A stretch of DNA of 64,000 nucleotides, from contig NZ_CP016279.1 in NCBI RefSeq assembly GCF_001542625.1, positions 10,044,001 through 10,108,000 of the forward strand, given 5' to 3'. This document shows, piece after piece, positions 1 through 64,000 of the stretch (positions within the stretch are counted from its first letter, which is position 1; every line of letters begins with the position of its first letter). The notes beneath the pieces were generated by a model, which saw only the letters and a list, made by a program, of their open reading frames with translations, made no database searches and was not told where the DNA came from. The translations under genes were made by a program, and so were the position numbers. The DNA comes from Streptomyces griseochromogenes (GTDB lineage: Bacteria > Actinomycetota > Actinomycetes > Streptomycetales > Streptomycetaceae).

Positions 1-36
1 CGTTGCGCCGACGTGCTGGCGGTTCGGGGAGGGCTG

Positions 37-600
37 ATGGTGTCCGGTGAGGCGGTTGCGGTCGAGGGGCTGCGCACGGCTGTGGACTTCTATGCCGACA
101 AGGCCGCGCGTCTGCGGCAGCAGCGGGTGGATCTGGAGAAGGAACTGGCCCAGGTGGATGCCGACTTGGCCAGCGCCTCCGCTTCTCATGACCATCTGGC
201 AGCCGCCTTGGAAGAGATCACCGCTGGAGCGGAAGCCGGCCCTGAGGCCCCTGGCGACCGGCCCGGTGATGAAGACGCCGAAGCACAGGGACCGGCGTCA
301 GACGAGAACGGCGCGACGGGTTCCGCAGATTCTCCACAGCAGGGCGCCACGACGCCGCGGAACCTGCAGCTGGGTCAGCAGGTGCTGCAGGTGCTGGCCA
401 CGGCGGGGCGGCCGTTGCGGGTGAAGGAGATCACGGAAGCCATCGGAAGGCCGGTTTCCGGAAAGCAGGGGGCGGCCGCGATCGAGACGACCCGCAAGAC
501 CTGCAAGCGGCATGTCTCACAGGGCCGGGCTGTCGAGCCCGAGCCCGGGGTCTTCGCGATCGCTTCCGCCGGCAGCGGGCACGTGAAGGGGGCCGCCTAG
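37..600 (+). CDS. Coiled-coil plus winged-helix protein, unknown function
   Basis: 187 aa. The ATG at 37 is chosen over an in-frame GTG at 13 because a strong GGGGAGGG ribosome binding site lies just before it. The first ~65 residues are rich in E, L, R and A and look like a coiled coil. An acidic, low-complexity middle (about 70-110) follows. The C-terminal ~70 residues read like a winged-helix or HTH domain (GRPLRVKEITEAIGRP, then a basic stretch RKTCKRHV). A DNA-associated role is inference only. It lies in the accessory block left of tRNA-Ala and is followed by a terminator hairpin, so it is probably monocistronic. I do not recognise a named family. Confidence 0.6.
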   Translation: MVSGEAVAVEGLRTAVDFYADKAARLRQQRVDLEKELAQVDADLASASASHDHLAAALEEITAGAEAGPEAPGDRPGDEDAEAQGPASDENGATGSADSPQQGATTPRNLQLGQQVLQVLATAGRPLRVKEITEAIGRPVSGKQGAAAIETTRKTCKRHVSQGRAVEPEPGVFAIASAGSGHVKGAA

Positions 601-618
601 CGACTGCGCCCTCATGAG

Positions 619-653
619 CGTCCCCTCCTCCCATTTGCGGGGAGAAGGGGACG
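619..653 (+). terminator. Hairpin after the coiled-coil gene
   Basis: Arms CGTCCCCT and AGGGGACG enclose further partly paired C-rich/G-rich sequence. It lies 19 bp after the stop at 600 and fits an intrinsic terminator without a U-tract, as is common in Streptomyces. Confidence 0.5.
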
Positions 654-720
654 GGCTCCGTTGAGCTTGCACCCTCTTCGGAACCTTTGACGTGGACCCC
701 TGATAGTGGCTCACGCTGTT

Positions 721-752
721 CCCGAGGCTAGAGCAACTGTGCTCGCCTCGGG
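721..752 (-). terminator. Hairpin downstream of the HTH gene
   Basis: Perfect 8-bp arms CCCGAGGC/GCCTCGGG with a 16-nt loop. It lies 11 bp past the stop of the minus-strand HTH gene that ends at 763. Confidence 0.45.
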
Positions 753-762
753 GGCGCGTGGC

Positions 763-1125
763 CTATTTTGTCGTTCCCTGCGCCGGTGAGGCCCGGGGAC
801 GGAAGGGCCTTTTCCCATGCGTATGCGGCATTCCCCCGCTGGAGGGGTACAGCGGCACGGCAAGGAAGTTCTCCAGGCGGGCGACAGTGGCGACGTCGGG
901 CCAGCAGCGGCCGGCGATCAGGTCGGCGATGGCCTGCCGGTTGACCCCCGAGCCGGCGGCGGCTTGCCGCAGGCTCCGCCGCTGGGTCTTGAGCACAGCT
1001 TCGAGGGCGCGGGCGATGCCCTGAACGACATCGGCGGCGGAGTCGTCGATCCCTGCGTGGGGCCAGGATTCCGGATTGTCGGCAAGCTCGCGCGGCGGCC
1101 TTTTTCGGGCCAAACCTCCCACCAT
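763..1125 (-). CDS. Small HTH (XRE-like) DNA-binding protein
   Basis: 120 aa. The start is fixed by a clear GGAAAGGAG ribosome binding site 9 nt before the ATG. Residues ~50-85 (SLRQAAAGSGVNRQAIADLI, then GRCWPDVATVARLE) have the spacing of an XRE/Cro-type helix-turn-helix: a first helix, turn, recognition helix with N-R-Q-A-I, then a stabilising helix with VARLE. The gene diverges from the recombinase-like gene starting near 1201, so the ~75-bp gap probably holds both promoters. By position it could be that cassette's repressor; this is inference. A long opposite-strand frame covers it, but that frame lacks a ribosome binding site here. Confidence 0.7.
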   Translation of the reverse strand: MVGGLARKRPPRELADNPESWPHAGIDDSAADVVQGIARALEAVLKTQRRSLRQAAAGSGVNRQAIADLIAGRCWPDVATVARLENFLAVPLYPSSGGMPHTHGKRPFRPRASPAQGTTK

Positions 1126-1200
1126 GTCGATGCACTCCTTTCCGTGAAGATCGGCTTCGACCCCTTCACTGGCTGCTTGTCCAGCCAGTTTCGTTGGTCT

Positions 1201-2127
1201 GTGACGTTGAGCCCGGAGGTCTCCCGCCGCATCCGTGAGTACTGCCCGCGCCTCCCGCAAGCACGATGGGCACGGGTTGCCGACCAGGTGCGAGCAACCG
1301 TGGCGGCTGCCGCCCCGGCCACCTGCTACGAGGCGGGGCATCTGCTGCATGTGGTCGGACGGCTGGCCGTCTGGACCGACAGCGGCGGCCTGCCGCGGGA
1401 TCCGGGGGTGTGGCTGCGCACGGAGACGATCGACGCGTTCGTGCTGTCGGGTTGCGCGGGCATGGACGGCTCGACGGTGCAGACCTATCGGTCCTGGCTG
1501 CGCCGGGTGTGCGAGGCCCTGGTGTGGGTCGAGCGCGGGGAGGCTCCACCCGCACGGCTGTCCTCGCCCCGCGATCCGCAACCACCCTATGAACACGGGG
1601 AGTTGTCCCGACTGCGAGCCTGGACGGGACATCTTCCGGGTCGGGCCCGGGCGGACGGGCTCGCGCTGATGGCGTTGGGGGCCGGATGCGGCCTGGCCCC
1701 CGGAGAGGTCGTGCCCGTCCGCGGGGATCACGTCCGGGTCACCTCCAGCGGTGTCGCGGTGCTGGACGAGAACATGCTGGGGCGTCTGGTGGCCTGTCAC
1801 ACAAGGTGGGACAGTGTGCTGGCCGAGTTGGCCGTGGAGGCGGGTACGGGTTTCCTGTTCCGGCCGGGCCGGAAGGTGGCCGCGGCCAAGAACCTCGTCT
1901 CGTCCTGGCCCCAGCGACACCGGCCCCCGTCCGGTCTGCCGCCGCTGTCTGCCCGGCGCCTGCGCTCGACGTGGATCGTCGGCCTGCTGGCCGAGGGCAT
2001 CAGCCCGTCCGTGGTCGCCGAGGCTGCCGGGATGACCTCGCCGGCCGGGCTCGCTCCTTACCACCGCTGGGTCCCGCCCCTGCCCAGGGAGGAGGTCATC
2101 CGGCTGCTGCACGGGCAACGCCCGTGA
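1201..2127 (+). CDS. Tyrosine recombinase-like protein with altered active site
   Basis: About 308 aa; the start is uncertain (GTG at 1201 or 1144, neither with a good ribosome binding site). The N-terminal part resembles a SAM-like core-binding domain (TIDAFVLSG, then STVQTYRSWLRRV). The C-terminal part follows the catalytic fold of tyrosine recombinases: GCGLAPGEVVPVRGDHV matches the box I region, LSARRLRSTW matches box II, and a late APYHRW carries the presumptive Tyr. The first catalytic Arg (usually G-L-R-x-x-E) reads Ala here. The box II His reads Arg, and the LGH His reads Met. It may therefore be inactive as a classical integrase. Its stop overlaps the next gene's start (TGATG), which indicates translational coupling to the transposase-like gene. 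Confidence 0.6.
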   Translation: MTLSPEVSRRIREYCPRLPQARWARVADQVRATVAAAAPATCYEAGHLLHVVGRLAVWTDSGGLPRDPGVWLRTETIDAFVLSGCAGMDGSTVQTYRSWLRRVCEALVWVERGEAPPARLSSPRDPQPPYEHGELSRLRAWTGHLPGRARADGLALMALGAGCGLAPGEVVPVRGDHVRVTSSGVAVLDENMLGRLVACHTRWDSVLAELAVEAGTGFLFRPGRKVAAAKNLVSSWPQRHRPPSGLPPLSARRLRSTWIVGLLAEGISPSVVAEAAGMTSPAGLAPYHRWVPPLPREEVIRLLHGQRP

Positions 2128-3929
2128 TGCCGCGGCCCGCCCGGGACGAGCAGGCAGCAAGGGCCCTGCGACCCCGTGTCCGTCCCGGGAAACTGACCCG
2201 GATCGAGGATTCCAAGGTCGGCCAGATGCTGGCTCTGCTGGACCGCTCCGGAGTCCCGCAGCAGCTGGAGGAGCTCCTTGCCGGGCGGCCGGGACCGGCG
2301 GGAGTGCGGCCGCGCACGGTCCTGGCGGGGCTGTTGCTGTCCTCCTACCTCACCGGCCGGGCCACCATCGCCGAAGCGTGGCGGATCCTGCACTTCCGCC
2401 TGGAGCCCCGGGCCCGCACCTGGCTGGGCATCCCGCAGGAACCGCCAGCCACCGCGCGGGAGTCCATCGCGGCCAGCCGCCGCCTCTACCGGGGCTTCAA
2501 CCGCATCACCACCGTGCTGGACCCAGCCCGCTGCAACCGGCGTTCCCGCCTTCCCCAGCCTGTCGCCGACGCTTACGCGGATGCCTGGGACGTCCCGTCC
2601 GGACGACAGGCCGCCGAGCGGCTCCAGCAGCTGGCCAACCAGCTGGTCCTCACCCCCGTCCGCCTCGCCCAGGCCCGCGGCTACCTGCGCGGCTGGCGCG
2701 GAGACGTGGGCGTGGATGCCACTCCGATCCCGGTCCTGGCCCACCCCGACAGCGAACGCACCGCAACCGCCTCGGTGGAGATCACCGCGGGCTGGCACTA
2801 CAGCGGCGGCTCCGATGAGCCCACCTTCGGCTACAGCGCCAGCTTCGTCGTCGCCGCCCACCGCCGGCGTCCCGGAGAGAGCGCGGGCAAACCGCTGGCC
2901 TACCCGCAGATGTGCGTCGGCCTGGTGCTGGACACCCCGACGGTCCGCACCGGCGCCAACGCCGTCACCGCGCTGACGCAGCTCGCCGAACTCGGCCTGC
3001 CGACCGGGACCTGCGCGGCCGACCGCGCCTACACCGGATGCGCACCCGAGAAGTTCCAGATCCCCGTACGCCGCCTCGGCTACCGCCTCGCCCTGGACTA
3101 CAAGGTCGAGAACCGGGGACAACAAGGCAGCTGGCAGGGCGCCTTGCTCATCGACGGCTCCCTGGCCTGCCCCCACATGCCGCCCGCGCTGACCCGCGCC
3201 ACCCAGGGCGCGGACGATGCCACAGTACGTCTGCCGCCCGAGGACCTGCGAGAGGCGATCGAGGAGCGGGTGCCGTACTTCCTCAAGACCAAACAAGGCC
3301 CCGATGCCCGCGGCGCCGTCCGGCTCCACTGCCCGGCAGCCGGTCCGTCGCCATCGGTGAACTGCGCTCGCCGTGACCGGCTCTTCCCCCGCAATCCGCG
3401 CGGTTCTGGACCACCGCCGGCCGTCATCAACCTCGCCGACAGCCGTGCACGAGCAGCCCACCCCGCCGCACGGCCCACCGTCCAGCTCCCCGACGGCGAA
3501 TGGCGCACCACTCCATCCGCCAAGGAGCTGCCGGCTGTCTGCGGCAAGTCCGACATCACTGTCCCCGCCGACGCCCGCGGTGACCGGCTGGTCGCGAAGT
3601 TCCGGCAGGACGACCACTACCTGACCAGCACCTGGACCGCGTCCTACAAGCCCATCCGCAGCCACAACGAAGGGATCCACGGCCGCCTCAAGGGCGAAGA
3701 AACCGACATCGGGAACCCGAAACACCGCCCAGCACCAGGCCAGGTCGCCCAGACCCTCCTGGTCGCCATCATGGTCACCGCCGCGAACCTCGACATCCTC
3801 GAAACGTGGCTCTACCAGCACACCGGCACCCACCTCACCCACAGCGACTACACAGCGATCCCCCCACCGGCCGGGCCGGACACCAATCCGCCCGCAACGA
3901 CAGGACGTCCACCCCCGCCCAACGGATGA
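2127..3929 (+). CDS. DDE transposase-like protein
   Basis: 600 aa. The ATG at 2127 shares a base with the upstream stop codon (TGATG). An N-terminal helical region includes VLAGLLLSSYLTGRATIAEA. The catalytic core shows a first Asp in VDATPIPV (about residue 199), a second in AADRAYTG (about 298) and a candidate Glu in SHNEGIHGRLKG near residue 515, followed by AANLDILETW. This matches IS4/IS1182-like RNase H-fold transposases in arrangement. I see no terminal inverted repeats or target duplication around the gene, so it may belong to a larger unit with the recombinase-like gene. The tail after about 570 is Pro-rich. A strong hairpin follows at 3958. Confidence 0.7.
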   Translation: MPRPARDEQAARALRPRVRPGKLTRIEDSKVGQMLALLDRSGVPQQLEELLAGRPGPAGVRPRTVLAGLLLSSYLTGRATIAEAWRILHFRLEPRARTWLGIPQEPPATARESIAASRRLYRGFNRITTVLDPARCNRRSRLPQPVADAYADAWDVPSGRQAAERLQQLANQLVLTPVRLAQARGYLRGWRGDVGVDATPIPVLAHPDSERTATASVEITAGWHYSGGSDEPTFGYSASFVVAAHRRRPGESAGKPLAYPQMCVGLVLDTPTVRTGANAVTALTQLAELGLPTGTCAADRAYTGCAPEKFQIPVRRLGYRLALDYKVENRGQQGSWQGALLIDGSLACPHMPPALTRATQGADDATVRLPPEDLREAIEERVPYFLKTKQGPDARGAVRLHCPAAGPSPSVNCARRDRLFPRNPRGSGPPPAVINLADSRARAAHPAARPTVQLPDGEWRTTPSAKELPAVCGKSDITVPADARGDRLVAKFRQDDHYLTSTWTASYKPIRSHNEGIHGRLKGEETDIGNPKHRPAPGQVAQTLLVAIMVTAANLDILETWLYQHTGTHLTHSDYTAIPPPAGPDTNPPATTGRPPPPNG

Positions 3930-3957
3930 CCCACCCGCGAAACAACCGCACAGACTC

Positions 3958-3995
3958 GTGACGGCCAGCCCCGGACCCCCGGGGCTGGCCGTCAC
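3958..3995 (+). terminator. Strong hairpin terminator after the transposase-like gene
   Basis: Perfect 15-bp arms GTGACGGCCAGCCCC/GGGGCTGGCCGTCAC with an 8-nt loop, 29 bp after the stop at 3929. There is no U-tract. Confidence 0.7.
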
Positions 3996-4094
3996 GCTCA
4001 CACAACCGCACGACAGCGAGTGAACGCGCTCACACCTGCGTTCTCCCGCCATCCACCACCCCGAACAACCTCGAACAGGCACCGGAAACGACAA

Positions 4095-4127
4095 AGATCC
4101 CGCCGATCATCATGATCAGCGGGATCT
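4095..4127 (-). terminator. Terminator of tRNA-Ala
   Basis: Arms AGATCCCGC/GCGGGATCT enclose an internal near-palindrome (GATCAT/ATGATC). Read on the minus strand it is followed by TTGTCGTTT, about 40 bp after the tRNA 3' end, as expected for a tRNA terminator. Confidence 0.65.
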
Positions 4128-4166
4128 CGTCAACCGAACCTGAGCTAACTCAAGAACGGCCCTGCG

Positions 4167-4240
4167 TGGACCTGAGGGGATTTGAACCCCTGGCCCCCTC
4201 GATGCGAACGAGGTGCGCTACCGGACTGCGCCACAGGCCC
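4167..4240 (-). tRNA. tRNA-Ala(CGC)
   Basis: Reading the minus strand, the acceptor arms GGGCCTG and CAGGTCC pair with one G-U. The anticodon stem CCTCG/CGAGG encloses loop TTCGCAT, giving anticodon CGC (Ala, codon GCG). The T-arm carries GGTTCAAATCC. The discriminator is A and CCA is not encoded. Mobile DNA lies immediately on its 3' side (coordinates below 4130), the usual side for elements integrating into tRNA genes, but I find no second copy of the tRNA 3' end in the window. Confidence 0.95.
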
Positions 4241-4333
4241 TTGCAACGAGTGAAACTCTAGCATCCCCGTCGGGGTGCTTGGAAATCCGTTCCCTGACTG
4301 GTCAGAGGCGGGCTTCCGGCGGGGTGACGGCCG

Positions 4334-5647
4334 TCACTCGTTGGCCGCGCGCGGACGGTCGCCGTCCTCGTACTGGTCGAAGAGCGGCGTGCGTCCGCGC
4401 TCGCGGGCACGGCGCGCCGAGGCCGCGCCGGGAGACCCCTCGCGCTGGGGGTCCCTCCCGCTCGAGCGAAGCCGAGAGTGGGGGAGCGTCCGAGCGTGGG
4501 GAAGGGAGTCGCCGCGGTCGTCCGCCGGCTTGCCCTCGGACGCGGACGCCCCCGGCTCGGCCTCCGCCGCCTGGCTCGCCTCGTGTTCCGGCGCGACGGA
4601 GCTGGAACGCGCCGAGCTCCATGTGTCGGGCGCCCCCAGGTCCACGTCGGAGGTGGCCCGAGGCGCGACCGGCGCGGTCACATAGGTGGGCAGTGGCACC
4701 GGGACCGGGTCCCAGCTGTCTCCGCGCCCGGGCCGCCGCTGCCGCTCACGCTGCTGGTCGACCCACTCGGCATGGTCGGTCTGCTCGACGAGGGCGCGGC
4801 GGTCCGCGGCCAGCGCGGAGAGGCCTGCGTCGGCCTCGGCCTCCGCCCCCTCCTCGGGTTCGCCGGCTCCGGCGTCCGCGTCAATGGGCGCGCGGCGCCG
4901 CGGCTGGCGCTCACGCAGCCGCTGGGCCGCGGCCTCGGCCTGCCGGCGGTCCATCTGGTACGCGAAGCGGCGGCGCTCCTGGGTGCGCAGATGGGCGATG
5001 TAGGCGCTGAGCATGACGGCGGGCACGCCGGGCGCCCACAGGAAGGCGAGGCCGCCGACGGCGGCGACGACCGCGCCGAGCGTGAAGGCGAGGAAGAGGA
5101 CCACGGTGGTACGCCGACGGCGCGCGAGCACCTTCGAGCGCTGGGCGCGCGCCGCGGCCGCCTGCGCCGAGGAGTTCCGCCGAGCGGCCGGACCGCGCTT
5201 CTGCGCGGGCAGGGACGCGGATGCCTGCGCGGGCGCGGTGCGCGCGGACACCCCGGTGGAGTGACGCGCGGGCGCGGAGGGGGACTTGGGCGCCGGAATG
5301 ACGGCCTGGTCGCGGGCCGGCTCCGACTGGCGGGGCACCTCCGGTTCCGCCTTCGCGCGCACCTGACGGCGCGTCGGAGGCATGGCGAAGGCCCGGACGT
5401 CCACCGAGTCGGTGGCGGCGTCCGGATCACTGGCGTCCGGCTCCCCCTCCTGGGCGGAGCGCGCCCGCAGGTCCCTGGCGTACCGGCGCTCCATCCCCGC
5501 CCGTCCGGACAGCAGCCGGATGGCGGTGCTGAAGCGTTCCGTCGGACGGGCCTCGTTCAGCTCGTCCTGCCTACGGAGCCACATCGGCACCAAGTAGGCG
5601 GCCCAGGCCCCGACAATGACTGCGTAGATGAGGCCGCTGCTGCTCAC
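4334..5647 (-). CDS. sepX: Divisome membrane protein SepX / Glp receptor GlpR
   Basis: 437 aa, GTG start. An N-terminal membrane helix (about 6-23, IYAVIVGAWAAYLVPMW) is followed by the characteristic LRRQDELNEARPTERFS stretch. Two adjacent hydrophobic segments lie near 177-215 (VVLFLAFTLGAVVAAVGG and onward), and a basic YQMDRRQAEAAAQRLRER helix and a disordered Pro/Ala/Glu-rich region follow. From published work, SepX stabilises septation in Streptomyces and its corynebacterial relative GlpR is the membrane receptor of the gephyrin-like protein Glp; here glp lies 2 kb upstream in the same block. Near the C terminus the reading frame runs through a dispersed Streptomyces palindromic repeat (4443-4487). 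Identity rests on family recall and gene context. Confidence 0.75.
   Translation of the reverse strand: MSSSGLIYAVIVGAWAAYLVPMWLRRQDELNEARPTERFSTAIRLLSGRAGMERRYARDLRARSAQEGEPDASDPDAATDSVDVRAFAMPPTRRQVRAKAEPEVPRQSEPARDQAVIPAPKSPSAPARHSTGVSARTAPAQASASLPAQKRGPAARRNSSAQAAAARAQRSKVLARRRRTTVVLFLAFTLGAVVAAVGGLAFLWAPGVPAVMLSAYIAHLRTQERRRFAYQMDRRQAEAAAQRLRERQPRRRAPIDADAGAGEPEEGAEAEADAGLSALAADRRALVEQTDHAEWVDQQRERQRRPGRGDSWDPVPVPLPTYVTAPVAPRATSDVDLGAPDTWSSARSSSVAPEHEASQAAEAEPGASASEGKPADDRGDSLPHARTLPHSRLRSSGRDPQREGSPGAASARRARERGRTPLFDQYEDGDRPRAANE
4443..4487. repeat. Dispersed palindromic repeat inside sepX
   Basis: The segment contains GGGGGTCCCTCCC, CTCGAGCGAAGCCGAG and a trailing GTGGGGGAG, the hallmarks of a short palindromic repeat I know from intergenic regions of many Streptomyces genomes. 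Here it stays in frame and adds a peptide containing SLPHARTLPHSRLRSSGRD near the SepX C terminus. Confidence 0.6.
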
Positions 5648-5832
5648 GTCTCACACGGTAGAGGGGTTTGCGTGAGGCCATCCGCCAATTGGGCCGGTGT
5701 GTCGCACGATCTGGCTGATATTTCCAGCTTTTTTTGCGACCGATGCGATCAGCACACCGTCGAAGTCGCGAATTGAATGCCCCGAGACGGTCGTCGGCCG
5801 ATCAATTTCGAACACATATTCAATTTCCGAGG

Positions 5833-6528
5833 CTAGGCGGGATTCCGCGGAAGGTTCTGCGGCCTCCGCGGCGCATCCGGCGCCCGCGGCGCACCGGACG
5901 GGTCCTCGGCGTCGGACCCGCGCGCAGTGCGCGCCGCCCTCTGGGAGCGTGCCCGCTGCCAGCGTCCGAGCAACCCGTCGGGCACTTCTTCCGCCGTGAG
6001 CGCGAAGACGAGGTGGTCGCGCCAGGCCCCGTCGATGTGCAGATAACGCGGGCGCAGCCCCTCCTCGCGGAATCCGAGTTTCTCCACGACCCGGCGGCTG
6101 GGCCGGTTCTCGGGGCGAATGCAGACCTCGATGCGGTGCAGCCCGACGGTGCGGAAACAGTGGTCCACCACGAGCGCGACGGCCGTCGGCATCACCCCGT
6201 GCCCGGCCACCGCCTCGTCCACCCAGTAGCCGATGTGCCCCGAGCACATCGATCCCCAGGTGATCCCGGCGACCGTCAACTGGCCGACGAGCCGCCCCTG
6301 GTACTCGATGACGAACGGCAGCATCCGGCCCGCGTGGGCCTCGGACCGCAGATGCCGGACCATCTGGCGGTAGGTCGGCCGGTGCGCGATCGGCCCGCTC
6401 GGTGTGGGCGGCGGAATGGTCGCCTCCCAGGGACGCAGCCAGTCCCGGTTACGCCGGTTCACCTCACGCCAGGCCCGTTGGTCGCGCAGCCTTATCGGCC
6501 GGAGGACGACGTCTTCGTCCACCAGCAC
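5833..6528 (-). CDS. GNAT acetyltransferase, RimJ/RimL type
   Basis: 231 aa, GTG start. It begins with LRPIRLRDQRAWREVNRRNRDWLRPWE, as in N-alpha-acetyltransferases that modify ribosomal protein N termini. Further in are GYWVDEAVAGHGVMPTAV (acetyl-CoA binding region, with V-x-G-x-G instead of R-G-x-G) and HRIEVCIRPENRPSRRVVEKLGF, the RimJ/RimL signature. The last ~50 residues are a basic, disordered extension longer than usual. The stop of mog lies 20 bp upstream, so it is probably co-transcribed with the cofactor genes. The true substrate is unknown. Confidence 0.85.
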   Translation of the reverse strand: MLVDEDVVLRPIRLRDQRAWREVNRRNRDWLRPWEATIPPPTPSGPIAHRPTYRQMVRHLRSEAHAGRMLPFVIEYQGRLVGQLTVAGITWGSMCSGHIGYWVDEAVAGHGVMPTAVALVVDHCFRTVGLHRIEVCIRPENRPSRRVVEKLGFREEGLRPRYLHIDGAWRDHLVFALTAEEVPDGLLGRWQRARSQRAARTARGSDAEDPSGAPRAPDAPRRPQNLPRNPA

Positions 6529-6548
6529 GACGGGCCAGGAAGGGCTGT

Positions 6549-7049
6549 TCAGCTCGCACCCCCGCTGCTCGGTCTGGGGTGGTCCCCGCCGCGGATCTGG
6601 TCGACGGCGTGGACCAGCAGGGGCTCCAGCACGGCGAGGCCGTCCTTCACGCCGCCCGTGGAGCCCGGCAGATTGACGATCAGGGTCCGCCCCGCCACCC
6701 CGGCCAGGCCCCGGGAGAGCGCGGCGGTCGCGACCTTCGCCCTTCCGAACGCCCGGACGGCCTCGGCGATGCCCGGCACCTCGTAATCGATCACCGCGCG
6801 GGTCGCCTCGGGCGTGCGGTCGGTGGGCGAGACGCCGGTGCCGCCGGTGGTGACGATGACGTCGTACCCGGCGTCGACGCCCGCGCGCAGGGCCGCCTCC
6901 ACGGGATCCCCGTCGGGGACGACCCGGGGGCCGTCGACCTCGAAACCGAAGCCCGTCAGGCCGTCGAAGATCAAGGGGCCGCCCTTGTCCTCGTAGACGC
7001 CCGCGGCGGCCCTGTTGGAGGCGGTGACCACCAGAGCGCGGTAGATCAT
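6549..7049 (-). CDS. mog: Molybdopterin adenylyltransferase-like protein (MogA/MoaB)
   Basis: 166 aa. MogA/MoaB/Cnx1G family proteins adenylylate molybdopterin before molybdate insertion. The diagnostic loop [16 protein letters not shown] (about 68-83) and the later [12 protein letters not shown] loop are both present and intact, and length is normal. The ATG overlaps the moaC stop by 4 bp (ATGA), which shows translational coupling. Genome annotations also call this family MoaB; the two cannot be separated from sequence alone. Confidence 0.9.
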
Positions 7050-7558
7050 GCCCGGCTCCAGTCGCCCGACTTGCCGCCCGTCTTCTCCTCGACCCGTACG
7101 TCCGTGATGACCGCTCCCTTGTCGACCGCCTTGACCATGTCGATCACGGTGAGCGCGGCGACCGTCACGGCGGTGAGGGCCTCCATCTCGACACCCGTGC
7201 GGTCCGTCGTCTTCACGGTGGCCCGGATCTCCACGGCGTCGTCCGCGACCGACAGATCCAGTTTCACACCGGACACCGACAACGGGTGACACAACGGGAT
7301 CAGGTCCGGGGTGCGCTTGGCGCCCATGATGCCCGCGATGCGTGCGGTGGCCAGGGCGTCTCCCTTGGGCATCCCCTCACCGCGCAGCAGCTCGACCACG
7401 CGCGGCGAGACGAGGACACGGCCGCTGGCGCGAGCGGTGCGCGCGGTCACGTCCTTGTCGGACACGTCGACCATGCGGGCGGCGCCCGCCTCGTCGATGT
7501 GCGTCAGTCGGTCCTGCGCGGAGGGTCCGGGGGTCTGCCCCCGGAAAGGCTCAGTCAT
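7046..7558 (-). CDS. moaC: Cyclic pyranopterin monophosphate synthase MoaC
   Basis: 170 aa. MoaC converts the 3',8-cyclo-GTP intermediate made by MoaA into cyclic pyranopterin monophosphate. It carries the family core: [18 protein letters not shown] near the N terminus, [19 protein letters not shown] (catalytic Lys and substrate loop), [11 protein letters not shown] and [21 protein letters not shown] at the end. It is coupled to mog by a 4-bp overlap. A 137-bp gap separates it from glp/moeA upstream. moaA is not in the window. Confidence 0.95.
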
Positions 7559-7695
7559 GCTGTGTGGCGCTCCCGGTCCGGGCCCGTCGCGGTGCGGTGC
7601 ACGGGCCTGCTGTGCGCGACACGGTACCGCCATGTCGGCGCGCGCACCGGGGCAGCACCCCCTGGAGCCCCGGCGCGCGGGCACGCGCGCGTGCG

Positions 7696-9018
7696 TCAGC
7701 CGAGGAGCACGACCTCGACCTCCGTGCCGGGCTCGGCGGATGCCACGTCCTCGGGAAGCACGATCAGCGCGTCGGCGTGCGCGAGCGCCGCGATCAGATG
7801 GGAGCCGGAGCCGCCCACGGGGGTCACCTCGCCGTCGGCGTACACCCCGCGCAGGAACTGGCGGCGCCCCTTGGGCGAGCCGAGCGCCTCGTCCGCCCTC
7901 AGGATGGCGCGGACGCGGGGCCGGTGGACGTCCTCCAGGCCCATCAGGGTACGGATGGCGGGGCGGACGAACAGCTCGAAGGAGACGTACGACGACACGG
8001 GGTTGCCGGGCAGGGCCAGCAGGGGCGTGTGGTCGGGGCCGATGGAGCCGAAGCCCTGGGGCTTGCCGGGCTGCATGGCGAGCTTGCGGAAGTCGATGCC
8101 GCCGCCCGCCTCGTCCTCGTCGCCGGCGTACGACAGCGCCTCCTTGACGACGTCGTACGCCCCGACGCTCACGCCGCCGGTGGTCACCATCAGGTCGGCG
8201 CGGACGAGCTGGTCCTCGACGGTGGAGCGGAGGGTGTCGGCGTCGTCGGCGACGGCGCCCACCCGGTAGGCGATGGCGCCCGCGTCCCGCGCCGCGGCGG
8301 TGAGCGCGAAGCTGTTGGAGTCGTAGATCTGGCCGTGGCCCAGTTCCTCGCCGGGCTGGACGAGTTCGCTGCCCGTGGACAGGACGACCACGCGCGGGCG
8401 CGGGCGCACGCGTACCGTCCCGCGGCCGATCGCGGCGAGCAGCGCGATCTGCGGGGGGCCGAGGATCGTCCCCGCCTCCAGGGCACGGTCGCCGGCCTTC
8501 ACGTCGCTGCCCTGGGCGCGCACGTGTGCGCGTGCCTCGGCGGGGCGGTGCACGCGTACGTTCCCCTCCGCGCCCTCGGGGGCCAGGCCGCGCGCCCGCA
8601 TCCCGCTCACGGGTCCCTCGCCGAGTCCGCCGTCGGTCCACTCGACGGGGACGACGGCCTCGGCACCCGGCGGCAGCGGCGCGCCGGTCATGATGCGGGC
8701 CGCCTGGCCGGGTCCGACCCGGACCGGGTCGGCCGAGCCCGCCGCCACGTCCCCGACGACCTCCAGGACGGCCGGGAACTCCTCGCTGGCACCCGCGACG
8801 TCCGTGACCCGCACCGCGTACCCGTCCATGGAGCTGTTGTCGAACGGCGGCAGGGAGATCGGCACCGTGACGTCGTCGACCAGGACGCAGCCCTGGGCGT
8901 CGAGCAGCTGCAGCTCGATGGGTTCGAGGGGACGGACGGTGGTGAGGATGTCCTCCAGGTGCTCGTCCACCGACCACAGGCGGTCCGGGCCGGCGGGGCG
9001 GGTCGCGGCGCTGCTCAA
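7696..9018 (-). CDS. glp: Gephyrin-like molybdotransferase Glp (MoeA family)
   Basis: 440 aa; TTG start 5 bp after the galU stop, with its GAGGAG ribosome binding site inside the last codons of galU. MoeA inserts molybdate into adenylylated molybdopterin. It shows the MoeA pattern: an N-terminal [25 protein letters not shown], an [19 protein letters not shown] segment, then a MogA-like domain with [10 protein letters not shown] and [11 protein letters not shown], and [20 protein letters not shown]. In Corynebacterium, Glp also binds FtsZ and the SepX/GlpR receptor. Finding it with sepX in the same block supports that division role here. Cofactor synthesis and division functions are not exclusive. 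Confidence 0.88.
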
Positions 9019-9023
9019 CGTTG

Positions 9024-9926
9024 CTACATCTCCTCGGCTACGTAACTGCGAAGCCAGGTCCGGAAGTCCGGGCCCAGGTCTTCACGTTCGCACGCGAGTC
9101 TGACAATGGCACGCAGATAGTCACCGCGGTCGCCGGTGTCATAGCGGCGGCCCTTGAAGACGACGCCGTGCACGGGGCCGCCGACCTTCTCGTCCTGGGC
9201 GAGCTGCTGGAGGGCGTCGGTGAGCTGGATCTCGCCGCCCCGGCCCGGCTCGGTCTTGCGCAGTATGTCGAAGATGTGCGGGTCGAGGACGTACCGGCCG
9301 ATGACCGCGTAGTTCGACGGGGCGTCCGCCGGGTCCGGCTTCTCGACCAGACCGGTCACCTTGACCACGTCGCCGTCGGCGGTGGCCTCCACCGCCGCGC
9401 AGCCGTAGAGGTGGACCTGCTCGGGCGCGACCTCCATGAGCGCGATCACGCTGCCGCCGTGCCGCTCCTGGACCTCGATCATGCGCTGGAGCAGCGGGTC
9501 GCGGGGGTCGATCAGGTCGTCGCCGAGAAGGACGGCGAAGGGCTCGTGGCCGACGTGCGGGGCGGCGCACAGCACGGCGTGGCCGAGGCCCCTGGGGTCG
9601 CCCTGGCGCACATAGTGCATGGTGGCCAGGTCACTGGACTCCTGCACCTTCGCGAGCCGGCCGGCATCGCCCTTCTTCTGCAGGGCCGATTCGAGCTCGT
9701 AGTTGCGGTCGAAGTGATCCTCCAGGGGACGCTTGTTGCGTCCGGTGATCATGAGAACGTCGTCGAGACCCGCCGACACGGCCTCCTCGACCACGTACTG
9801 GATCGCGGGCTTGTCCACGACCGGCAGCATCTCCTTGGGAGTGGCCTTGGTGGCCGGCAGGAACCGGGTACCGAGGCCTGCTGCGGGAATGACAGCCTTG
9901 CTGATCCTGGGGTGCGACTGAGTCAT
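9024..9926 (-). CDS. galU: UTP-glucose-1-phosphate uridylyltransferase
   Basis: 300 aa. GalU makes UDP-glucose from UTP and glucose-1-phosphate. The ATG at 9926 is preferred over one nine codons upstream because AAGG lies 8 nt before it and the family begins just ahead of this point. The nucleotide-binding signature [17 protein letters not shown] and the [10 protein letters not shown] loop are intact. Further in are the VLLGDDL metal-binding Asp and the VTGLVEKP and GEIQLTDAL motifs. Its 3' end supplies the ribosome binding site for glp. It diverges from the cyclo-ligase gene. Confidence 0.95.
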
Positions 9927-9987
9927 GCCCGCAACCTTATCCGGTGCCTTCATGGGGATTCTGTGGCTCCGATTACTTGGCCCTCAT

Positions 9988-10641
9988 ATGAGCACATTGA
10001 GCAGGATGCGAGAACGACCTGTGGAACACGACGGACGCGCGGACGAGCGTGACAAGCGAAAGTTGCGGCGGGAGTTCCTCACGGTGAGGAGCAGGTTGCC
10101 GGAGGGTGTCGTACGGGAGGCGGGCGACGCGCTGGCCGAGCGCGCCCTCGAGCTGCCCGAACTGGCCCGTGCGGACGCGGTGGCGGCGTACGTCTCCGTC
10201 GGGAGCGAGCCCGGCACGCTTGCGCTGCTGGACGCACTGCGCGCGCGGGGCGTGCGCGTCCTGCTCCCCGCGCTCCTGCCCGACAACGACCTCGACTGGG
10301 GCGAGTACGCCGGCCCGGACTCCCTCGCACGAGTCCAACATGGCGGAAAAATGGCCCTGTTCGAGCCCTCCGGCGCACGCCTCGGCCCGGACGCCGTGAC
10401 CGACGCGGATGTCGTCCTGCTGCCCGGGCTGGCGGTGGACACGCGGGGAATGCGCCTGGGGCGCGGCGGGGGGTCGTACGACCGCGTGCTCGCGCGTCTG
10501 GAGCGCGCGGGCGCGCACCCCGCGCTCGTGGTGCTCCTCTACGACGCGGAAGTCGTCGCACAGGTCCCGGCGGAGGCGCACGACCGTCCCGTGCACGCGG
10601 TGGTGACACCGTCGGGCGTGCGCCGCTTCACGAGCGCCTGA
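9988..10641 (+). CDS. 5-formyltetrahydrofolate cyclo-ligase
   Basis: About 217 aa. It catalyses ATP-dependent conversion of 5-formyl-THF to 5,10-methenyl-THF. The family core is clear: DKRKLRREFLTVRSRL at the N terminus (phosphate and folate contacts), a central VLLPALLP strand, and the ATP-binding signature DTRGMRLGRGGGSYDR. Start choice is open: ATG at 9988, ATG at 10006 or GTG at 10021 all precede the conserved part and none has a strong ribosome binding site. The gene diverges from galU and ends at a double hairpin. Confidence 0.92.
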   Translation: MSTLSRMRERPVEHDGRADERDKRKLRREFLTVRSRLPEGVVREAGDALAERALELPELARADAVAAYVSVGSEPGTLALLDALRARGVRVLLPALLPDNDLDWGEYAGPDSLARVQHGGKMALFEPSGARLGPDAVTDADVVLLPGLAVDTRGMRLGRGGGSYDRVLARLERAGAHPALVVLLYDAEVVAQVPAEAHDRPVHAVVTPSGVRRFTSA

Positions 10642-10645
10642 GCCG

Positions 10646-10669
10646 GACCGGGAGCCCAGGCTCCCGGTC
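10646..10669 (+). terminator. First hairpin after the cyclo-ligase gene
   Basis: Arms GACCGGGAGCC/GGCTCCCGGTC with a 2-nt loop, immediately after the stop at 10641. Confidence 0.6.
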
Positions 10670-10676
10670 CCCATGT

Positions 10677-10710
10677 GAAAGGGCCCTCCGCGCGCGCGGA
10701 GGGCCCTTTC
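10677..10710. terminator. Bidirectional terminator between converging genes
   Basis: A perfect 34-nt palindrome (GAAAGGGCCCTCCGCGC followed by its complement) with no free loop beyond the turn. It separates the plus-strand cyclo-ligase gene from the minus-strand penicillin acylase gene ending at 10720, so it can serve both. Confidence 0.75.
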
Positions 10711-10719
10711 AGGGGCGTG

Positions 10720-13551
10720 TCACGGCTTGAGGACGAGCGTGTCGCTCGTACTCGCGTCGACCGCCTTGCCCGAGAACGACCAGGGCAGCAGTTCGCCCTT
10801 GGCCCACTTGCCCGTCTGGTCGGTGTAGTGGGCGCTGTAGGCGTGCCCGGAGGCTCCGGACAGGTTGATCCACTTGGACTTGTCGAGGTCCTTGAGGTTG
10901 ACCACCATCCGCATGGACGGCACCCAGACGACGTTGTAGCCGCCGGCCGCGTTCCAGCCGGTCGCGTTCACGGTGGCCTCGCCGCCGCTGAGCTTCCAGG
11001 GCCCGCGGTTGAGGATGTACTGGAGGAACTCGGGGCCCTCGGTGCCGAGGGTCTGGTTCTTCAGGAACAGGCGGTGCAGCCGGCCCCAGCTCCAGGTGTC
11101 GATGTCCTTGCCGAGCTTGGCGGTCAGCTCCCAGCGGGCGTCGATCATGGCGCGGGCGAAGAGCTGGTCCCGGTTGTTCGCCTCGGGGCGGGTGCCCGAC
11201 TTCGGCGTCTTCCACCAGTCGTTGTCCGGCTTGTCCATGAGCGTGCGCACGACCTCGAACCAGCGGTCGCCGCCGTCCGGCTGCGCCTGGTCGGCGTCGC
11301 GCTTGCCGCACTCGCGCACCTTGGCGTCGTCGTCCACCGGACCGGTGTTGTCGATCTTGTCGACCCACACGCACTGGCCGTTGACGCGCAGCTCCTTGGG
11401 GAGCTTGTTGCCGAAGGCGAGCTTGAGGATGTTGCGCCACACGGCGTTGAAGTAGGCGGCCGCGGCCGAGTCGGCCTCCTGGGTGTAGTCCCAGCCCTCC
11501 AGGAGCTTCTGGGCGTCGCGGACGTTCTTGTCCTTGAGGTTGATCTTCAGCAGCTTGGGCACCAGGAGCTTGGCGATCTCGCTGCTGTTGTCCAGCTGCA
11601 TCTGGCGCATGTCGTCCGGGGAGATCTTGCCGCCGTCCTTGGTCTTGGACTCGATCAGGTCGGCGATGCGCTGGCTGCGGGTGCCGTAGCCCCAGTCGGT
11701 GGTGAGCGTGTACGGGTACTTGGCCTTGTCGACCACGGCCTGGTTGGCGGTGACGATGTAGCCCCGGTCGGGGTTGTACTCGTAGGGCAGCTCGTTCTGC
11801 TTGATGAAGCCGGTCCACCGGTACTTCGCGTCCCAGCCCGGCACCGGGATGGAGCCGTCGGTGGCCGAGGAGCGGGTGGGGATCCTGCCCGGCAGGGTGT
11901 AGCCGATGTTGTTGTCGGTGTCGGCGTAGATCAGGTTCTGCGAGGGCACGTCGAACAGGGCCGCCGCGGAGCGGAAGTCGTTCCAGTTCGCCGCCCTGTC
12001 GATGGCGAACACGGCGTCCATGGAGGTGCCCGGGTCCAGCGCCGTCCACCGCAGGGCGATGCCGTAGCCGTCACCGCGGTCGGGCGCCGCGGTGTTCACG
12101 GCGGCCTTCTTGCCGACCTGGACGAGTTCGTCGTCGCGGTCGGACAGCAGCGGCATCCCGTCGGCGGTCTGGCGGACGACGATCGGCTTGGACTTGCCGC
12201 CGGCGACCTTGATGGTCTCCTCGCGGGTCTTGAAGGGCCGGACCTTGCCGTCGTACAGGTAGCCGTTGCCGCTGAGCTTCTCCAGGTACAGGTCGGTGAC
12301 GTCGGCTCCGGAGTTGGTCATTCCCCAGGCGATGTTCCCGTTGTGGCCGATGACCACGCCGGGCATGCCGGCGAACGTGTAGCCGGTGACGTCGTACTGG
12401 CACTTGCTGGAGACGGAGCGGCAGTGCAGGCCCATCTGGTACCAGACGGACGGCAGCGACGCGGACAGGTGCGGGTCGTTGGCGAGCAGCGGCTTGCCGT
12501 TGATGGTGTACTTCCCGGCGACGACCCAGGAGTTGGAGCCGATGCCCTGGCCGTTCACGCCGACGGCGGTGGGCACGTCGTCCAGGACCTTGTAGAGACC
12601 CGCCAGCTGGCTCGTGAGGGCCGAACCGCCCGAGGACGAGGCGGAGGAGCCGGTCGTGCCCGCCGTACCGCTCGCGCCCCTCGTACCGCCCGCGCCAGTG
12701 GTACCGCCCGCGCCCGTCGTACCGCCCGTGCCCGTCGTGCCCTGAGAGGCACCCGTGGCGCCACCCTGCTTGAAGGCCTTGGCCACGGCGTCGTACTGGC
12801 CGTTCTGCACGATCGGCTTGTTGCGGCCGTAGGGGTACTCCGGGTACAGGTCCTGGATCTGCTGCGGGCCGAGGCGGCTGGTCATCAGCGCGCGGTCGAT
12901 CTCGTCCTGCATGTTGCCGCGCAGGTCCCAGGCCATCGCCTTGAGCCACGACACCGAGTCGACCGGGGTCCACTTCTCGGGCTTGTAGTCGTTGGTGAAG
13001 CCCAGGGCCGCGTACTCCAGGGAGATCTCCTTGCCGTCCTTGCCCTGGAGGTAGGCGTTGACTCCCTTGGCGTACGCCTGGAGGTACTTCTTCGTGGAGG
13101 CCGAGAGCTTGGTGTCGTACTCCCGCTCGGCGATCTTGTCCCAGCCGAGGGTGCGCAGGAACTCGTCGTTCTCGACCTGGCCCTTGCCGAACATCTCCGA
13201 CAGGCGCCCGGAGGTCATGTGCCGGCGCACGTCCATCTCGTAGAACCGGTCCTGCGCCTGGACGAAGCCCTGCGCCATGAACAGGTCCTCGTCGGAGGAG
13301 GCGTAGATCTGCGGGATGCCGTAGCCGTCCCGCTTCACGTCGACGGGCCCCGACAGCCCTTCGAGCGTGATCGAACCCGTGGTCTGCGGGAAGGAGGCGC
13401 GGACGGTGCTGATCGACCAGTACGCCCCGTAGGCAACGCCCCCGATGAGGGCCAGGACCAGCACCAGCACGATCAGCCGGGCTTTGCGGCCCTTCTTCCT
13501 GCCGGACTTGCCGGGCTTGTCACCCGTTGTGGCGGTGGTGTTCGGGGGCAT
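10720..13551 (-). CDS. Penicillin acylase family protein (Ntn hydrolase)
   Basis: 943 aa; ATG with AAGG 8 nt upstream. After a basic cytoplasmic tail (GKSGRKKGRKAR) comes one membrane helix or uncleaved signal (LIVLVLVLALIGGVAYGAY), so the enzyme is exported and perhaps anchored. The alpha part carries VDVKRDGYGIPQIYA and FMAQGFVQAQDRFYEMDVRR. The beta subunit should start at Ser339 in GIG-SNSWVV, the autocatalytic cleavage site and nucleophile. Later come ANDPHL and GMPGVVIGHNGNIAWGMTN. Just before the cleavage site lies a low-complexity Thr/Gly/Ala repeat. Substrate could be beta-lactams, acyl-homoserine lactones or lipopeptides and cannot be told from sequence. Confidence 0.9.
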   Translation of the reverse strand: MPPNTTATTGDKPGKSGRKKGRKARLIVLVLVLALIGGVAYGAYWSISTVRASFPQTTGSITLEGLSGPVDVKRDGYGIPQIYASSDEDLFMAQGFVQAQDRFYEMDVRRHMTSGRLSEMFGKGQVENDEFLRTLGWDKIAEREYDTKLSASTKKYLQAYAKGVNAYLQGKDGKEISLEYAALGFTNDYKPEKWTPVDSVSWLKAMAWDLRGNMQDEIDRALMTSRLGPQQIQDLYPEYPYGRNKPIVQNGQYDAVAKAFKQGGATGASQGTTGTGGTTGAGGTTGAGGTRGASGTAGTTGSSASSSGGSALTSQLAGLYKVLDDVPTAVGVNGQGIGSNSWVVAGKYTINGKPLLANDPHLSASLPSVWYQMGLHCRSVSSKCQYDVTGYTFAGMPGVVIGHNGNIAWGMTNSGADVTDLYLEKLSGNGYLYDGKVRPFKTREETIKVAGGKSKPIVVRQTADGMPLLSDRDDELVQVGKKAAVNTAAPDRGDGYGIALRWTALDPGTSMDAVFAIDRAANWNDFRSAAALFDVPSQNLIYADTDNNIGYTLPGRIPTRSSATDGSIPVPGWDAKYRWTGFIKQNELPYEYNPDRGYIVTANQAVVDKAKYPYTLTTDWGYGTRSQRIADLIESKTKDGGKISPDDMRQMQLDNSSEIAKLLVPKLLKINLKDKNVRDAQKLLEGWDYTQEADSAAAAYFNAVWRNILKLAFGNKLPKELRVNGQCVWVDKIDNTGPVDDDAKVRECGKRDADQAQPDGGDRWFEVVRTLMDKPDNDWWKTPKSGTRPEANNRDQLFARAMIDARWELTAKLGKDIDTWSWGRLHRLFLKNQTLGTEGPEFLQYILNRGPWKLSGGEATVNATGWNAAGGYNVVWVPSMRMVVNLKDLDKSKWINLSGASGHAYSAHYTDQTGKWAKGELLPWSFSGKAVDASTSDTLVLKP
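12660..12755. repeat. Degenerate minisatellite in the acylase linker
   Basis: Imperfect units of about 12-18 nt built from GTACCGCCCGCGCC encode repeated T-G-A-G-G / T-G-G-T-T-G-A blocks in the spacer between alpha and beta parts. Confidence 0.6.
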
Positions 13552-13819
13552 CGCTGTCCTTGCTGTCCTAACGCGAGCGGCAGGTCGGGCTGTGACTTTG
13601 AATGAGCGCTGGAGCAACCATAGGCGCAGGGCCCCCGGCCCCTTGACGCGGAGTCGGGAACTGGCGCGCACGGGCGTTCGATCTTGCCTCGTCGAGCGTC
13701 AAGAAAGCGTCAAGAATTAGGTAAGGTAACGAAGTACTTGGATGCGGTGCGCCGCAGCCTCGGGTCTTGTGTACGTGAGTCCGCGCGTGCCGCGCGCGGA
13801 CCAAGGAAGGGAACCGCCG

Positions 13820-15325
13820 CTGACTGTCCACCACCTCGACCAGCTTCTGCTCGTCTGCTCCCTGGTCCTGCTCGTCGCCGTCGCGGCCGTGCGGATCTCC
13901 TCGCGCAGCGGGCTCCCCAGCCTGCTCGTCTACCTGGGGATCGGCGTCCTCATGGGCCAGGACGGCATCGGGGACATCCACTTCGCCAATGCCGAGCTGA
14001 CCCAGGTCATCGGATACGCGGCCCTGGTCGTGATCCTGGCCGAGGGCGGTCTGACCACGAAGTGGAAGGAGATCGAACCCGCCCTGCCGGCCGCCTCCGC
14101 GCTGGCGCTGGCCGGGGTCGCGATCAGTGTCGGGGTCACGGCGTCGGGCGCGCACTACCTGATCGGACTGGACTGGCGGCAGGCGCTCATCATCGGCGCG
14201 GTGGTCTCCTCGACGGACGCGGCGGCGGTCTTCTCGGTCCTGCGCAAAGTCCCCCTCCCCGCGCGCGTGACGGGCACGCTGGAGGCGGAGTCCGGTTTCA
14301 ACGACGCCCCGGTGGTCATCCTGGTCGTGGCCTTCTCCCAGGCGGGCCCCCTCGAGCACTGGTACGTGCTGCTGGGCCAGATAGCCCTGGAACTGGCCAT
14401 CGGTGCGGCCACCGGTCTCGCCGTGGGCTGGCTGGGCTCCTTCGGGCTCAGGCACGTGGCGCTGCCCGCCTCCGGCCTCTACCCGATCGCCGTGATGGCG
14501 ATCGCGGTCACCGCGTACGCGGGCGGCGCGCTGGCCCACGGCAGCGGCTTCCTCGCGGTCTACCTCGCATCGATGGTGCTCGGCAACGCCAAGCTGCCGC
14601 ACTGGCCCGCCACCCGCGGCTTCGCCGAGGGGCTCGGCTGGATCGCCCAGATCGGCATGTTCGTCCTGCTCGGCCTGCTGGTCACGCCACACGAGCTGGG
14701 CGACGACATCTGGCCCGCCCTCGTCATCGGGCTCGTGCTGACCATGGTGGCGCGTCCGGTGAGCGTGATGCTGAGCCTGGCGCCGTTCCGGGTGCCGTGG
14801 CAGGACCAGACCCTGATGTCCTGGGCCGGGCTGCGCGGCGCGGTGCCCATCATCCTGGCGACCATCCCGATGGTGAACGGGGTGGACACCACCCACCGCA
14901 TCTTCAACATCGTCTTCGTGCTGGTCGTCGTCTACACCCTCGTCCAGGGGCCGACCCTGCCCTGGCTGGCGCGCACGCTGCGCCTCGGCGAGCAGGGCGA
15001 GGCGTCCGACCTCGGCATCGAGTCGGCGCCCCTGGAGCGGCTGCGCGGCCATCTGCTGTCCATCGCGATCCCCGAGGGCTCCCGGATGCACGGCGTCGAG
15101 GTGGGCGAGCTGCGGCTGCCGCCCGGTGCGGCCGTCACCCTCGTCGTCCGGGACGGAAAATCGTTTGTTCCGTCGCCCACGACGGTGCTGCGGCGCGGAG
15201 ACGAACTTCTCGTCGTCGCCACCGACCCCGTGCGCGACGCGGCGGAACGGCGTCTGCGCGCGGTCGCCCACGGCGGCAAGCTGGCCGGCTGGCTCGGCAC
15301 GGACGGGGCGGGCGCGGGGCACTGA
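13820..15325 (+). CDS. Potassium/proton antiporter (CPA1, CvrA/NhaP2-like)
   Basis: About 501 aa from a CTG start with AAGGAAGGG ribosome binding site; an in-frame ATG at 13742 would add 26 unlikely residues. About twelve membrane segments follow. Exchanger motifs are present: LAEGGLTTKW, GAVVSSTDAAAVFSVLR (ion-binding Asp), LEAESGFNDAPVVILVV (second acidic site) and WAGLRGAVPIILATIPM. The C terminus after about 430 (SRMHGVEVGELRLPPGAAV, RRGDELLVVAT) is an RCK_C/TrkA_C ligand domain. It should exchange K+ or Na+ for H+ at the cell membrane. It diverges from the acylase gene. Confidence 0.88.
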   Translation: MTVHHLDQLLLVCSLVLLVAVAAVRISSRSGLPSLLVYLGIGVLMGQDGIGDIHFANAELTQVIGYAALVVILAEGGLTTKWKEIEPALPAASALALAGVAISVGVTASGAHYLIGLDWRQALIIGAVVSSTDAAAVFSVLRKVPLPARVTGTLEAESGFNDAPVVILVVAFSQAGPLEHWYVLLGQIALELAIGAATGLAVGWLGSFGLRHVALPASGLYPIAVMAIAVTAYAGGALAHGSGFLAVYLASMVLGNAKLPHWPATRGFAEGLGWIAQIGMFVLLGLLVTPHELGDDIWPALVIGLVLTMVARPVSVMLSLAPFRVPWQDQTLMSWAGLRGAVPIILATIPMVNGVDTTHRIFNIVFVLVVVYTLVQGPTLPWLARTLRLGEQGEASDLGIESAPLERLRGHLLSIAIPEGSRMHGVEVGELRLPPGAAVTLVVRDGKSFVPSPTTVLRRGDELLVVATDPVRDAAERRLRAVAHGGKLAGWLGTDGAGAGH

Positions 15326-15654
15326 GTGCGCAGCGCTCGGCCCGGGAGGCGTCCGATGCGGGTGCGCATTGCGCGAGCGCGCGTTAAGGGTGTGTTTCGC
15401 ATCATTCACACCTTCGCCAATCCCAGGTGAACAGGCGTCATGGTGCTCATTTTCACAGGCTCACAAGGCTGTGCCCCCTGTAGTATCAAGGCACCCTGAT
15501 CGAACCAACTCTGTCTGACGCAGAGCTGGCGTGACCGTATGGCGGCCGGATCGCCCTCCGCAGTGGCACCGGTATCTACCGCAGTTCAGCGCAAGAGGAC
15601 AGCTCTCGGCGCCCCCGCACGGGCGCGCTACCAGGCGGTAGAAAGGCACGGGCC
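15326..15654. other. 329-bp upstream region of the MFS gene, no gene seen
   Basis: No convincing coding frame. It is AT-richer than its neighbours around 15420-15490 and ends in a small hairpin (CTACC/GGTAG) just before the ribosome binding site of the MFS gene at 15655. A promoter probably lies here but I cannot place it confidently. Confidence 0.4.
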
Positions 15655-16950
15655 GTGGCATCCACGGTCACCTCCAAGCCGGCGGAGAACCCGTCGACGT
15701 CGTCCCGCCCGGGATACGGACAGCTGCTGCGCACCCGCGGCGCCTGGACCTTCCTGCTCCCCGGCTTCGCGGCGCGCCAGCCGTTCGCGATGCTCACCCT
15801 GTCGATCGTGCTGCTCGTGCAGCACACCACCGGCTCCTACGGCGCCGCGGGCGCCGTCGCGGCCGCCACCGGCGTGTCCATGGCGCTGTTCGCGCCCTAC
15901 AGCGGCCGGCTCGCCGACCGCCACGGGCAGCGCACCGTCCTGATCCCGGGTGTCCTCGTGCACACGGTGTCGGGCCTGTCCCTGACGGCGCTCGCGCTGG
16001 CACACGCGCCCCTGTGGGCGCTGTTCGCGGCGGCCGTCCCGACCGGCGCCTCGGTGCCGCAGGTCGGCCCCATGGTCCGTGCGCGCTGGGGCGTGAAGCT
16101 CCAGGACACGCCCCTGATGACCACGGCGGCGGCGTTCGAGTCCGTGACGGACGAGCTGACCTTCGTCTTCGGGCCCCTGCTGGCGACCGCGCTGTGCACC
16201 GCCGTGGCCCCGTCCGCGGGTCTGGTGACGGAGGCCGCGCTGACGCTCGTCGGCGGTCTGCTGTTCGCCGCGCAGAAGAGCACGCAGCCGCCGGTGACCG
16301 GCGAGAGCGGGCACGCGCGCGTGCAGCACGCCTCCGCGCTGCGCGTCCCGGGTGTGCGGGTGCTGATCGTGACCTTCCTGGGCATCGGGTCGGTCTTCGG
16401 CGGCATGCAGGTGTCGCTGGCGGCGTTCACCGAGTCGATCGGCGAGCCCGGTCTGAACGGCGTCCTGTACGGCGTCTTCGCCGCGGGCAACATGCTCTCC
16501 GGCATCGTCTGCGGCGCCATCGCCTGGAAGATCGCCCCGCAGCGGCGCCTGATCATCGGCTACACGGGTCTCGCGATGGCCGCCTCCGCGCTGTGGACGG
16601 CGCACTCCGTGCTGCTGCTGGCCGCCCTCGGCCTGCTGGTCGGCATGTGCATCGCACCGGCCCTGATCACCGGCTACACGCTGGTCGAGGGCCTGGTCCC
16701 GGCCGGCGCCCGCACCGAGGCCTTCACCTGGCTGACCGGCGCCGTGGCGCTCGGCCAGGCGGCGGCCGTCACGGTCGCCGGACAGCTGGAGGACCGCCTG
16801 TGGGACGGCGCCGGATTCCTGGTGCCGATGGCCGGCACCGTGCTCGCGCTGGGCACCCTGGCGGCCCTGCGTTCCCGGCTGGTCACCCGGTCGCAGAACC
16901 GCACCGTCGCACGTGGCGTCGGTCACCGCGTGCCGTTGACGGTGGACTGA
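15655..16950 (+). CDS. MFS transporter
   Basis: 431 aa, GTG start with GAAAGG upstream. Twelve hydrophobic segments can be traced, with a short polar loop near 205-225 between halves. The A-motif-like loop after the second helix reads YSGRLADRHGQRTVLIPG, diagnostic for the major facilitator superfamily. Early conserved residues include FLLPGFAARQPFAML. Substrate is not predictable; similar Streptomyces proteins are annotated only as MFS transporters. No regulator is adjacent. Confidence 0.85.
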   Translation: MASTVTSKPAENPSTSSRPGYGQLLRTRGAWTFLLPGFAARQPFAMLTLSIVLLVQHTTGSYGAAGAVAAATGVSMALFAPYSGRLADRHGQRTVLIPGVLVHTVSGLSLTALALAHAPLWALFAAAVPTGASVPQVGPMVRARWGVKLQDTPLMTTAAAFESVTDELTFVFGPLLATALCTAVAPSAGLVTEAALTLVGGLLFAAQKSTQPPVTGESGHARVQHASALRVPGVRVLIVTFLGIGSVFGGMQVSLAAFTESIGEPGLNGVLYGVFAAGNMLSGIVCGAIAWKIAPQRRLIIGYTGLAMAASALWTAHSVLLLAALGLLVGMCIAPALITGYTLVEGLVPAGARTEAFTWLTGAVALGQAAAVTVAGQLEDRLWDGAGFLVPMAGTVLALGTLAALRSRLVTRSQNRTVARGVGHRVPLTVD

Positions 16951-16955
16951 TCCCC

Positions 16956-16982
16956 GGGAATACGTCACTATGGACCGTCGTT
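16956..16982 (+). promoter_or_regulatory. SigR-type promoter of the FmdB-family gene
   Basis: GGGAAT (16956-16961), exactly 18 bp, then GTT (16980-16982). This matches the Streptomyces SigR consensus GGGAAT-N18-GTT at every defined position. It lies 36 bp before the start codon and its -10 element overlaps the first bases of the CIRCE-like operator. Confidence 0.75.
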
Positions 16983-17007
16983 AGCACTCATTGAGTGAGA
17001 GTGCCAG
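16981..17007 (+). promoter_or_regulatory. CIRCE-like HrcA operator
   Basis: TTAGCACTC, 9 bp, GAGTGCCAG. The CIRCE consensus is TTAGCACTC-N9-GAGTGCTAA; the left arm is perfect and the right arm keeps GAGTGC. It would sit over the transcription start of the SigR-type promoter, a position suited to repression by HrcA. Confidence 0.7.
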
Positions 17008-17017
17008 GAGGAAGACA

Positions 17018-17338
17018 GTGCCCACCTACCAGTACCAGTGCACCGAGTGCGGCGAGGGCCTCGAGGCGGTGCAGAAGTTCACCGACGACGCCCTGACCGA
17101 GTGCCCCAACTGCGGTGGCCGCCTGAAGAAGGTGTTCTCCGCGGTCGGCATTGTCTTCAAGGGCTCCGGCTTCTACCGCAACGACTCCCGCGGCTCCACG
17201 TCGAGCAGCAGCCCGGCGTCGAAGTCGTCCACGTCGTCGTCCAGCTCCTCGTCGGCCGACTCGAAGTCGTCCTCGTCGACGTCATCGCCGTCGTCGTCTT
17301 CGTCTTCGTCGAGCTCCAGCAGCAGCTCCGCCGCCTGA
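17018..17338 (+). CDS. FmdB-family zinc-ribbon protein with Ser-rich tail
   Basis: 106 aa, GTG start with AGGAGGAAG ribosome binding site. Residues 1-45 form an FmdB/CxxC zinc ribbon: PTYQYQCTECGEG with the first Cys pair, then TECPNCGGRLKKVFS with the second, and IVFKGSGFYRND after it. The remaining ~55 residues are nearly all Ser with some Lys and Thr, a low-complexity tail. FmdB-type ribbons are of unclear function; redox-sensitive zinc release is a plausible inference given the SigR promoter. Promoter and operator evidence suggests control by both thiol stress and HrcA. A strong hairpin follows. Confidence 0.88.
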   Translation: MPTYQYQCTECGEGLEAVQKFTDDALTECPNCGGRLKKVFSAVGIVFKGSGFYRNDSRGSTSSSSPASKSSTSSSSSSSADSKSSSSTSSPSSSSSSSSSSSSSAA

Positions 17339-17351
17339 GGTCTCGCTTCCG

Positions 17352-17379
17352 GGCCCTGCCGTCGTGCGACGGCAGGGCC
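17352..17379 (+). terminator. Terminator after the FmdB-family gene
   Basis: Perfect 13-bp arms GGCCCTGCCGTCG/CGACGGCAGGGCC with a 2-nt loop, 13 bp after the stop at 17338, followed by TT. Confidence 0.75.
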
Positions 17380-17437
17380 TTCGGCGTACCGGGCACCGGC
17401 TCCCGCCGGGGTTCGGCGGCCAGCTAATGTGCTCGTC

Positions 17438-18271
17438 ATGGCGAACGCAGAGATCGGCGTAATCGGCGGCTCGGGCTTCTACTCATTCCTCGACGACGTG
17501 ACCGAGATCCAGGTGGACACGCCGTACGGGCAGCCCAGCGACTCCCTCTTCCTCGGCGAGATCGCCGGCCGACGGGTCGCCTTCCTGCCCCGGCACGGCC
17601 GCGGCCACCATCTGCCCCCGCACCGCATCAACTACCGCGCCAACCTGTGGGCCCTGCGCTCGGTCGGCGTCCGGCAGGTCCTCGGTCCGTGCGCGGTGGG
17701 CGGCCTGCGCCCCGAGTACGGCCCGGGCACCCTGCTCGTACCGGACCAGCTGGTGGACCGTACGAAGTCCAGGGCGCAGACCTACTTCGACGGGCTGCCG
17801 CTGCCCGACGGCACGGTGCCCAACGTGGTGCACGTGTCCGTGGCCGACCCGTACTGCCCCGCGGGACGTGCCGCCGCGCTGAAGGCGGCCCGCGGACGGG
17901 ACTGGGAGCCGGTGGACGGCGGCACGCTGGTCGTGGTCGAGGGACCGCGCTTCTCGACCCGCGCCGAATCCCTGTGGCATCAGGCGCAGGGCTGGTCGGT
18001 GGTGGGGATGACCGGACATCCCGAGGCGGCGCTCGCCCGTGAACTCGAACTGTGCTACACGTCCCTGACCCTGGTCACCGACCTGGACGCAGGCGCCGAG
18101 ACCGGCGAGGGCGTCTCGCACGACGAGGTGCTGCAGGTGTTCGCGGCCAATGTGGACCGGCTGCGGGGTGTGCTGTTCGACGCGGTGGCGGCGCTGCCGG
18201 AGCCCGGGGCGCGGGACTGCCTGTGCGTGAACGCGCTCGGCGGGATGGATCCGGGCTTCGTGCTGCCGTGA
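17438..18271 (+). CDS. mtnP: S-methyl-5'-thioadenosine phosphorylase-like (MtnP/PNP)
   Basis: 277 aa; ATG at 17438, no clear ribosome binding site. It belongs to the trimeric purine nucleoside phosphorylase family: IGVIGGSGFYSF (phosphate loop), FLPRHGRGHHLPPHRINYRAN, GPCAVGGLRPEYGPGTLLVPDQLVDRTK, VEGPRFSTRAES and MTGHPEAALARELELCYTSL. In classical MTAP the base-specificity segment reads T-D-Y-D; here it is TDLDAG, so 6-oxopurine or broader specificity is possible. The enzyme would split methylthioadenosine (or a purine nucleoside) with phosphate in methionine salvage. Confidence 0.85.
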   Translation: MANAEIGVIGGSGFYSFLDDVTEIQVDTPYGQPSDSLFLGEIAGRRVAFLPRHGRGHHLPPHRINYRANLWALRSVGVRQVLGPCAVGGLRPEYGPGTLLVPDQLVDRTKSRAQTYFDGLPLPDGTVPNVVHVSVADPYCPAGRAAALKAARGRDWEPVDGGTLVVVEGPRFSTRAESLWHQAQGWSVVGMTGHPEAALARELELCYTSLTLVTDLDAGAETGEGVSHDEVLQVFAANVDRLRGVLFDAVAALPEPGARDCLCVNALGGMDPGFVLP

Positions 18272-18393
18272 CGGTGGAACTCCTCGTTCGGGTGAGCGAG
18301 TTCTCCACAACCCGTCAGTAGTGCACCGCCTCCGGCGGACTTCGGCGCAAGGCCTCATCGTGGCAGCGCAAGCCGATTCCCTCGTCGCAGGCG

Positions 18394-19035
18394 GTGACTC
18401 CCATGCCCTTGACCGCGTCGTCCCCGGCCCCATCCGCGCCCTCCGGCCGACCTGCCCCCTCCCCCTCCCCCTTCCCTCCCGCCCTCAGGCTCCCGCGTCC
18501 GCTGGGCACCGACGCGCCCGCGACCTGCGAGGTGCCTCACTTCGCTCCCGTACGAGTCCGCGGCGGACGGCACCGACTCGGCCGGCTCGTGCGGCACCGC
18601 GGGCGGACCGTCGCCGCCGGGCTGGCCGTGACGGCGGCGGCGCTCGTGACGGCGGGCCCATGGAGCGGGGAGGGCGCCCACGGGCATCCGGCGCGGGATC
18701 CGGTACGGGAGCACCGTGCCGTCACGATGGTGACCGCACCGGTGCGGATCGCCGACCCTGCCACCGTGCGGCTGCTGCGGCCCGGCGACCGCGTCGACAT
18801 CGTCGCGGCCGAGCAGTCGGCGACGGGCGGCGAGGCGCGGGTGGTCGCGCGCGAGGCACGGGTCACGAAGGTGCCCGAGCCGCTGGACGGCACGGCCGAC
18901 AGCGGGGCGCTGGTCGTCCTCTCGGTGCCGCGCTCCACCGCGGCACGTCTCGTGGGCGCGAGCACCACGGCACGGCTGGCGGTGACACTCACCTCCAGGC
19001 CGGCGGCAGCCACGACGAGGACGAGAGGGTCCTGA
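18394..19035 (+). CDS. SAF-domain membrane protein (CpaB/RcpC-like)
   Basis: 213 aa from GTG 18394; an ATG at 18403 is equally possible. A Pro/Ser-rich N terminus and a basic stretch (RLGRLVRHRGRT) precede one membrane helix (VAAGLAVTAAALVTAG, about 75-90). The exported part shows the RcpC/CpaB pattern: VRIADPATVRLLRPGDRVDI, AREARVTKVPEP, and LVVLSVPRSTAARLVGAS. In Flp/Tad pilus systems CpaB lies in the periplasm, but no other tad gene is in view, so this copy stands alone. The role is unknown. Confidence 0.75.
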   Translation: MTPMPLTASSPAPSAPSGRPAPSPSPFPPALRLPRPLGTDAPATCEVPHFAPVRVRGGRHRLGRLVRHRGRTVAAGLAVTAAALVTAGPWSGEGAHGHPARDPVREHRAVTMVTAPVRIADPATVRLLRPGDRVDIVAAEQSATGGEARVVAREARVTKVPEPLDGTADSGALVVLSVPRSTAARLVGASTTARLAVTLTSRPAAATTRTRGS

Positions 19036-19212
19036 AGGAGAAGTGCGGCGGCGAGGACGAGGCCGCCATTCCGAGCACGGGGAAACCCCGCCCGGGACAT
19101 ATCCAGGCAAGCCCCTCGTTCAAGCCGCGGAACCGCGCACGGCCGCCACGCCCTGACGTAGGTTGCGGAGCGTTTCGTTCCACAGGCTGCGTACGCGAGG
19201 AGAGTCCCCGAG

Positions 19213-19671
19213 GTGAGCGCGAAGAAGGAACCGAGCATCTGGCAGGGCTTCAAGGCCTTCCTGCTGCGCGGAAACGTCGTCGATCTGGCGGTTGCGGTGG
19301 TCATCGGCGCCGCCTTCACCAACATCGTCAACTCGGTGGTGAAGGGCGTCATCAACCCGGTGGTCGGGGCGATCGGCAGCACGAACCTCGACCAGTACAA
19401 CTCCTGCCTCATCCCGCAGTGCAAGGACGGGGAAGGCATCCGGATCATGTGGGGCTCGGTGCTCAGCGCGACGCTCAACTTCGTGATCACCGCGGCCGTC
19501 GTCTACTTCCTCATGGTCCTGCCGATGGCGAAGTTCCTGGCCCGCCAGGAGGCCCGGAGGAAGGCACGTGAGAGCACGCACGAGGTCCTCGAGGTGACCG
19601 AGCTGGAGGTGCTGAAGGAGATCCGCGACGCGCTGGTCGCACAGCGCGGCTCGGGCCACGACGAGCGGTGA
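19213..19671 (+). CDS. mscL: Large-conductance mechanosensitive channel MscL
   Basis: 152 aa, GTG start after a GAGGAG ribosome binding site. It has the MscL layout: short N-terminal amphipathic helix (IWQGFKAFLLRGNVVDLAVAVVIGAAF), TM1 with the pore-constricting Gly/Ala pattern, a periplasmic loop with two Cys (NSCLIPQCKDGEG), TM2 (LSATLNFVITAAVVYFLMVLPM) and a charged cytoplasmic helix bundle rich in Glu and Arg. It opens under membrane tension to release solutes on hypo-osmotic shock. The two loop Cys are unusual for MscL and could form a disulphide outside the cell. Confidence 0.95.
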   Translation: MSAKKEPSIWQGFKAFLLRGNVVDLAVAVVIGAAFTNIVNSVVKGVINPVVGAIGSTNLDQYNSCLIPQCKDGEGIRIMWGSVLSATLNFVITAAVVYFLMVLPMAKFLARQEARRKARESTHEVLEVTELEVLKEIRDALVAQRGSGHDER

Positions 19672-19690
19672 CGCCGCCTCGGCGGCCGGC

Positions 19691-19870
19691 TCAGAGGTGA
19701 TGGGGCGGCTTCTCGTCGAGGAAGCGCTTCAGGTCGGCGGTGCTGTCGCCGCCGTCCCCGCGCTCGCCCCACCCGCGGTCGGTGTCGTCCGAGGACTGCT
19801 GGCTCAGCGGGTCGTCGAAGACCAGCGCGGCCTTCGGGTCGCGCGGCTCGGATGCGGGGGCGGTGCTCAT
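19691..19870 (-). CDS. Small acidic conserved protein, unknown
   Basis: 59 aa. The ATG at 19870 follows a weak GGGG ribosome binding site. It is mostly polar: DPKAALVFDDPLSQQSSDDTD, then GDSTADLKRFLDEKPPHHL. It converges on mscL with a 19-bp gap holding a 6-bp hairpin (GCCGCC/GGCGGC), and diverges from the LtrA gene. I recognise the pattern from other Streptomyces but know no function. Confidence 0.6.
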   Translation of the reverse strand: MSTAPASEPRDPKAALVFDDPLSQQSSDDTDRGWGERGDGGDSTADLKRFLDEKPPHHL

Positions 19871-19992
19871 GCCCCAAGGGTACGGCCCCGCCCGTGGGCC
19901 CCTCGGACGTCCCGGGCCGCCGGGATCCGGGCCCCCGCGCTTGAGAATTCCTTCACAAGATATTGCGGCGGTTTTCTGCTGTCCTGGGAGGC

Positions 19993-21231
19993 ATGACGTC
20001 GAGTTCCGCTCCGGCGCCTGCTTCCCCGGGCGCACAGCACTCCCAGGGGCTCTTGCGGCGGCTCACCCCGCGCGGGCGCGACGAGGCCCACCGGGTCTCC
20101 TCCCCACTAGAGCTCTTCTTCGACCTGTGCTTCGTGGTGGCCATCGCGCAGGCGGGCGCACAGCTCGTGCACGCCGTGACCGAGGGCCATGCGGGCAGCG
20201 GGATCCTGAACTACGCGATGGTGTTCTTCGCCATCTGGTGGGCCTGGATGAACTTCACCTGGTTCGCCTCCGCGTACGACAACGACGACGTGCTCTACCG
20301 GGTCGTCACCCTCGTACAGATCGCCGGCGTGCTGGTGCTGGCCGCGGGCGTCTCCCGCGCGTTCGACCAGCACGACTACCTGCTGGTCTGGCTCGGCTAT
20401 GTGATCATGCGGCTGGCGATCGTGGCGCAGTGGCTGAGGGCGGCGAGATCCGCCGAGGGCGCGGAGAGAACCATGGCGTTCAGATACGTCGGCGGCGTGC
20501 TGCTGTGCCAGGTCGGCTGGCTGGGGCTGGTCGTGCTGCCCGGGCCCGCCCGGCCGTGGGTGTTCCTGGTGATGGCGCTCGCGGAGCTGTGCGTGCCGCT
20601 GTACGCCGAGAAGGGCCACCACACGTCCTGGCACGCGCACCACATCGCCGAGCGCTACGGCCTGTTCACCATCATCGTGCTCGGGGAGACCGTCGCCGCG
20701 GCCACGATCGCGGTGAAGTCGGCGGTGGACGAGCACGACGCGCTGGGCCGGCTGCTGCCGATCGCGGCGGGCGGCCTGCTGCTCGTCTTCTCCGCGTGGT
20801 GGATCTACTTCGTGGTGCCCATCCACGGCCATCTGCGCTCCAACGAACAGGCGTTCCTGTGGGGGTACGGCCACTACCTGATCTTCGCCTCGGCCGCCGC
20901 GATCGGCGCCGGTCTCGAGGTGGCGGTGGAGCAGGCCGTCGGCAAGGCCCATGTCTCGACGCTGTCGGCGTCGGCGGCCGTGACCCTGCCGATGGCGCTG
21001 TACCTGCTGACCGTCTGGGCGCTGCACTCACGGCACTTCAAGGTCGGCATCACCCAGCAACTGGTGCTTCCGGTGGCGGCGCTGCTGGTGATCTGCTGCA
21101 CCTTCCTGGGCGACTGGGCGGTGCTCACGGCAGGGCTCGTGTCGGCGGCCGCGGTGGCGACCGGGGTGACGCTCACCGCGCGCACGGCCTCGCACGAGCG
21201 GCGGGCGAGCACGGCGGAACCGGCCGCCTGA
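19993..21231 (+). CDS. Low temperature requirement protein A family
   Basis: 412 aa; ATG after GGGAGG. LtrA-family membrane protein with about eleven hydrophobic segments. The family N-terminal motif VSSPLELFFDLCFVVAIAQ is present. Also diagnostic are WWAWMNFTWFASAYDNDDVLYR, the HTSWHAHHIAERYGLFTIIVLGE segment and WWIYF. The name comes from a Listeria mutant unable to grow in the cold; the biochemical role is unknown. It is followed within 41 bp by the P1 peptidase gene on the same strand, so the two may share a transcript. Confidence 0.9.
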   Translation: MTSSSAPAPASPGAQHSQGLLRRLTPRGRDEAHRVSSPLELFFDLCFVVAIAQAGAQLVHAVTEGHAGSGILNYAMVFFAIWWAWMNFTWFASAYDNDDVLYRVVTLVQIAGVLVLAAGVSRAFDQHDYLLVWLGYVIMRLAIVAQWLRAARSAEGAERTMAFRYVGGVLLCQVGWLGLVVLPGPARPWVFLVMALAELCVPLYAEKGHHTSWHAHHIAERYGLFTIIVLGETVAAATIAVKSAVDEHDALGRLLPIAAGGLLLVFSAWWIYFVVPIHGHLRSNEQAFLWGYGHYLIFASAAAIGAGLEVAVEQAVGKAHVSTLSASAAVTLPMALYLLTVWALHSRHFKVGITQQLVLPVAALLVICCTFLGDWAVLTAGLVSAAAVATGVTLTARTASHERRASTAEPAA

Positions 21232-21271
21232 CCTCCGCGAGCGCGTGCGGGCGTGGGCCAGACTGGCCGCC

Positions 21272-22300
21272 ATGACAGCTGACGCACTGACGGACATCGC
21301 CGGACTGCGGGTGGGGCACGCCTCGCGCACCGGGGAGGGCTGGCTCACCGGCACCACGGTCGTGCTCGCGCCCGAGGGCGGCGCCGTCGCCGCCGTGGAC
21401 GTACGCGGGGGCGGCCCCGGCACCAAGGAGACCGACGCCCTCGACCCGCGCAACGTGGTGCAGAAGGTCGACGCCGTGGTGCTGACCGGAGGCAGCGCGT
21501 ACGGGCTCGACGCGGCATCCGGAGTCATGGCCTGGCTGGAGGAGCGGGGACGTGGGGTGCGGGTCGGGGCGGATCCGGCGCACGTCGTGCCGGTGGTCCC
21601 CGCCGCCTGCGTCTTCGACCTGGGCAGGGGCGGGGACTTCCGCGCCCGCCCGGACGCGGCGATGGGGCGCGCGGCGGTCGAGGCGGCCGCGGCGAGCACA
21701 CCGGGCGGGCCGGTGCCCGAGGGCTGCGTGGGGGCCGGTACGGGCTCGGTGGCGGGGCGGCTCAAGGGCGGGGTGGGGACCGCGAGCACGGTCCTCGACT
21801 CGGGGATCACCGTGGCCGCGCTGGTGGTGGCGAATGCCGCGGGAGCGGTGACGGATCCCGAAACGGGCGTCCTGTACGGGGAGTTGTTCCAGGGGCGCGT
21901 CCAGTACCCGCGGGAGCGCGTGCACGAGGCCGCGCGGCGGCGCCTCGCCGAGGCGGCCGCGCGGAACGCGCCGCCGCCGCTCAACACGACGCTCGCGGTG
22001 GTCGCGACCGACGCGGACCTCACGAAGGCGCAGGCGCAGAAGATGGCGGGCACGGCGCACGACGGCATCGCGCGCGCCGTGCGGCCGGTGCATCTGATGC
22101 ACGACGGCGACACGGTCTTCGCGCTGGCGACGGGCACGCGACCGCTCGACGGCGGGCACCCGTTGGCGCTGAACGACATCCTGGCGGCCGGCGCGGACCT
22201 GGTGACGCGCGCGATCGTACGTGCCGTGCGGGCCGCCGAGCCGGTCGAGGGGCCGGGCGGAGTGTGGCCGTCGTACGAGGAGCTGTACGGTCAACGATAG
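21272..22300 (+). CDS. P1 family peptidase (DmpA-like aminopeptidase)
   Basis: 342 aa; ATG at 21272. DmpA/BapA-type N-terminal nucleophile hydrolases cleave themselves into two chains and act as aminopeptidases or amidases. Characteristic segments: TDIAGLRVGHA at the start, GTTVVLAPEGGAVAAVDVRGGGPGTKETDALDP, VLTGGSAYGLDAASGVM, GCVGAGTGSVAGRLKGGVGTAS. The putative processing site and nucleophile lie in PPPLNTTLAVVATDADLT. No signal peptide. It is 41 bp after the LtrA-like gene. Confidence 0.88.
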   Translation: MTADALTDIAGLRVGHASRTGEGWLTGTTVVLAPEGGAVAAVDVRGGGPGTKETDALDPRNVVQKVDAVVLTGGSAYGLDAASGVMAWLEERGRGVRVGADPAHVVPVVPAACVFDLGRGGDFRARPDAAMGRAAVEAAAASTPGGPVPEGCVGAGTGSVAGRLKGGVGTASTVLDSGITVAALVVANAAGAVTDPETGVLYGELFQGRVQYPRERVHEAARRRLAEAAARNAPPPLNTTLAVVATDADLTKAQAQKMAGTAHDGIARAVRPVHLMHDGDTVFALATGTRPLDGGHPLALNDILAAGADLVTRAIVRAVRAAEPVEGPGGVWPSYEELYGQR

Positions 22301-22472
22301 GCAAAAGGAGGGCAAAAAGGGCACGTCGGGGGGGGTGAGGGGGGATGGATTGTCGCGGTTCTGTCACGTGATGGCGTTCATCGGCGACGGAGGGAACCTC
22401 CTCCGGTGCCGGTGCCCTCTTTCCTCACGCAAGGGAACGGATCACGCACATCACAAGAACTTGGAGCAGCCC

Positions 22473-23693
22473 GTGACAACGCCGGACATTGCAGCGCGGC
22501 GCGTACTGGGGGCCTGTGCCGCCCTGATGGTCGGCGCCCTGACTCTGACCGCTTGCGGCGGCAGCGCCAACGCCAAGAACGAGGACGGCAAGGGCGGCAA
22601 GGACTCGCCCAAGACGTCGGCGGCGAAGGTCGAGATCTCGGCCAAGGACGGTTCGACCGGCGCGTCCATCAACGCGACCGGGGTGAAGGTCAGCGACGGC
22701 AAGCTGACCGACGTGAAGATGACCGTCGCGGGTTCGGGGCAGGCGGTGCCGGGGGCGATATCGGCGGACGGCGGCACCTGGAAGCCCAAGCAGCGGCTGG
22801 AGCGCGGAACCAAGTACCGGATAGACGCGACCGCGAAGGACGCGGACGGGCGCACGGCGGCCGCCAACTCCATCTTCACCACGGTCAGCTCGGCGAGCAG
22901 CTTCATCGGCACCTACACGCCGGACGACGGCTCGACGGTCGGCGTGGGCATGCCGGTGTCGTTCACCTTCGACAAGTCCATCACCGACAAGAAGGCCGTG
23001 CAGTCGCACATCACGGTCAACTCCAGCAGTGGGCAGCAGGTGGTCGGGCACTGGTTCGGCGACCAGCGCCTCGACTTCCGGCCGCAGGAGTACTGGAAGG
23101 CCGGCTCCAAGGTCACGATGAAGATCGACCTGGACGGGGTCCAGGGCGCGAGCGGCGTCTACGGCGTGCAGAAGAAGACGGTGTCCTTCACGATCGGGCG
23201 CTCGCAGGTCTCCACGGTCGACGTCAACACGCAGACGATGACGGTGGTGCGGGACGGCAAGACGCTCAAGTCGGTGCCGGTGTCCACGGGCAGCCCGGAG
23301 CACACCACGTACAACGGGCAGATGGTGATCTCGGAGAAGTTCACCCAGACCCGCATGAACAGCCGGACGGTCGGCCTGGGCGGGGAATACGACATCGCGG
23401 ACGTGCCGCACGCGATGCGTCTGACGACCTCCGGCACGTTCATCCACGGCAACTACTGGTACAACAAGGGCAACCCGCCCTTCGGCCGCGAGGGCACCAG
23501 CCACGGGTGCGTCGGCATGGCGGACGTGCAGGGCGCGCAGGGGGCCACGACGGCCCAGTGGTTCTACGACAACACGCTCATCGGTGACGTCGTGACCGTG
23601 AAGCACTCCCCGGACAAGACGGTCGCCCCGGACAACGGGCTCAACGGCTGGAACATGTCGTGGAGCGCCTGGACCGCGGGAAGTGCCGCCTGA
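22473..23693 (+). CDS. L,D-transpeptidase lipoprotein with Ig-like domain
   Basis: 406 aa; GTG with GGAG 8 nt before it. The signal peptide ends in a lipobox (LTLTACGG, Cys near 28), so it is an anchored lipoprotein. Residues ~50-240 form two Ig-like domains as in mycobacterial LdtMt2. The YkuD catalytic domain follows: VDVNTQTMTVVRDGKTL, then HAMRLTTSGTFIHGNYW and SHGCVGM with catalytic Cys346. It would make 3-3 crosslinks in peptidoglycan. The 172-bp upstream gap holds a G-rich run and no gene. Confidence 0.93.
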   Translation: MTTPDIAARRVLGACAALMVGALTLTACGGSANAKNEDGKGGKDSPKTSAAKVEISAKDGSTGASINATGVKVSDGKLTDVKMTVAGSGQAVPGAISADGGTWKPKQRLERGTKYRIDATAKDADGRTAAANSIFTTVSSASSFIGTYTPDDGSTVGVGMPVSFTFDKSITDKKAVQSHITVNSSSGQQVVGHWFGDQRLDFRPQEYWKAGSKVTMKIDLDGVQGASGVYGVQKKTVSFTIGRSQVSTVDVNTQTMTVVRDGKTLKSVPVSTGSPEHTTYNGQMVISEKFTQTRMNSRTVGLGGEYDIADVPHAMRLTTSGTFIHGNYWYNKGNPPFGREGTSHGCVGMADVQGAQGATTAQWFYDNTLIGDVVTVKHSPDKTVAPDNGLNGWNMSWSAWTAGSAA

Positions 23694-23835
23694 CCGGCCG
23701 GTTTTGACGGAATGCGGGGCCGCGCGGGAACTTCTCGCGCGGCTCGGGCGTTTTCACGCCAGACGTTTTCTCGGTTCCCGGACATGATGTCCGACCGAGG
23801 GGCTACGGTATGCACCCACAAGGTGACGTGTAGCA

Positions 23836-24597
23836 ATGCCGGGAGAAGCCTTGAGCGTTCCGTACGAGACGGCAGCGTACGAACCAGCCGAGTCGCCCGA
23901 GTCTCCGGAGGAGCACCTCGCGCGACTCCTCGGCCGTGCCCTGAACTCCTTCGAGCTGCCCGACGAGGTGTTGAGGCGGCTCGACTCGGCGCTGGCGCAC
24001 GACAGTTCCCTGCACTCCGCCCACCACAGCGCGGGGCTGCACCGTGAGACGTACCGGCACACCTGGTTGCTCGCCGACGGCTCGGCGGTGACCCTGTGGG
24101 AGCTCGTCCACAACACCGCTCCGGGCGGCGACGCCCAGCACGAGGTGTATGTCGACGAGGAGGAGCTGCACACCACCACCGCCCGGCTCGCGCTGCCGCC
24201 GGACGCCCCGGACTTCGAGCTGCCGGCGCTGACGCAGTTGTCGGCGATTCCCGAGCCCCGGCACGTGTACGCCCCGGACGACTCGGCGGACCACGCCCGG
24301 CGGCTGCTGCGCCGTGCGGAGAACCCCGATCCGCCGAGCGCGGAGACGGCGGCGCTGCTGGCGACCGCGGCCGCCCATCAGATCACCCAGGCGTTCGGCC
24401 GGCCCGGGCCGGCCGCCCGGGCGGGACTGAGCTTCGCGCTGTACGAGCACGCCTTCCTGCTGCCGGACGGCCAGGAGATCTCTCTGTGGGAGGTCGAGCA
24501 CACGGCGACGCCCGACGGGCGGCACATGTGCGAGGTGTACACGACGCCGGACGCGGCGCGCGACGCCATGGAGCGGCGCGCGGCCCGGCAGGGCTAG
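23836..24597 (+). CDS. DUF6227 family protein
   Basis: 253 aa from ATG 23836; a TTG at 23851 has the better ribosome binding site (GGGAG) and may be the real start. The protein has two similar halves: each contains an H-x-x-x-L-L-A/P-D-G motif followed by S-L-W-E-(L/V) (TWLLADGSAVTLWELVHN and AFLLPDGQEISLWEVEHT), which suggests an internal duplication. It is soluble and acidic. I believe it matches a Streptomyces-specific DUF6227; function unknown. Confidence 0.75.
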   Translation: MPGEALSVPYETAAYEPAESPESPEEHLARLLGRALNSFELPDEVLRRLDSALAHDSSLHSAHHSAGLHRETYRHTWLLADGSAVTLWELVHNTAPGGDAQHEVYVDEEELHTTTARLALPPDAPDFELPALTQLSAIPEPRHVYAPDDSADHARRLLRRAENPDPPSAETAALLATAAAHQITQAFGRPGPAARAGLSFALYEHAFLLPDGQEISLWEVEHTATPDGRHMCEVYTTPDAARDAMERRAARQG

Positions 24598-24631
24598 CCC
24601 CGCGGGACGCGGACCTCGGTGGTTTCTCCCG

Positions 24632-24883
24632 TCAGCGGTCGCCGAGTTGGCGCACCAGGCCCGCGAAGGCGTCCTGTTCCGCCGGGGTCAGCTCGACGAC
24701 CTCCTGCGGGGGGCCGGCCTGGGGCTGGAACGGGAGGGCCGGGAGGGAGGCGGCGGTGAGCCGTTCGACGGCGTCGGCGCGGGCGCGACGCAGCAGGCGT
24801 GTCACCACGACGGCCCAAGCGACGCCCGTCACGGTGAGGACGACCGCGCCGATCAGCTGAAGAGTCGAGACGTGCTCAGGCAT
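24632..24883 (-). CDS. Small single-pass membrane protein
   Basis: 83 aa from ATG 24883. One membrane helix (about 7-28, LQLIGAVVLTVTGVAWAVVVTRLL) is followed by a basic RRARAD and a cytoplasmic tail ending LTPAEQDAFAGLVRQLGDR. It converges with the DUF6227 gene (34-bp gap). Its 5' side faces the 3' end of fruA, also on the minus strand, with a terminator hairpin between. Function unknown. Confidence 0.65.
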   Translation of the reverse strand: MPEHVSTLQLIGAVVLTVTGVAWAVVVTRLLRRARADAVERLTAASLPALPFQPQAGPPQEVVELTPAEQDAFAGLVRQLGDR

Positions 24884-24899
24884 ACCCCCCAGTACACAC

Positions 24900-24929
24900 C
24901 ACGGTCCGGGACTTTGGCCCCGGACCGTG
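24900..24929 (-). terminator. Terminator of the fructose operon
   Basis: Perfect 11-bp arms CACGGTCCGGG/CCCGGACCGTG with an 8-nt loop, about 65 bp beyond the fruA stop on the minus strand. Confidence 0.65.
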
Positions 24930-24995
24930 ACGTATCTCGCAGGTGCCGTGAACAACTCACAGTGCACCAAAGGGACAAGAGGCGGCGGCGCGCCC

Positions 24996-27101
24996 TCAGG
25001 CGGCGACCGACTGCTTCGTCTCCTTCGCCGCCGTGGCCGCGCTCGCGGCGGGGTCGGTGGCCGTGGCCTCCGGGGCCTGTTTGCGCATGCCCTTGAGGAT
25101 GACCACCAGGGCCGTGGTGACGCACACGCCGGCCGCGATGGCGAGCAGGTAGAGGAACGGATTGCCGATCAGCGGGACCACGAAGATGCCGCCGTGCGGG
25201 GCGCGCAGAGTGGCACCGAAGGCCATCGACAGGGCACCGGTGACCGCGCCGCCCGCCATGGCGGACGGGATGACCCGCAGCGGGTCCGCCGCGGCGAACG
25301 GGATCGCGCCCTCGGAGATGAAAGAGGCGCCCAGCACCCAGGCGGCCTTGCCGTTCTCGCGCTCGGCCTGCGTGAAGAGCTTGCCGCGGACGGTCGTGGC
25401 GAGGGCCATCGCGAGCGGCGGGACCATGCCGGCCGCCATCACCGCGGCCATGATCTTCATCGCGGAGTCGCTGGGGCTGGAGACGGCGATACCCGCCGTG
25501 GCGAAGGTGTAGGCGACCTTGTTGACCGGACCGCCCAGGTCGAAGCACATCATCAGGCCGAGCAGGGCACCGAGCAGGACGGCGTTGGTGCCGGTGAGAC
25601 CGTTCAGCCAGTCGGTCAGGCCCTTCTGCGCGGAGGCGATGGGCTTGCCGATCACGACGAACATCAGGAAGCCGACGATCGCCGAGGAGATCAGCGGGAT
25701 CACCACCACGGGCATGATGCCGCGCAACGCCGCCGGGATGCTGATCTTCTGGATCCCCAGCACCACGCCACCGGCGATCAGGCCGGCCGCCAGGCCGCCG
25801 AGGAAGCCGGCGTTGATCGTCAGTGAGATCGCGCCGCCCACGAAGCCGGGGACGAGGCCCGGCCGGTCCGCCATGCCGTAGGCGATGTAGCCGGCCAGGA
25901 CCGGGACGAGGAAGCCGAAGGACACCACGCCGATCTGGAAGAGCAACGCGCCCCAGCTGCCCGTCTGGGTCCACACGAAGTGGTCCATGACCGACGGCGC
26001 CTTGTCGACCTTCCAGCCGCCGATCGCGAAGCCGAGGGCGATGAGGAGGCCGCCCGCGGCGACGAACGGGACCATGTAGCTCACGCCGGACATGAGCCAC
26101 TTGCGCAGCTTGGTGCCGTAGCCCTCGGTGGAATCGCCGGCCCGCTCGACCGGCGTTCCCGCGGCGGCGGCCGCGCTGACCTCACCGCGCTCGGCCTTGC
26201 CTCGCACCTCGGCGATCAGTTCGGCCGGGCGGTTGATGCCCGCCTTCACACCGACGTCGACCGTCGGCTTGCCCGCGAAGCGGTCCTTGTCGCGTACGGG
26301 GATGTCGTGCGCGAAGATCACGCCGTCCGCCGCCGCGATCACCGCCGGGTCGAGCCGGGCGAAGCCGGCCGAGCCCTGCGTCTCGACGAGGACCTCGGCG
26401 CCGACGTCGCGGCCCGCGTTCTCCAGCGACTCGGCCGCCATGTAGGTGTGGGCGATACCGGTCGGGCAGGAGGTGACGGCGACGATACGGAAGGGGCGTT
26501 CGACGGCACCGGTGGCGCCCGGCGCCGGGGCGGATCCGTCCTCGGCGGCCGCGCCCGGCGCCGGGGCCGTGCTGTCCGCTGCGGCGCCGGCGGAGGCCGC
26601 CACCGGCGTCGCAGCGGAGTCTTCGGGGGCGCCCGCGGGCGCCTGCGCACCGGCGGGCGGCTCCTCCCCGCGGATCAGCGCCGCCGCCGTCCCCGCGTCG
26701 CCCACCGACCGCAGCGCATCCGTGAACTCGGCGTTCATCAGCTGGCGGGCCAGGGAGGAGAGGATCGTGAGGTGGGCGTCGTCCGCACCGGCCGGGGCGG
26801 CGATCAGGAAGATCAGGTCGGCGGGGCCGTCCGCGGCGCCGAAGTCGATGCCCGCGGCGCTGCGGCCGAAGGCGAGCGTCGGCTCGGTGACATGGGCGCT
26901 GCGGCAGTGCGGGATGCCGATGCCGCCGTCGAGGCCGGTCGGCATCTGTGCCTCGCGGGCGGCCGCGTCGGCGAGGAAGCCGTCCAGGTCGGTCACCCGG
27001 CCCTGCGCCACCATGCGCTCGGCGAGGGCGCGCGCCGCCGCTTCCTTGGTGTCGGCGGACAGGTCGAGATCGACCAGGTCCGCGGTGATCATGTCGCTCA
27101 T
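24996..27101 (-). CDS. fruA: PTS fructose-specific transporter EIIABC
   Basis: 701 aa, ATG with AGGAG 8 nt upstream. It imports fructose while phosphorylating it to fructose-1-phosphate. Domains in order: EIIA (1-145) with active His65 in GIGIPHCRSAH; an Ala/Pro-rich linker; EIIB (about 203-300) with phospho-Cys212 in AVTSCPTGIAHTYMAAE; EIIC (about 330-690) with eight or more membrane segments beginning KWLMSGVSYMVPFVAAGGLLI. The single-chain A-B-C order is as in the S. coelicolor fruA product. It is the last gene of fruR-fruK-fruA and is separated from fruK by a 253-bp spacer with hairpins. Confidence 0.95.
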   Translation of the reverse strand: MSDMITADLVDLDLSADTKEAAARALAERMVAQGRVTDLDGFLADAAAREAQMPTGLDGGIGIPHCRSAHVTEPTLAFGRSAAGIDFGAADGPADLIFLIAAPAGADDAHLTILSSLARQLMNAEFTDALRSVGDAGTAAALIRGEEPPAGAQAPAGAPEDSAATPVAASAGAAADSTAPAPGAAAEDGSAPAPGATGAVERPFRIVAVTSCPTGIAHTYMAAESLENAGRDVGAEVLVETQGSAGFARLDPAVIAAADGVIFAHDIPVRDKDRFAGKPTVDVGVKAGINRPAELIAEVRGKAERGEVSAAAAAGTPVERAGDSTEGYGTKLRKWLMSGVSYMVPFVAAGGLLIALGFAIGGWKVDKAPSVMDHFVWTQTGSWGALLFQIGVVSFGFLVPVLAGYIAYGMADRPGLVPGFVGGAISLTINAGFLGGLAAGLIAGGVVLGIQKISIPAALRGIMPVVVIPLISSAIVGFLMFVVIGKPIASAQKGLTDWLNGLTGTNAVLLGALLGLMMCFDLGGPVNKVAYTFATAGIAVSSPSDSAMKIMAAVMAAGMVPPLAMALATTVRGKLFTQAERENGKAAWVLGASFISEGAIPFAAADPLRVIPSAMAGGAVTGALSMAFGATLRAPHGGIFVVPLIGNPFLYLLAIAAGVCVTTALVVILKGMRKQAPEATATDPAASAATAAKETKQSVAA

Positions 27102-27190
27102 CGCGGGCTCCTATGCACGCGTATCGCCCGGGGAGTGGGGTGGGCGGAGGTGGGGACGGGGGTGCGGCGGGGGGAGGCGGCACGGTGGGC

Positions 27191-27290
27191 GGAGGCGGGG
27201 CCGGGGAAACCCCGCCTCCTGGGGTCGGCAGAACGGCTCAGGGCACCCTGCCGGCCCGATGTCGCGGCGAGTAAGGGGAGGCCTCGCCGC
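27191..27290 (-). promoter_or_regulatory. Hairpin pair in the fruK-fruA spacer
   Basis: Two inverted repeats within the 253-bp spacer: GCGGCGAG/CTCGCCGC (27264-27290) and GGAGGCGGGG/CCCCGCCTCC (27191-27219). In transcription order they come after fruK and before the fruA ribosome binding site, so they could cause partial termination, RNA processing or mRNA stabilisation. Confidence 0.4.
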
Positions 27291-27354
27291 TGCGTGGCCG
27301 ATGGCGGGAACGGGGCGGACGGCATCGGCGCGGTCGCAAGGGGGCGTCCGACGT

Positions 27355-28302
27355 TCATGACACCGGCTCCGTCAGTTCGCGGTCGGCCGGGACGTCCGCC
27401 GTGACGGTCACCGCCGCCGGGTCCAGGTCGGCGGGGGTCGGCATCACGCTGCCGGGGAGCCGGACGGCGGCGGCGCCATGGGCGACGGCGGAGGCGAGGG
27501 ACTCCGGGCCGCTGCCGCCGGCGATCAGGAAGCCGGCGAGGGAGGAGTCGCCGGCGCCCACGTTGCTGCGTACGGCGTCCACGCGCGCGCTGCCGAACCA
27601 GGCGCCCGCGTCGTGCACGAGCAGCTGCCCGTCGGCGCCCAGGCTCGCGAGCACGGTGCGCGCGCCCATCGAACGCAGTTCCTCGGCCGCCTTCACCGCG
27701 TCGCCCACGGTCGCCAGGGGGCGCCCGACGGCTTCCGCGAGCTCCTCGGCGTTGGGCTTCACCACGTCGGGCCGCGCGCGCAGCGCCTCCAGGAGCGCAC
27801 GCCCTGAGGTGTCCAGGGCGATGCGCGCACCCCCGGCGTGCGCCCGCGTGACGACGTCGGCGTACCAGGACGGTGCGAGCCCCCGGGGCAGGCTCCCGCA
27901 GCACGCGATCCAGTCCGCGTCGCGGGACTGCTCGCGGACGGTGTCCAGGAGCAGTTCCTGCTCGGCGGCCGACAGCTCCGGGCCCGGCGCGTTGATCTTC
28001 GTGAGCGTCCCGTCGGCCTCCGCGAGGGCGATGTTGGAGCGGGTGGCTCCGGCGACCGGGACCGGCGCGACCTCGATGCCCTGGGCGTCCAGCAGATCGG
28101 CGACGAGCGCTCCCGGCGCACCGCCCAGGGGCAGAACGGCGACCGTGCGCCGTCCGGCGGCCGCGACGGCGCGCGAGACGTTCACGCCCTTGCCACCGGG
28201 GTCCATCCGCTCGGTCTCGGCACGGATGACCTCGCCCCGCTTGAGGGCCTGGACCTCGTAGGTGCGGTCGAGGGAGGGGTTGGGGGTGACGGTGAGGATC
28301 AT
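27355..28302 (-). CDS. fruK: 1-phosphofructokinase
   Basis: 315 aa. It phosphorylates fructose-1-phosphate to fructose-1,6-bisphosphate with ATP. PfkB-family marks: start MILTVTPNPSLDRTYEV, sugar-binding MDPGGKGVNVSRAVAAAG, and catalytic SNVGAGDSSLAGF near the C terminus. Length is normal. The ATG overlaps the fruR stop by 4 bp (ATGA), so the two are translationally coupled. Confidence 0.95.
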   Translation of the reverse strand: MILTVTPNPSLDRTYEVQALKRGEVIRAETERMDPGGKGVNVSRAVAAAGRRTVAVLPLGGAPGALVADLLDAQGIEVAPVPVAGATRSNIALAEADGTLTKINAPGPELSAAEQELLLDTVREQSRDADWIACCGSLPRGLAPSWYADVVTRAHAGGARIALDTSGRALLEALRARPDVVKPNAEELAEAVGRPLATVGDAVKAAEELRSMGARTVLASLGADGQLLVHDAGAWFGSARVDAVRSNVGAGDSSLAGFLIAGGSGPESLASAVAHGAAAVRLPGSVMPTPADLDPAAVTVTADVPADRELTEPVS

Positions 28303-29060
28303 GCGCGCACCACTTCCGTGCCGCCGCGCTCGATGGCGGCGGCGTCTTCGGGGCTCAGCCCGCTGTCGGTGATCAGCAGATCCACGTCGCTCAGATCGCC
28401 GAAGCGGGCGAAGTGCTCCTGGCCGTGCTTGGAGGAGTCGGCGAGGAGGACCACGCGGCGGGCGGCGGCGATGGCCGCGCGCTTGACCGCGGCTTCGGCG
28501 AGGTCCGGGGTGGTCAGACCGTGCTCGGCGGAGAAGCCGTTGGCGGCGACGAACAGGACGTCGGCGCGGATCTCGCCGTACGCGCGCAGCGCCCAGGCGT
28601 CCACCGCGGCGCGGGTGCGGTGCCGTACGCGCCCGCCGACCAGGTGGAGCTGGATGCCCGGGTGGTCGGCGAGGCGGGCGGCGATCGGCAGGCTGTGCGT
28701 GACGACGGTGAGGGAGGCCTCCAGCGGGATGGCCGCGGCCATCCGCGCCACCGTCGTACCCGCGTCGAGGACCGTCGTGCCCTCGGTGGGCAGCTCGGCG
28801 AGGCCCGCCTTGGCGATGCGGTCCTTCTCGTCGGCGGCGGCGGACTCGCGCTCGGCGAGGTCCGGCTCGAAGTCGAGGCGCCCGACCGGGATGGCACCGC
28901 CGTGCACCCGGCGGACGAGCCCGGCGCGGTCGAGGGCCTTCAGGTCGCGGCGGATCGTCTCCGCGGTGACCTGGAGCTCCTCGGCCAGCGACAGCACGTC
29001 CACCCGGCCGCCGTCACGGGCGAGCCGGAGGATCTCCTGCTGCCGCTCCGGTGCGTACAT
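28299..29060 (-). CDS. fruR: DeoR-family regulator of the fructose operon
   Basis: 253 aa; ATG at 29060 with GGAGG 9 nt upstream. The N-terminal HTH of the DeoR family is complete (PERQQEILRLARDGGRVDVLSLAEELQVTAETIRRDLKAL, then GLVRRVHGGAI). The sugar-phosphate sensing domain follows with LDAGTTVARMA and FVAANGFSAEHGLTTPD. Being first in the operon and coupled to fruK, it probably represses the operon until fructose-1-phosphate is present; this is inference from the family. A palindrome upstream may be its operator. Confidence 0.9.
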   Translation of the reverse strand: MYAPERQQEILRLARDGGRVDVLSLAEELQVTAETIRRDLKALDRAGLVRRVHGGAIPVGRLDFEPDLAERESAAADEKDRIAKAGLAELPTEGTTVLDAGTTVARMAAAIPLEASLTVVTHSLPIAARLADHPGIQLHLVGGRVRHRTRAAVDAWALRAYGEIRADVLFVAANGFSAEHGLTTPDLAEAAVKRAAIAAARRVVLLADSSKHGQEHFARFGDLSDVDLLITDSGLSPEDAAAIERGGTEVVRA

Positions 29061-29119
29061 GTCCGTTCGCCTCCGACTGATGCCCGAACGTGTGGTTTCA
29101 CCGCGAGAGTACGCTCCGA

Positions 29120-29130
29120 CTTTCGGAAAG
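29120..29130. promoter_or_regulatory. Candidate FruR operator
   Basis: The odd palindrome CTTTCGGAAAG lies 60 bp before the fruR start, next to an AT-richer stretch and flanked by further TTCGG/CCGAA half-sites. An autoregulatory DeoR site is inferred. Confidence 0.35.
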
Positions 29131-29191
29131 TAAACAGGTTCGGACTTCAATCAGGCATGAACGGACTTCCGGTTCTGTCCGGACAGCAGCA

Positions 29192-29222
29192 GGGGCCCGG
29201 TACCTGGTCGGTACCGGGCCCC
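29192..29222 (-). terminator. Terminator of the MFS gene at 29236
   Basis: Perfect 13-bp arms GGGGCCCGGTACC/GGTACCGGGCCCC with a 5-nt loop, 14 bp past the stop of the minus-strand MFS gene. Confidence 0.75.
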
Positions 29223-29235
29223 TCGTCACGCCTGG

Positions 29236-30747
29236 TCAAGGCACCAGCTCGGGTTCCTTCTCCGCCACCGGAGCGTCGGCAGCGCCCTCCACGTGCTGTG
29301 CCGGACGCTTCGGCAGGGCGGACATCAGCAGGAAGATCACGCCCATCACACCGGCCACCCACCACAGCGCGTGCTGGAAGCCGTTCACGAAGGCGGGGCC
29401 CACCTGGGCGCGGGTCAGCTTGTCGCCGATCACGCCGAAGAACACCACCGAGACCAGGCCGAGGCCGAGCGCGTTGCCCATCTGCTGCACGGTGTTGATC
29501 AGTCCGGACGCGGACCCGGCGTGCTCGCGCGGCACCTCCGAGAGGACCGCGTCCGTCAGCGGGGCGACGATCAGGCCCATGCCGACACCCATCACGACCA
29601 GCGGGAGCGCCATCTGCCAGGAGGCGATGCCGAGGCCGTAGTGGTGCGACTCCCAGATGTAGAGGAGAACGCCCGTCGCCATGATCAGCGCGCCGGCCTG
29701 GAGCACCCCCCGGCCGAACCGCGGCACCAGCTTCTGCACCGACATCCCGGCCGCCGTGGACACCGCGAGGGAGAACGGCACACCGGTCAGGCCGGCCCGG
29801 AGCGGGCTCCAGCCCAGGCCGATCTGCATGTACAGCGTCCAGACCAGGAAGAAGATGCCGAGCGCGACACCGAAGACGGTCTGTACGGCGATGCCCGCGG
29901 CGAAGCTCTTCACCCGGAACAGCGACAGCTCGATGAGGGGGGAGCCGTCCCGGGCCGCCTTGCGCCGCTCGTAGACCACCAGCGCCGCGAAGACACCGAA
30001 CGCGCCGGCCATCGAGAGGTACCCCCACAGCGGCCAGCCCAGCTCGCGGCCCCGGGTGAGCGGGTAGAGCAGCATCAGCAGGCCCAGGGTCACCAGGGCG
30101 ACGCCGACCAGGTCCAGCTTCACCGCCTTCGGGGCGCGGGACTCGGTGATGTAGCGGCGGCCGAGGAGGAAGGCGACGATGCCGACGGGCAGGTTGATCA
30201 GGAAGATCGGGCGCCAGTGAAGCCCGAACAGGTTCCACTCCGTCAGCAGGGCGCCGAGCAGCGGCCCGGAGACCGCGCCGAGGCCGACCACCGCGCCGAA
30301 CAGACCGAAGACCTTGCCGCGCTCGTGGGCGGGGAAGGTGGCGTGCACGATCGACAGCACCTGCGGAACCATCATCGCCGCCATGCCGCCCTGAAGGATG
30401 CGGGAGGCGACCAGCATCTCCGGGTTCGCGGCGAAGCCGCACAGCGCGGAGGCCACGGTGAAGCCGGCGATGCCGATGAGGAACAGCCGCCGACGGCCGT
30501 GGATGTCGCCGAGGCGGCCGCCGGTGATCAGGCCGGCGGCGAAGGCCAGGGCGTATCCGGCGGTTATCCACTGGATCTGGCTGAGGGACGCGCCCGCGTC
30601 CTGCTTGATCGAGGGGATCGCGATGTTCACGATCGTGACGTCGACGAGGTCCATGAAGGCCGCGGTCATCACGATCGCGAGCGCGAACCATCGGCGCCGG
30701 TCGCCCGCTTCCTGCTGAGCGGTGAGGGTCTGTTCCGTGGAGGTCAT
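29236..30747 (-). CDS. MFS drug efflux transporter, DHA2 (14-TM) type
   Basis: 503 aa. EmrB/QacA-like proton-coupled multidrug exporter: first helix AIVMTAAFMDLVDVTIVNIAIPSI with the D1 motif, motif A GGRLGDIHGRRRLFLIG, and motif C-like VVGLGAVSGPLLGALLTE. Fourteen hydrophobic segments can be traced. It is transcribed away from the WYL-domain regulator, separated by 62 bp, so that regulator probably controls it. Substrate unknown. Confidence 0.9.
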   Translation of the reverse strand: MTSTEQTLTAQQEAGDRRRWFALAIVMTAAFMDLVDVTIVNIAIPSIKQDAGASLSQIQWITAGYALAFAAGLITGGRLGDIHGRRRLFLIGIAGFTVASALCGFAANPEMLVASRILQGGMAAMMVPQVLSIVHATFPAHERGKVFGLFGAVVGLGAVSGPLLGALLTEWNLFGLHWRPIFLINLPVGIVAFLLGRRYITESRAPKAVKLDLVGVALVTLGLLMLLYPLTRGRELGWPLWGYLSMAGAFGVFAALVVYERRKAARDGSPLIELSLFRVKSFAAGIAVQTVFGVALGIFFLVWTLYMQIGLGWSPLRAGLTGVPFSLAVSTAAGMSVQKLVPRFGRGVLQAGALIMATGVLLYIWESHHYGLGIASWQMALPLVVMGVGMGLIVAPLTDAVLSEVPREHAGSASGLINTVQQMGNALGLGLVSVVFFGVIGDKLTRAQVGPAFVNGFQHALWWVAGVMGVIFLLMSALPKRPAQHVEGAADAPVAEKEPELVP

Positions 30748-30768
30748 GACTTCAAGGTAGGGGGCAAC

Positions 30769-30787
30769 TAGGTCAGATCACGTCCTA
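30769..30787. promoter_or_regulatory. Possible operator between MFS gene and WYL regulator
   Basis: TAGGTCAGATCACGTCCTA has inverted ends (TAGG/CCTA) and lies in the 62-bp divergent gap, about 20 bp from each start codon. Confidence 0.3.
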
Positions 30788-30809
30788 TTTCTGCGGCATC
30801 CTCGGATGT

Positions 30810-31781
30810 ATGACGACGGACACGCCGGCTCGCCTCCTGCAGCTGCTCTCCCTCCTCCAGACTCCGCGCGAGTGGCCCGGCGGTGAGCTGGCCGACCGGC
30901 TCGGGGTGTCCCGGCGCACCGTGCGGCGGGACATCGACCGGCTGCGCGAACTGGGGTATCCCGTGCAGGCGAGCAAGGGTGCCGACGGCGGCTACCGGCT
31001 CGTCGCGGGCAAGGCCATGCCCCCGCTGGTACTGGACGACGAGGAGGCGGTGGCGATCGCGGTCGGGCTGCGGGCGGGGGCCGGGCACGCGGTGGAGGGG
31101 GTGGACGAGGCGTCGGTGCGGGCGCTGGCGAAGCTGGAGCAGGTGCTGCCGACGCGGCTGCGGCACCGGGTGGCGACACTTCAGGCCGCGACGACGCAGC
31201 TGACCCACGGGGACGGGGCGAGCATCGCGCCCGAGACGCTGACCGTGATGGCGTCGACGGTGGCCGGGCGGGAGCGGCTGCGGTTCGCCTACCGCGACAA
31301 GGAGGGCGGCGAGTCGCGGCGGCTGACCGAGCCGTACCGGCTCGTGTCGACGGGGCGGCGGTGGTACCTCGTCGCGTACGACCTCGGGCGGGAGGACTGG
31401 CGGACGTTCCGGGTGGACCGGGTGAGGGAGCCGTTCGCGACCGGGGTGCGGTTCGCTCCGCGGGAGCTGCCGGCGGGGAGCGCGGCGGAGTATCTGCGGC
31501 GGTCGATCCGTCGGCAGCAGCAGCAGACGTATGCGTTCGAGGTGTGGTTCGCCGGGCCGGTGGAGGCGGTCGCGTCGCGGGTGCCGGAGTGGATCGGGGT
31601 ACCGGAGGCCGAGGGCGACGGGTGCGTGCTGCGAGGGAGCAGCGAGGATCCTGTGGAGTGGCTGGCGGTGCGGTTGGGGATGGTGGGGTGTGAGTTCGCG
31701 GTCCGGGGGCCGGCTGAACTGGTGGAATGTGTACGGGAGTTGGGGGCACGGCTGAGTCGGGCGGGGGCGGCGGGGGGCTAG
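30810..31781 (+). CDS. WYL-domain transcriptional regulator (YafY-like)
   Basis: 323 aa. N-terminal HTH_11 (RLLQLLSLLQTPREWPGGELADRLGVSRRTVRRDIDRL), then the GGYRL turn at residues 52-70. The WYL domain spans about 140-215 and includes RLRFAYRDKEGGESRRLTEPYRLV and RRWYLVAYDLGREDWRTFRVDRV. A WCX C-terminal extension follows. WYL domains often bind nucleotides or other small ligands. It most likely controls the divergent DHA2 transporter; this is inferred from position. Confidence 0.88.
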   Translation: MTTDTPARLLQLLSLLQTPREWPGGELADRLGVSRRTVRRDIDRLRELGYPVQASKGADGGYRLVAGKAMPPLVLDDEEAVAIAVGLRAGAGHAVEGVDEASVRALAKLEQVLPTRLRHRVATLQAATTQLTHGDGASIAPETLTVMASTVAGRERLRFAYRDKEGGESRRLTEPYRLVSTGRRWYLVAYDLGREDWRTFRVDRVREPFATGVRFAPRELPAGSAAEYLRRSIRRQQQQTYAFEVWFAGPVEAVASRVPEWIGVPEAEGDGCVLRGSSEDPVEWLAVRLGMVGCEFAVRGPAELVECVRELGARLSRAGAAGG

Positions 31782-31874
31782 GCGGGTCTCAGGTGTGCGG
31801 CCGAGCGAGCCGCGAGCGCCCTGAAGGGGCGCGGGGAACTGCTCGATCAGCCCCCACCAACCCGCGGCTGTGCA

Positions 31875-32555
31875 CTACGGCTCCTGCCCCCACCCGAAGT
31901 CACCGACGGCGTCCAGGTTCCGCAGGGCCAGGGCCGCCGGGCCCGTGGGCCCCGTGGGCGGGGCCGTGGTCATCGCCCAGGACTCGACCGCCACACGGAT
32001 CGCCGCGCCGGCCACCGCCGCCGCGAAGCGCAGACGCGGGGTCACCTCCTCCCCCGCCGGCACCAGTCGCTCCGCGAGGATGTCCGCGAGCGTGCTCTCC
32101 GAGGCCTGGCAGACCTCCGCCCAGACCTTCCGCAGCGCCGGGCTCGTGTCGGCGAGGCGGATCAGTGTGCGGACCCATTCCCAGGACGACGCCGAGACGC
32201 CGACGCCGGGGGTGAGGGTGTGATCGACCGCGTGCCGCAGGGCCTCGGGCAGGGTGAGGGCGGGCGGGGCCTCGCGCACCGCCTGGGTCCAGCACTCGGC
32301 ACCCGCCGCGTAGAGCGGGGCCACCGCCTCCTCCTTGGAGGCGAAGTACCGGTAGAAGGTGCGCGGGGCGATGCCCGCCGCCTGGGCGATGTCCTCGGCG
32401 CGGGTGGCGCGCAGGCCCTGACGGACGAACAGGGCGGCCGCCGCGCGCGCGATCTCCATGCGGGTCTCGGCCTTGCGGCGCTCCGTGAGGGACGCCGGCG
32501 TGGAGGCCGAAAGTTGCTGGTGGGCGGTGGTGCCGGTGGTGCGGGGGGTGCTCAC
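31875..32555 (-). CDS. TetR/AcrR-family regulator
   Basis: 226 aa, GTG start. The TetR HTH is complete: RMEIARAAAALFVRQGLRATRAEDIAQAAGIAPRTFYRYFASKEEAV. The ligand domain follows, with TLADILAERLVPAGEEVTPRLRFAAAVAGAAIR. A 15-bp perfect palindrome lies 20 bp upstream of the start and is the likely autoregulatory operator. No obvious target gene is adjacent: WYL lies downstream and hrdD's 3' end faces it. Confidence 0.9.
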   Translation of the reverse strand: MSTPRTTGTTAHQQLSASTPASLTERRKAETRMEIARAAAALFVRQGLRATRAEDIAQAAGIAPRTFYRYFASKEEAVAPLYAAGAECWTQAVREAPPALTLPEALRHAVDHTLTPGVGVSASSWEWVRTLIRLADTSPALRKVWAEVCQASESTLADILAERLVPAGEEVTPRLRFAAAVAGAAIRVAVESWAMTTAPPTGPTGPAALALRNLDAVGDFGWGQEP

Positions 32556-32575
32556 CTCGGCAGGCTATGCCGATG

Positions 32576-32590
32576 TGGCAGAATCTGCCA
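32576..32590. promoter_or_regulatory. TetR-type operator palindrome
   Basis: TGGCAGAATCTGCCA, a perfect 7-bp inverted repeat around a single A, 20 bp upstream of the TetR start codon. Confidence 0.6.
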
Positions 32591-32639
32591 TCCGGCGGGC
32601 CACCCCGGGGTTCAGGTACGGGGTGGCCCGCCACTCCAG

Positions 32640-32671
32640 CGTGTCCGCCGTCGTACGTGTCCGCCGTCGTA
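32640..32671. repeat. 16-bp perfect tandem repeat
   Basis: Two adjacent identical copies of CGTGTCCGCCGTCGTA (32640-32655 and 32656-32671). Confidence 0.85.
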
Positions 32672-32770
32672 GCGGACGTCCTTCCCTCCGGCTGCCGCCT
32701 CTTCGGTCCCGCACACGAACACCCGAGATGGCCGAAGAAGGCCCGCGACAGCCCGAGCAGCGCGAAAGAA

Positions 32771-32813
32771 GCCGGGCTCCGGCGCCTGGGGGGGGTAGGC
32801 GCCGGAGCCCGGC
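32771..32813 (-). terminator. Strong hairpin, probable hrdD terminator
   Basis: Perfect 17-bp arms GCCGGGCTCCGGCGCCT/AGGCGCCGGAGCCCGGC around a 9-nt G-rich loop. It is about 255 bp beyond the hrdD stop, so a long 3' untranslated region is implied. Confidence 0.6.
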
Positions 32814-33069
32814 TCTGGGAAGGTCCCGGCGCCGGGGGGGGGATTGCGTCGGGACGTGGTTCGGTGGTGGTCGTACCGCGTGGGTCGTGCCGCTTGCTCG
32901 TCGTGCCGAGTGGTGCGCGTGGGGGGGTGGGAGTGCGGTCCCCGGGGCTCAACTCCTGGGCTCGGAAGGGTTTTTCCCTCGGGCCCCGGAGTTGAAGCGA
33001 CGGTAGCGCGCCATGTTTGCGCCGTCTTCGGGCACCGGGCGTACGCGGCCGAACCGGTCGTACGCCGCT

Positions 33070-34068
<999 letters not shown>

Positions 34069-34172
34069 GCGTGCTCCCTTGCGTGGTGGGCTGGCGGGTG
34101 GTCCTTCGAACGCCCGGCACTTCGGGGGCTGTCTCCGGGACTCTCCTGGAGTGCCCTGCGTCCGTGGGAAAC

Positions 34173-34199
34173 AACGACTGGAATCAGGACAGAATTCCC
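34173..34199 (-). promoter_or_regulatory. SigR-dependent promoter of hrdD
   Basis: On the minus strand: GGGAAT (34199-34194), 18 bp, GTT (34175-34173). It matches the SigR consensus fully and lies about 105 bp before the hrdD start codon. Confidence 0.8.
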
Positions 34200-34259
34200 A
34201 ACCCGCTCCCCTATTTTTCTGATCATGCAGTACCCTGTTCCGCCACACAGGGAGGCCTG

Positions 34260-34778
34260 ATGTCGTCCGGACGTACAGAGGTGCAGGTCAGGCCAGGAGT
34301 CGAAGGCGATCTCGACGCCCTCACAGCCCTCTACAACCACTACGTACGCGAGACGGCCATCACGTTCGATACGGCGGTCTTCACTGCGGAAGAACGCCGC
34401 CCTTGGCTGCTCTCCCACCCGGAAGACGGCCCATACCGCCTGATGGTTGCCACGGAGGCGGACTCACAGGAGATTCTGGGTTACGCCACATCCAGCCCTT
34501 ACCGCCCGAAGCCCGCTTACACGACATCCGTGGAGACTTCGGTGTACGTCGCCCCGGACGCCGGCGGCCGCGGGGTCGGCACGCTGCTCTACGACGCCCT
34601 CTTCAAGGTCCTGGCCGACGAGGACGTGCACCGCGCCTACGCCGGCATCGCCCGGCCGAACCGGGCCTCCGAGCGGCTGCACGCCGGCTTCGGCTTCCGG
34701 TACGTCGGCATCTACCGGGAGGTCGGGCGCAAGTTCGGCCGCTACTGGGACGTGGCCTGGTACGAGAAGGAGCTGTGA
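34260..34778 (+). CDS. GNAT N-acetyltransferase (phosphinothricin/MddA type)
   Basis: 172 aa; ATG with GGGAGG upstream. It opens VRPGVEGDLDALTALYNHYVRETAITFDT, typical of the Pat/MddA subgroup that acetylates phosphinothricin, methionine sulfone or related amino acids. It continues ETSVYVAPDAGGRGVGTLLYDALF (acetyl-CoA loop, G-G-R-G-V-G) and HAGFGFRYVGIYREVGRKFGRYWDVAWYEKEL. It diverges from hrdD across 191 bp. Actual substrate unknown. Confidence 0.9.
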   Translation: MSSGRTEVQVRPGVEGDLDALTALYNHYVRETAITFDTAVFTAEERRPWLLSHPEDGPYRLMVATEADSQEILGYATSSPYRPKPAYTTSVETSVYVAPDAGGRGVGTLLYDALFKVLADEDVHRAYAGIARPNRASERLHAGFGFRYVGIYREVGRKFGRYWDVAWYEKEL

Positions 34779-34791
34779 CCCCCGGAAGGGC

Positions 34792-35583
34792 TCAGCCGAA
34801 CTGCACCGACCGCTTGGCCATCCCCATCCAGAACCCGTCGATCACCGACTTCCGCGCGTCCAGCTCGCCGCCCGCCTCGGCCGCGCCCATGGTGACGAAG
34901 AGCGGGGCGAAGTGTTCGGTGCGCGGATGGGCGTAGCGGCCGGCCGGGGCCTTGTCGAGGAAGTCCAGAAGGGCGTCCCAGTCACCGGCCTCCAGCGCGC
35001 GCCGGCCCCAGTCGTCGAACTCGGACGACCAGCTCGGCACGCCGCCGCCCGCGTACCGCAGCGCGGCCAGGTTGTGCGTGAAGAAGCCGGAGCCGACGAT
35101 CAGCACGCCCTCGTCGCGCAGGGGGGCGAGCCTGCGGCCGATGTCCATCAGACGCCGGGGATCGAGGGTGGGCAGGGAGATCTGCAGGACGGGAAGGTCG
35201 GCGGCCGGGAACATCTCGACCAGGGGGACGTAGGCGCCGTGGTCGAGACCGCGGTCGGGGATGTCCTGGACGGGGGTCCCGGGGGCGCGCAGCAGCTTGC
35301 GGACGGACTCGGCGAGTTCGGGGGCGCCGGGGGCGGCGTACCGGACCTGGTAGTAGTGCTCCGGGAAGCCCCAGAAGTCGTAGACGAGGGGGACGGTCCG
35401 CGTGGCGCCGAGGGCGAGGGGGGCCTCCTCCCAGTGGGCGGAGACCATCAGGATCGCCTTGGGGCGCGGCAGGCCGGCGGACCAGGCGGCGAGCTGGCCG
35501 GGCCAGATCGGGTCGTCGGCGAGCGGCGGGGCGCCATGACTGAGATAGAGGGCGGGCATGCGCTCCTGGACGGCGGCGGACAT
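34792..35583 (-). CDS. Class III extradiol dioxygenase (DODA-type)
   Basis: 263 aa. LigB/DODA fold with the metal ligands in place: an early LYLSHGAPPL (His), AILMVSAHWEE (His), GLDHGAYVPL (His) and a catalytic His in GSGFFTHNLAAL. These enzymes cleave catechols with Fe or Zn; plant DODA acts on L-DOPA. It converges with the GNAT gene (13-bp gap) and diverges from the MarR regulator, which probably controls it. Confidence 0.88.
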   Translation of the reverse strand: MSAAVQERMPALYLSHGAPPLADDPIWPGQLAAWSAGLPRPKAILMVSAHWEEAPLALGATRTVPLVYDFWGFPEHYYQVRYAAPGAPELAESVRKLLRAPGTPVQDIPDRGLDHGAYVPLVEMFPAADLPVLQISLPTLDPRRLMDIGRRLAPLRDEGVLIVGSGFFTHNLAALRYAGGGVPSWSSEFDDWGRRALEAGDWDALLDFLDKAPAGRYAHPRTEHFAPLFVTMGAAEAGGELDARKSVIDGFWMGMAKRSVQFG

Positions 35584-35644
35584 GACGGCGGCTCCCAACA
35601 CGGATGCTTTAACTCTCAAGCTCTACGCCCACACCCTACTCCCG

Positions 35645-35656
35645 ACTTGTTCAAGT
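35645..35656. promoter_or_regulatory. Candidate MarR operator
   Basis: ACTTGTTCAAGT, a perfect 12-bp palindrome in the DODA-MarR divergent gap, about 31 bp before the MarR start. A CTCTCAAG stretch at about 35613-35620 resembles a half-site. Confidence 0.45.
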
Positions 35657-35686
35657 TTCAAGGAGATGCCCCGTACAGTGGAATCC

Positions 35687-36196
35687 ATGAACACGGCAAC
35701 CGACTCCGCCGACGGGCACCGCTGGCTCACCGACGAGGAGCAGCGCGTCTGGCGCGCCTATATGCACGCCACCACCCTGCTGGAGGACCACCTCGACCGG
35801 CAGCTGCAGCGCGACGCGGGCATGCCGCACATCTACTACGGGCTGCTCGTCGGTCTCGCCGAGGCGCCGCGCCGCCGGCTGCGGATGACGGAGCTGGCGA
35901 TGAAGTCGAAGATCACCCGCTCCCGGCTGTCGCACGCGATCGCGCGCCTGGAGAAGAACGGCTGGGTCCGCCGCGAGGACTGCCCCTCCGACAAGCGCGG
36001 CCAGTTCGCGGTGCTCACCGACGAGGGCCACGAGGTGCTGCGGCGCACCGCGCCCGGCCATGTGACCGCCGTACGGCAGGCGCTGTTCGAGCGGCTGACC
36101 CCGGAACAGCAGAAGACCCTCGGCGAGATCATGGAGATCGTCGCCGAGGGCCTTCAGCCCAACGAAGCGGGTGCCGACCTGCCCTGGCTGCGCTAG
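35687..36196 (+). CDS. MarR-family regulator
   Basis: 169 aa from ATG 35687; an ATG at 35666 sits directly on an AGGAG and is less likely. Winged-helix core: MPHIYYGLLVGLAEAPRRRLRMTELAMKSKITRSRLSHAIARLEKNGWVRREDCPSDKRGQFAVLTDEG, with the D-x-R/K-G-x wing. No Cys in the body, so a small-molecule rather than thiol sensor is expected. It diverges from the DODA dioxygenase and converges with the next MFS gene. Confidence 0.88.
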   Translation: MNTATDSADGHRWLTDEEQRVWRAYMHATTLLEDHLDRQLQRDAGMPHIYYGLLVGLAEAPRRRLRMTELAMKSKITRSRLSHAIARLEKNGWVRREDCPSDKRGQFAVLTDEGHEVLRRTAPGHVTAVRQALFERLTPEQQKTLGEIMEIVAEGLQPNEAGADLPWLR

Positions 36197-36235
36197 GGCA
36201 GGTTCCTCATCCGAACTGCTCTGCGGCCCGCCGCC

Positions 36236-37774
36236 TCAGTGGGCCACCACCGGCACCGGCACCTCGTCCTCCACGCCCTCGCCGGAGGCGGTGGCGGTGA
36301 TGTCGGGGCGGCCGGCGTTGACGAAGGTCACGACGATCACCGCGGCGAGCACCAGCATGCCGACGGCGAACCAGATGGCGTTGGTGTAGCCGTGCACCAT
36401 GCCCTGCATCTGGACCAGCTGCTGCTGCGGCTTGGTGGCGGCCGCGCCGATGTGGTCCTTGACGTACGCGGTCGTCGCGGAGGAGGCGATCGTGTTCAGC
36501 AGGGCGGTGCCGATCGCGCCGCCCACCTGCTGGGAGGTGTTGACCATCGCGGAGGCGACACCGGCGTCCCGGGGCTCGACGCCCAGGGTGGCCAGGGACA
36601 TGGCCGGCATGAACGCCGTACCCATGCCGAGGCCGAGCAGCAGCATCGACGGGAAGACGGTCGTGGCGTACGACGACCCGATCTCCAGCTGCGTCAGCAG
36701 GAACATGCCGGACGCGGCGACCAGGAAGCCGGGACCCATCAGCAGCCGGGCCGGGACCCGGGTCATCAGACGGGTACCGATCTGGGTCGAGCCGAACATC
36801 ATGCCGAAGATCATCGGCAGGAAGGCGAAGCCGGTCTTGATCGGCGAGAAGCCCTTGATGACCTGCAGGTAGTAGGTCAGGAAGAGGAACGTGCCGAACA
36901 TCGCGATGATCGCGATGCCGAGGGAGAGGTAGATGCCGCCGCGGTTGCGGTCGGTGACCACACGCAGGGGCAGCAGTGGCGCCTTGACGCGGGCCTCGGT
37001 GACGACGAACGCGACCAGCAGCACGGCCGAGGCGACGAACAGCGAGACGGTCAGCGTGTCGCCCCAGCCGTCGGACTCGGCGCGGGTGAAGCCGTAGACG
37101 AGCGCGACCAGGCCGAGGGTGGACAGCAGGACGCCGGGGATGTCGAGCGGGTTGCGGTTGCGGCCGCCCTCCGGCTCACGGATGACGAAGTAGGCACCGA
37201 GCGCGGCGACCACGGCGAACGGGATGTTCACGAAGAACGTCCAGCGCCAGTCCAGGTACTCGGTCAGCACGCCGCCGAGGATGAAGCCGACGGCACCACC
37301 GCCGCCGGCGATCGCGCCGTAGATGCCGAAGGCCTTGGCGCGCTCCTTGGCGTCCGTGAACATCACGGCGAGCAGGGAGAGCGCGGCCGGGGCGAGCATG
37401 GCGCCGAAGACGCCCTGCAGGGCGCGGGCGCCGAACATCATCGCGCCCGTGGTCGCCGCGCCGCCGAGCGCGGAGGCGGCGGCGAAACCGGTCAGGCCTA
37501 TGACGAAGGCCCGCTTGCGGCCCCACAGGTCGGCGATCCGGCCGCCGAACAGGAGCAGACCGCCGAAGGCGAGGGCGTAGGCCGTGACGACCCACTGCCG
37601 GTTGCCGTCGGAGATGCCGAGGTCCGTCTGTGCGGAGGGCAGGGCGATGTTCACGATGGTGGCGTCGAGGACGACCATCAGCTGGGCGAGCGCGATGAAG
37701 ATGAGCGCTTTCCAGCGGTTGGCGTCACCGCTCGGTGCGGTGGCGCCGCGAGCCTTGAGGGCTGTTTCGGACAT
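36236..37774 (-). CDS. MFS drug exporter, DHA2 family
   Basis: 512 aa from ATG 37774; a GTG four codons upstream is possible. First helix ALIFIALAQLMVVLDATIVNIALPS carries the 14-TM family signature, followed by GGRIADLWGRKRAFVIG and IAGGGGAVGFILGGVLTEYLDWRW. Fourteen segments can be traced. The TetR regulator gene lies upstream on the same strand across a 192-bp gap. This gene order and the pairing are like SCO3206-SCO3207 as I recall them. Confidence 0.9.
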   Translation of the reverse strand: MSETALKARGATAPSGDANRWKALIFIALAQLMVVLDATIVNIALPSAQTDLGISDGNRQWVVTAYALAFGGLLLFGGRIADLWGRKRAFVIGLTGFAAASALGGAATTGAMMFGARALQGVFGAMLAPAALSLLAVMFTDAKERAKAFGIYGAIAGGGGAVGFILGGVLTEYLDWRWTFFVNIPFAVVAALGAYFVIREPEGGRNRNPLDIPGVLLSTLGLVALVYGFTRAESDGWGDTLTVSLFVASAVLLVAFVVTEARVKAPLLPLRVVTDRNRGGIYLSLGIAIIAMFGTFLFLTYYLQVIKGFSPIKTGFAFLPMIFGMMFGSTQIGTRLMTRVPARLLMGPGFLVAASGMFLLTQLEIGSSYATTVFPSMLLLGLGMGTAFMPAMSLATLGVEPRDAGVASAMVNTSQQVGGAIGTALLNTIASSATTAYVKDHIGAAATKPQQQLVQMQGMVHGYTNAIWFAVGMLVLAAVIVVTFVNAGRPDITATASGEGVEDEVPVPVVAH

Positions 37775-37966
37775 GGAGGTACCCACTTCGGAACTTCGTG
37801 ACGGAAAAAAGCAGAAAAGAGGGGCAGAGATAGGCAGCGGAGAAGGTCGTACGTGTCGTTGGACCGCCGTGCCGCGCAGAACTAATCGGTCACGGTCACG
37901 ATCACGGTGTAGGTCTCGGTGTCGGTCTCGGTCCGGCGGAGATCGCGGACGCGGCAGGCGAAGCGA

Positions 37967-38608
37967 TCAGGTCTGACGCAGCTCCTTCATGGTGACGGCC
38001 GTACCGGGCAGGACGGAGCGGGCCGGAGCCCGCAGCCCGTCCAGGAAGAGCTGCAGATGGCGGTGGACGAAGCGGTCGCTGAACAGGCAGTCCGTGCCCG
38101 CCGGGGGCCGGCTGAGCTGGGCCACGACGAGCAGCAGGTCACCGACTCCCACATCGGCGCGGAGCTGCCCTGCCGCCTTGGCGCGGCCCATGATCTCTTC
38201 GACGAGGTGCTCGATCCGTTCCCGAGCCGCTTCCAGGTCGGGGTGGTTCTGGTCGAAAGTGCTGGAGACCATCGGGCACAGCGCGCTGATCCGCTCGTCG
38301 GCGGCGGCGTGCACGAAGCGCTCCAAGGCGGCGAACGCGTCGCCGGTCTCCGCGAGGGCCTGCTCGGCCGCCTCGGCCGTACGGCCCATCACGGAGCAGA
38401 CGACCTCGCGGACGAGGGCGTCACGGTCGGGGAAGTTGCGGTACACCGTGGCGTTGCCGACGCCGGCCCGGCGGGCGATCTCGTCGAGCGGCACGTCGGG
38501 GCCGTGTTCGACGAACATCTCGCGGGCGGCGGTGACGATCCGCTCCCGGTTGCGCAGGGCGTCGGCACGGGGCCGGGCCACCTTGCCCACGGGGGTCGCG
38601 GTCTGCAC
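37967..38608 (-). CDS. TetR-family repressor
   Basis: 213 aa; GTG with AAGGAG 8 nt upstream. HTH: RERIVTAAREMFVEHGPDVPLDEIARRAGVGNATVYRNFPDRDALV. The ligand-binding part includes FVHAAADERISALCPMVSSTF. Two near-identical 17-bp palindromes lie upstream of the start and are its likely binding sites. It probably regulates itself and the MFS exporter that follows. Confidence 0.9.
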   Translation of the reverse strand: MQTATPVGKVARPRADALRNRERIVTAAREMFVEHGPDVPLDEIARRAGVGNATVYRNFPDRDALVREVVCSVMGRTAEAAEQALAETGDAFAALERFVHAAADERISALCPMVSSTFDQNHPDLEAARERIEHLVEEIMGRAKAAGQLRADVGVGDLLLVVAQLSRPPAGTDCLFSDRFVHRHLQLFLDGLRAPARSVLPGTAVTMKELRQT

Positions 38609-38656
38609 GGCGTACTCCTTCGGTCGGTCGGGTCGTGTCGGTCGATGCGGGCGATC

Positions 38657-38673
38657 CGGGGAAGGAGTCCCCG
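38657..38673. promoter_or_regulatory. Palindromic TetR site 1
   Basis: CGGGGAAGGAGTCCCCG: arms CGGGGA/TCCCCG. It shares layout with site 2, with 40 bp between centres (about four helical turns). Confidence 0.55.
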
Positions 38674-38696
38674 TTTCGCTCGGACACAGGTCTAAA

Positions 38697-38713
38697 CGGG
38701 GAAAGGTTCCCCG
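38697..38713. promoter_or_regulatory. Palindromic TetR site 2
   Basis: CGGGGAAAGGTTCCCCG: arms CGGGGAA/TTCCCCG, a perfect 7-bp inverted repeat. It is located in an AT-richer promoter-like region upstream of the TetR gene. Confidence 0.6.
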
Positions 38714-38935
38714 GTTATTTCCCGCCCCCGGAAAGAATCTCTGTGACCTGGAACACATGCACCTGAAGCGGACCTTCCGGGTCCGCAAACCGGGTCCGAC
38801 GGGTGTTTCACACCTGCCCGCGCGGGATTCCCACGATCGGTCTCCTCCAGCGCGCGCCCCTGGCCACGCCGACACAGGGTGATCGCAAGGGTGCAGCCGG
38901 AGACCGGCGGCTGCCGTGGAGCGGAAGGTCCGTGC

Positions 38936-40252
38936 ATGCAGCCGCCGAAGCCCCGCCGCCGCATACGTCCGCGGCGTACCCGCCCCCGCCGTATATGCCC
39001 ACGCCCCATACGCACGCGCCGCGCGGCCGCGCTCGCCACGGTGACCGCACTGACCCTCACGGTCAGCACCTCGGCCGGCACCGGGCGTCTGGCGACGCCC
39101 ACCACCGCGGGACCCACAGGCCTGGCCCGCACCCTCTCACCCTGCATGATCCACGGCGGCTCGGACGTACAGATGACGGAAGGCGTCCCCACCCCGGCCG
39201 GCTACTCCCACTCCACCGGCACGGTCCACGCCCTGACCCTGATGGTCGACTTCTCCGACGCGCCCGGACAGGGCAGCGCGCTCGACCGCTTCCACGAGTT
39301 CTTCCCGCAGACCCAGGAATGGTTCCGCAGGGCGTCGTACGGCCGTCTCGACTACCGCCCCGAGACCCCCGTCACCACCTGGCTGCGCATGCCGAAACCG
39401 TTCAAGGCCTACGGCATAGAGCGCGGCGCGCCCTTCGACCCCGGCTACCGGCAGCTGGTGCAGGACATCGTGGCCGTCGCCGATCCCGACGTGGACTTCC
39501 ACGCGTACGACCTGCTGAACGTGCTGATCACCCCGAACGCCGGCCCCTCGGCCCTGGACACGGTGCTGTCCGTGACCTTCGCCGGCAACGGCGACGCCCC
39601 GGTCGCCGACGGTGTCCCCGTCGCCAACGCGTCCTTCGTCTACTCCCGCCAGGACGACGGTTCCGGCTCCTACGCCCGCACCGGCTACCGGGTGCTGCCG
39701 CACGAGAACGGCCACACCTTCGGGCTGCCCGACCTGTACACCCAGGAGGGCGGGAGCGCGGTCGGGCACTGGGACATCATGAGCGAGGACTGGGGGGCCG
39801 ACAACGACCTGCTCGGCTGGCACAAATGGAAGCTGGGCTGGCTGGACGGCACACAGGTCGGCTGCGCGCCGGCCCGGGGCGTCGCCGAGTTCACGCTGAC
39901 GCCGCTGTACAAGGCGGGCGGCGGGAAGCTGGTGGTGGTGCCGATCGACGGGCGGACCTCCTACGCGCTGGAGCTGCGTTCACAGGGCGGCAACGACGAG
40001 GCGGTGTGCAAGGCGGGCATCCTCATCTACAAGGTCGACACCACGGTGGACACCGGACGCGGCCCGGTCACGGTCTACGACGCCCACCGGGGCAGCGGCG
40101 GCTGCACCCGCAGCCCCAACGTCCACACCGAACTCTCCGACGCCCCCTTCTCCCCCGGCGAGAGCTTCAAGGACCCTCGCCACGGGATCACGGTCGAGGT
40201 GGTGGGCGCGGGCCCCGGAGGGGAGTACAAGATCCGGGTCACGCGGCGCTAG
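38936..40252 (+). CDS. Secreted M6-type metalloprotease
   Basis: 438 aa; ATG with GAAGG 8 nt upstream. A very basic N terminus (RRRIRPRRTRPRR) precedes a hydrophobic segment (AAALATVTALTLTVSTSA), giving a long export signal. The zinc motif is HENGH (His256, Glu257, His260) in LPHENGHTFGLPDLY, the HExxH pattern with a downstream Asp ligand, as in immune inhibitor A (M6) proteases. Just upstream it has GYRVL and downstream GHWDIMSEDWG, a Met-turn-like segment. Likely an extracellular protease. The 327-bp upstream gap holds the two TetR palindromes. Confidence 0.85.
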   Translation: MQPPKPRRRIRPRRTRPRRICPRPIRTRRAAALATVTALTLTVSTSAGTGRLATPTTAGPTGLARTLSPCMIHGGSDVQMTEGVPTPAGYSHSTGTVHALTLMVDFSDAPGQGSALDRFHEFFPQTQEWFRRASYGRLDYRPETPVTTWLRMPKPFKAYGIERGAPFDPGYRQLVQDIVAVADPDVDFHAYDLLNVLITPNAGPSALDTVLSVTFAGNGDAPVADGVPVANASFVYSRQDDGSGSYARTGYRVLPHENGHTFGLPDLYTQEGGSAVGHWDIMSEDWGADNDLLGWHKWKLGWLDGTQVGCAPARGVAEFTLTPLYKAGGGKLVVVPIDGRTSYALELRSQGGNDEAVCKAGILIYKVDTTVDTGRGPVTVYDAHRGSGGCTRSPNVHTELSDAPFSPGESFKDPRHGITVEVVGAGPGGEYKIRVTRR

Positions 40253-40361
40253 CGAGGCGGGAGCCGGGCCGGGGGTGCCGCCGGGTGGAAGGGGCGAGGA
40301 AAGGCCGGGTGTCACCGGGCGGGAGGGGCGGAGGAAGGCCCGGGCGGGCGGGATTACCGTA

Positions 40362-40377
40362 GGCGTTCCCGAATGCC
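40362..40377. promoter_or_regulatory. Candidate IclR operator
   Basis: GGCGTTCCCGAATGCC is a 16-bp near-palindrome (one mismatched pair) 14 bp before the IclR-type start codon, consistent with autoregulation. Confidence 0.35.
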
Positions 40378-40391
40378 CTACCGGAGAGCCG

Positions 40392-42017
40392 ATGCCCGCG
40401 AACACCGCACAGCACGACGTGGCCGGGGGGCCGCCGGCCGAGGCGGTCGCGCCGCTGATCCGCGGGATCGCCGTGCTGCGACGGCTGACCGAGGCGGGCG
40501 GAACACTGAGCCCGAGCGCACTGGAGCGGGCCACCGGTCTCGCCCGCTCCACCGTCGACCGGATCACCGCCACCCTCGCCCGCATGGGACATGTCCGGCT
40601 CGACGGCCGGGACGTCGTCCTCACCCCCCGCGTCATGGAGCTCGGCAACGCCTACCTGGCCGCCCTGCGCCTGCCCGCGCTGCTGGACGCGCGCGCCGAC
40701 GCGCTCGCCGACGAACTGGACGAGTCGGTGTCGCTCGCGGTCGCCGACCTGGACGGCATCCGCTTCATCCACCAGGCCACCCGCCGCCGCGCGATGTCCG
40801 TGAGCTTCCGCATCGGCGACCTGCTCCCGGCCGAACGCACCGCGCCCGGACCGCTGTTCGCGGCCGAGTGGACCGAGGCCGACTGGCAGCGGTGGCGGTC
40901 CCGACGGGCTTCGGACCCCGAGGACACCGCCTTCCCCGCCGTACCGCCCCGTCCTCCGTCCGCCGCAGACGACTTCGACCAGCGCACCGCACAGGCCCGC
41001 CGGAACGGCTGGGCCCTGGACGACCAGCTGATCGAACCGGGCCTGGTCGCGGTGTCCGTACCGGTACGGGAACCGGGCACCGGCCGCACGGCCTGTGTGG
41101 CCAGCGTGGTCAGCCACACCAGCAGACACACGGCGTCCGGCCTGCGTACCGCCCTCCTCCCCCGGCTGCGTACGGCGGTGGCGGCGATGGAGGCCGACCT
41201 GCGCGAGGCGGCGACGCCGCGGCCCGGCCCGCCGCTCTCGGGCCTGGCGACCTGGACCACGGCGTCCAAGCACGAGCTGGGCCGGGAGTTCGTCGAGTCC
41301 CTGGCCCGGGGCCTGACCGTGCTGACCGCGTTCGGCGAGGGCCGCTCGGCGCTGACCCTGGCCGAGGTGGCCCGGGCCACCGGCCTGGCCCGCGCGACGG
41401 CCCGCCGGGCGCTGATCACGTACGAGTACCTGGGCCTGGTGACCACGGTCGCCGACCACCGCACCTTCACCCTCACCCCCCGCGTCCTGGACCTCGGCTT
41501 CCCTCCCCTGTCCCGCACCACGCTGCCCCGCCTTGCCGAGCCCCACCTGCGGGCCCTCGCCGACCAGTTGCACGAGCCGACGGCACTGGCGGTCCTGGCA
41601 CCCGGCACGGGGAGGGCCGCGGACGCGGAGATCCAGTACACGGCCGGGGCCAGCACAAGCCGCGTCCTGACCGTCGAGATCGCGGTGGGCGCACGGCTTC
41701 CCGCGTCCTCGACGTCCCTGGGCCGCGTCCTCCTCGCGGACGCGGCCCGGCCCCTGTCCCCCGCCCTCGCCGAGGTCCGCGCACAGGGCTACGCCCTGGT
41801 CGACCAGGAGCTGGAGTCGGGGCTGCGATCGCTCGCCGTACCGGTACGGGACCGTGCGGGCCGGGTGATCGCCGCCCTGAACGTGGCCACCCACCCGGCC
41901 CGCCGCACCCTGGAGGAGTGCGTCCACGACCTGCTCCCCACCCTGCACACCACCGCCGACCGCATCCAGACGGACCTGCACACGGCGTCCCGCTTCACCC
42001 GGGTCCCACCGGCCTGA
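40392..42017 (+). CDS. Double-length IclR-family regulator
   Basis: 541 aa, twice the usual IclR length. Two complete copies lie in tandem. The first (1-270) has HTH IRGIAVLRRLTEAGGTLSPSALERATGLARSTVDRITATL and an effector domain. The second (about 298-541) has HTH SLARGLTVLTAFGEGRSALTLAEVARATGLARATARRALITY followed by LTPRVLDLGFP and an effector domain ending SLAVPVRDRAGRVIAALNVATHP. It resembles PcaR-like regulators of aromatic catabolism, but no catabolic operon is next to it. A single chain could supply both halves of a dimer. Confidence 0.88.
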   Translation: MPANTAQHDVAGGPPAEAVAPLIRGIAVLRRLTEAGGTLSPSALERATGLARSTVDRITATLARMGHVRLDGRDVVLTPRVMELGNAYLAALRLPALLDARADALADELDESVSLAVADLDGIRFIHQATRRRAMSVSFRIGDLLPAERTAPGPLFAAEWTEADWQRWRSRRASDPEDTAFPAVPPRPPSAADDFDQRTAQARRNGWALDDQLIEPGLVAVSVPVREPGTGRTACVASVVSHTSRHTASGLRTALLPRLRTAVAAMEADLREAATPRPGPPLSGLATWTTASKHELGREFVESLARGLTVLTAFGEGRSALTLAEVARATGLARATARRALITYEYLGLVTTVADHRTFTLTPRVLDLGFPPLSRTTLPRLAEPHLRALADQLHEPTALAVLAPGTGRAADAEIQYTAGASTSRVLTVEIAVGARLPASSTSLGRVLLADAARPLSPALAEVRAQGYALVDQELESGLRSLAVPVRDRAGRVIAALNVATHPARRTLEECVHDLLPTLHTTADRIQTDLHTASRFTRVPPA

Positions 42018-42024
42018 ACCGGCG

Positions 42025-42204
42025 ATGCATGACGCTCGGCGGTACCTGACGGTCTCCGCGCCCCCGCCCGAGCTGCTGCTCAAGAGCGAGGGAAGCCCGG
42101 CGGCCGATCACGCTCGGCGGCTCATGAGGAGCATCCGCGAGATCACGGCAGAACTGCCCACGATCCCGCGGGCATCAAGCCTCAGCCCCACCACACCGCC
42201 CTGA
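42025..42204 (+). CDS. Short reading frame, possibly a gene remnant
   Basis: 59 codons from ATG to TGA. G/C at third positions is high for the first ~40 codons and there is a helix-like segment (DHARRLMRSIREITAELP), but there is no clear ribosome binding site and the last dozen codons lose the bias. It could be a fragment of a larger regulator. I do not recognise it. Confidence 0.25.
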   Translation: MHDARRYLTVSAPPPELLLKSEGSPAADHARRLMRSIREITAELPTIPRASSLSPTTPP

Positions 42205-42231
42205 TCCGGTACCCTGTGGACCGAGTGCCAG

Positions 42232-42304
42232 GCCTTCGTAGCTCAGGGGATAGAGCACCGCTCTCCTAAAGCGGGTGTCGCAGGTTCGAATCCTGCCGGG
42301 GGCA
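42232..42304 (+). tRNA. tRNA-Arg(CCT)
   Basis: Acceptor arms GCCTTCG/CGGGGGC pair with two G-U. The anticodon stem CCGCT/AGCGG encloses CTCCTAA, giving anticodon CCT (Arg, codon AGG). The T-arm has GGTTCGAATCC. The discriminator is A, followed by CAG (no full CCA). Integrase and transposase debris begins 1.7 kb downstream, so this may be an old integration site. Confidence 0.95.
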
Positions 42305-42321
42305 CAGTAGTGAGCAGGACT

Positions 42322-42366
42322 AAGGCCCCGGAAATCCCAGGTCAGGGAGGGTCCGGGGCCTTTTTC
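42322..42366 (+). terminator. Terminator of tRNA-Arg
   Basis: Arms AAGGCCCCGGA/TCCGGGGCCTT separated by 19 nt and followed by TTT, 18 bp after the tRNA. Confidence 0.75.
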
Positions 42367-42627
42367 CTTGGGTCACTTCCCCTCTCTCACTACATCTTCG
42401 TTTACGGGTGGATGCACTCTCACCACGAGTGCCGACCTACTGAGCATCGCCTGAACGGTCAGAGGAAACCGCAGATCACTTCAGACGCGAACAACCCCCG
42501 CACGCTGCCAGGGGCGCTGCTGGTCAATTCGGGGCCTTGCGCGACGTCGGCCGGAGAGGGCCGGGGTTGACCAACGGCATCGAGCGCCCCGGGAAGCAAC
42601 GCCGCTACACACCTGGCCTTCGACGCC
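42367..42627. other. Gap between tRNA-Arg terminator and next gene
   Basis: About 260 bp with lower GC than the neighbours and no convincing gene or repeat. A frame from 42310 to 42570 runs through the terminator and has no ribosome binding site. Confidence 0.5.
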
Positions 42628-43158
42628 TCATCCTCCCTGGGCTGTGACGTCGGTGATCTCGGCGGACACATTCGTGCCCGCCGAAGCAGTGCTGATCACG
42701 GACGGCGTGTAGTTCAGGCTCGTCCGGTCCGACAGCTCGGCTGTCTCGATGACCGGGCCGGACTCGTCGCCGTGGATCTCGTAAGTGATCTCGTAGACGG
42801 CGTCCGGGTCGATGCCCTCGCTGTCCCCCAGGTAGGTGAAGTCCGGCTCGACCGTCACATTGCAGCCGGCCGTCCCGAAACACTGCCGTTTCGTGGTTCT
42901 CAGCTCGATGGTGAAGCTGTCGGCGGTCACCTCGCCGTACAACGGCGTGGGGGTCGGTGTCTCCGTGGCGCCGCCCTTCGGCCTGGCGGCCGCGGCCGGC
43001 TTACTGCCGTAGCTGGAGTGCATGACGACCATTCCGGTGCCGATGACCGCCGCGATGACGGCGGCGGCTGAAGCCGTGATGATCAGGTTGGTGCGGGACT
43101 TCTTCGCCGGTGGTGTCGGGTTGCACGGCGGCATCGGTGGCGGGCTGGCGCCAGTCAT
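42628..43158 (-). CDS. Membrane-anchored protein, unknown
   Basis: 176 aa; ATG with GAGGG upstream. A Pro-rich N terminus (GASPPPMPPCNPTPPAKK) precedes one membrane helix (LIITASAAAVIAAVIGTGMVV). The extracytoplasmic part has two Cys (RQCFGTAGCNVT) that could form a disulphide and a beta-rich domain (FTIELRTTK, VEPDFTYLG, YEITYEIHG). It follows the MmpS-like gene by 57 bp on the same strand, with a similar layout (Pro/Gln-rich head, one helix, beta domain), so the pair may work together outside the membrane. Confidence 0.7.
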   Translation of the reverse strand: MTGASPPPMPPCNPTPPAKKSRTNLIITASAAAVIAAVIGTGMVVMHSSYGSKPAAAARPKGGATETPTPTPLYGEVTADSFTIELRTTKRQCFGTAGCNVTVEPDFTYLGDSEGIDPDAVYEITYEIHGDESGPVIETAELSDRTSLNYTPSVISTASAGTNVSAEITDVTAQGG

Positions 43159-43215
43159 GGTTCCCTCAGGGCAGTTGTTCGGTTCGTGGATGGGTGGCCG
43201 GGAATCCGGGCCCTC

Positions 43216-43827
43216 TTACTGCCAGCCGCCGGTGAAGTCGCTGCTGAGCTGGGCATCGCAGATGTTGTAGCCGCCCGACGCGTGCCCGGACTTCGTTTGT
43301 CCGTCCACGGTCACGCTGCAGTTGATGTCCCCCGAACCCTGCAGCTGGGCATTCAGCGTGTAGTACATCGCCCCCTTCTTGAGGGGCAGGGTGGCCTCGA
43401 ACTTGCCGTTCTTGAAAACGCCCTTGCGGGTGTCGCTGTCGGAGCCGTAGTTGATGTCGAGACCGCCGAGCGCTCCGGCCGGGGCGGTCCCCCAGACTTT
43501 GAAGACGACGGTCTTCGGGGCGCTGGCCTTCTTGCTGTCGTCCTTGGCACCGGCGGCCGTCTTGTTGCCGGTCGTGGACTTCGAGGCGCTGCTGCTGGAG
43601 TCGTTCGAGCCGCTGCCGCTGACGGCCGCGGCGGCGATGCCGAGGACGACGGCCACGCCGACGAGGCCGAGACAGCCGAGACCGATGACCTTCCCTGCGC
43701 CGGGTCCCTTTTTCGGCTGCTGCGGCTGAAACGGCGGCTGCCCGTACGGCTGCTGGCCGTGGGGGGCCTGGCCGTAGGGCTGCTGCGGGCCGGCCCATCC
43801 GGGATGCTGCGGCTGCTGGTTACTCAC
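43216..43827 (-). CDS. Membrane-anchored protein with MmpS-like beta domain
   Basis: 203 aa from GTG 43827. The cytoplasmic head is Pro/Gln/Gly-rich with repeated QQPYGQ/QPPF units. One membrane helix follows (VIGLGCLGLVGVAVVLGIAAAAV). A Ser/Lys linker leads to a beta-sandwich: TVVFKVWGTAPAGALGGLDINY, INCSVTVDGQTKSGHA, YNICDAQLSSDFTGG. The two Cys and this order resemble MmpS-type accessory proteins. No MmpL partner is adjacent. First gene of a two-gene set with 42628-43158. Confidence 0.7.
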   Translation of the reverse strand: MSNQQPQHPGWAGPQQPYGQAPHGQQPYGQPPFQPQQPKKGPGAGKVIGLGCLGLVGVAVVLGIAAAAVSGSGSNDSSSSASKSTTGNKTAAGAKDDSKKASAPKTVVFKVWGTAPAGALGGLDINYGSDSDTRKGVFKNGKFEATLPLKKGAMYYTLNAQLQGSGDINCSVTVDGQTKSGHASGGYNICDAQLSSDFTGGWQ

Positions 43828-43984
43828 GGGTCCCCCCAAGGTGTCCGCTGTCGAAAGCAAAATGTGTGACATGTGAATATGTCGTGCGGTTGCCGCTTAC
43901 CTGTTGGATTCACCCCATCGTGGTAAACGGGCCAGGCGTGCACGGCCGGCTGCCCCGCAACGAAGGCCCTGACTGCGCGGATTG

Positions 43985-44190
43985 CTGCGGAGGGATGAGA
44001 TGCGGGTGAGGGCGAGGGGTGGCCGGTGAGCCAGGCGTCGAGTCGCGCCCGGTTGATGGCAGCGCCGGTGAGGTGGTGCTGCGGACGGGTCTTGACGAGG
44101 CTGCGGTAGCGGGATCTGCCCGGACGCGTGGACTGCTGGGGAGATGGCGCCCTCGACGCCGGCGCGGTGTCCGTTGCGGCGGCGCCAGTG
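43985..44190 (-). pseudogene. IS transposase C-terminal remnant
   Basis: Minus-strand homology to the C-terminal end of an IS1182-like transposase is split over frames: RRRNGHRAGVEGAISPAVH in one frame, SRYRSLVKTRPQHHLTGAAI and RLDAWLTGHP in the next, then LALTRISSL back in the first. At least two frameshifts and no N-terminal part remain, so it is dead. Confidence 0.6.
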
Positions 44191-44209
44191 ACCAGTGGCC
44201 GGCGTGACG

Positions 44210-44519
44210 ATCACGGAGGGCCTTCTTACGTCAGATGGGAACGCAATGGGAACAAGCCGTCGGGCGGCCGTCTCTCCGCGCTCATCGCTGGGCGCCTCGG
44301 GGCCAGAAGGCGGCTCCTGCTGCTTCCCGGCTCGCGGCACCAGGGCGACCGGAGCTTCGGTCTCAGCCTTCTCGAACTGAGGCAACACCGAGGTGTAGGT
44401 GTCGGCCGTCAGGGAGTAGCTGCCGTGGCCGAGGAGAGCCGCTCTTGGGCATGTCTTCCCAGGCGTCGCAGGAGGAGGCGACGAGTTGTTCGCTGATGTG
44501 GACGGTGCCGATGGTCAGG
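44210..44519 (-). pseudogene. Tyrosine integrase remnant
   Basis: Minus-strand C-terminal signature ALLGHGSYSLTADTYTSVLP, with the LGH motif and the catalytic Tyr, then a typical Lys/Glu-poor tail (EKAETEAPVALVPR). Upstream in another frame is a piece of the middle of such integrases (LTIGTVHISEQL, AWEDMPKS). The region between is deleted. It marks a decayed integrative element about 1.9 kb from tRNA-Arg. Confidence 0.6.
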
Positions 44520-44521
44520 TC

Positions 44522-44749
44522 GGCTGCGCCCCGCCGACGTGGAGGTGCTGATGGACCGGCTGCGCGGGCTGGTCGACGCCGGCCACACGGTCGTGGCGGT
44601 CGAGCACGACATGGCGGTGGTCGCCGGCGGCGAGTGGGTGATCGACCTGGGCCCCGGCGGCGGTGACCGGGGCGGCCGGTCCGCCGTTGCGGGTGGCTCG
44701 GGCGGCGGACAGCGCCACGGCGCCGTACCTGGCGCGGGTCATGCCCTGA
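44522..44749 (+). pseudogene. UvrA-like ABC ATPase C-terminal remnant
   Basis: LRPADVEVLMDRLRGLVDAG, HTVVAVEHDMAVVAGGEWV and IDLGPGGGDRGGR match the Walker B/D-loop end of UvrA paralogues. After that a frameshift occurs: the expected tail RVARAADSATAPYLARVMP-stop is in another frame and ends at 44749. About 75 residues of the parent remain, fused to the integrase debris. Confidence 0.65.
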
Positions 44750-44842
44750 GCCGACGGCGCGCCGGTCCGGGCCGCTCGGTGCCGGGCGGGCGGAGGCCCG
44801 CCGCGGCGAGCGTACCGCGCCCGACCCGGAGTTGACGTGTCG

Positions 44843-45370
44843 TCAGTCAGTTCCGCTGAGCAACCCCAGGAACGCCGCGATGGCGCCAGGTGCGCCGGCG
44901 CCGTAGGCGACCACCATGGACTGACCGATCGCCACGTCCGTCGCGTCGGCCCATCCGGCCCAACTCAGCCTGGCGCCCAACCCCGGGAACGCACGGAACG
45001 GGCTGTAAGCCAGCCAACTTCCCCACGCATTCGCGAGGATTTCGCCATTACGGCTCAGCTGCGCCCTGCGCAACCCGGTGGGCCTCAGCTCGTAGGCGCG
45101 ATCCCCCACCAAGGCTGTACGGGTCTGGGCCTTGCGGCTCGGGTTCCAGCCGTTGCGGTCGGCCTTCTCGCAGGGGATCGCCTGCTTGTTGATGGCCATG
45201 GCGCCGATGTCGCGGTCGGGCAGGACCGTGACGATCGGCATCTGCGGAGACTGCACCGCCACGATGACCCCGGGCCAGTTGCTGTAGCTGATGCGTATCG
45301 GCCCCAAGGGGCTGTCCACCGTGCGGTGGTTCGACAGATGGACCTTGCGGCGCCTGGAGAAGAAGGACAC
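44843..45370 (-). CDS. Uncharacterised protein
   Basis: 175 aa, GTG start. Basic N terminus (FFSRRRKVHLSN), then a beta-rich stretch (GPIRISYSNWPGVIVAVQS, MPIVTVLPDRDIGAMAINKQ) and a hydrophobic C terminus (ADATDVAIGQSMVVAYGAGAPGAIAAFLGLL) that may be membrane-associated. It diverges from the next gene across 78 bp; both look like intact single-copy proteins in an accessory setting. I do not recognise the family. Confidence 0.65.
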   Translation of the reverse strand: MSFFSRRRKVHLSNHRTVDSPLGPIRISYSNWPGVIVAVQSPQMPIVTVLPDRDIGAMAINKQAIPCEKADRNGWNPSRKAQTRTALVGDRAYELRPTGLRRAQLSRNGEILANAWGSWLAYSPFRAFPGLGARLSWAGWADATDVAIGQSMVVAYGAGAPGAIAAFLGLLSGTD

Positions 45371-45448
45371 CGCGCAAGGCTAGGGCCTGTGCCGGCGGCG
45401 GGAACGCCCGGCTCTTCGGCTGCGGCCGTGGCGATAACCTTGTCGGTC

Positions 45449-46150
45449 ATGGGCATGATCCGCAGGCTGCTGGGTGTGACGGGCGAGGACATCGAGCGTC
45501 TACGACAGCGGCGCCTTGCCGAGCAAGCCGACGGCGTCACGGCGTTCCTCGCACCGGGCGAAACCCTCGTCGGCACCGCCCAGGCCCGCCTGGTCGCCAC
45601 CCCCGTACCCCCGGACCGCCTGATCCCACGCCTGCCGCCAATCGCCCCCACGCCCGCCGAGCGGGACGGGGAGTCGCGCCTCGCGCGCGCCGCCGGATGG
45701 GCGTACCTGGCCATGAATCCCTTCCAGACGGCCGGAGAGGTCCTCGCGGACTCACTCTCCGACGCGCTGTGGTACGTGCCCGACAAGATCACCGACTACA
45801 TGGCCGTCGACCGGCGCGCCGACTGGTCGACCATGGCCGCGCGGCTGGTCCTACTGACCCTCGCGATCCGACAACTGGACGCCTACAGCGGTGACTTCGT
45901 CATGGCCGCGACCGACCACAGGGTCCTGGTCCTCGGCTACGCGTACGGCGATCGCGCCCCGCTGTATCCGCTGGTCCAGTACTCCCCCGGTGAGATCGCG
46001 TCCGTGCTGACCGTCCCCACAGCGCGCAGCGCGAAGGGGAAGGAGGAGCCACACGTCGCTCTGACCTTCCGTGACGGGTCATCGGTCACCGCGGCACCCG
46101 ACGCCATCAGCGGCACGCGCTTCGCCGAACTGCTGCGTGCCGTGGGCTGA
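45449..46150 (+). CDS. Uncharacterised protein with PH-like C-terminal domain
   Basis: 233 aa; ATG at 45449. The N-terminal helix IRRLLGVTGEDIERLRQRR and a Pro-rich segment precede a helical middle (YLAMNPFQTAGEVLADSLSDALWYVPD). The C-terminal ~85 residues (FVMAATDHRVLVLGYAYGDRAPLYPLV, EIASVLTVPT, VALTFRDGSSV) have the strand pattern of bacterial PH (bPH) domains. Function unknown. Divergent from 44843-45370, suggesting a common promoter region. Confidence 0.65.
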   Translation: MGMIRRLLGVTGEDIERLRQRRLAEQADGVTAFLAPGETLVGTAQARLVATPVPPDRLIPRLPPIAPTPAERDGESRLARAAGWAYLAMNPFQTAGEVLADSLSDALWYVPDKITDYMAVDRRADWSTMAARLVLLTLAIRQLDAYSGDFVMAATDHRVLVLGYAYGDRAPLYPLVQYSPGEIASVLTVPTARSAKGKEEPHVALTFRDGSSVTAAPDAISGTRFAELLRAVG

Positions 46151-46182
46151 GCGGGCCCGGGACACGCGGGCCTCGTCGCCCG

Positions 46183-46215
<33 letters not shown>

Positions 46216-46265
46216 CAGCATGCGCCTACGACACCAGCACGGCGCATGACATTGGTTCCTCGCGG

Positions 46266-47255
46266 TCAGGCTCGGCGGGCGTAGGACGCGAGGCGATCGG
46301 CGAGCGCGATGACGAGGTCGCGCAGTTCGGCGGGGCGCTCGATGACGAACGGCCGGTCGAGTGAGGCGAGTACCGGAGGCAACCAATCGAGCCGCTCCGC
46401 CCGCAGCTCGACGCGCAGCCAGCGCTCGGTCGCCCGGTCCTCGCCCGTCACGGGCGCGTACTCTTCCAGGCTCGCGACGCCGGCGGGAAGGTGGGCGCGG
46501 ATCTGCTCAACCGTCCCGTGGATCCGCAAGGTCACCTCATGCCGGTACTCGGCCCTGGCGAACCCCGACAATACGCGCTGTGCCGGACCGGGACCCACGG
46601 GCGCTTCGAATGAGCCGGGCAGGGTCCTCGCGTCCGCGATGCGATCGAGCCGGAAGGTTCGGTCCTCGCCGATCCGGGCGTCCTTGCCCGTGACGTACCA
46701 CCGGCCCGCATGGGCGACGATCCCGTACGCGTGCAGCGTGCGTTCGCTGCGCCGTCCGTCGCGGTCGGTGTAGCGGATCGAGACCGGTCGGCGGTGGCGC
46801 ACCGCATCGGCGATGGTGAGCAGGAGCTCGGCATCCGGGGTGTCGAAATCATCGAGCTGATCCGTGAAGGCGAGAGCTTCCAGGAGTGTGTCGAGCCGAC
46901 GGGCGATGCGCTTGGGCAGCACCCGCCGGATCTTCGCCGATGCCGTCTCGCTCGCCGTGCGCTCCGTCGTCGTCAACCCTGCTCGGCGGCCGGCGACCAG
47001 GCCGAGCAGCACGGCCAGCGCCTCGTCGTCGCTGAGCATGAGCGGAGGCAAGCGGTACCCGGGGGCGAGCCGGTACCCGCCGTAGCGGCCGCGCACCGAC
47101 TCCACGGGCACGTCCAGGTCGATCAGCTGCTCCACATACCGCCGCACGGTGCGCCCTTCGACGCCGAGCCGGTCGGCGAGTTCGGCCACCGTCCGGGTGC
47201 CGCCCGACTGCAGCAGCTCCAGGAGTGTCAGCACGCGGCCGGTGGGTCGAGGCAT
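46266..47255 (-). CDS. WYL-domain transcriptional regulator
   Basis: 329 aa. HTH: RVLTLLELLQSGGTRTVAELADRLGVEGRTVRRYVEQL, then RYGGYRLAPGYRLPPLMLSDDEALAVLLGL. The WYL domain contains RPVSIRYTDRDGRRSERTLHAYGIVAHAGRWYVTGKD and RTFRLDRI. A WCX extension closes the protein. It diverges from the VOC-family gene across 93 bp, a common arrangement in which the regulator controls the small VOC protein. Confidence 0.88.
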   Translation of the reverse strand: MPRPTGRVLTLLELLQSGGTRTVAELADRLGVEGRTVRRYVEQLIDLDVPVESVRGRYGGYRLAPGYRLPPLMLSDDEALAVLLGLVAGRRAGLTTTERTASETASAKIRRVLPKRIARRLDTLLEALAFTDQLDDFDTPDAELLLTIADAVRHRRPVSIRYTDRDGRRSERTLHAYGIVAHAGRWYVTGKDARIGEDRTFRLDRIADARTLPGSFEAPVGPGPAQRVLSGFARAEYRHEVTLRIHGTVEQIRAHLPAGVASLEEYAPVTGEDRATERWLRVELRAERLDWLPPVLASLDRPFVIERPAELRDLVIALADRLASYARRA

Positions 47256-47348
47256 GTTCGCAGCCTAGCTCGAATACAGGACCGATTCTGTCCACTATTT
47301 CTCCTAGCCTGCGACGTGCACGCCTCCAGCACAGCCAAGGAGATCCCC

Positions 47349-47747
47349 ATGGACTTCGTCTCGATCCGCATCATCACCAGCGACGTAGCGCGCCTCGTCG
47401 AGTTCTACGAGCGAGCCACCGAGGTGCCGGCGACGTGGGCCACCGAGGACTTCGCCGAACTCAAGACCGCGGGCGCCACCCTCGCGATCGCCGGCACCCG
47501 CACCGTCCCGCTGTTCGCCCCGGGCTCTGCCCGCCCGGCAGACAACCACAGCGTGATCACCGAGTTCCTCGTCGACGACGTGGACCGCGTTCACCAGAAC
47601 CTGACCGGCTTCGTCACCGACTTCGTCACCGAGCCCACCACGATGCCCTGGGGCAACCGGTCGCTGCTGTTCCGCGACCCCGACGGCAACCTCGTCAACT
47701 TCTTCACGCCCGTCACCCCAGCGGCCATCGAAAAGTTCGCACGCTGA
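47349..47747 (+). CDS. VOC-family protein (glyoxalase/dioxygenase fold)
   Basis: 132 aa; ATG with AAGGAG 7 nt upstream. VOC beta-alpha-beta-beta-beta repeats: DFVSIRIITSDVARLVEFYERATEV and VITEFLVDDVDRVHQNL, ending RSLLFRDPDGNLVNFFTPV with the conserved metal-site Asp-Pro-(D/E)-Gly-Asn-Leu. Such proteins range from glyoxalases to antibiotic-binding resistance proteins; no choice is possible here. Likely under the divergent WYL regulator. Confidence 0.85.
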   Translation: MDFVSIRIITSDVARLVEFYERATEVPATWATEDFAELKTAGATLAIAGTRTVPLFAPGSARPADNHSVITEFLVDDVDRVHQNLTGFVTDFVTEPTTMPWGNRSLLFRDPDGNLVNFFTPVTPAAIEKFAR

Positions 47748-48039
47748 CGCCACGCACAGCCGCCCAGGCGGGAGCCCTGAGATCCCCCGGCGATCAGCAG
47801 GGTGCCGGGCCGGGTCCGGAGCGGAAAGGTGAACGCCCGTACCGTCCCTCGACGAAGGCGCGGCTGCCGACCCGGACGTTCCGCAGGCCGACGCCGGTTT
47901 CTAGCTTGTCGTGGGCTCGCTGGTCGGATGCCGGCCGACGGGGAGGGGCGTGAGCGAGATCAGCATGCCGGACGGACGGCAGACAGTACGCTGAATCCAG
48001 CGGGATCGGGCCCGCAGCACAGTGTCTGGGAGGTGCTTC

Positions 48040-48606
48040 ATGACGGCCGAGATGATGGCCCCGGCATGGATGCATGAACAGATCACGGCGGAGGAGTACG
48101 AGTCCTGGTCCGAGGAGCAGTGCGCCGGTATCGAGATCGTGGACGGGATGGTCGTCGTGAGTCCGAGTGCCTCCAAGCGGCACAACCGGCTGGCCCGGAT
48201 CCTGGCGAACGTCCTGGACGCCGCCTCGGGCCCGGAGTGGAACGCCGACACGGACTTCGACGTCCGGCTTCAGGACGTCCCTCTCACCAATCGCCGCCCG
48301 GACGTCGTCGTGTACCGCGCAGACACGATCGACATCACCCCCACCCGCCCTGAGCACGTGCTACTGGTCGCGGAGGTGGTGTCTCCAGGCTCGGAGACCA
48401 CCGACCGGATCGTGAAGGTCGACCAGTACGCCAAGGCAGGCATCGGCTTCTACTGGAGGATCGAGCAGGCCGCGACAGGCGTTCCTCTCGTGTACACCTA
48501 CGTTCTCGATCCCGCGACGAAGACCTACCGGGACGGAGACGTGTTCGCCGGCGTCCTCAAGGCAGCGGCCCCCTTCCCGCTGGAGATCGACCTCGGCCAG
48601 ATCTGA
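48040..48606 (+). CDS. Uma2 family endonuclease-like protein
   Basis: 188 aa; ATG with GGGAGG 10 nt upstream. PD-(D/E)xK fold of the Uma2/DUF820 family: the substrate strand IEIVDGMVVVSPSASKRHNRL, RRPDVVVYRAD (catalytic Asp), then LLVAEVVSPGSETTDRIVKVDQYAKAGIGFYWRIEQ (Glu and Lys region). These proteins are common in Streptomyces as multiple copies and their substrate is unknown. The 292-bp gap upstream shows no gene. Confidence 0.88.
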   Translation: MTAEMMAPAWMHEQITAEEYESWSEEQCAGIEIVDGMVVVSPSASKRHNRLARILANVLDAASGPEWNADTDFDVRLQDVPLTNRRPDVVVYRADTIDITPTRPEHVLLVAEVVSPGSETTDRIVKVDQYAKAGIGFYWRIEQAATGVPLVYTYVLDPATKTYRDGDVFAGVLKAAAPFPLEIDLGQI

Positions 48607-48925
48607 CCCACACGTAAATCAGCCCGGCCGCAGGATTACGTCTGCCTACCTTGATCATCGGCCACGACGGCCTCGGCGCTGCCGCAGCCGCCCCCGGTTG
48701 TGGGCGGCGTACGGTTGAAGTACCGAGGGCTTCACGCATTCCGGCCGCCACGCCGGGTCGTCCTCGGCGAGAGACGAATCCGGGCCGCCCCAGCCCTCAG
48801 TGGTCGGCGCGGAGACGGGTCGGCATCATGTCCGCCGCGGTCGAAGCAACTCCGCGCAAGCTCTGCGTCGCTGCGCCGGCACCGCATACCCGTACCGGCC
48901 CGGGCCCCTGCCGAGGGGAGGCGTG
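48607..48925. other. 319-bp gap before the STAS-GNAT gene
   Basis: No gene can be supported. Possible promoter elements are not clear. The last 15 bp hold the GGGGAGG ribosome binding site of the next gene. Confidence 0.4.
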
Positions 48926-49900
48926 ATGGTCCTTTCCCGGCTGGACATCCATCGGCGGAACCGAGGGGAGCGGACGCTCGTCACGCTTGCCGGTGACATC
49001 GGACCGGCCACGACACCGCTGCTGCGGGCCGCATTGGAGCAGTGTCTGCTGGACGGCGTCACTGTCATCGACATCGACCTGACCACGGTCGGCTCCTGCG
49101 ACGCCAGAGGCTTGGACGTCTTCCTGTCGGCGTCACGGCGCGCCGGCCGGGTACACGCCTCCCTGCTGCTGCACCACCCGTGCGCGCAGATCACCCAGCT
49201 CCTCGCAGTCACCGGATCTGCTTCGCTGCTTCTTGCGGCCCCCGGGGGTCCCGTGCCGGCCGCCGTGCTCGGCGACCTCAGGAGTACCGGGACGCGGGCG
49301 CCCGAGGAGCCCGCTCGTCGGCCGGGTCAGCCGGTCCTCAAGGACGGCATCCGCCTTCGCCGGCTGACCCGTTGGCAGGCCGAGGGTATGCGCGAGGACA
49401 TCGCCGACCTGGCCGCGGAATCCGTCGCGGGTACCTCCGGCGAGGCGTGCCACAACCGTGGAGACGTCCTGCGCTGCCTGGCGGTCAGTGCCCACCACCC
49501 CGGCTTCGCGCTGCTGCTCGCCGAGACGACGGTGCTGGTCGGTTGCGCCTTCGGTTTTCCGGTGGGCCCTGACAGTTCCGGGCGCCGGGGGTTCGACGGA
49601 ACGCTCCAGGAGAGCATCCAACGGCTCACTTCCCACGCCCGGTTCGTGGTCCTCACCCAGGTCGTGGCCCATCCGCACGCTCAGCACCGCGACATCGCCC
49701 GTCGTCTGCAGCAGCGTCTGCTCACAGTCCTGCACGCCTCCCTCGGAGTCGCCCTGCTGCATCCTGCCGACCGGGCGGGACAAGCCGCGTTCTCGAACTG
49801 GGGCTGGCAGAACATGGGAGAGGTCGTCGGGCTGCCCGGTCCTGTCGCCCCCTGCGTGTTGATCCTGCTTGTGGAAGGGCTGTCCCCGGAAGGCCGATGA
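48926..49900 (+). CDS. STAS-domain protein fused to GNAT-like domain
   Basis: 324 aa; ATG 4 nt after GGGGAGG. Residues 1-110 form a STAS fold (RTLVTLAGDIGPATTPLLRAALEQCL, VTVIDIDLTTVGSCDARGLDVFLSASRRAG) as in anti-sigma factor antagonists. At the usual phospho-acceptor position (D-S-S-G) it reads D-A-R-G, so the switch serine is absent. After a linker, residues ~135-324 read like a GNAT domain (IRLRRLTRWQAEGMREDIADLAAES, ALLLAETTVLVGCAFGFPVG, VVLTQVVAHPHAQHRDIARRLQQRLLT). It could sense acyl-CoA and bind a sigma regulator; inference only. The cluster downstream holds DUF5994 and a PP2C phosphatase. Confidence 0.75.
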   Translation: MVLSRLDIHRRNRGERTLVTLAGDIGPATTPLLRAALEQCLLDGVTVIDIDLTTVGSCDARGLDVFLSASRRAGRVHASLLLHHPCAQITQLLAVTGSASLLLAAPGGPVPAAVLGDLRSTGTRAPEEPARRPGQPVLKDGIRLRRLTRWQAEGMREDIADLAAESVAGTSGEACHNRGDVLRCLAVSAHHPGFALLLAETTVLVGCAFGFPVGPDSSGRRGFDGTLQESIQRLTSHARFVVLTQVVAHPHAQHRDIARRLQQRLLTVLHASLGVALLHPADRAGQAAFSNWGWQNMGEVVGLPGPVAPCVLILLVEGLSPEGR

Positions 49901-50130
49901 TCAAGCAGACGGGCGATGGGCCGGCGGCCGTACCGGCCGGTGGGGTCACTCCACCCGTCGTCTGCCGTACGGACATATCTGCGGGCGGTGGCCGCGCGCC
50001 GCGCCGTCCCCCCACAGCCGGGAGTAATCTGACACATACCGAGAGCTTTCGGGCGCACGACCACGGCGGCGCCGTTCCCGGCGAGTGGCAGACACGGGCA
50101 GCCGGAAGCCGCCCGGGACGGGATCGCACG

Positions 50131-50643
50131 ATGAACGCCATCACCAAGCCCGCCGAAGGTACGACCCCGGGTGACGCACACACCTACCGGATGCCCTTGC
50201 CCCGGCTGAACCTCACGCCGGACGTCAGCCACGGCCCGCTGGACGGAGCGTGGTGGCCGCGCTGCGACGCACTGGAACTGGAGCTGCCCGCGCTGGTCGG
50301 CTCCTTGGATCCGAGCGTCGGCACCGTCACCCACGTCACCGTGGGGACCGCCGCCTGGCCCGATGCCCCGCAGAAGGTGATGGCGCCAGGGCATGTGATC
50401 GAGGTGGTCCTGACCGACCTCACCGCCGAGGCGCATGCCATCACCGTGGACTGTGGCACCGTGGGACGCTGGGAACTGCTGGTGATCCCACCGGACGAGC
50501 CGGCCGGAGCGGCTATGCGGCTGCTGTCCGCCGCCGCCGACCCCGGGAACCCGCTGTCGGCTCCGCGCCTGCTGGCACTCGTCGAGAACGGCCTCGACGG
50601 ACAAGACACATGGGAGTCAGAAGGAGGCCCAGGGCTCAGGTGA
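50131..50643 (+). CDS. DUF5994 family protein
   Basis: 170 aa; ATG at 50131. Signature blocks RLNLTPDVSHGPLDGAWWPRCDALELELPALVGSLD, PGHVIEVVLTDLTAEAHAITVDC and WELLVIPPDEPAGAAMRLLSAAADP match the Streptomyces DUF5994 family, usually found near STAS or PP2C stress genes. Function unknown. The upstream 230 bp contain no gene. Confidence 0.82.
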   Translation: MNAITKPAEGTTPGDAHTYRMPLPRLNLTPDVSHGPLDGAWWPRCDALELELPALVGSLDPSVGTVTHVTVGTAAWPDAPQKVMAPGHVIEVVLTDLTAEAHAITVDCGTVGRWELLVIPPDEPAGAAMRLLSAAADPGNPLSAPRLLALVENGLDGQDTWESEGGPGLR

Positions 50644-50763
50644 GAGGCCCGATGCGGTCGGGCCCACGTGACCGGCCGTACCAGGCGTCGAAGACCCTGG
50701 ATGGAGCGATGACACTGGCTGCCCCTTCGTCGTCCCGGCCCGCCACCCCGATCGGCGCGGATC

Positions 50764-51972
50764 ATGGCGGGTGAGGAGATGACGGCCGGACGGCGCGCGG
50801 ACCGCTCCGAGAGCTTCGGGGAAGCTCTGCTGGGCGAGGTCCTCGATCGCGCGCAGGAACTGCCGCCCCATCTCATCGGTCCCGTGGTCGCCGACGTAAT
50901 GGAGCGACTCGGGGGCCGCCGACCACAGGTGCTGCTGCAGGACTACGGACAGCTTCTGCTGGTACCCCTGCCCGGTGACGGCCTCACGGACGGCGAACCA
51001 CAGATGATCGACGACTCCGAGGCGGGCCGCTGCTTTCTCGACGCCCACCCCGTCGAGCTGCCCGAAGACGACGGCGTGCGCATCCACCTGCCGCTGCTGG
51101 ACGGCGGCGACCAGGTCGGGGTCATGGCAGTGACGTTCGACAGCATCGATGACCACGACCGCCGCATCCTGCGCAGGATCGCCGGCCTGGTGGCCGACCT
51201 ACTGATGACCAAGCACGCCTACTCCGACCTTTTCTTCGGTGTCCGACGCGGTGAACCCATGAGCGTCGCCGCGGAGATCCAGTGGTCCCTGCTGCCGCCG
51301 CTGGCGATGATCATGCCTCGGGTCGCCGTGGCCGGGATCCTGGAACCCGCCTATGACGTGGCAGGTGACAGCTTCGACTACGCCCTCAACGGAGACGTCC
51401 TCCACGTGGCCATGATCGACGCGATGGGGCACGGACTGGACGCGGCCACGATGGCCACCGTGGCCATCGGTGCCTACCGCCACGCCCGCCGCGCCGGCAC
51501 CGGACTGCCGGAGATCTACGCCTTCATGGACCGCGCGGTGGCGGAGCAGTTCGGCCCCGAGCACTTCGTCACCGCGCAGATGCTGCAGCTGGACACCACG
51601 ACCGGACATCTTCAGTGGGTCAACGCCGGACACCCGTCACCGATGCTCGTCCGTGATCATCGCGTCGCGCTCCGGCTGACCGGTCCGACGACCCTCCCTG
51701 TCGGCTTCGGCGGTCTGGAGCCGCAGCTGAGCGAGATGAAGCTGGAGCAGGGGGACCGCCTCCTCTGCTTCACCGACGGACTGATCGAGGAGCACGAGAC
51801 CGGGGAGGAGGAGTTCGGGGAGGACCAGCTGATCGACTGGGTGAACCAGTTGGACAGAACCGGCCGCGGGATCCGGGCGGTCGCGCGCTCCCTGTCCCAC
51901 ACGCTCAAGCGGGCGCGGGGCGGACACACCACGGACGACGCGACTCTGCTCCTGGTGGAGTGGCGCGGCTGA
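50764..51972 (+). CDS. PP2C-type (RsbU/SpoIIE) serine phosphatase
   Basis: 402 aa. Residues ~45-165 form a GAF-like sensor (GQLLLVPLPG, RIHLPLLDGGDQVGVMAVTFDSID). The phosphatase domain follows: WSLLPPLAMIMPRVAVAGILEPAYDVAGDSFDYA (first metal Asp), VAMIDAMGHGLDAA, LQWVNAGHPSPMLV, LLCFTDGLIEE and TTDDATLLLVEW. All metal ligands are present, so it should be active. Such proteins dephosphorylate STAS antagonists in SigB-type partner switching; the nearest STAS protein lacks the canonical phospho-serine, so the substrate may lie elsewhere. Confidence 0.92.
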   Translation: MAGEEMTAGRRADRSESFGEALLGEVLDRAQELPPHLIGPVVADVMERLGGRRPQVLLQDYGQLLLVPLPGDGLTDGEPQMIDDSEAGRCFLDAHPVELPEDDGVRIHLPLLDGGDQVGVMAVTFDSIDDHDRRILRRIAGLVADLLMTKHAYSDLFFGVRRGEPMSVAAEIQWSLLPPLAMIMPRVAVAGILEPAYDVAGDSFDYALNGDVLHVAMIDAMGHGLDAATMATVAIGAYRHARRAGTGLPEIYAFMDRAVAEQFGPEHFVTAQMLQLDTTTGHLQWVNAGHPSPMLVRDHRVALRLTGPTTLPVGFGGLEPQLSEMKLEQGDRLLCFTDGLIEEHETGEEEFGEDQLIDWVNQLDRTGRGIRAVARSLSHTLKRARGGHTTDDATLLLVEWRG

Positions 51973-52169
51973 CCTCACCGCCTTCGTGCGGTACGGCTCC
52001 GCCGGCCACGGCTCGCTCGTCAGTCCGGCGGCACCTGTGCGCTTCCGGTGCCGATGAGAATCCGTTCCGCCTGGGTGACGTCGTCGGCCCGGACGGCCTG
52101 AGCCATCGCGGCGTGCGCGGCCTCCGGTGCCGTGTCCGCCTTTGGACGTCCGGAGATAACCAGGTACTG

Positions 52170-52195
52170 TGCAATGCATGGAACCTGACATTGCA
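52170..52195. promoter_or_regulatory. Inverted repeat over the padR start codon
   Basis: TGCAATG, 12 bp, CATTGCA: a perfect 7-bp inverted repeat flanking the ATG at 52178. PadR regulators commonly bind such dyads and repress themselves; binding here would block initiation directly. Confidence 0.55.
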
Positions 52196-52531
52196 GGTAA
52201 GGCCACCGCGAGCAAGGCGGAGAGCCAGCTCCGCAAGGGAGTGCTGGAGTACTGCGTGCTCGCGATCCTGCGGGAGGGACCGCGCTACGGCGTGGAGCTG
52301 CTCGAAACCCTCGGGTCGGTGAACGGCATGGTCACAAGCCAGGGGACCATCTACCCCTTGCTGTCACGGCTGCGCCGTGACGGGCTGGTGGAGACCCGCT
52401 GGCAGGAGTCCCCCAGCGGGCCGCCCCGGCGCTACTACGAGCTGACGCCGTCGGGGCATGCGGCGCTGAAGGAGTTCACCGCCATCTGGCCGCACTTCCG
52501 CGACGCGGTCGACCACTTCATCACCGACTGA
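52178..52531 (+). CDS. PadR-family regulator
   Basis: 117 aa; ATG at 52178, no ribosome binding site, so translation could be leaderless. PadR winged helix: LRKGVLEYCVLAILREGPRYGVELLETLG, TSQGTIYPLLSRLRRDGLVETRWQESPSGPPRRYYELTPSGHAAL. It is 11 bp ahead of the HAAS-domain membrane protein, the normal PadR/HAAS pairing. Confidence 0.92.
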   Translation: MEPDIAGKATASKAESQLRKGVLEYCVLAILREGPRYGVELLETLGSVNGMVTSQGTIYPLLSRLRRDGLVETRWQESPSGPPRRYYELTPSGHAALKEFTAIWPHFRDAVDHFITD

Positions 52532-52542
52532 CAGGAACCACC

Positions 52543-53109
52543 ATGACGATCATCGACCACCCCCTGGTGAAGAAGTACCTGGCCGCCGTGGCGCGGGAGG
52601 CGGCCGGGCTCGGCCCGGAACGCCGCAACGAGCTGCTGGCCGACCTGGAGGAGCACATCGCCGTGGCTCTCGCGGAGGAGTCCGCCTCCGGTGACGACGA
52701 GATCCGCACCGTGCTCGCCCGCCTCGGTGACCCGCGCACGATCGCGGCCACCGCACTCGGCGAGGAGCTCCCCGCTCCGCACGCGAGCCGAGGACGCACC
52801 CTCGCTCTGCTGGGGCTGCTGGCGGTGACCGGCCCTCTGACGGTCTTCGGACCCGTGCTGGGTGTCCCGGCCCTGATCGGCGCGATCTGGTGGCTGTGGG
52901 TCGCGCCGCTGTGGCGGACCCGGGACAAGGCGATCGCGACGGCGGCCGCCCTCGTGCCGCCGCTGTTCGCGGCGTCGCAGTGGGTGATCCCCGCGGGCGC
53001 GGTGAACCTCGGCGTCGGAGCGTTGTTCGTCCCGTTCGCCCTGGCCGTCGTGGCACTCCCGGTCGCCGCCGGTGTCCATCTGCTGCGGGCGGCGAGGCGC
53101 CCGGCGTGA
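52543..53109 (+). CDS. HAAS-domain membrane protein
   Basis: 188 aa. The N-terminal HAAS module (HPLVKKYLAAVAREAAGLGPERRNELLADLEEHIAVALAEE, then VLARLGDPRTIAATAL) is followed by four or so membrane helices (LALLGLLAVTGPLTVFGPVLG, ALIGAIWWLW, and two more). HAAS proteins act as partners of PadR in membrane-stress signalling. Co-transcribed with padR. Confidence 0.88.
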   Translation: MTIIDHPLVKKYLAAVAREAAGLGPERRNELLADLEEHIAVALAEESASGDDEIRTVLARLGDPRTIAATALGEELPAPHASRGRTLALLGLLAVTGPLTVFGPVLGVPALIGAIWWLWVAPLWRTRDKAIATAAALVPPLFAASQWVIPAGAVNLGVGALFVPFALAVVALPVAAGVHLLRAARRPA

Positions 53110-53239
53110 GCGGGGCTTACCTGCCACCGATCACCTCCACCCACACACCTGGTGCGCCACTCGCCCTCACCACCGGTCACCACACGTCCAGCCCGGCCGA
53201 CCAACTCTGAGAATCCCCCCGCAGCAAGAGGAGAGAACG

Positions 53240-53491
53240 ATGCAGTCACAGCTCGCACCCCAGGTAGCCCTGGCCCAGGGAGACATCATGATCACCGGCG
53301 CAGGAGCTGCTGTGACCCTCAGCGCTCTCGCATTGTTCTTCGGCGCTCTGCTCAGCATCGTCAGGTCCGACCTCACCGGCGGGAAGAGGCTGGGCTGGCT
53401 CGCTTTCGCCTTGATAGCCCCTTACCTCGGGAGCCTGCTCTGGTTCCTCATCGGTCGCCGTAACGCCCAGCGCCGGCCAAGTGTCGCCTGA
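53240..53491 (+). CDS. PLDc N-terminal domain membrane protein
   Basis: 83 aa; ATG with AGAGGAGAG upstream. Two membrane helices (ITGAGAAVTLSALALFFGALLSI and LGWLAFALIAPYLGSLLWFLIGRR) with the P-x-x-G-x-L-L-W-F-L signature typical of PLDc_N. The full phospholipase domain is absent, so it probably works as a membrane anchor or regulator. Function unknown. Confidence 0.8.
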   Translation: MQSQLAPQVALAQGDIMITGAGAAVTLSALALFFGALLSIVRSDLTGGKRLGWLAFALIAPYLGSLLWFLIGRRNAQRRPSVA

Positions 53492-53564
53492 TTCCAGGAG
53501 CGCACCACGCAGTCTGTGTGCGGGACGGTTCGCCGCTGCGGCGGCTCATAGGAAAGGTGGAGGC

Positions 53565-53792
53565 ATGGCCAAGCCTGTTCGCGCGGCTCTCGGGGGCGTG
53601 TGGATCAAGTGCAACTTCTGTCAGGGTGACCTGTTCAGGGACCGTGAGGTGAAGCTCAACAGCTCCGGCATGGAGTTCATGAGCTTGGGATGGGCGAACG
53701 AGTCGGCAACCGGCCTGATCTGCTGGAACTGCGGCTATGTGCATCTGTTCGTCAACAGGGACCTCGAACTGTACAAACAGAAGAAGGGCTAG
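53565..53792 (+). CDS. Small zinc-ribbon protein
   Basis: 75 aa; ATG after GGTGGAGG. Two Cys pairs, WIKCNFCQGDLF and LICWNCGYVHLFV, form a likely zinc ribbon with a hydrophobic loop between (KLNSSGMEFMSLGWANESATG). Function unknown; conserved in appearance and intact. Confidence 0.75.
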   Translation: MAKPVRAALGGVWIKCNFCQGDLFRDREVKLNSSGMEFMSLGWANESATGLICWNCGYVHLFVNRDLELYKQKKG

Positions 53793-54255
53793 TGTCCGTA
53801 CCAGGCATGGCAGGGCTTCGGGGCGGCAGTCCTGACCGCCTCGCGAAGGGAAGCGGCGGAAGGCGACGGCTCACCGTGGCCGCGGAGCGGCAGGGCCGCC
53901 AAGAGGGCATCCCAGCGCTTCAGTTCCCCCGTCGACGGCGCCGTGCCAGGTGGCCGATGCCCCGTATGGCGTGCGCGTCCTGCCGCTGAAGGCGCTGGGA
54001 TGCCCTGCACCCACTGTCACCCGTGGGGGCCGGTCAGGTCGTTAGCAGAGCGTGCACTCTTCCTGTGCATCGAGCGCACACGCCGCCCGGCCCCCGCTCG
54101 GCGGGACGCCGTAGGCATTCCGGAAGGGAGTCGGTCAGGCCGGCTCGGCAGCGCTGCAGGCGGCGCCGGATCGCTCCGCTCCGCCGCGTTCACGCCGATG
54201 GACACACAACGATGACGCAGGCGCTGGGATGAATTTCGAGCACCCGCGGCACACC
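53793..54255. other. 463-bp gap without a gene I can support
   Basis: Open frames on either strand lack ribosome binding sites and start in poor context. A minus-strand frame ending at 53789 (KPCHAWYGH) could be the tail of a lost gene. Nothing else is recognised. Confidence 0.4.
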
Positions 54256-54687
54256 CTACGAAGTCGGCACCCTCGGCTGGCCGAGGTCCGTGGATGAGCG
54301 CCCCTCCGGCAGCCCCATGCGCGTCTGCTCGGGAATTGCCGCGCGGTGCGTCGCGGCGATCGTTCGGCGCAGCAGGTCGCGGGCCGTGGCCAGGTCGGTC
54401 GCACGGCGGTCCAGGGTGTCCAACTGGGCGCGCAGATGGTCCAGGACGCCGGGGCAAGGGCGCAGGGTGGTGCCGTCGACGGAGCAGGGAAGGACTTGGC
54501 GGATGACTCGCGTGGGCAGGCCTGCGGCGAGCAGCGCGCGTATGTGCCGAACGGTCTCGACCGCCTCCTCGGCGTAGTCGCGGTAGCCGTTGGCGCGCCG
54601 CTGGGACCGGATCAGCTCGGCGCGCTCGTAGTACCGCAGAAGGCGTTCGCTGACTCCGGTGCGTCGTGACAGCTCCCCGATCAGCAC
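54256..54687 (-). CDS. MerR-family regulator
   Basis: 143 aa; GTG with GAAGGAG 7 nt upstream. MerR HTH: IGELSRRTGVSERLLRYYERAELIRSQRRANGYRDYAEEAVETVRHIRALLAAGLP. The effector part has one coiled coil (LDHLRAQLDTLDRRATDLATARDLLRRTIAA). There are Cys at PCSVDGTTLRPCPG that could bind metal. It diverges from the amidohydrolase gene across 98 bp containing a dyad. Confidence 0.9.
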   Translation of the reverse strand: MLIGELSRRTGVSERLLRYYERAELIRSQRRANGYRDYAEEAVETVRHIRALLAAGLPTRVIRQVLPCSVDGTTLRPCPGVLDHLRAQLDTLDRRATDLATARDLLRRTIAATHRAAIPEQTRMGLPEGRSSTDLGQPRVPTS

Positions 54688-54702
54688 GGCCTCTCCTTCG
54701 GC

Positions 54703-54723
54703 TTGACCTTCCAACGGTGTCAG
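54703..54723 (+). promoter_or_regulatory. MerR-type operator/promoter candidate
   Basis: TTGAC, 11 bp, GTCAG: an almost perfect inverted repeat whose left arm is also a -35 like TTGACC, as in MerR-activated promoters. It lies between the merR and amidohydrolase genes. Confidence 0.45.
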
Positions 54724-54785
54724 GGCGCAACGCTGGACCGGCCGGTCGCATTCCCGGCCGACCGCTTTCGTGTGGGGAGAGAAAG

Positions 54786-55574
54786 ATGATCATCGATGCG
54801 CACAGCCATGTCCACGATCCGGTCGAGGATCACCTCGCGCTGCTGGACGACGCCGGGGTGGACCGAGCGGTGCTCTTCGGAACGCGGCCGCATCCGGAAC
54901 GGGCCACCGATCTCGAGTCGCTGCGCCGCGAGATGGCCGTGCTGGACGAGGCGATCGGAGGCCGGGCGGGCGGAGTCGACGGGTACCGGGCCGCGTGGCG
55001 GGAGCTGGACGAGGCGCTCGGCGCCCATCCGGATCGTTTCATCGGTTTCAGGAGCGTGCCGCTGGATCTGGCGCCGCACCAGGTCGCCGAGGTGGTCGAC
55101 CGGGACGTGGTCGGGTGTGGTCTGCGGGGGATCGGGGAACTGACGCCGCCACCTGGGCGGGCAGACCTCGTCGAACCCGTGATGCGGGCGGCGTCCGACC
55201 ACGGCGGACTGCCCGTGGTCGTCCACGGGTTCGCGCCGACCACGGCCGAAGACCTGCGGACCCTGGCGCGGCTGGCGGGCGCGTATCCGTCCGTGCCTCT
55301 GGTCATCAGCCAGCTCGGGGGCCTGCACTGGATGGACGCGATCGAGCTGGTCCGGGACACGCCCAGCATGTTCCTGGAGCTGTCCACGGCCAACGTGATC
55401 TTCGCCGTCCGGCTGGCCGTCAAGGAGATACCGGACCGTACCCTGTTCGGCTCGGACGCCCCCTACGGCGATCCGGCACTCGCGCGCGCCACGGTCGAGC
55501 GGGTCACCGGCCCCGGTGAGGTCCGCGACCAGGTGCTGGGAGGAACCGCGGCGCGGCTTCTCGGGCTCGCCTGA
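54786..55574 (+). CDS. Amidohydrolase-family protein
   Basis: 262 aa; ATG after GGGGAGAG. TIM-barrel amidohydrolase-2 type: IIDAHSHVHDPVEDHLALLDDAGVDRAVLFGT (metal His pair), HGGLPVVVHGFAPTT, VPLVISQLGGLHWMDAIEL and FGSDAPYGDP (catalytic Asp). Such enzymes include decarboxylases and lactonases. It should be a soluble hydrolase; substrate unknown. Probably under the divergent MerR regulator. Confidence 0.88.
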   Translation: MIIDAHSHVHDPVEDHLALLDDAGVDRAVLFGTRPHPERATDLESLRREMAVLDEAIGGRAGGVDGYRAAWRELDEALGAHPDRFIGFRSVPLDLAPHQVAEVVDRDVVGCGLRGIGELTPPPGRADLVEPVMRAASDHGGLPVVVHGFAPTTAEDLRTLARLAGAYPSVPLVISQLGGLHWMDAIELVRDTPSMFLELSTANVIFAVRLAVKEIPDRTLFGSDAPYGDPALARATVERVTGPGEVRDQVLGGTAARLLGLA

Positions 55575-55619
55575 CCGACCGCTGCCGACAAACGAAGGCG
55601 GAAGTGGTGAGATCGGCCC

Positions 55620-56198
55620 ATGACCGCGATCAGTCCCGAGAACCCGCTGACCCCGCAAGGCGCCGAGGCGTTGCTCGCCATGCTCCCCGCCCTGGTCGAG
55701 GTCGAGCCGGGCATGAGCGAGCGCGAACTCGATCTCGCCGAGGAGCGCTGGGGTTTCCGCTTCGCTCCGGAGCACCGCACGCTCCTGGGCGCCGGCCTGC
55801 CGACCGGCCGCAGCTGGCCCGATTGGCGGGACGGCGATCCGGAGGACCTGGCCGAGCGGCTGGCCTGGCCGGTGGACGGTGTGCTGTTCGACGTGGAGCA
55901 CAACGGTCTCTGGCTCACGGACTGGGATGCGCGGCCGGCCGGCACGCAGGACGCCCTGGAGGTGGCTCGCACGCACCTGGCCGGGGTCCCGGTGATGGTG
56001 CCGATCCACTCCCACCGGTATCTGCTGGCAGATCCGGACCGCACGGGTACGCCGGTGCTGTCGATGTACCAGACGGACATCATTTACTACGGCACCGATC
56101 TGGTCGACTACTTCCACCACGAGTTCGGCCGGCCCGTGCCGACGCCCGAGGGCCATCGGTACGCCACGATCCCGTTCTGGTCCTCCTTCCTGGAGTGA
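55620..56198 (+). CDS. SMI1/KNR4 family protein
   Basis: 192 aa. It shows the SMI1/KNR4 (SUKH) core: VEPGMSERELDLAEERWGFRFAPEHRTLLGAGLPTG at the N-terminal end, then FPAD-like WPDWRDGDPEDLAERLAWPVDGVLFDVEHNGLWLTDWDARP. SUKH proteins are often immunity proteins of polymorphic toxins. No toxin gene is in view. It is followed by a dehydrogenase fragment and a second SUKH gene. Confidence 0.75.
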   Translation: MTAISPENPLTPQGAEALLAMLPALVEVEPGMSERELDLAEERWGFRFAPEHRTLLGAGLPTGRSWPDWRDGDPEDLAERLAWPVDGVLFDVEHNGLWLTDWDARPAGTQDALEVARTHLAGVPVMVPIHSHRYLLADPDRTGTPVLSMYQTDIIYYGTDLVDYFHHEFGRPVPTPEGHRYATIPFWSSFLE

Positions 56199-56207
56199 GC
56201 GGTCGCC

Positions 56208-56367
56208 GAACCGCTGCCCGCCCACCACCCGATGCGCACCGCGCCGCGCCTGCTGGCCACCCCGCACCTGGGCTACGTGCCGCGCGCCGACTACGAGCGC
56301 TACTACGGTCAGGCCGTCGAGGACATCCAGGCCTACCTCGACGGCTCCCCGGTCCGGGTCCTCCGCC
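56208..56367 (+). pseudogene. D-2-hydroxyacid dehydrogenase C-terminal remnant
   Basis: In frame: EPLPAHHPMRTAPRLLATPH, then LGYVPRADYERYYGQAVEDI and QAYLDGSPVRVL, matching the last ~50 residues of a D-isomer 2-hydroxyacid dehydrogenase (the HLGY segment holds the active His). The rest of the gene is absent and the frame runs on without a stop near the expected end. Confidence 0.65.
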
Positions 56368-56395
56368 GACCGTCCCGAGAGCGGGCGTGCGGAAC

Positions 56396-56917
56396 TCAGC
56401 GCCGTTGCCCGCTCGGGCAGTTCGCGTCGTGGGTGCGGAAGTGGTCGTACGGTCCCTCGACGACCCAGCCTTCCAGCCAGCCGGTGAGCCACTGGGAGAG
56501 TGACAGCGTCGTGGGGACCAGTACGCAGCATTCGTCGGGATCCCAGTCCCAGATGCGGCCGTCCTCGGTGGCGAGGTCGATCAGGGTCCACATGCAGCAG
56601 CCGCGGTCCATGAGCGGAACCACGCTCGGCGGCGCGGGCGGGAAGCCGGGATCACCGAGGGAGGACACGAAGTTACGGTGAGCCTCGACGAGGTCGCGCT
56701 CGTCGCTGTACCAGCGTCCGGTGTCCGTCAGCGAGACACACGGCCAGATACCGAAGCCGCCGTTCGCGACCTCCAGATACAGGCGCCGCAGCAGCCGCGG
56801 CATCGGAGAGCCGATCGCCCGCTCGGCCCCGACGACGTCCGCGGGTGCGGCGGGAGGAGGCAGGTCACGGTCGGCCACGGCGGCGCGAACCGCCTCTATC
56901 AGCTCGTCCTCGGTCAT
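56396..56917 (-). CDS. SMI1/KNR4 family protein
   Basis: 173 aa. SUKH pattern: MTEDELIEAVRAAVADRDLPPPAAPADVVGAERAIGSPMPRLLRRLYLEVANGGFGIWPCVSL, with the (L)Y-x-x-x-N-G-G-F signature intact. A later WTLIDLATEDGRIWDWDPDECC follows. Two SUKH genes within 1.2 kb on opposite strands, with a gene remnant between. Possibly orphan immunity proteins. Confidence 0.85.
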   Translation of the reverse strand: MTEDELIEAVRAAVADRDLPPPAAPADVVGAERAIGSPMPRLLRRLYLEVANGGFGIWPCVSLTDTGRWYSDERDLVEAHRNFVSSLGDPGFPPAPPSVVPLMDRGCCMWTLIDLATEDGRIWDWDPDECCVLVPTTLSLSQWLTGWLEGWVVEGPYDHFRTHDANCPSGQRR

Positions 56918-56956
56918 CCCTCGCCCACCTCCGCGGCCGTCCGCCCGTCCGCCGGG

Positions 56957-58186
56957 CTACGGGACCATATTGTGCCCGGGCAAGCCCTTGATCCTGCGCC
57001 CCCGGTACAGCCGCCCCTTGACGTCGCTGAACCGCAGATCCAGCCCCGTCCCGTCCCGCTCGGCGTGCAGATGCAGGTGCGGCTCCGTCGAGTTGCCGCT
57101 GTTGCCCACCTCGCCGAGGAGCCGGCCCGCCTCGACGACGTCGCCCGGCTTCACGGTGACCGAGCCGGGGCGCAGGTGGGCCAGCTTGATGATCTCGTGG
57201 CCCGTGTCGAGGAAGACGTGGTTGCCGTAGACCGGTTGGTAGCGGAGCTCACCGGGCCGCTGGTCGGGGAGGGTGTTGACCGCCGAGATCACGCGGCCGT
57301 CGCAAGGGGCGTGGACGGGACGGCCGTAGGCGGCGTAGGCGGTCAGGTCGTCGCCGGGGCGGGTGCGGGTGCCGTAGGGGCCGAGGGCGCACAGGTCCAC
57401 GGCGCCGCGCTGTTCCTGGGCGCCGACGTGGTGGTTGATGAGGCGGCCGCCGCCCTGGACGACGTACCAGGTGCCCTCCAGGGGAAAGCGGAGGGGCTGG
57501 GACACCGGGCTGCTCCAGTGGTGGAGGCGGGCCATGGCCACCACGCACACGCCTGCGGCGAGCAGCACCAGGGCGACGCCCAGGGCCGGGGTGAAGTGCC
57601 CGGACGGCAGGGACGGCAGACGGCAGGCCGAGAAGAGGGAGACGAGGGCGACCGCCCGGACGGAGCGGTAGCGGACCCGGGGTTGTTGCCTGGGGGCGCC
57701 GTAGCCCTCGACGAAGACGAAGAAGGCGGCGAGGGCGGCCATGCCCGCGCACCACGAAGCCCGGTCGTCTGCCGTCCAGATGGTGAGGGCGTTCCAGAGG
57801 ACGATCAGGAGGAGGTACACCAGCCAGGGGACGGAATCCGGGAGGTTTCCGCGGCGGGCCGGGGGCTTGTAGAGGACTCCTTCGAGCAGCAGGCCGGTGA
57901 TCTCCTCGCCGTCGCCGGACTGCTGGGCCCAGGCACGGACCTTGCCCCGCGGGCCGCCCACGATCAGGCCGTCGGGACTGTCCGTGACGGTCACCGGGGT
58001 CCCGGTGCGGGCGAGTGTGGCCTGGACGATCTGCTCCATCCGGTCCGCGCCGACCGCTTCCGCGACGCCCGGCGCGAGACGGGCCCGGACGGCCGGATCC
58101 TCCGAGAGGAAGCGGGTCAGGATTCCGGCCTCCGGAGGCGCGGACGGGGGCGCGACCGCCCCGGGCGTCGGATTCGGATCCTTCAT
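56957..58186 (-). CDS. Membrane-anchored M23 peptidase
   Basis: 409 aa. The N-terminal ~120 residues are soluble and partly charged, followed by membrane helices (VPWLVYLLLIVLWNALTIW, WCAGMAALAAFFVFVEGY, ALGVALVLLAAGVCVVAMARL and one more). The C-terminal domain has the M23 lysostaphin-like pattern: HHVGAQEQRGAVDLCA (first His and Asp ligands), GNHVFLDTGHEIIKLAHL and the HxH motif in EPHLHLHAERDG. M23 peptidases act on peptidoglycan, so this end should face outside. A multi-helix membrane part in front of an M23 domain is unusual. Confidence 0.85.
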   Translation of the reverse strand: MKDPNPTPGAVAPPSAPPEAGILTRFLSEDPAVRARLAPGVAEAVGADRMEQIVQATLARTGTPVTVTDSPDGLIVGGPRGKVRAWAQQSGDGEEITGLLLEGVLYKPPARRGNLPDSVPWLVYLLLIVLWNALTIWTADDRASWCAGMAALAAFFVFVEGYGAPRQQPRVRYRSVRAVALVSLFSACRLPSLPSGHFTPALGVALVLLAAGVCVVAMARLHHWSSPVSQPLRFPLEGTWYVVQGGGRLINHHVGAQEQRGAVDLCALGPYGTRTRPGDDLTAYAAYGRPVHAPCDGRVISAVNTLPDQRPGELRYQPVYGNHVFLDTGHEIIKLAHLRPGSVTVKPGDVVEAGRLLGEVGNSGNSTEPHLHLHAERDGTGLDLRFSDVKGRLYRGRRIKGLPGHNMVP

Positions 58187-58422
58187 GTGTCCCCCATGGT
58201 TCCGGCTCGTGCGGCGGTCGGCCGCCCGCGAGGTGCGCCGCGCGGCCGACTGGAAGACGATCAGAGAAAGAGCGGGGTTCTTCGCGCAGGGCCGGCGGTG
58301 ATCGTTCCGTGCCGGTTTCTTTACGCATCCCTGACGTCACGCCCGCATCCGACGGCCCCTGCGATGATGTCCTCCCCGTTGTCCGGGAACCGGATGAAAG
58401 TCGCGCCGGAGAATGGAGTGCC

Positions 58423-59349
58423 ATGGAAGGCACTGTCGTCGCAGCGGTGATCGTGGCCGTGCTGACCCTGCTCGTGCTGAAGAGCGGGATGCGGGTCGTC
58501 AACCAGGTGGAGCGCGGGGTCGTGTTCCGGTGGGGGAAGGCGCTGCCGGGCCACCGACAGCCGGGGATCACCTTCCTCATCCCGTTCGCCGACCGTATGC
58601 GCAAGGTGAACGTGCAGGTCGTGACCATGCCGGTGCCCACGCAGGAGGGCATCACCAAGGACAACGTGTCGGTGAAGGTGGACGCCGTCGTCTACTTCCG
58701 GGTGACCGACCCGGTGCGGGCCGCCATCGAGGTGCAGGACTACCACTTCGCCGTCGGACAGGTCGCCCAGTCCTCCCTGCGCTCCATCATCGGCAAGAGC
58801 GATCTGGACGATCTGCTGAGCGACCGGGAGCGGCTGCACGAGGGGCTGGCCCTGATGATCGACAGCCCGGCCGCGGGATGGGGCATCCACATCGACCGCG
58901 TCGAGATCAAGGACGTCCAGCTGCCCGAGTCGCTGAAGCGGTCCATGTCGCGGCAGGCCGAGGCCGAGCGGGAGCGGCGGGCCCGGGTCATCACCGCGGA
59001 CGGTGAGTTCCAGGCGGCCCAGCAGCTCGCCAACGCCTCGAGGATCATGTCGGACACCCCCGAGGCGATGCAGCTGCGTCTCCTCCAGACCGTCGTCGAG
59101 GTCGCGGCGGAGAAGAACTCCACGCTCGTGATGCCCTTCCCCGTCGAACTGCTGCGGTACTTCGACCGCGCGGCCGCGAACCTCGGCGCCCAGAACGCCG
59201 GTGCGCCGAACGGCGAAGCACAGCTCACCGGCGGGCAGCAGCCCGCCGTGGAGGGCTCCGGCGCGCAGGGCGCCCTGAACCTCGCCGCCGACCTCATCGC
59301 GAAGAGCGTTCCGGAACAGCAGCCGCAGGAGAACGACGGCCGGCCGTAA
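58423..59349 (+). CDS. Slipin (SPFH/band-7 membrane protein)
   Basis: 308 aa. One N-terminal membrane helix (VVAAVIVAVLTLLVLKSG) is followed by the SPFH domain: VNQVERGVVFRWGKALPGHRQPGITFLIPFADRMRKVNVQVVTMPVPTQ, VKVDAVVYFRVTDPVRA, GWGIHIDRVEIKDVQLPESLKRSMSRQAEAERERRARVI. A coiled coil and a Gln/Gly/Ala-rich tail follow. Slipins organise membrane domains and often pair with NfeD proteases; no nfeD is adjacent. Its 3' end overlaps the convergent MFS gene by 56 bp. Confidence 0.92.
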   Translation: MEGTVVAAVIVAVLTLLVLKSGMRVVNQVERGVVFRWGKALPGHRQPGITFLIPFADRMRKVNVQVVTMPVPTQEGITKDNVSVKVDAVVYFRVTDPVRAAIEVQDYHFAVGQVAQSSLRSIIGKSDLDDLLSDRERLHEGLALMIDSPAAGWGIHIDRVEIKDVQLPESLKRSMSRQAEAERERRARVITADGEFQAAQQLANASRIMSDTPEAMQLRLLQTVVEVAAEKNSTLVMPFPVELLRYFDRAAANLGAQNAGAPNGEAQLTGGQQPAVEGSGAQGALNLAADLIAKSVPEQQPQENDGRP

Positions 59350-60502
59350 CGAGCGAGCCGGTCACCGCCAGCGAGACCACCGCCATCCCGGCCATCGCCC
59401 TGGCCGGGGTGACGAGTTGGGCCAGCGAGCCCGCCAGCGCCGCGCTCACGCCCTGCAGCGCCAGCATGCCCGCCGAGTGCAATCCCAGGGCGTGGCCGGC
59501 CAGTTCGTCCGGCGTCAGGCTCATCAGCCGCTCCTGCTGGACCAGGCTCGCCCCGAACCCGACGGAGGCCACCGTCACGCACACCGCGGCCACGGGCACC
59601 GGCGGGTGCGCGCCGAGCAGCAGGTACGGCACCGCCAGGAGAAGGAGCAGCGGCGTCGCGAGCCGGGGCCGCACGGCGGCCGGGATCAGCCGTCCGACCG
59701 TCACGTCCCCGGCGAACATGCCGAGCGCCGCACAGGCGAACAGGGTGCCGGCCGCGTCGGGGGCGTACGACACGTAGAGCGACTCGCAGCCGACGACGAG
59801 CCCGTTGGGCAGCCACAGGCCCAGATAGGTGAGGCGGCGCGGGCGGGCGGACCACAGCAGCGCGTTGGTGCGCCAGGTCGCCGCCGGGGAGGGGCGGCCG
59901 GTGGCGCGGGGCGGGCGGCGGCCGAGGCCGAGGCGCAGGACGAGCGCGGCCGTCAGATACAGGGCTGCCGCGAGGAGCAGACAGGCCCGCGGCGACAGGG
60001 CGGTCAGCAGGGCGCCGCCGGTGGCATACCCGGTGATCTGCGCCAGACCGCTCATCATGTTGAACAGCGAACGCCCGAGCAGATAGCCGTCCTTGGCGAG
60101 GATCTCGTTCAGCAGGCCCCAGCGGATGCCGCCGCCGAGTGAGGCGACCAGGCCCAGCGGCAGGACGACGGTGAAGAGGGCGCCGGTCGCGAGGCCGGGC
60201 AGCGCCTGCGCCGCCGTACCGGCCGCGAAGGTCAGTGAGACGGCCACGAGGGCCGTGCGAGGGGGCAGTCGGTCGGCGCCGGAGAGCAGGAAGGTCGCGC
60301 CCAGCATCTGGGCCAGCGACGGGCCGAACATGCTCACCGCCGACAGCAGCGGGGAGCCGGTCGCCCGGTACACGAGCGTTCCGAGGGCGAGTCCGCCGAC
60401 CGTCTGGGCCGCGGTCTGCACGGCCGCGCCGAGGAACAGCGGGGTGAACTCCGGGACGCGGAACAGGGATCGGTAGCCGGGCGTGGATCGGTGACTGGGC
60501 AT
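59294..60502 (-). CDS. MFS transporter
   Basis: 402 aa. Twelve hydrophobic segments: VPEFTPLFLGAAVQTAAQTVGGLALGTLVY, LAQMLGATFLLSGADRLPPRTALVAVSL and so on. The loop LLSGADRLPPRTAL replaces the classical G-x-x-x-D-R motif, which still reads G-A-D-R. Substrate unknown. It diverges from the ArsR-type gene and converges on the slipin, with antiparallel overlap of the 3' ends (59294-59349). Confidence 0.82.
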   Translation of the reverse strand: MPSHRSTPGYRSLFRVPEFTPLFLGAAVQTAAQTVGGLALGTLVYRATGSPLLSAVSMFGPSLAQMLGATFLLSGADRLPPRTALVAVSLTFAAGTAAQALPGLATGALFTVVLPLGLVASLGGGIRWGLLNEILAKDGYLLGRSLFNMMSGLAQITGYATGGALLTALSPRACLLLAAALYLTAALVLRLGLGRRPPRATGRPSPAATWRTNALLWSARPRRLTYLGLWLPNGLVVGCESLYVSYAPDAAGTLFACAALGMFAGDVTVGRLIPAAVRPRLATPLLLLLAVPYLLLGAHPPVPVAAVCVTVASVGFGASLVQQERLMSLTPDELAGHALGLHSAGMLALQGVSAALAGSLAQLVTPARAMAGMAVVSLAVTGSLVTAGRRSPAAAVPERSSR

Positions 60503-60627
60503 GCCCCGGAGTCTCGGACGGGCCCGGCAGGCCCCGTTATCGTTTCGCCGTCGTGCGAAAGGTCGCGGAAGCGGTCGATGAAGAGATCACCGAAGAGATC
60601 GCGGAAGGGCCGCGGGAGGAGGGTGCC

Positions 60628-61641
60628 GTGGGCTGGTGGCAGCTGAACGCGGACACCCTGGCCCGCAGCCGGTTCGTCCTCTCCCCGCTCGCCGAGACCT
60701 TCGCGAGCCTGAAACTGCTGCACTCGGGGCAGGGCGCGCATCCCGGTGAGCGGGAGTGGCTGCGCGCGCATCTGCCCGGCTACCGGGCACGACTCGCGGC
60801 CGACCCGGTGACGGCCCGCCTGGTGCGGGCGGGACTCGGCCGGGACTGGATCGCCGACTTCCTCACGCCCACGCCCCGCGCCGGGGAGGGCTTCGCCGAC
60901 GAGGTCGCCCGGGTGCGCGCGGTGGGACCCGCCGCCGCCCGTGCCCATCTGCGCCTCTCCCTCGCCGGACCGCTCCCGGCCGCGCTGGACCGGGACGACC
61001 TGCCCGAGCGCGCGGCCGCACTGCTGGAGTGGGTGTGGCAGGAGACGGTGCGGCCGTACTGGGAGCGGCGCCGGCGGGTGCTGGAGGCCGATGTGATGGC
61101 GCGGACCGCCCAGGTGAGCCGGGGCGGCTGGGCGAGCGTGCTGGACTCTCTGCGGCCGGGTGGGACGCGGTGGCTCGGGGACAACCGCTTCCAGGTCAAT
61201 CTGCACGAGTATCCGCCCCGCGAGATCTCGGGCGCCGAGCTGCTCCTGGTGCCGGTGACCCCGCAGCGGACGGGGTGGGTGGCCTGGGAGGAGGGGGAGC
61301 GGTACGCCGTGGTCTATGCCTGCGACGGCGTCCTCGCGGGTGAGGGTGAGCGTGCCGTGCCCGAGAGTCTGGGCGCGCTGCTCGGGCCCGCCCGGGCCGC
61401 GGTCCTCGTGCTCCTCGGCTCTCCCATGAACACCACCCAGCTGACCGCGATCACCGGGCAGGGGCTGGGCTCGGTGGGCCGGCATCTGAAGGTGCTGCGG
61501 GAGGCGGGGCTGGTGCGGCGATGGCGCGCGGGGCGGTCGGTGCTCTACGCCCGGACGGCGGCGGGCCAGGTGCTGCTGGAGGCCGGAAAGGGGCCCGTGG
61601 CCCTGGGCCGTAACCCGCCGGGGCTAGCATCCGCACCATGA
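60628..61641 (+). CDS. ArsR-family regulator with large N-terminal domain
   Basis: 337 aa from GTG 60628, chosen because GGAGGAGGG lies just before it; a GTG at 60553 is less likely. Residues 1-240 are a helical domain (FVLSPLAETFASLKLLHSGQGAHPGEREWLRAHL) seen in actinobacterial regulators. The C-terminal ArsR winged helix is MNTTQLTAITGQGLGSVGRHLKVLREAGLVRRWRAGRSVLYART. No Cys pair of metal sensors. Its stop overlaps the start of the glutathione peroxidase gene by 4 bp (ATGA), so they are coupled. It diverges from the MFS permease. Confidence 0.88.
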   Translation: MGWWQLNADTLARSRFVLSPLAETFASLKLLHSGQGAHPGEREWLRAHLPGYRARLAADPVTARLVRAGLGRDWIADFLTPTPRAGEGFADEVARVRAVGPAAARAHLRLSLAGPLPAALDRDDLPERAAALLEWVWQETVRPYWERRRRVLEADVMARTAQVSRGGWASVLDSLRPGGTRWLGDNRFQVNLHEYPPREISGAELLLVPVTPQRTGWVAWEEGERYAVVYACDGVLAGEGERAVPESLGALLGPARAAVLVLLGSPMNTTQLTAITGQGLGSVGRHLKVLREAGLVRRWRAGRSVLYARTAAGQVLLEAGKGPVALGRNPPGLASAP

Positions 61642-62144
61642 CGACTCATGACCACAACGGCTCTGTACTGAACACCGAGATCGGGGCCCTCAAGGGCGGC
61701 TCCGCGAACCTGCCGCAGTACGCGGGCAAGGCCGTGCTCATCGTGAACGTGGCCTCCAAGTGCGGCCTGACCCCCCAGTACTCGGGTCTGGAGCGGCTGC
61801 AGGAGCGATTCGCCGGGCAGGGCTTCACCGTGCTCGGGGTGCCCTGCAACCAGTTCCTCGGGCAGGAGCCCGGCACCGCCGAGGAGATCGCCGAGTTCTG
61901 CTCGGCGACCTACGGTGTGACCTTCCCGCTGACCGAGAAGGTCGAGGTGAACGGAGAGGGCCGGCACGCGCTGTACGAGCGTCTGACCGGCTTCGCCGAC
62001 GCCGCGGGCCACAGCGGTGACATCCGCTGGAACTTCGAGAAGTTCCTGATCGGGCGGGACGGCGAGGTCGTCGCCCGCTTCTCGCCGCAGACCGAGCCGG
62101 AGTCCGCCGAGGTCGTCGCCGCGATCGAGAAGCAGCTGGCCTAG
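61638..62144 (+). CDS. Glutathione peroxidase-like thiol peroxidase
   Basis: 168 aa; starts inside the preceding stop (ATGA). Motifs NVASKCGLTPQYSGLERL with peroxidatic Cys42, GVPCNQFLGQEPG (Cys70 and Gln), a candidate resolving Cys88 in EIAEFCSATYG, and RWNFEKFLIGRDG (Trp). Cys replaces selenocysteine. Actinobacterial members use thioredoxin or mycothiol rather than glutathione. Reduces peroxides. Coupled to the ArsR regulator. Confidence 0.95.
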   Translation: MTTHDHNGSVLNTEIGALKGGSANLPQYAGKAVLIVNVASKCGLTPQYSGLERLQERFAGQGFTVLGVPCNQFLGQEPGTAEEIAEFCSATYGVTFPLTEKVEVNGEGRHALYERLTGFADAAGHSGDIRWNFEKFLIGRDGEVVARFSPQTEPESAEVVAAIEKQLA

Positions 62145-62274
62145 CCGATCGCCCCGTAGGAAGAGAGCCGAGCCCCCTCGGCAAGGACGGCGACTCGTCG
62201 AGAGGGCTCTGCGGGGGTGGTGCTTGTGCAGTTGTCGTCGGACGGGCCTACGAGGGAGCGTCAGAGAAGGCTCC

Positions 62275-62466
62275 CTACGCCTTGACCGAGGCCACGAAGG
62301 CGTTCCACGCGTCGGCGGGGAAGGCCAGGGCCGGACCCTCGATGACCTTGGAGTCGCGTACGGCGAGTTCCGCGGTGGTGGGCGACTTGACCTCGACGCA
62401 GGCGCCGTTGCCCGCGGAATAGGAGGACTTCATCCACGTCTCCGAAGCGCCCTGAATCAGTGCCAT
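62275..62466 (-). CDS. DUF397 domain protein
   Basis: 63 aa. DUF397 signature WMKSSYSAGNGACVEVKS, then LAVRDSKVIEGPALAFPADAWNAFVASVKA. DUF397 genes are nearly always next to an XRE-type regulator with a DUF5753 domain, as here, and are thought to form toxin-antitoxin-like or developmental regulatory pairs. The ATG at 62466 is the likely start. Confidence 0.92.
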   Translation of the reverse strand: MALIQGASETWMKSSYSAGNGACVEVKSPTTAELAVRDSKVIEGPALAFPADAWNAFVASVKA

Positions 62467-62657
62467 GTCCACTCCTGTTGCGAGTTGCTGGTGGTGCGGT
62501 TCACGCCAACCTTGTTGTCTGATTGGCGTGATCGACGCTACCGGGCAACCGCCCTTGCTGGAGTAGTCGTTCACTCAAGCGGATGGCATATTCCGGGTGG
62601 GCCTTCCGTTGAAGCGGAACAACGGTGTACGATCCGGCGCTTCCTGTGGAGCCGGGT

Positions 62658-63516
62658 TCAATCGGCGTAGGTTTTCGCCACATCGGAAATGTATTGCCGG
62701 GATTGCTCCACATTGAGGGACTGCGCCCGCAGATGCTCGTACATCACGGCGTACTTCTGGACGTCCTGCGCCTTCTCCAGGTACAGATCGCTGGTGACGC
62801 CCTCCAGGTAGACCACACTGGAGTCGGCCGCGTCGGTGAACTCCAGGATCGCGTACTGCCCGTTGAGCCCCGGGTGCGCGCCCACCTCGAACGGCAGCAC
62901 CTGCACGGTGACGTGCGGCAGCTGGGACATCTCGATCAGATGCTCCAGCTGCTCCCGCATCACCAGCCTGCTGCCGACGACCCGGCGCAGCGCCGCCTCG
63001 TCCAGCACCACCCACAGCCGCAGGGGGGGTGCCCTCGGCGGTGATACGTTCCTGTCGGCGCATGCGCACCTGCACGCGCTTCTCGATCTCCGCCGTCGAC
63101 GTCTCCGGCAACGCGCCCTGCACCAGGGCCTCCGCGTAGGCGCGGGTCTGCAGCAGTCCCGTCACCAGCTGGGGCTCGTACACCCGCAGCGACTCGGCGT
63201 CCGTCTCCAGGCCGATGTAGACGCTGTAGGGGATGTCCCCGAACGTGTGCCACCAGCCCTGCTGACGCGAGTCCCGGGCCATTTCCATCAGCGAGTCGAC
63301 GATCCGCTGGTCCTCGACCTCGTACACCCCGCACAGGTCGCGCACATCGCGCTGACTGATACTTCTGCGGCCGTTCTCCAGCCGACTGATCTTCGACTGC
63401 GACACGAGCAGCCGCTCCGCCACTTCTTCGGCCGTCATGCCCTTGAGCTCGCGGAGCCTGCGCAGCTCCTGGCCCAGCCGGCGTCGCCTGACGGTGGGAT
63501 TGACATTGGACGCCAC
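62658..63516 (-). pseudogene. XRE/DUF5753 regulator, frameshifted
   Basis: GTG start at 63516. HTH: RRRRLGQELRRLRELKGMTAEEVAERLLVSQSKISRLENGRRSISQRDV. The DUF5753 domain then begins (GLETDAESLRVYEPQLVTGLLQTRAYAEALVQ). At 63023-63029 a run of seven Gs (seven Cs on the coding strand) shifts the frame; six would join RITAEGTP to LRLWVVLDEAALRRVVGS. The second half then continues intact to AKTYAD and stop at 62658. Sequencing error, phase variation or recent decay are all possible. Partner of the DUF397 gene. Confidence 0.85.
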
Positions 63517-63669
63517 GGGACGTGCACCTCCGGCTGCCTGCCTGTACCTGACACTTTGTGTATCTGCCGTTGAGCAGACTGCCACCAAGGTGGTTTCTAC
63601 CGCTGGGAAACCGTGGATATGCGGCGCGTACGCGTCAGTTCGGGCACGGATTTGCGGGTCCGGACGCGG

Positions 63670-63714
63670 TCGAGCGGGGCGGTGGGACCACGAGGGTCTC
63701 ACCGCCCCGCTCGA
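63670..63714 (-). terminator. Terminator of the partial gene at the right edge
   Basis: Arms TCGAGCGGGGCGGTG/CACCGCCCCGCTCGA, 15 bp and perfect, with further pairing in the loop (GACC/GGTC). It is about 43 bp beyond the stop at 63757. Confidence 0.7.
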
Positions 63715-63756
63715 ACCAGCGGCTCCCGTACCGGGTCTTGCTGCCGACGGTGCGGC

Positions 63757-64000
63757 TCAGTGGGCCACGGCGCGCGCCATGGACCCTCGGCGCGGCTGCA
63801 TCGGAACCCCGCGTGCGGGTTCCGCCGTGGCCCTGACAGCGGGCCCCGCCTGGCGGCCGGCCGTGGCCGGACCGCGCCGCGGCTGGGCCGCCGCGCCGTT
63901 CTGTACGTCCATCACGGCATGCGCGACCAGCCCGCCCATGGGGTCGTGCCGGATCAGATCCCGCAACCGGGACCGGGACGAGCGCCCCTCGTTCCCCGGA
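63757..64000 (-). CDS. C-terminal part of a gene cut by the window edge
   Basis: 81 codons to a stop at 63757, open to position 64000. The sequence includes SRLRDLIRHDPMGGLVAHAV and a low-complexity Ala/Arg/Gln tail (NGAAAQPRRGPATAGRQAGP). A TTG start at 63966 is possible but the frame continues upstream. I do not recognise the family. Its tail is typical of disordered C termini of signalling proteins. Confidence 0.5.
   Translation of the reverse strand, partial: PGNEGRSSRSRLRDLIRHDPMGGLVAHAVMDVQNGAAAQPRRGPATAGRQAGPAVRATAEPARGVPMQPRRGSMARAVAH

Follow-up and report, generated by a model that had tools for sequence, protein, structure and literature searches.

A SigR-type promoter interlocked with a CIRCE operator upstream of a likely ruc orthologue in Streptomyces

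The window analysed here, a 64-kb stretch of Streptomyces griseochromogenes DNA, contains a short region where a first-pass annotation had brought a thiol-stress sigma factor and a heat-shock repressor together on one zinc-ribbon gene. This raises the questions of which gene is being controlled, whether the joining of the two elements exceeds chance, and what kind of control it would give.

The control region and its gene

Re-reading of 16956–17020 confirmed the SigR-type promoter, the CIRCE-like site and their overlap. The promoter motif GGGAAT-N18-GTT spans 16956–16982, with 18 nt between its two boxes, and interlocks with CIRCE through two bases common to both (Table 1). CIRCE itself ends 10 bp before the GTG codon of the FmdB-type zinc-ribbon gene. 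Its description as an HrcA site stands at 16 of 18 consensus positions, but the right arm departs at two bases from the textbook arm, which we take to be GAGTGCTAA. Directly 3' of the gene, at 17352–17379, lies a perfect inverted repeat with 13-nt arms and no T run, a possible terminator.

Table 1. Features of the ruc-type locus, in coordinates of the window
Feature	Position	Strand	Basis or remark
MFS transporter gene, 5' of the ruc-type gene	15655–16950	+	PF07690; TGGACT box in last codons
TGGACT, −35-like box of the vegetative-type module	16943–16948	+	Overlaps last codons and stop of the MFS gene
SigR −35, GGGAAT (core GGAAT, 16957–16961)	16956–16961	+	Core columns 97–100%, preceding six 49–72%
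CACTAT, −10-like box of the vegetative-type module	16966–16971	+	17 nt from TGGACT
SigR −10, GTT	16980–16982	+	Motif reading and conservation; TT doubles as CIRCE bases 1–2
CIRCE operator (HrcA, predicted), TTAGCACTC-N9-GAGTGCCAG	16981–17007	+	16/18 consensus positions
CIRCE left arm, TTAGCACTC	16981–16989	+	Direct reading
CIRCE right arm, GAGTGCCAG	16999–17007	+	Direct reading
Shine-Dalgarno, AGGAGG	17006–17011	+	Two bases common with right CIRCE arm
ruc-type gene, FmdB zinc ribbon, 106 aa	17018–17338	+	GTG start 17018, stop 17336–17338; profile matches, alignment
S-methyl-5'-thioadenosine phosphorylase-type gene, downstream	17438–18271	+	NF005876, 454 bits (cut-off 306)

The gene product matched TIGR02605 (CxxC_CxxC_SSSS) at 75.3 bits against a cut-off of 31.3, and PF09723 at 58.1 bits against 34.4. 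Four cysteines, in two CxxC pairs, are common to all 10 aligned orthologue proteins (locus L272 left out), and the low-complexity C-terminal tail is 74% Ser and 93% S/T/A/G/P. Profile matches and alignment agree with the annotated zinc ribbon of four cysteines and its tail rich in Ser. At E ≤0.001, a homologue was present in 147 of 150 genus genomes and in 285 of 296 genomes of the class sample. Elsewhere the window carries moeA, galU, 5-FTHF cyclo-ligase and mscL genes; the 5-FTHF cyclo-ligase gene adjoins ruc at locus L212 of genus g4, which is taken as Mycobacterium. The M. tuberculosis neighbourhood used in the comparison has what we take to be the gene order Rv0985c–Rv0994. The zinc-ribbon match and the common neighbourhood together make the gene a likely orthologue of M. 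tuberculosis Rv0991c, an identity that the first-pass annotation had missed.

Rv0991c is named Ruc, and is presented in passages of its description as a chaperone (holdase) activated by oxidation (PMC7448276); by analogy the Streptomyces product would likely be a redox-activated chaperone. The same passages report that SigH, the SigR orthologue, induces M. tuberculosis ruc, that HrcA directly represses it, and that the two sites overlap, with immunoblots for HrcA repression and heat induction (PMC7448276). A second source tabulates SigH-dependent transcription and gives Rv0991c a value of 40.3 ± 12.2 (PMC4803200). The M. tuberculosis locus thus resembles ours both in its orthologous zinc-ribbon gene and in its overlapping SigH/SigR-type promoter and HrcA operator. 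The combined element, of which the annotation had known no description, is a known kind of control region. A description of the SigR–CIRCE pair in Streptomyces was not found among the papers listed from an open-access library, and the gene may already stand in published SigR target lists.

The predicted regulators are encoded in the genome: sigR (TIGR02947, 361 bits, cut-off 251.55), rsrA (TIGR03988, 104.3 bits, cut-off 62.5) and hrcA (TIGR00331, 349 bits, cut-off 197.2), the last with its own CIRCE. A genome search for CIRCE at up to 3 mismatches gave 12 hits, amounting to 6 palindromic sites at four loci, each within 2 mismatches (backwards control, 7 matches). These loci are groES-groEL1 and groEL2, with two CIRCE copies each, hrcA and ruc, the same set as the HrcA operons listed for M. 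tuberculosis in the relevant part of PMC8557902 (groEL2, groES-groEL1, rv0991c-rv0990c and hrcA-dnaJ2). When 3 kb at each of groES-groEL1, groEL2 and hrcA was scanned, the gene strand carried no SigR motif; the operators there otherwise share the CIRCE of the ruc-type gene. With ruc the only one of four CIRCE loci to have the motif on the gene strand, we rejected the idea that SigR–CIRCE overlap is a general trait of HrcA targets.

Conversely, sigR is preceded by GGGAAT-N18-GTT, spaced as at the ruc-type gene. The window has the same motif at 34198–34172 on the minus strand, 104 nt before a principal-type sigma gene (33073–34068) that is presumably HrdD-like. In Streptomyces, hrdD and sigR both belong to the genes that SigR controls, and the site in the window serves as an internal positive control for promoters of this type. 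Unlike the ruc-type gene, neither sigR nor the HrdD-like gene has one of the CIRCE sites from the genome search at its promoter. A third GGGAAT-N18-GTT (54755–54729, minus strand) lies just before an ORF that appears MerR-like by eye (54256–54714), opposite an amidohydrolase ORF starting at 54666.

Conservation and spread of the SigR–CIRCE pair

Motif frequency and conservation give different answers to the question of chance. CIRCE has a single match in the window, with 0.00 expected. GGGAAT-N17..19-GTT has three where 0.35 would be expected, which makes the promoter motif by itself weak evidence. The joined pattern GGAAT-N18-GTTAGCACTC is found without mismatch once in the 10.76-Mb genome, at the ruc-type gene; the other 45 hits all have 3 mismatches, and the backwards control gave 24 matches at up to 3.

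Conservation was followed in genus g1, the window's own, taken as Streptomyces. The set of 93 loci (90 distinct sequences) is a non-random sample with respect to the 147 matches in the genus, combining 53 from among the best-scoring matches of the genus and class searches with 40 from the weaker end of the genus search. Poor conservation among orthologues was a result that the annotation itself had named as counting against its reading; instead the joined pattern was exact in 89 of the 93 Streptomyces upstreams examined, and the two elements were kept in 107 of 113 Streptomycetaceae. Over the 90 distinct sequences the GGAAT columns are 97–100% conserved, following six columns at 49–72%, and the CIRCE arms are 100% conserved. 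The annotation had called GGGAAT an exact SigR consensus, and its GGAAT part held up. Its first G did not: the full hexamer is present in only 30 of the 93 upstreams, and we therefore take GGAAT as the conserved −35 core. The base before CIRCE is G in 92 of 93 Streptomyces and in 12 of 78 non-Streptomyces, where A is commonest (42). Four loci are exceptions: L022, L034 and L160 have a missing or changed −35, and L159 retains GTT with CIRCE displaced by one base. In a set of 17 Streptomyces loci all had the SigR motif with GTT in the same place, one of them with a 19-nt spacer. As judged from these alignments, it is conservation and not motif frequency that lifts the pair above chance.

For a wider survey, 317 loci, those of the class sample drawn from among the matches listed (G709 and G432 left out), gave 301 distinct upstreams. 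Counts were made on the 291 with a CIRCE of at least 14/18; the 10 dropped were four from family f26, three from f4, two from f5 and one from f33. A SigR motif was scored as GGAA[TC]-N17..19-GTT with GTT between 30 bases before and 2 after the CIRCE start. By this measure it was present in the 107 of 113 Streptomycetaceae (f1), in 34 of 59 upstreams (16 of 28 genera) of f4, by inference Mycobacteriaceae, in 18 of 60 (17 of 56 genera) of f17, perhaps Pseudonocardiaceae, and in 5 of 59 (3 of 39 genera) of other families. Shuffled upstreams averaged 0.18–0.40 per group, with a largest count of 3 and a mean of 0.40 for Streptomycetaceae, and three scrambled SigR motifs gave 0 in all four groups. 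No SigR motif was found near CIRCE in 25 of 59 f4, 42 of 60 f17 and 54 of 59 other upstreams; most f17 and other-family upstreams thus lack it there, and the pair is no universal rule. In 16 of 60 f17 upstreams (e.g. L265, L305 and L318) GGAA[TC]-N17..19-GTT lies 31–150 nt upstream of CIRCE, with promoter and operator apart.

Six of the 113 Streptomycetaceae upstreams lack the SigR layer and keep CIRCE (L022, L034, L160, L324, L325 and L328). In the Streptomycetaceae genus g120, 24 of the 34 genomes with a ruc-type site among the matches listed have GAAAT for GGAAT. At L325, as in these g120 genomes, GAAAT takes the place of the SigR −35 core, and both CIRCE and the CA--AT box described below are retained. 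A figure of 291/297 (16 of 17 genera) is an upper bound, because up to 3 mismatches were allowed and its listing, which does not cover every match, includes some groE-type CIRCE sites; its backwards control gave 1.

The register of the two elements also differs among groups. Promoter and operator have two bases in common in Streptomycetaceae and 13 f4 genera. In genus g4, our stand-in for M. tuberculosis, GTT instead directly abuts CIRCE (15 of 15 genomes), a register that scored 0 of 150 in a negative-control search centred on Streptomyces genome G115. Where f17 has the motif, GTT lies 7, 11, 19, 21 or 25 bases before CIRCE.

A vegetative-type module and the proposed control

Also overlooked at first was a second pair of boxes, TGGACT-N17-CACTAT, with the SigR −35 sitting within its spacer. 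The textbook vegetative consensus is matched weakly, at 4/6 positions of TGGACT and 3/6 of CACTAT. The pair is probably a second, vegetative-type promoter woven around the SigR −35. It could alternatively have arisen as a side effect of common descent and of constraint on the coding sequence, with SigR and HrcA acting alone, a reading that we find unlikely while giving it real weight. In its favour, besides the weak consensus match, TGGACT lies within the last MFS codons, and its columns, 93–100% conserved in the 90 distinct Streptomyces upstreams, adjoin coding columns that themselves reach 91–93%. The CA--AT hexamer lies after the MFS stop codon, however, and there C, A, A and T are 98–99% conserved around a variable middle (78–80%). 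In general form, T[GT]GAC-N17..19-[CT]ANNNT was present in all but one of the 113 Streptomycetaceae upstreams (112; mean after shuffling, 0.18), and 103 had a CACTAT-type hexamer at offset −15 from CIRCE with spacing 17.

Outside Streptomycetaceae the module's distribution speaks for both readings. It was present in 0 of 59 f4 and 0 of 60 f17 upstreams, which sets f4 apart from the Streptomyces ruc region and would suit a coding by-product. It nonetheless recurs in 23 of the 59 upstreams outside f1, f4 and f17, among them 12 of 12 in f19, members of f9, f12, f13, f28, f31, f37 and f38, and L208. At L107 and L208 no reading frame on the strand of the box stays open beyond 31 codons ahead of T[GT]GAC, arguing against coding constraint there; long open frames are common in this GC-rich DNA, and in the other families the box may be coding or non-coding. 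The M. tuberculosis parallel is similarly divided: the passages on ruc attribute its control to SigH and HrcA only, yet a figure legend gives a second ruc start 19 nt upstream of the first (PMC7448276).

On this evidence we consider it fairly likely that the region is the control region of Streptomyces ruc, with SigR and vegetative-type promoters interleaved and HrcA occluding both. Typical promoter-to-start distances would put the start of the vegetative-type promoter at about 16977–16979 and that of GGAAT-N18-GTT at about 16988–16990. HrcA on 16981–17007 would then sit over the SigR −10 and lie on or next to each of the predicted starts, so that the gene would be silent while proteins are well folded. 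Once chaperonins were titrated by misfolded protein, HrcA would leave and the vegetative promoter would give a heat-type induction. Thiol oxidation would free SigR from RsrA and bring strong added transcription, full only with HrcA off. The resulting gate would take the form 'SigR or vegetative, unless HrcA', in which folding stress (relief from HrcA) and thiol stress (release of SigR) would each raise transcription and together would give the maximum. The M. tuberculosis data suggest as much, in that heat still raises Ruc further in an hrcA mutant (PMC7448276).

That the SigR motif is a chance match, leaving the gene under HrcA only, we regard as highly improbable. The three copies in the window, the 54 of 59 other-family upstreams with no copy near CIRCE, and its absence at L022, L034 and L160 would fit such a reading. 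The idea was nevertheless rejected on the column conservation that sets in after variable flanks, on the shuffles (107 of 113 Streptomycetaceae against a mean of 0.40) and on the scrambled motifs; the M. tuberculosis orthologue is moreover SigH-dependent in the parts of the two sources that bear on it (PMC7448276, PMC4803200). Finally, the Shine-Dalgarno overlaps the right CIRCE arm and transcription from the SigR promoter would begin where the left arm ends, so promoter choice might toggle an RNA hairpin in which the vegetative transcript, with the whole CIRCE repeat, hides the Shine-Dalgarno and the SigR transcript does not, but we give this almost no credence and rejected it, predicted Shine-Dalgarno accessibility being independent of start position, equal for starts before and inside CIRCE (medians 0.23–0.29, six offsets, 93 sequences).

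The operator edge and its meaning

Interleaved promoters under one repressor, as proposed for Streptomyces ruc, can be compared among families by where the −10-like hexamer [CT]ANNNT stands relative to CIRCE. In Streptomycetaceae it starts at −15 in 110 of 113 upstreams and at −5 in 5. In f17 (n = 60) there are 34 counts at −5 and 25 at −6, and in the other families −5 is found in 53 of 59; in reading these counts, CIRCE itself supplies the final T of a hexamer at −5, and relatives are not independent. In f17 and the other families, then, the hexamer mostly has its last base on the first T of CIRCE or immediately before it. In Streptomycetaceae the hexamer lies ten bases further upstream, and the SigR GTT holds the operator edge. 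In f4 a hexamer at −5 is seen in 6 of 59 upstreams only, whether SigR is present or absent.

One way to read this is that the opening bases of CIRCE form an unchanging docking edge where one sigma factor has been exchanged for another in evolution, the repressor being constant and the sigma variable. The SigR/SigH GTT would then have taken over the T pair in Streptomycetaceae and 13 f4 genera, and the vegetative −10 of Streptomycetaceae would stand one helical turn further upstream, interlocking both promoters with a single operator. We hold this reading only tentatively and find it somewhat doubtful. Within Streptomycetaceae, support for SigR displacing an edge hexamer is mixed. L324 (genus g118), which lacks SigR, carries just the −5 hexamer and in this resembles the other families, and L328 (g128), also without SigR, has hexamers at both −5 and −15. 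L032, L051 and L205 have a SigR motif together with a hexamer at −5. The exchange reading is weakened by the other four of the six SigR-less upstreams (L022, L034, L160 and L325), which keep the −15 hexamer only, and by the rarity of the edge hexamer in f4.

The first-pass interpretation is thus supported in part. What is new beyond it and beyond the M. tuberculosis precedent is how widely the pair is conserved, the vegetative-type module interleaved with it, and a possible exchange of sigma factors at a fixed operator edge. For Streptomyces, the region would make a probably redox-activated chaperone responsive to thiol stress as well as to the state of protein folding, as passages on M. tuberculosis report for Ruc (PMC7448276). 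The wiring would be no mycobacterial peculiarity, and is either old or repeatedly regained. With one operator facing different sigma elements at matched positions, these loci may offer a comparative system for the evolution of sigma specificity at a repressed promoter.
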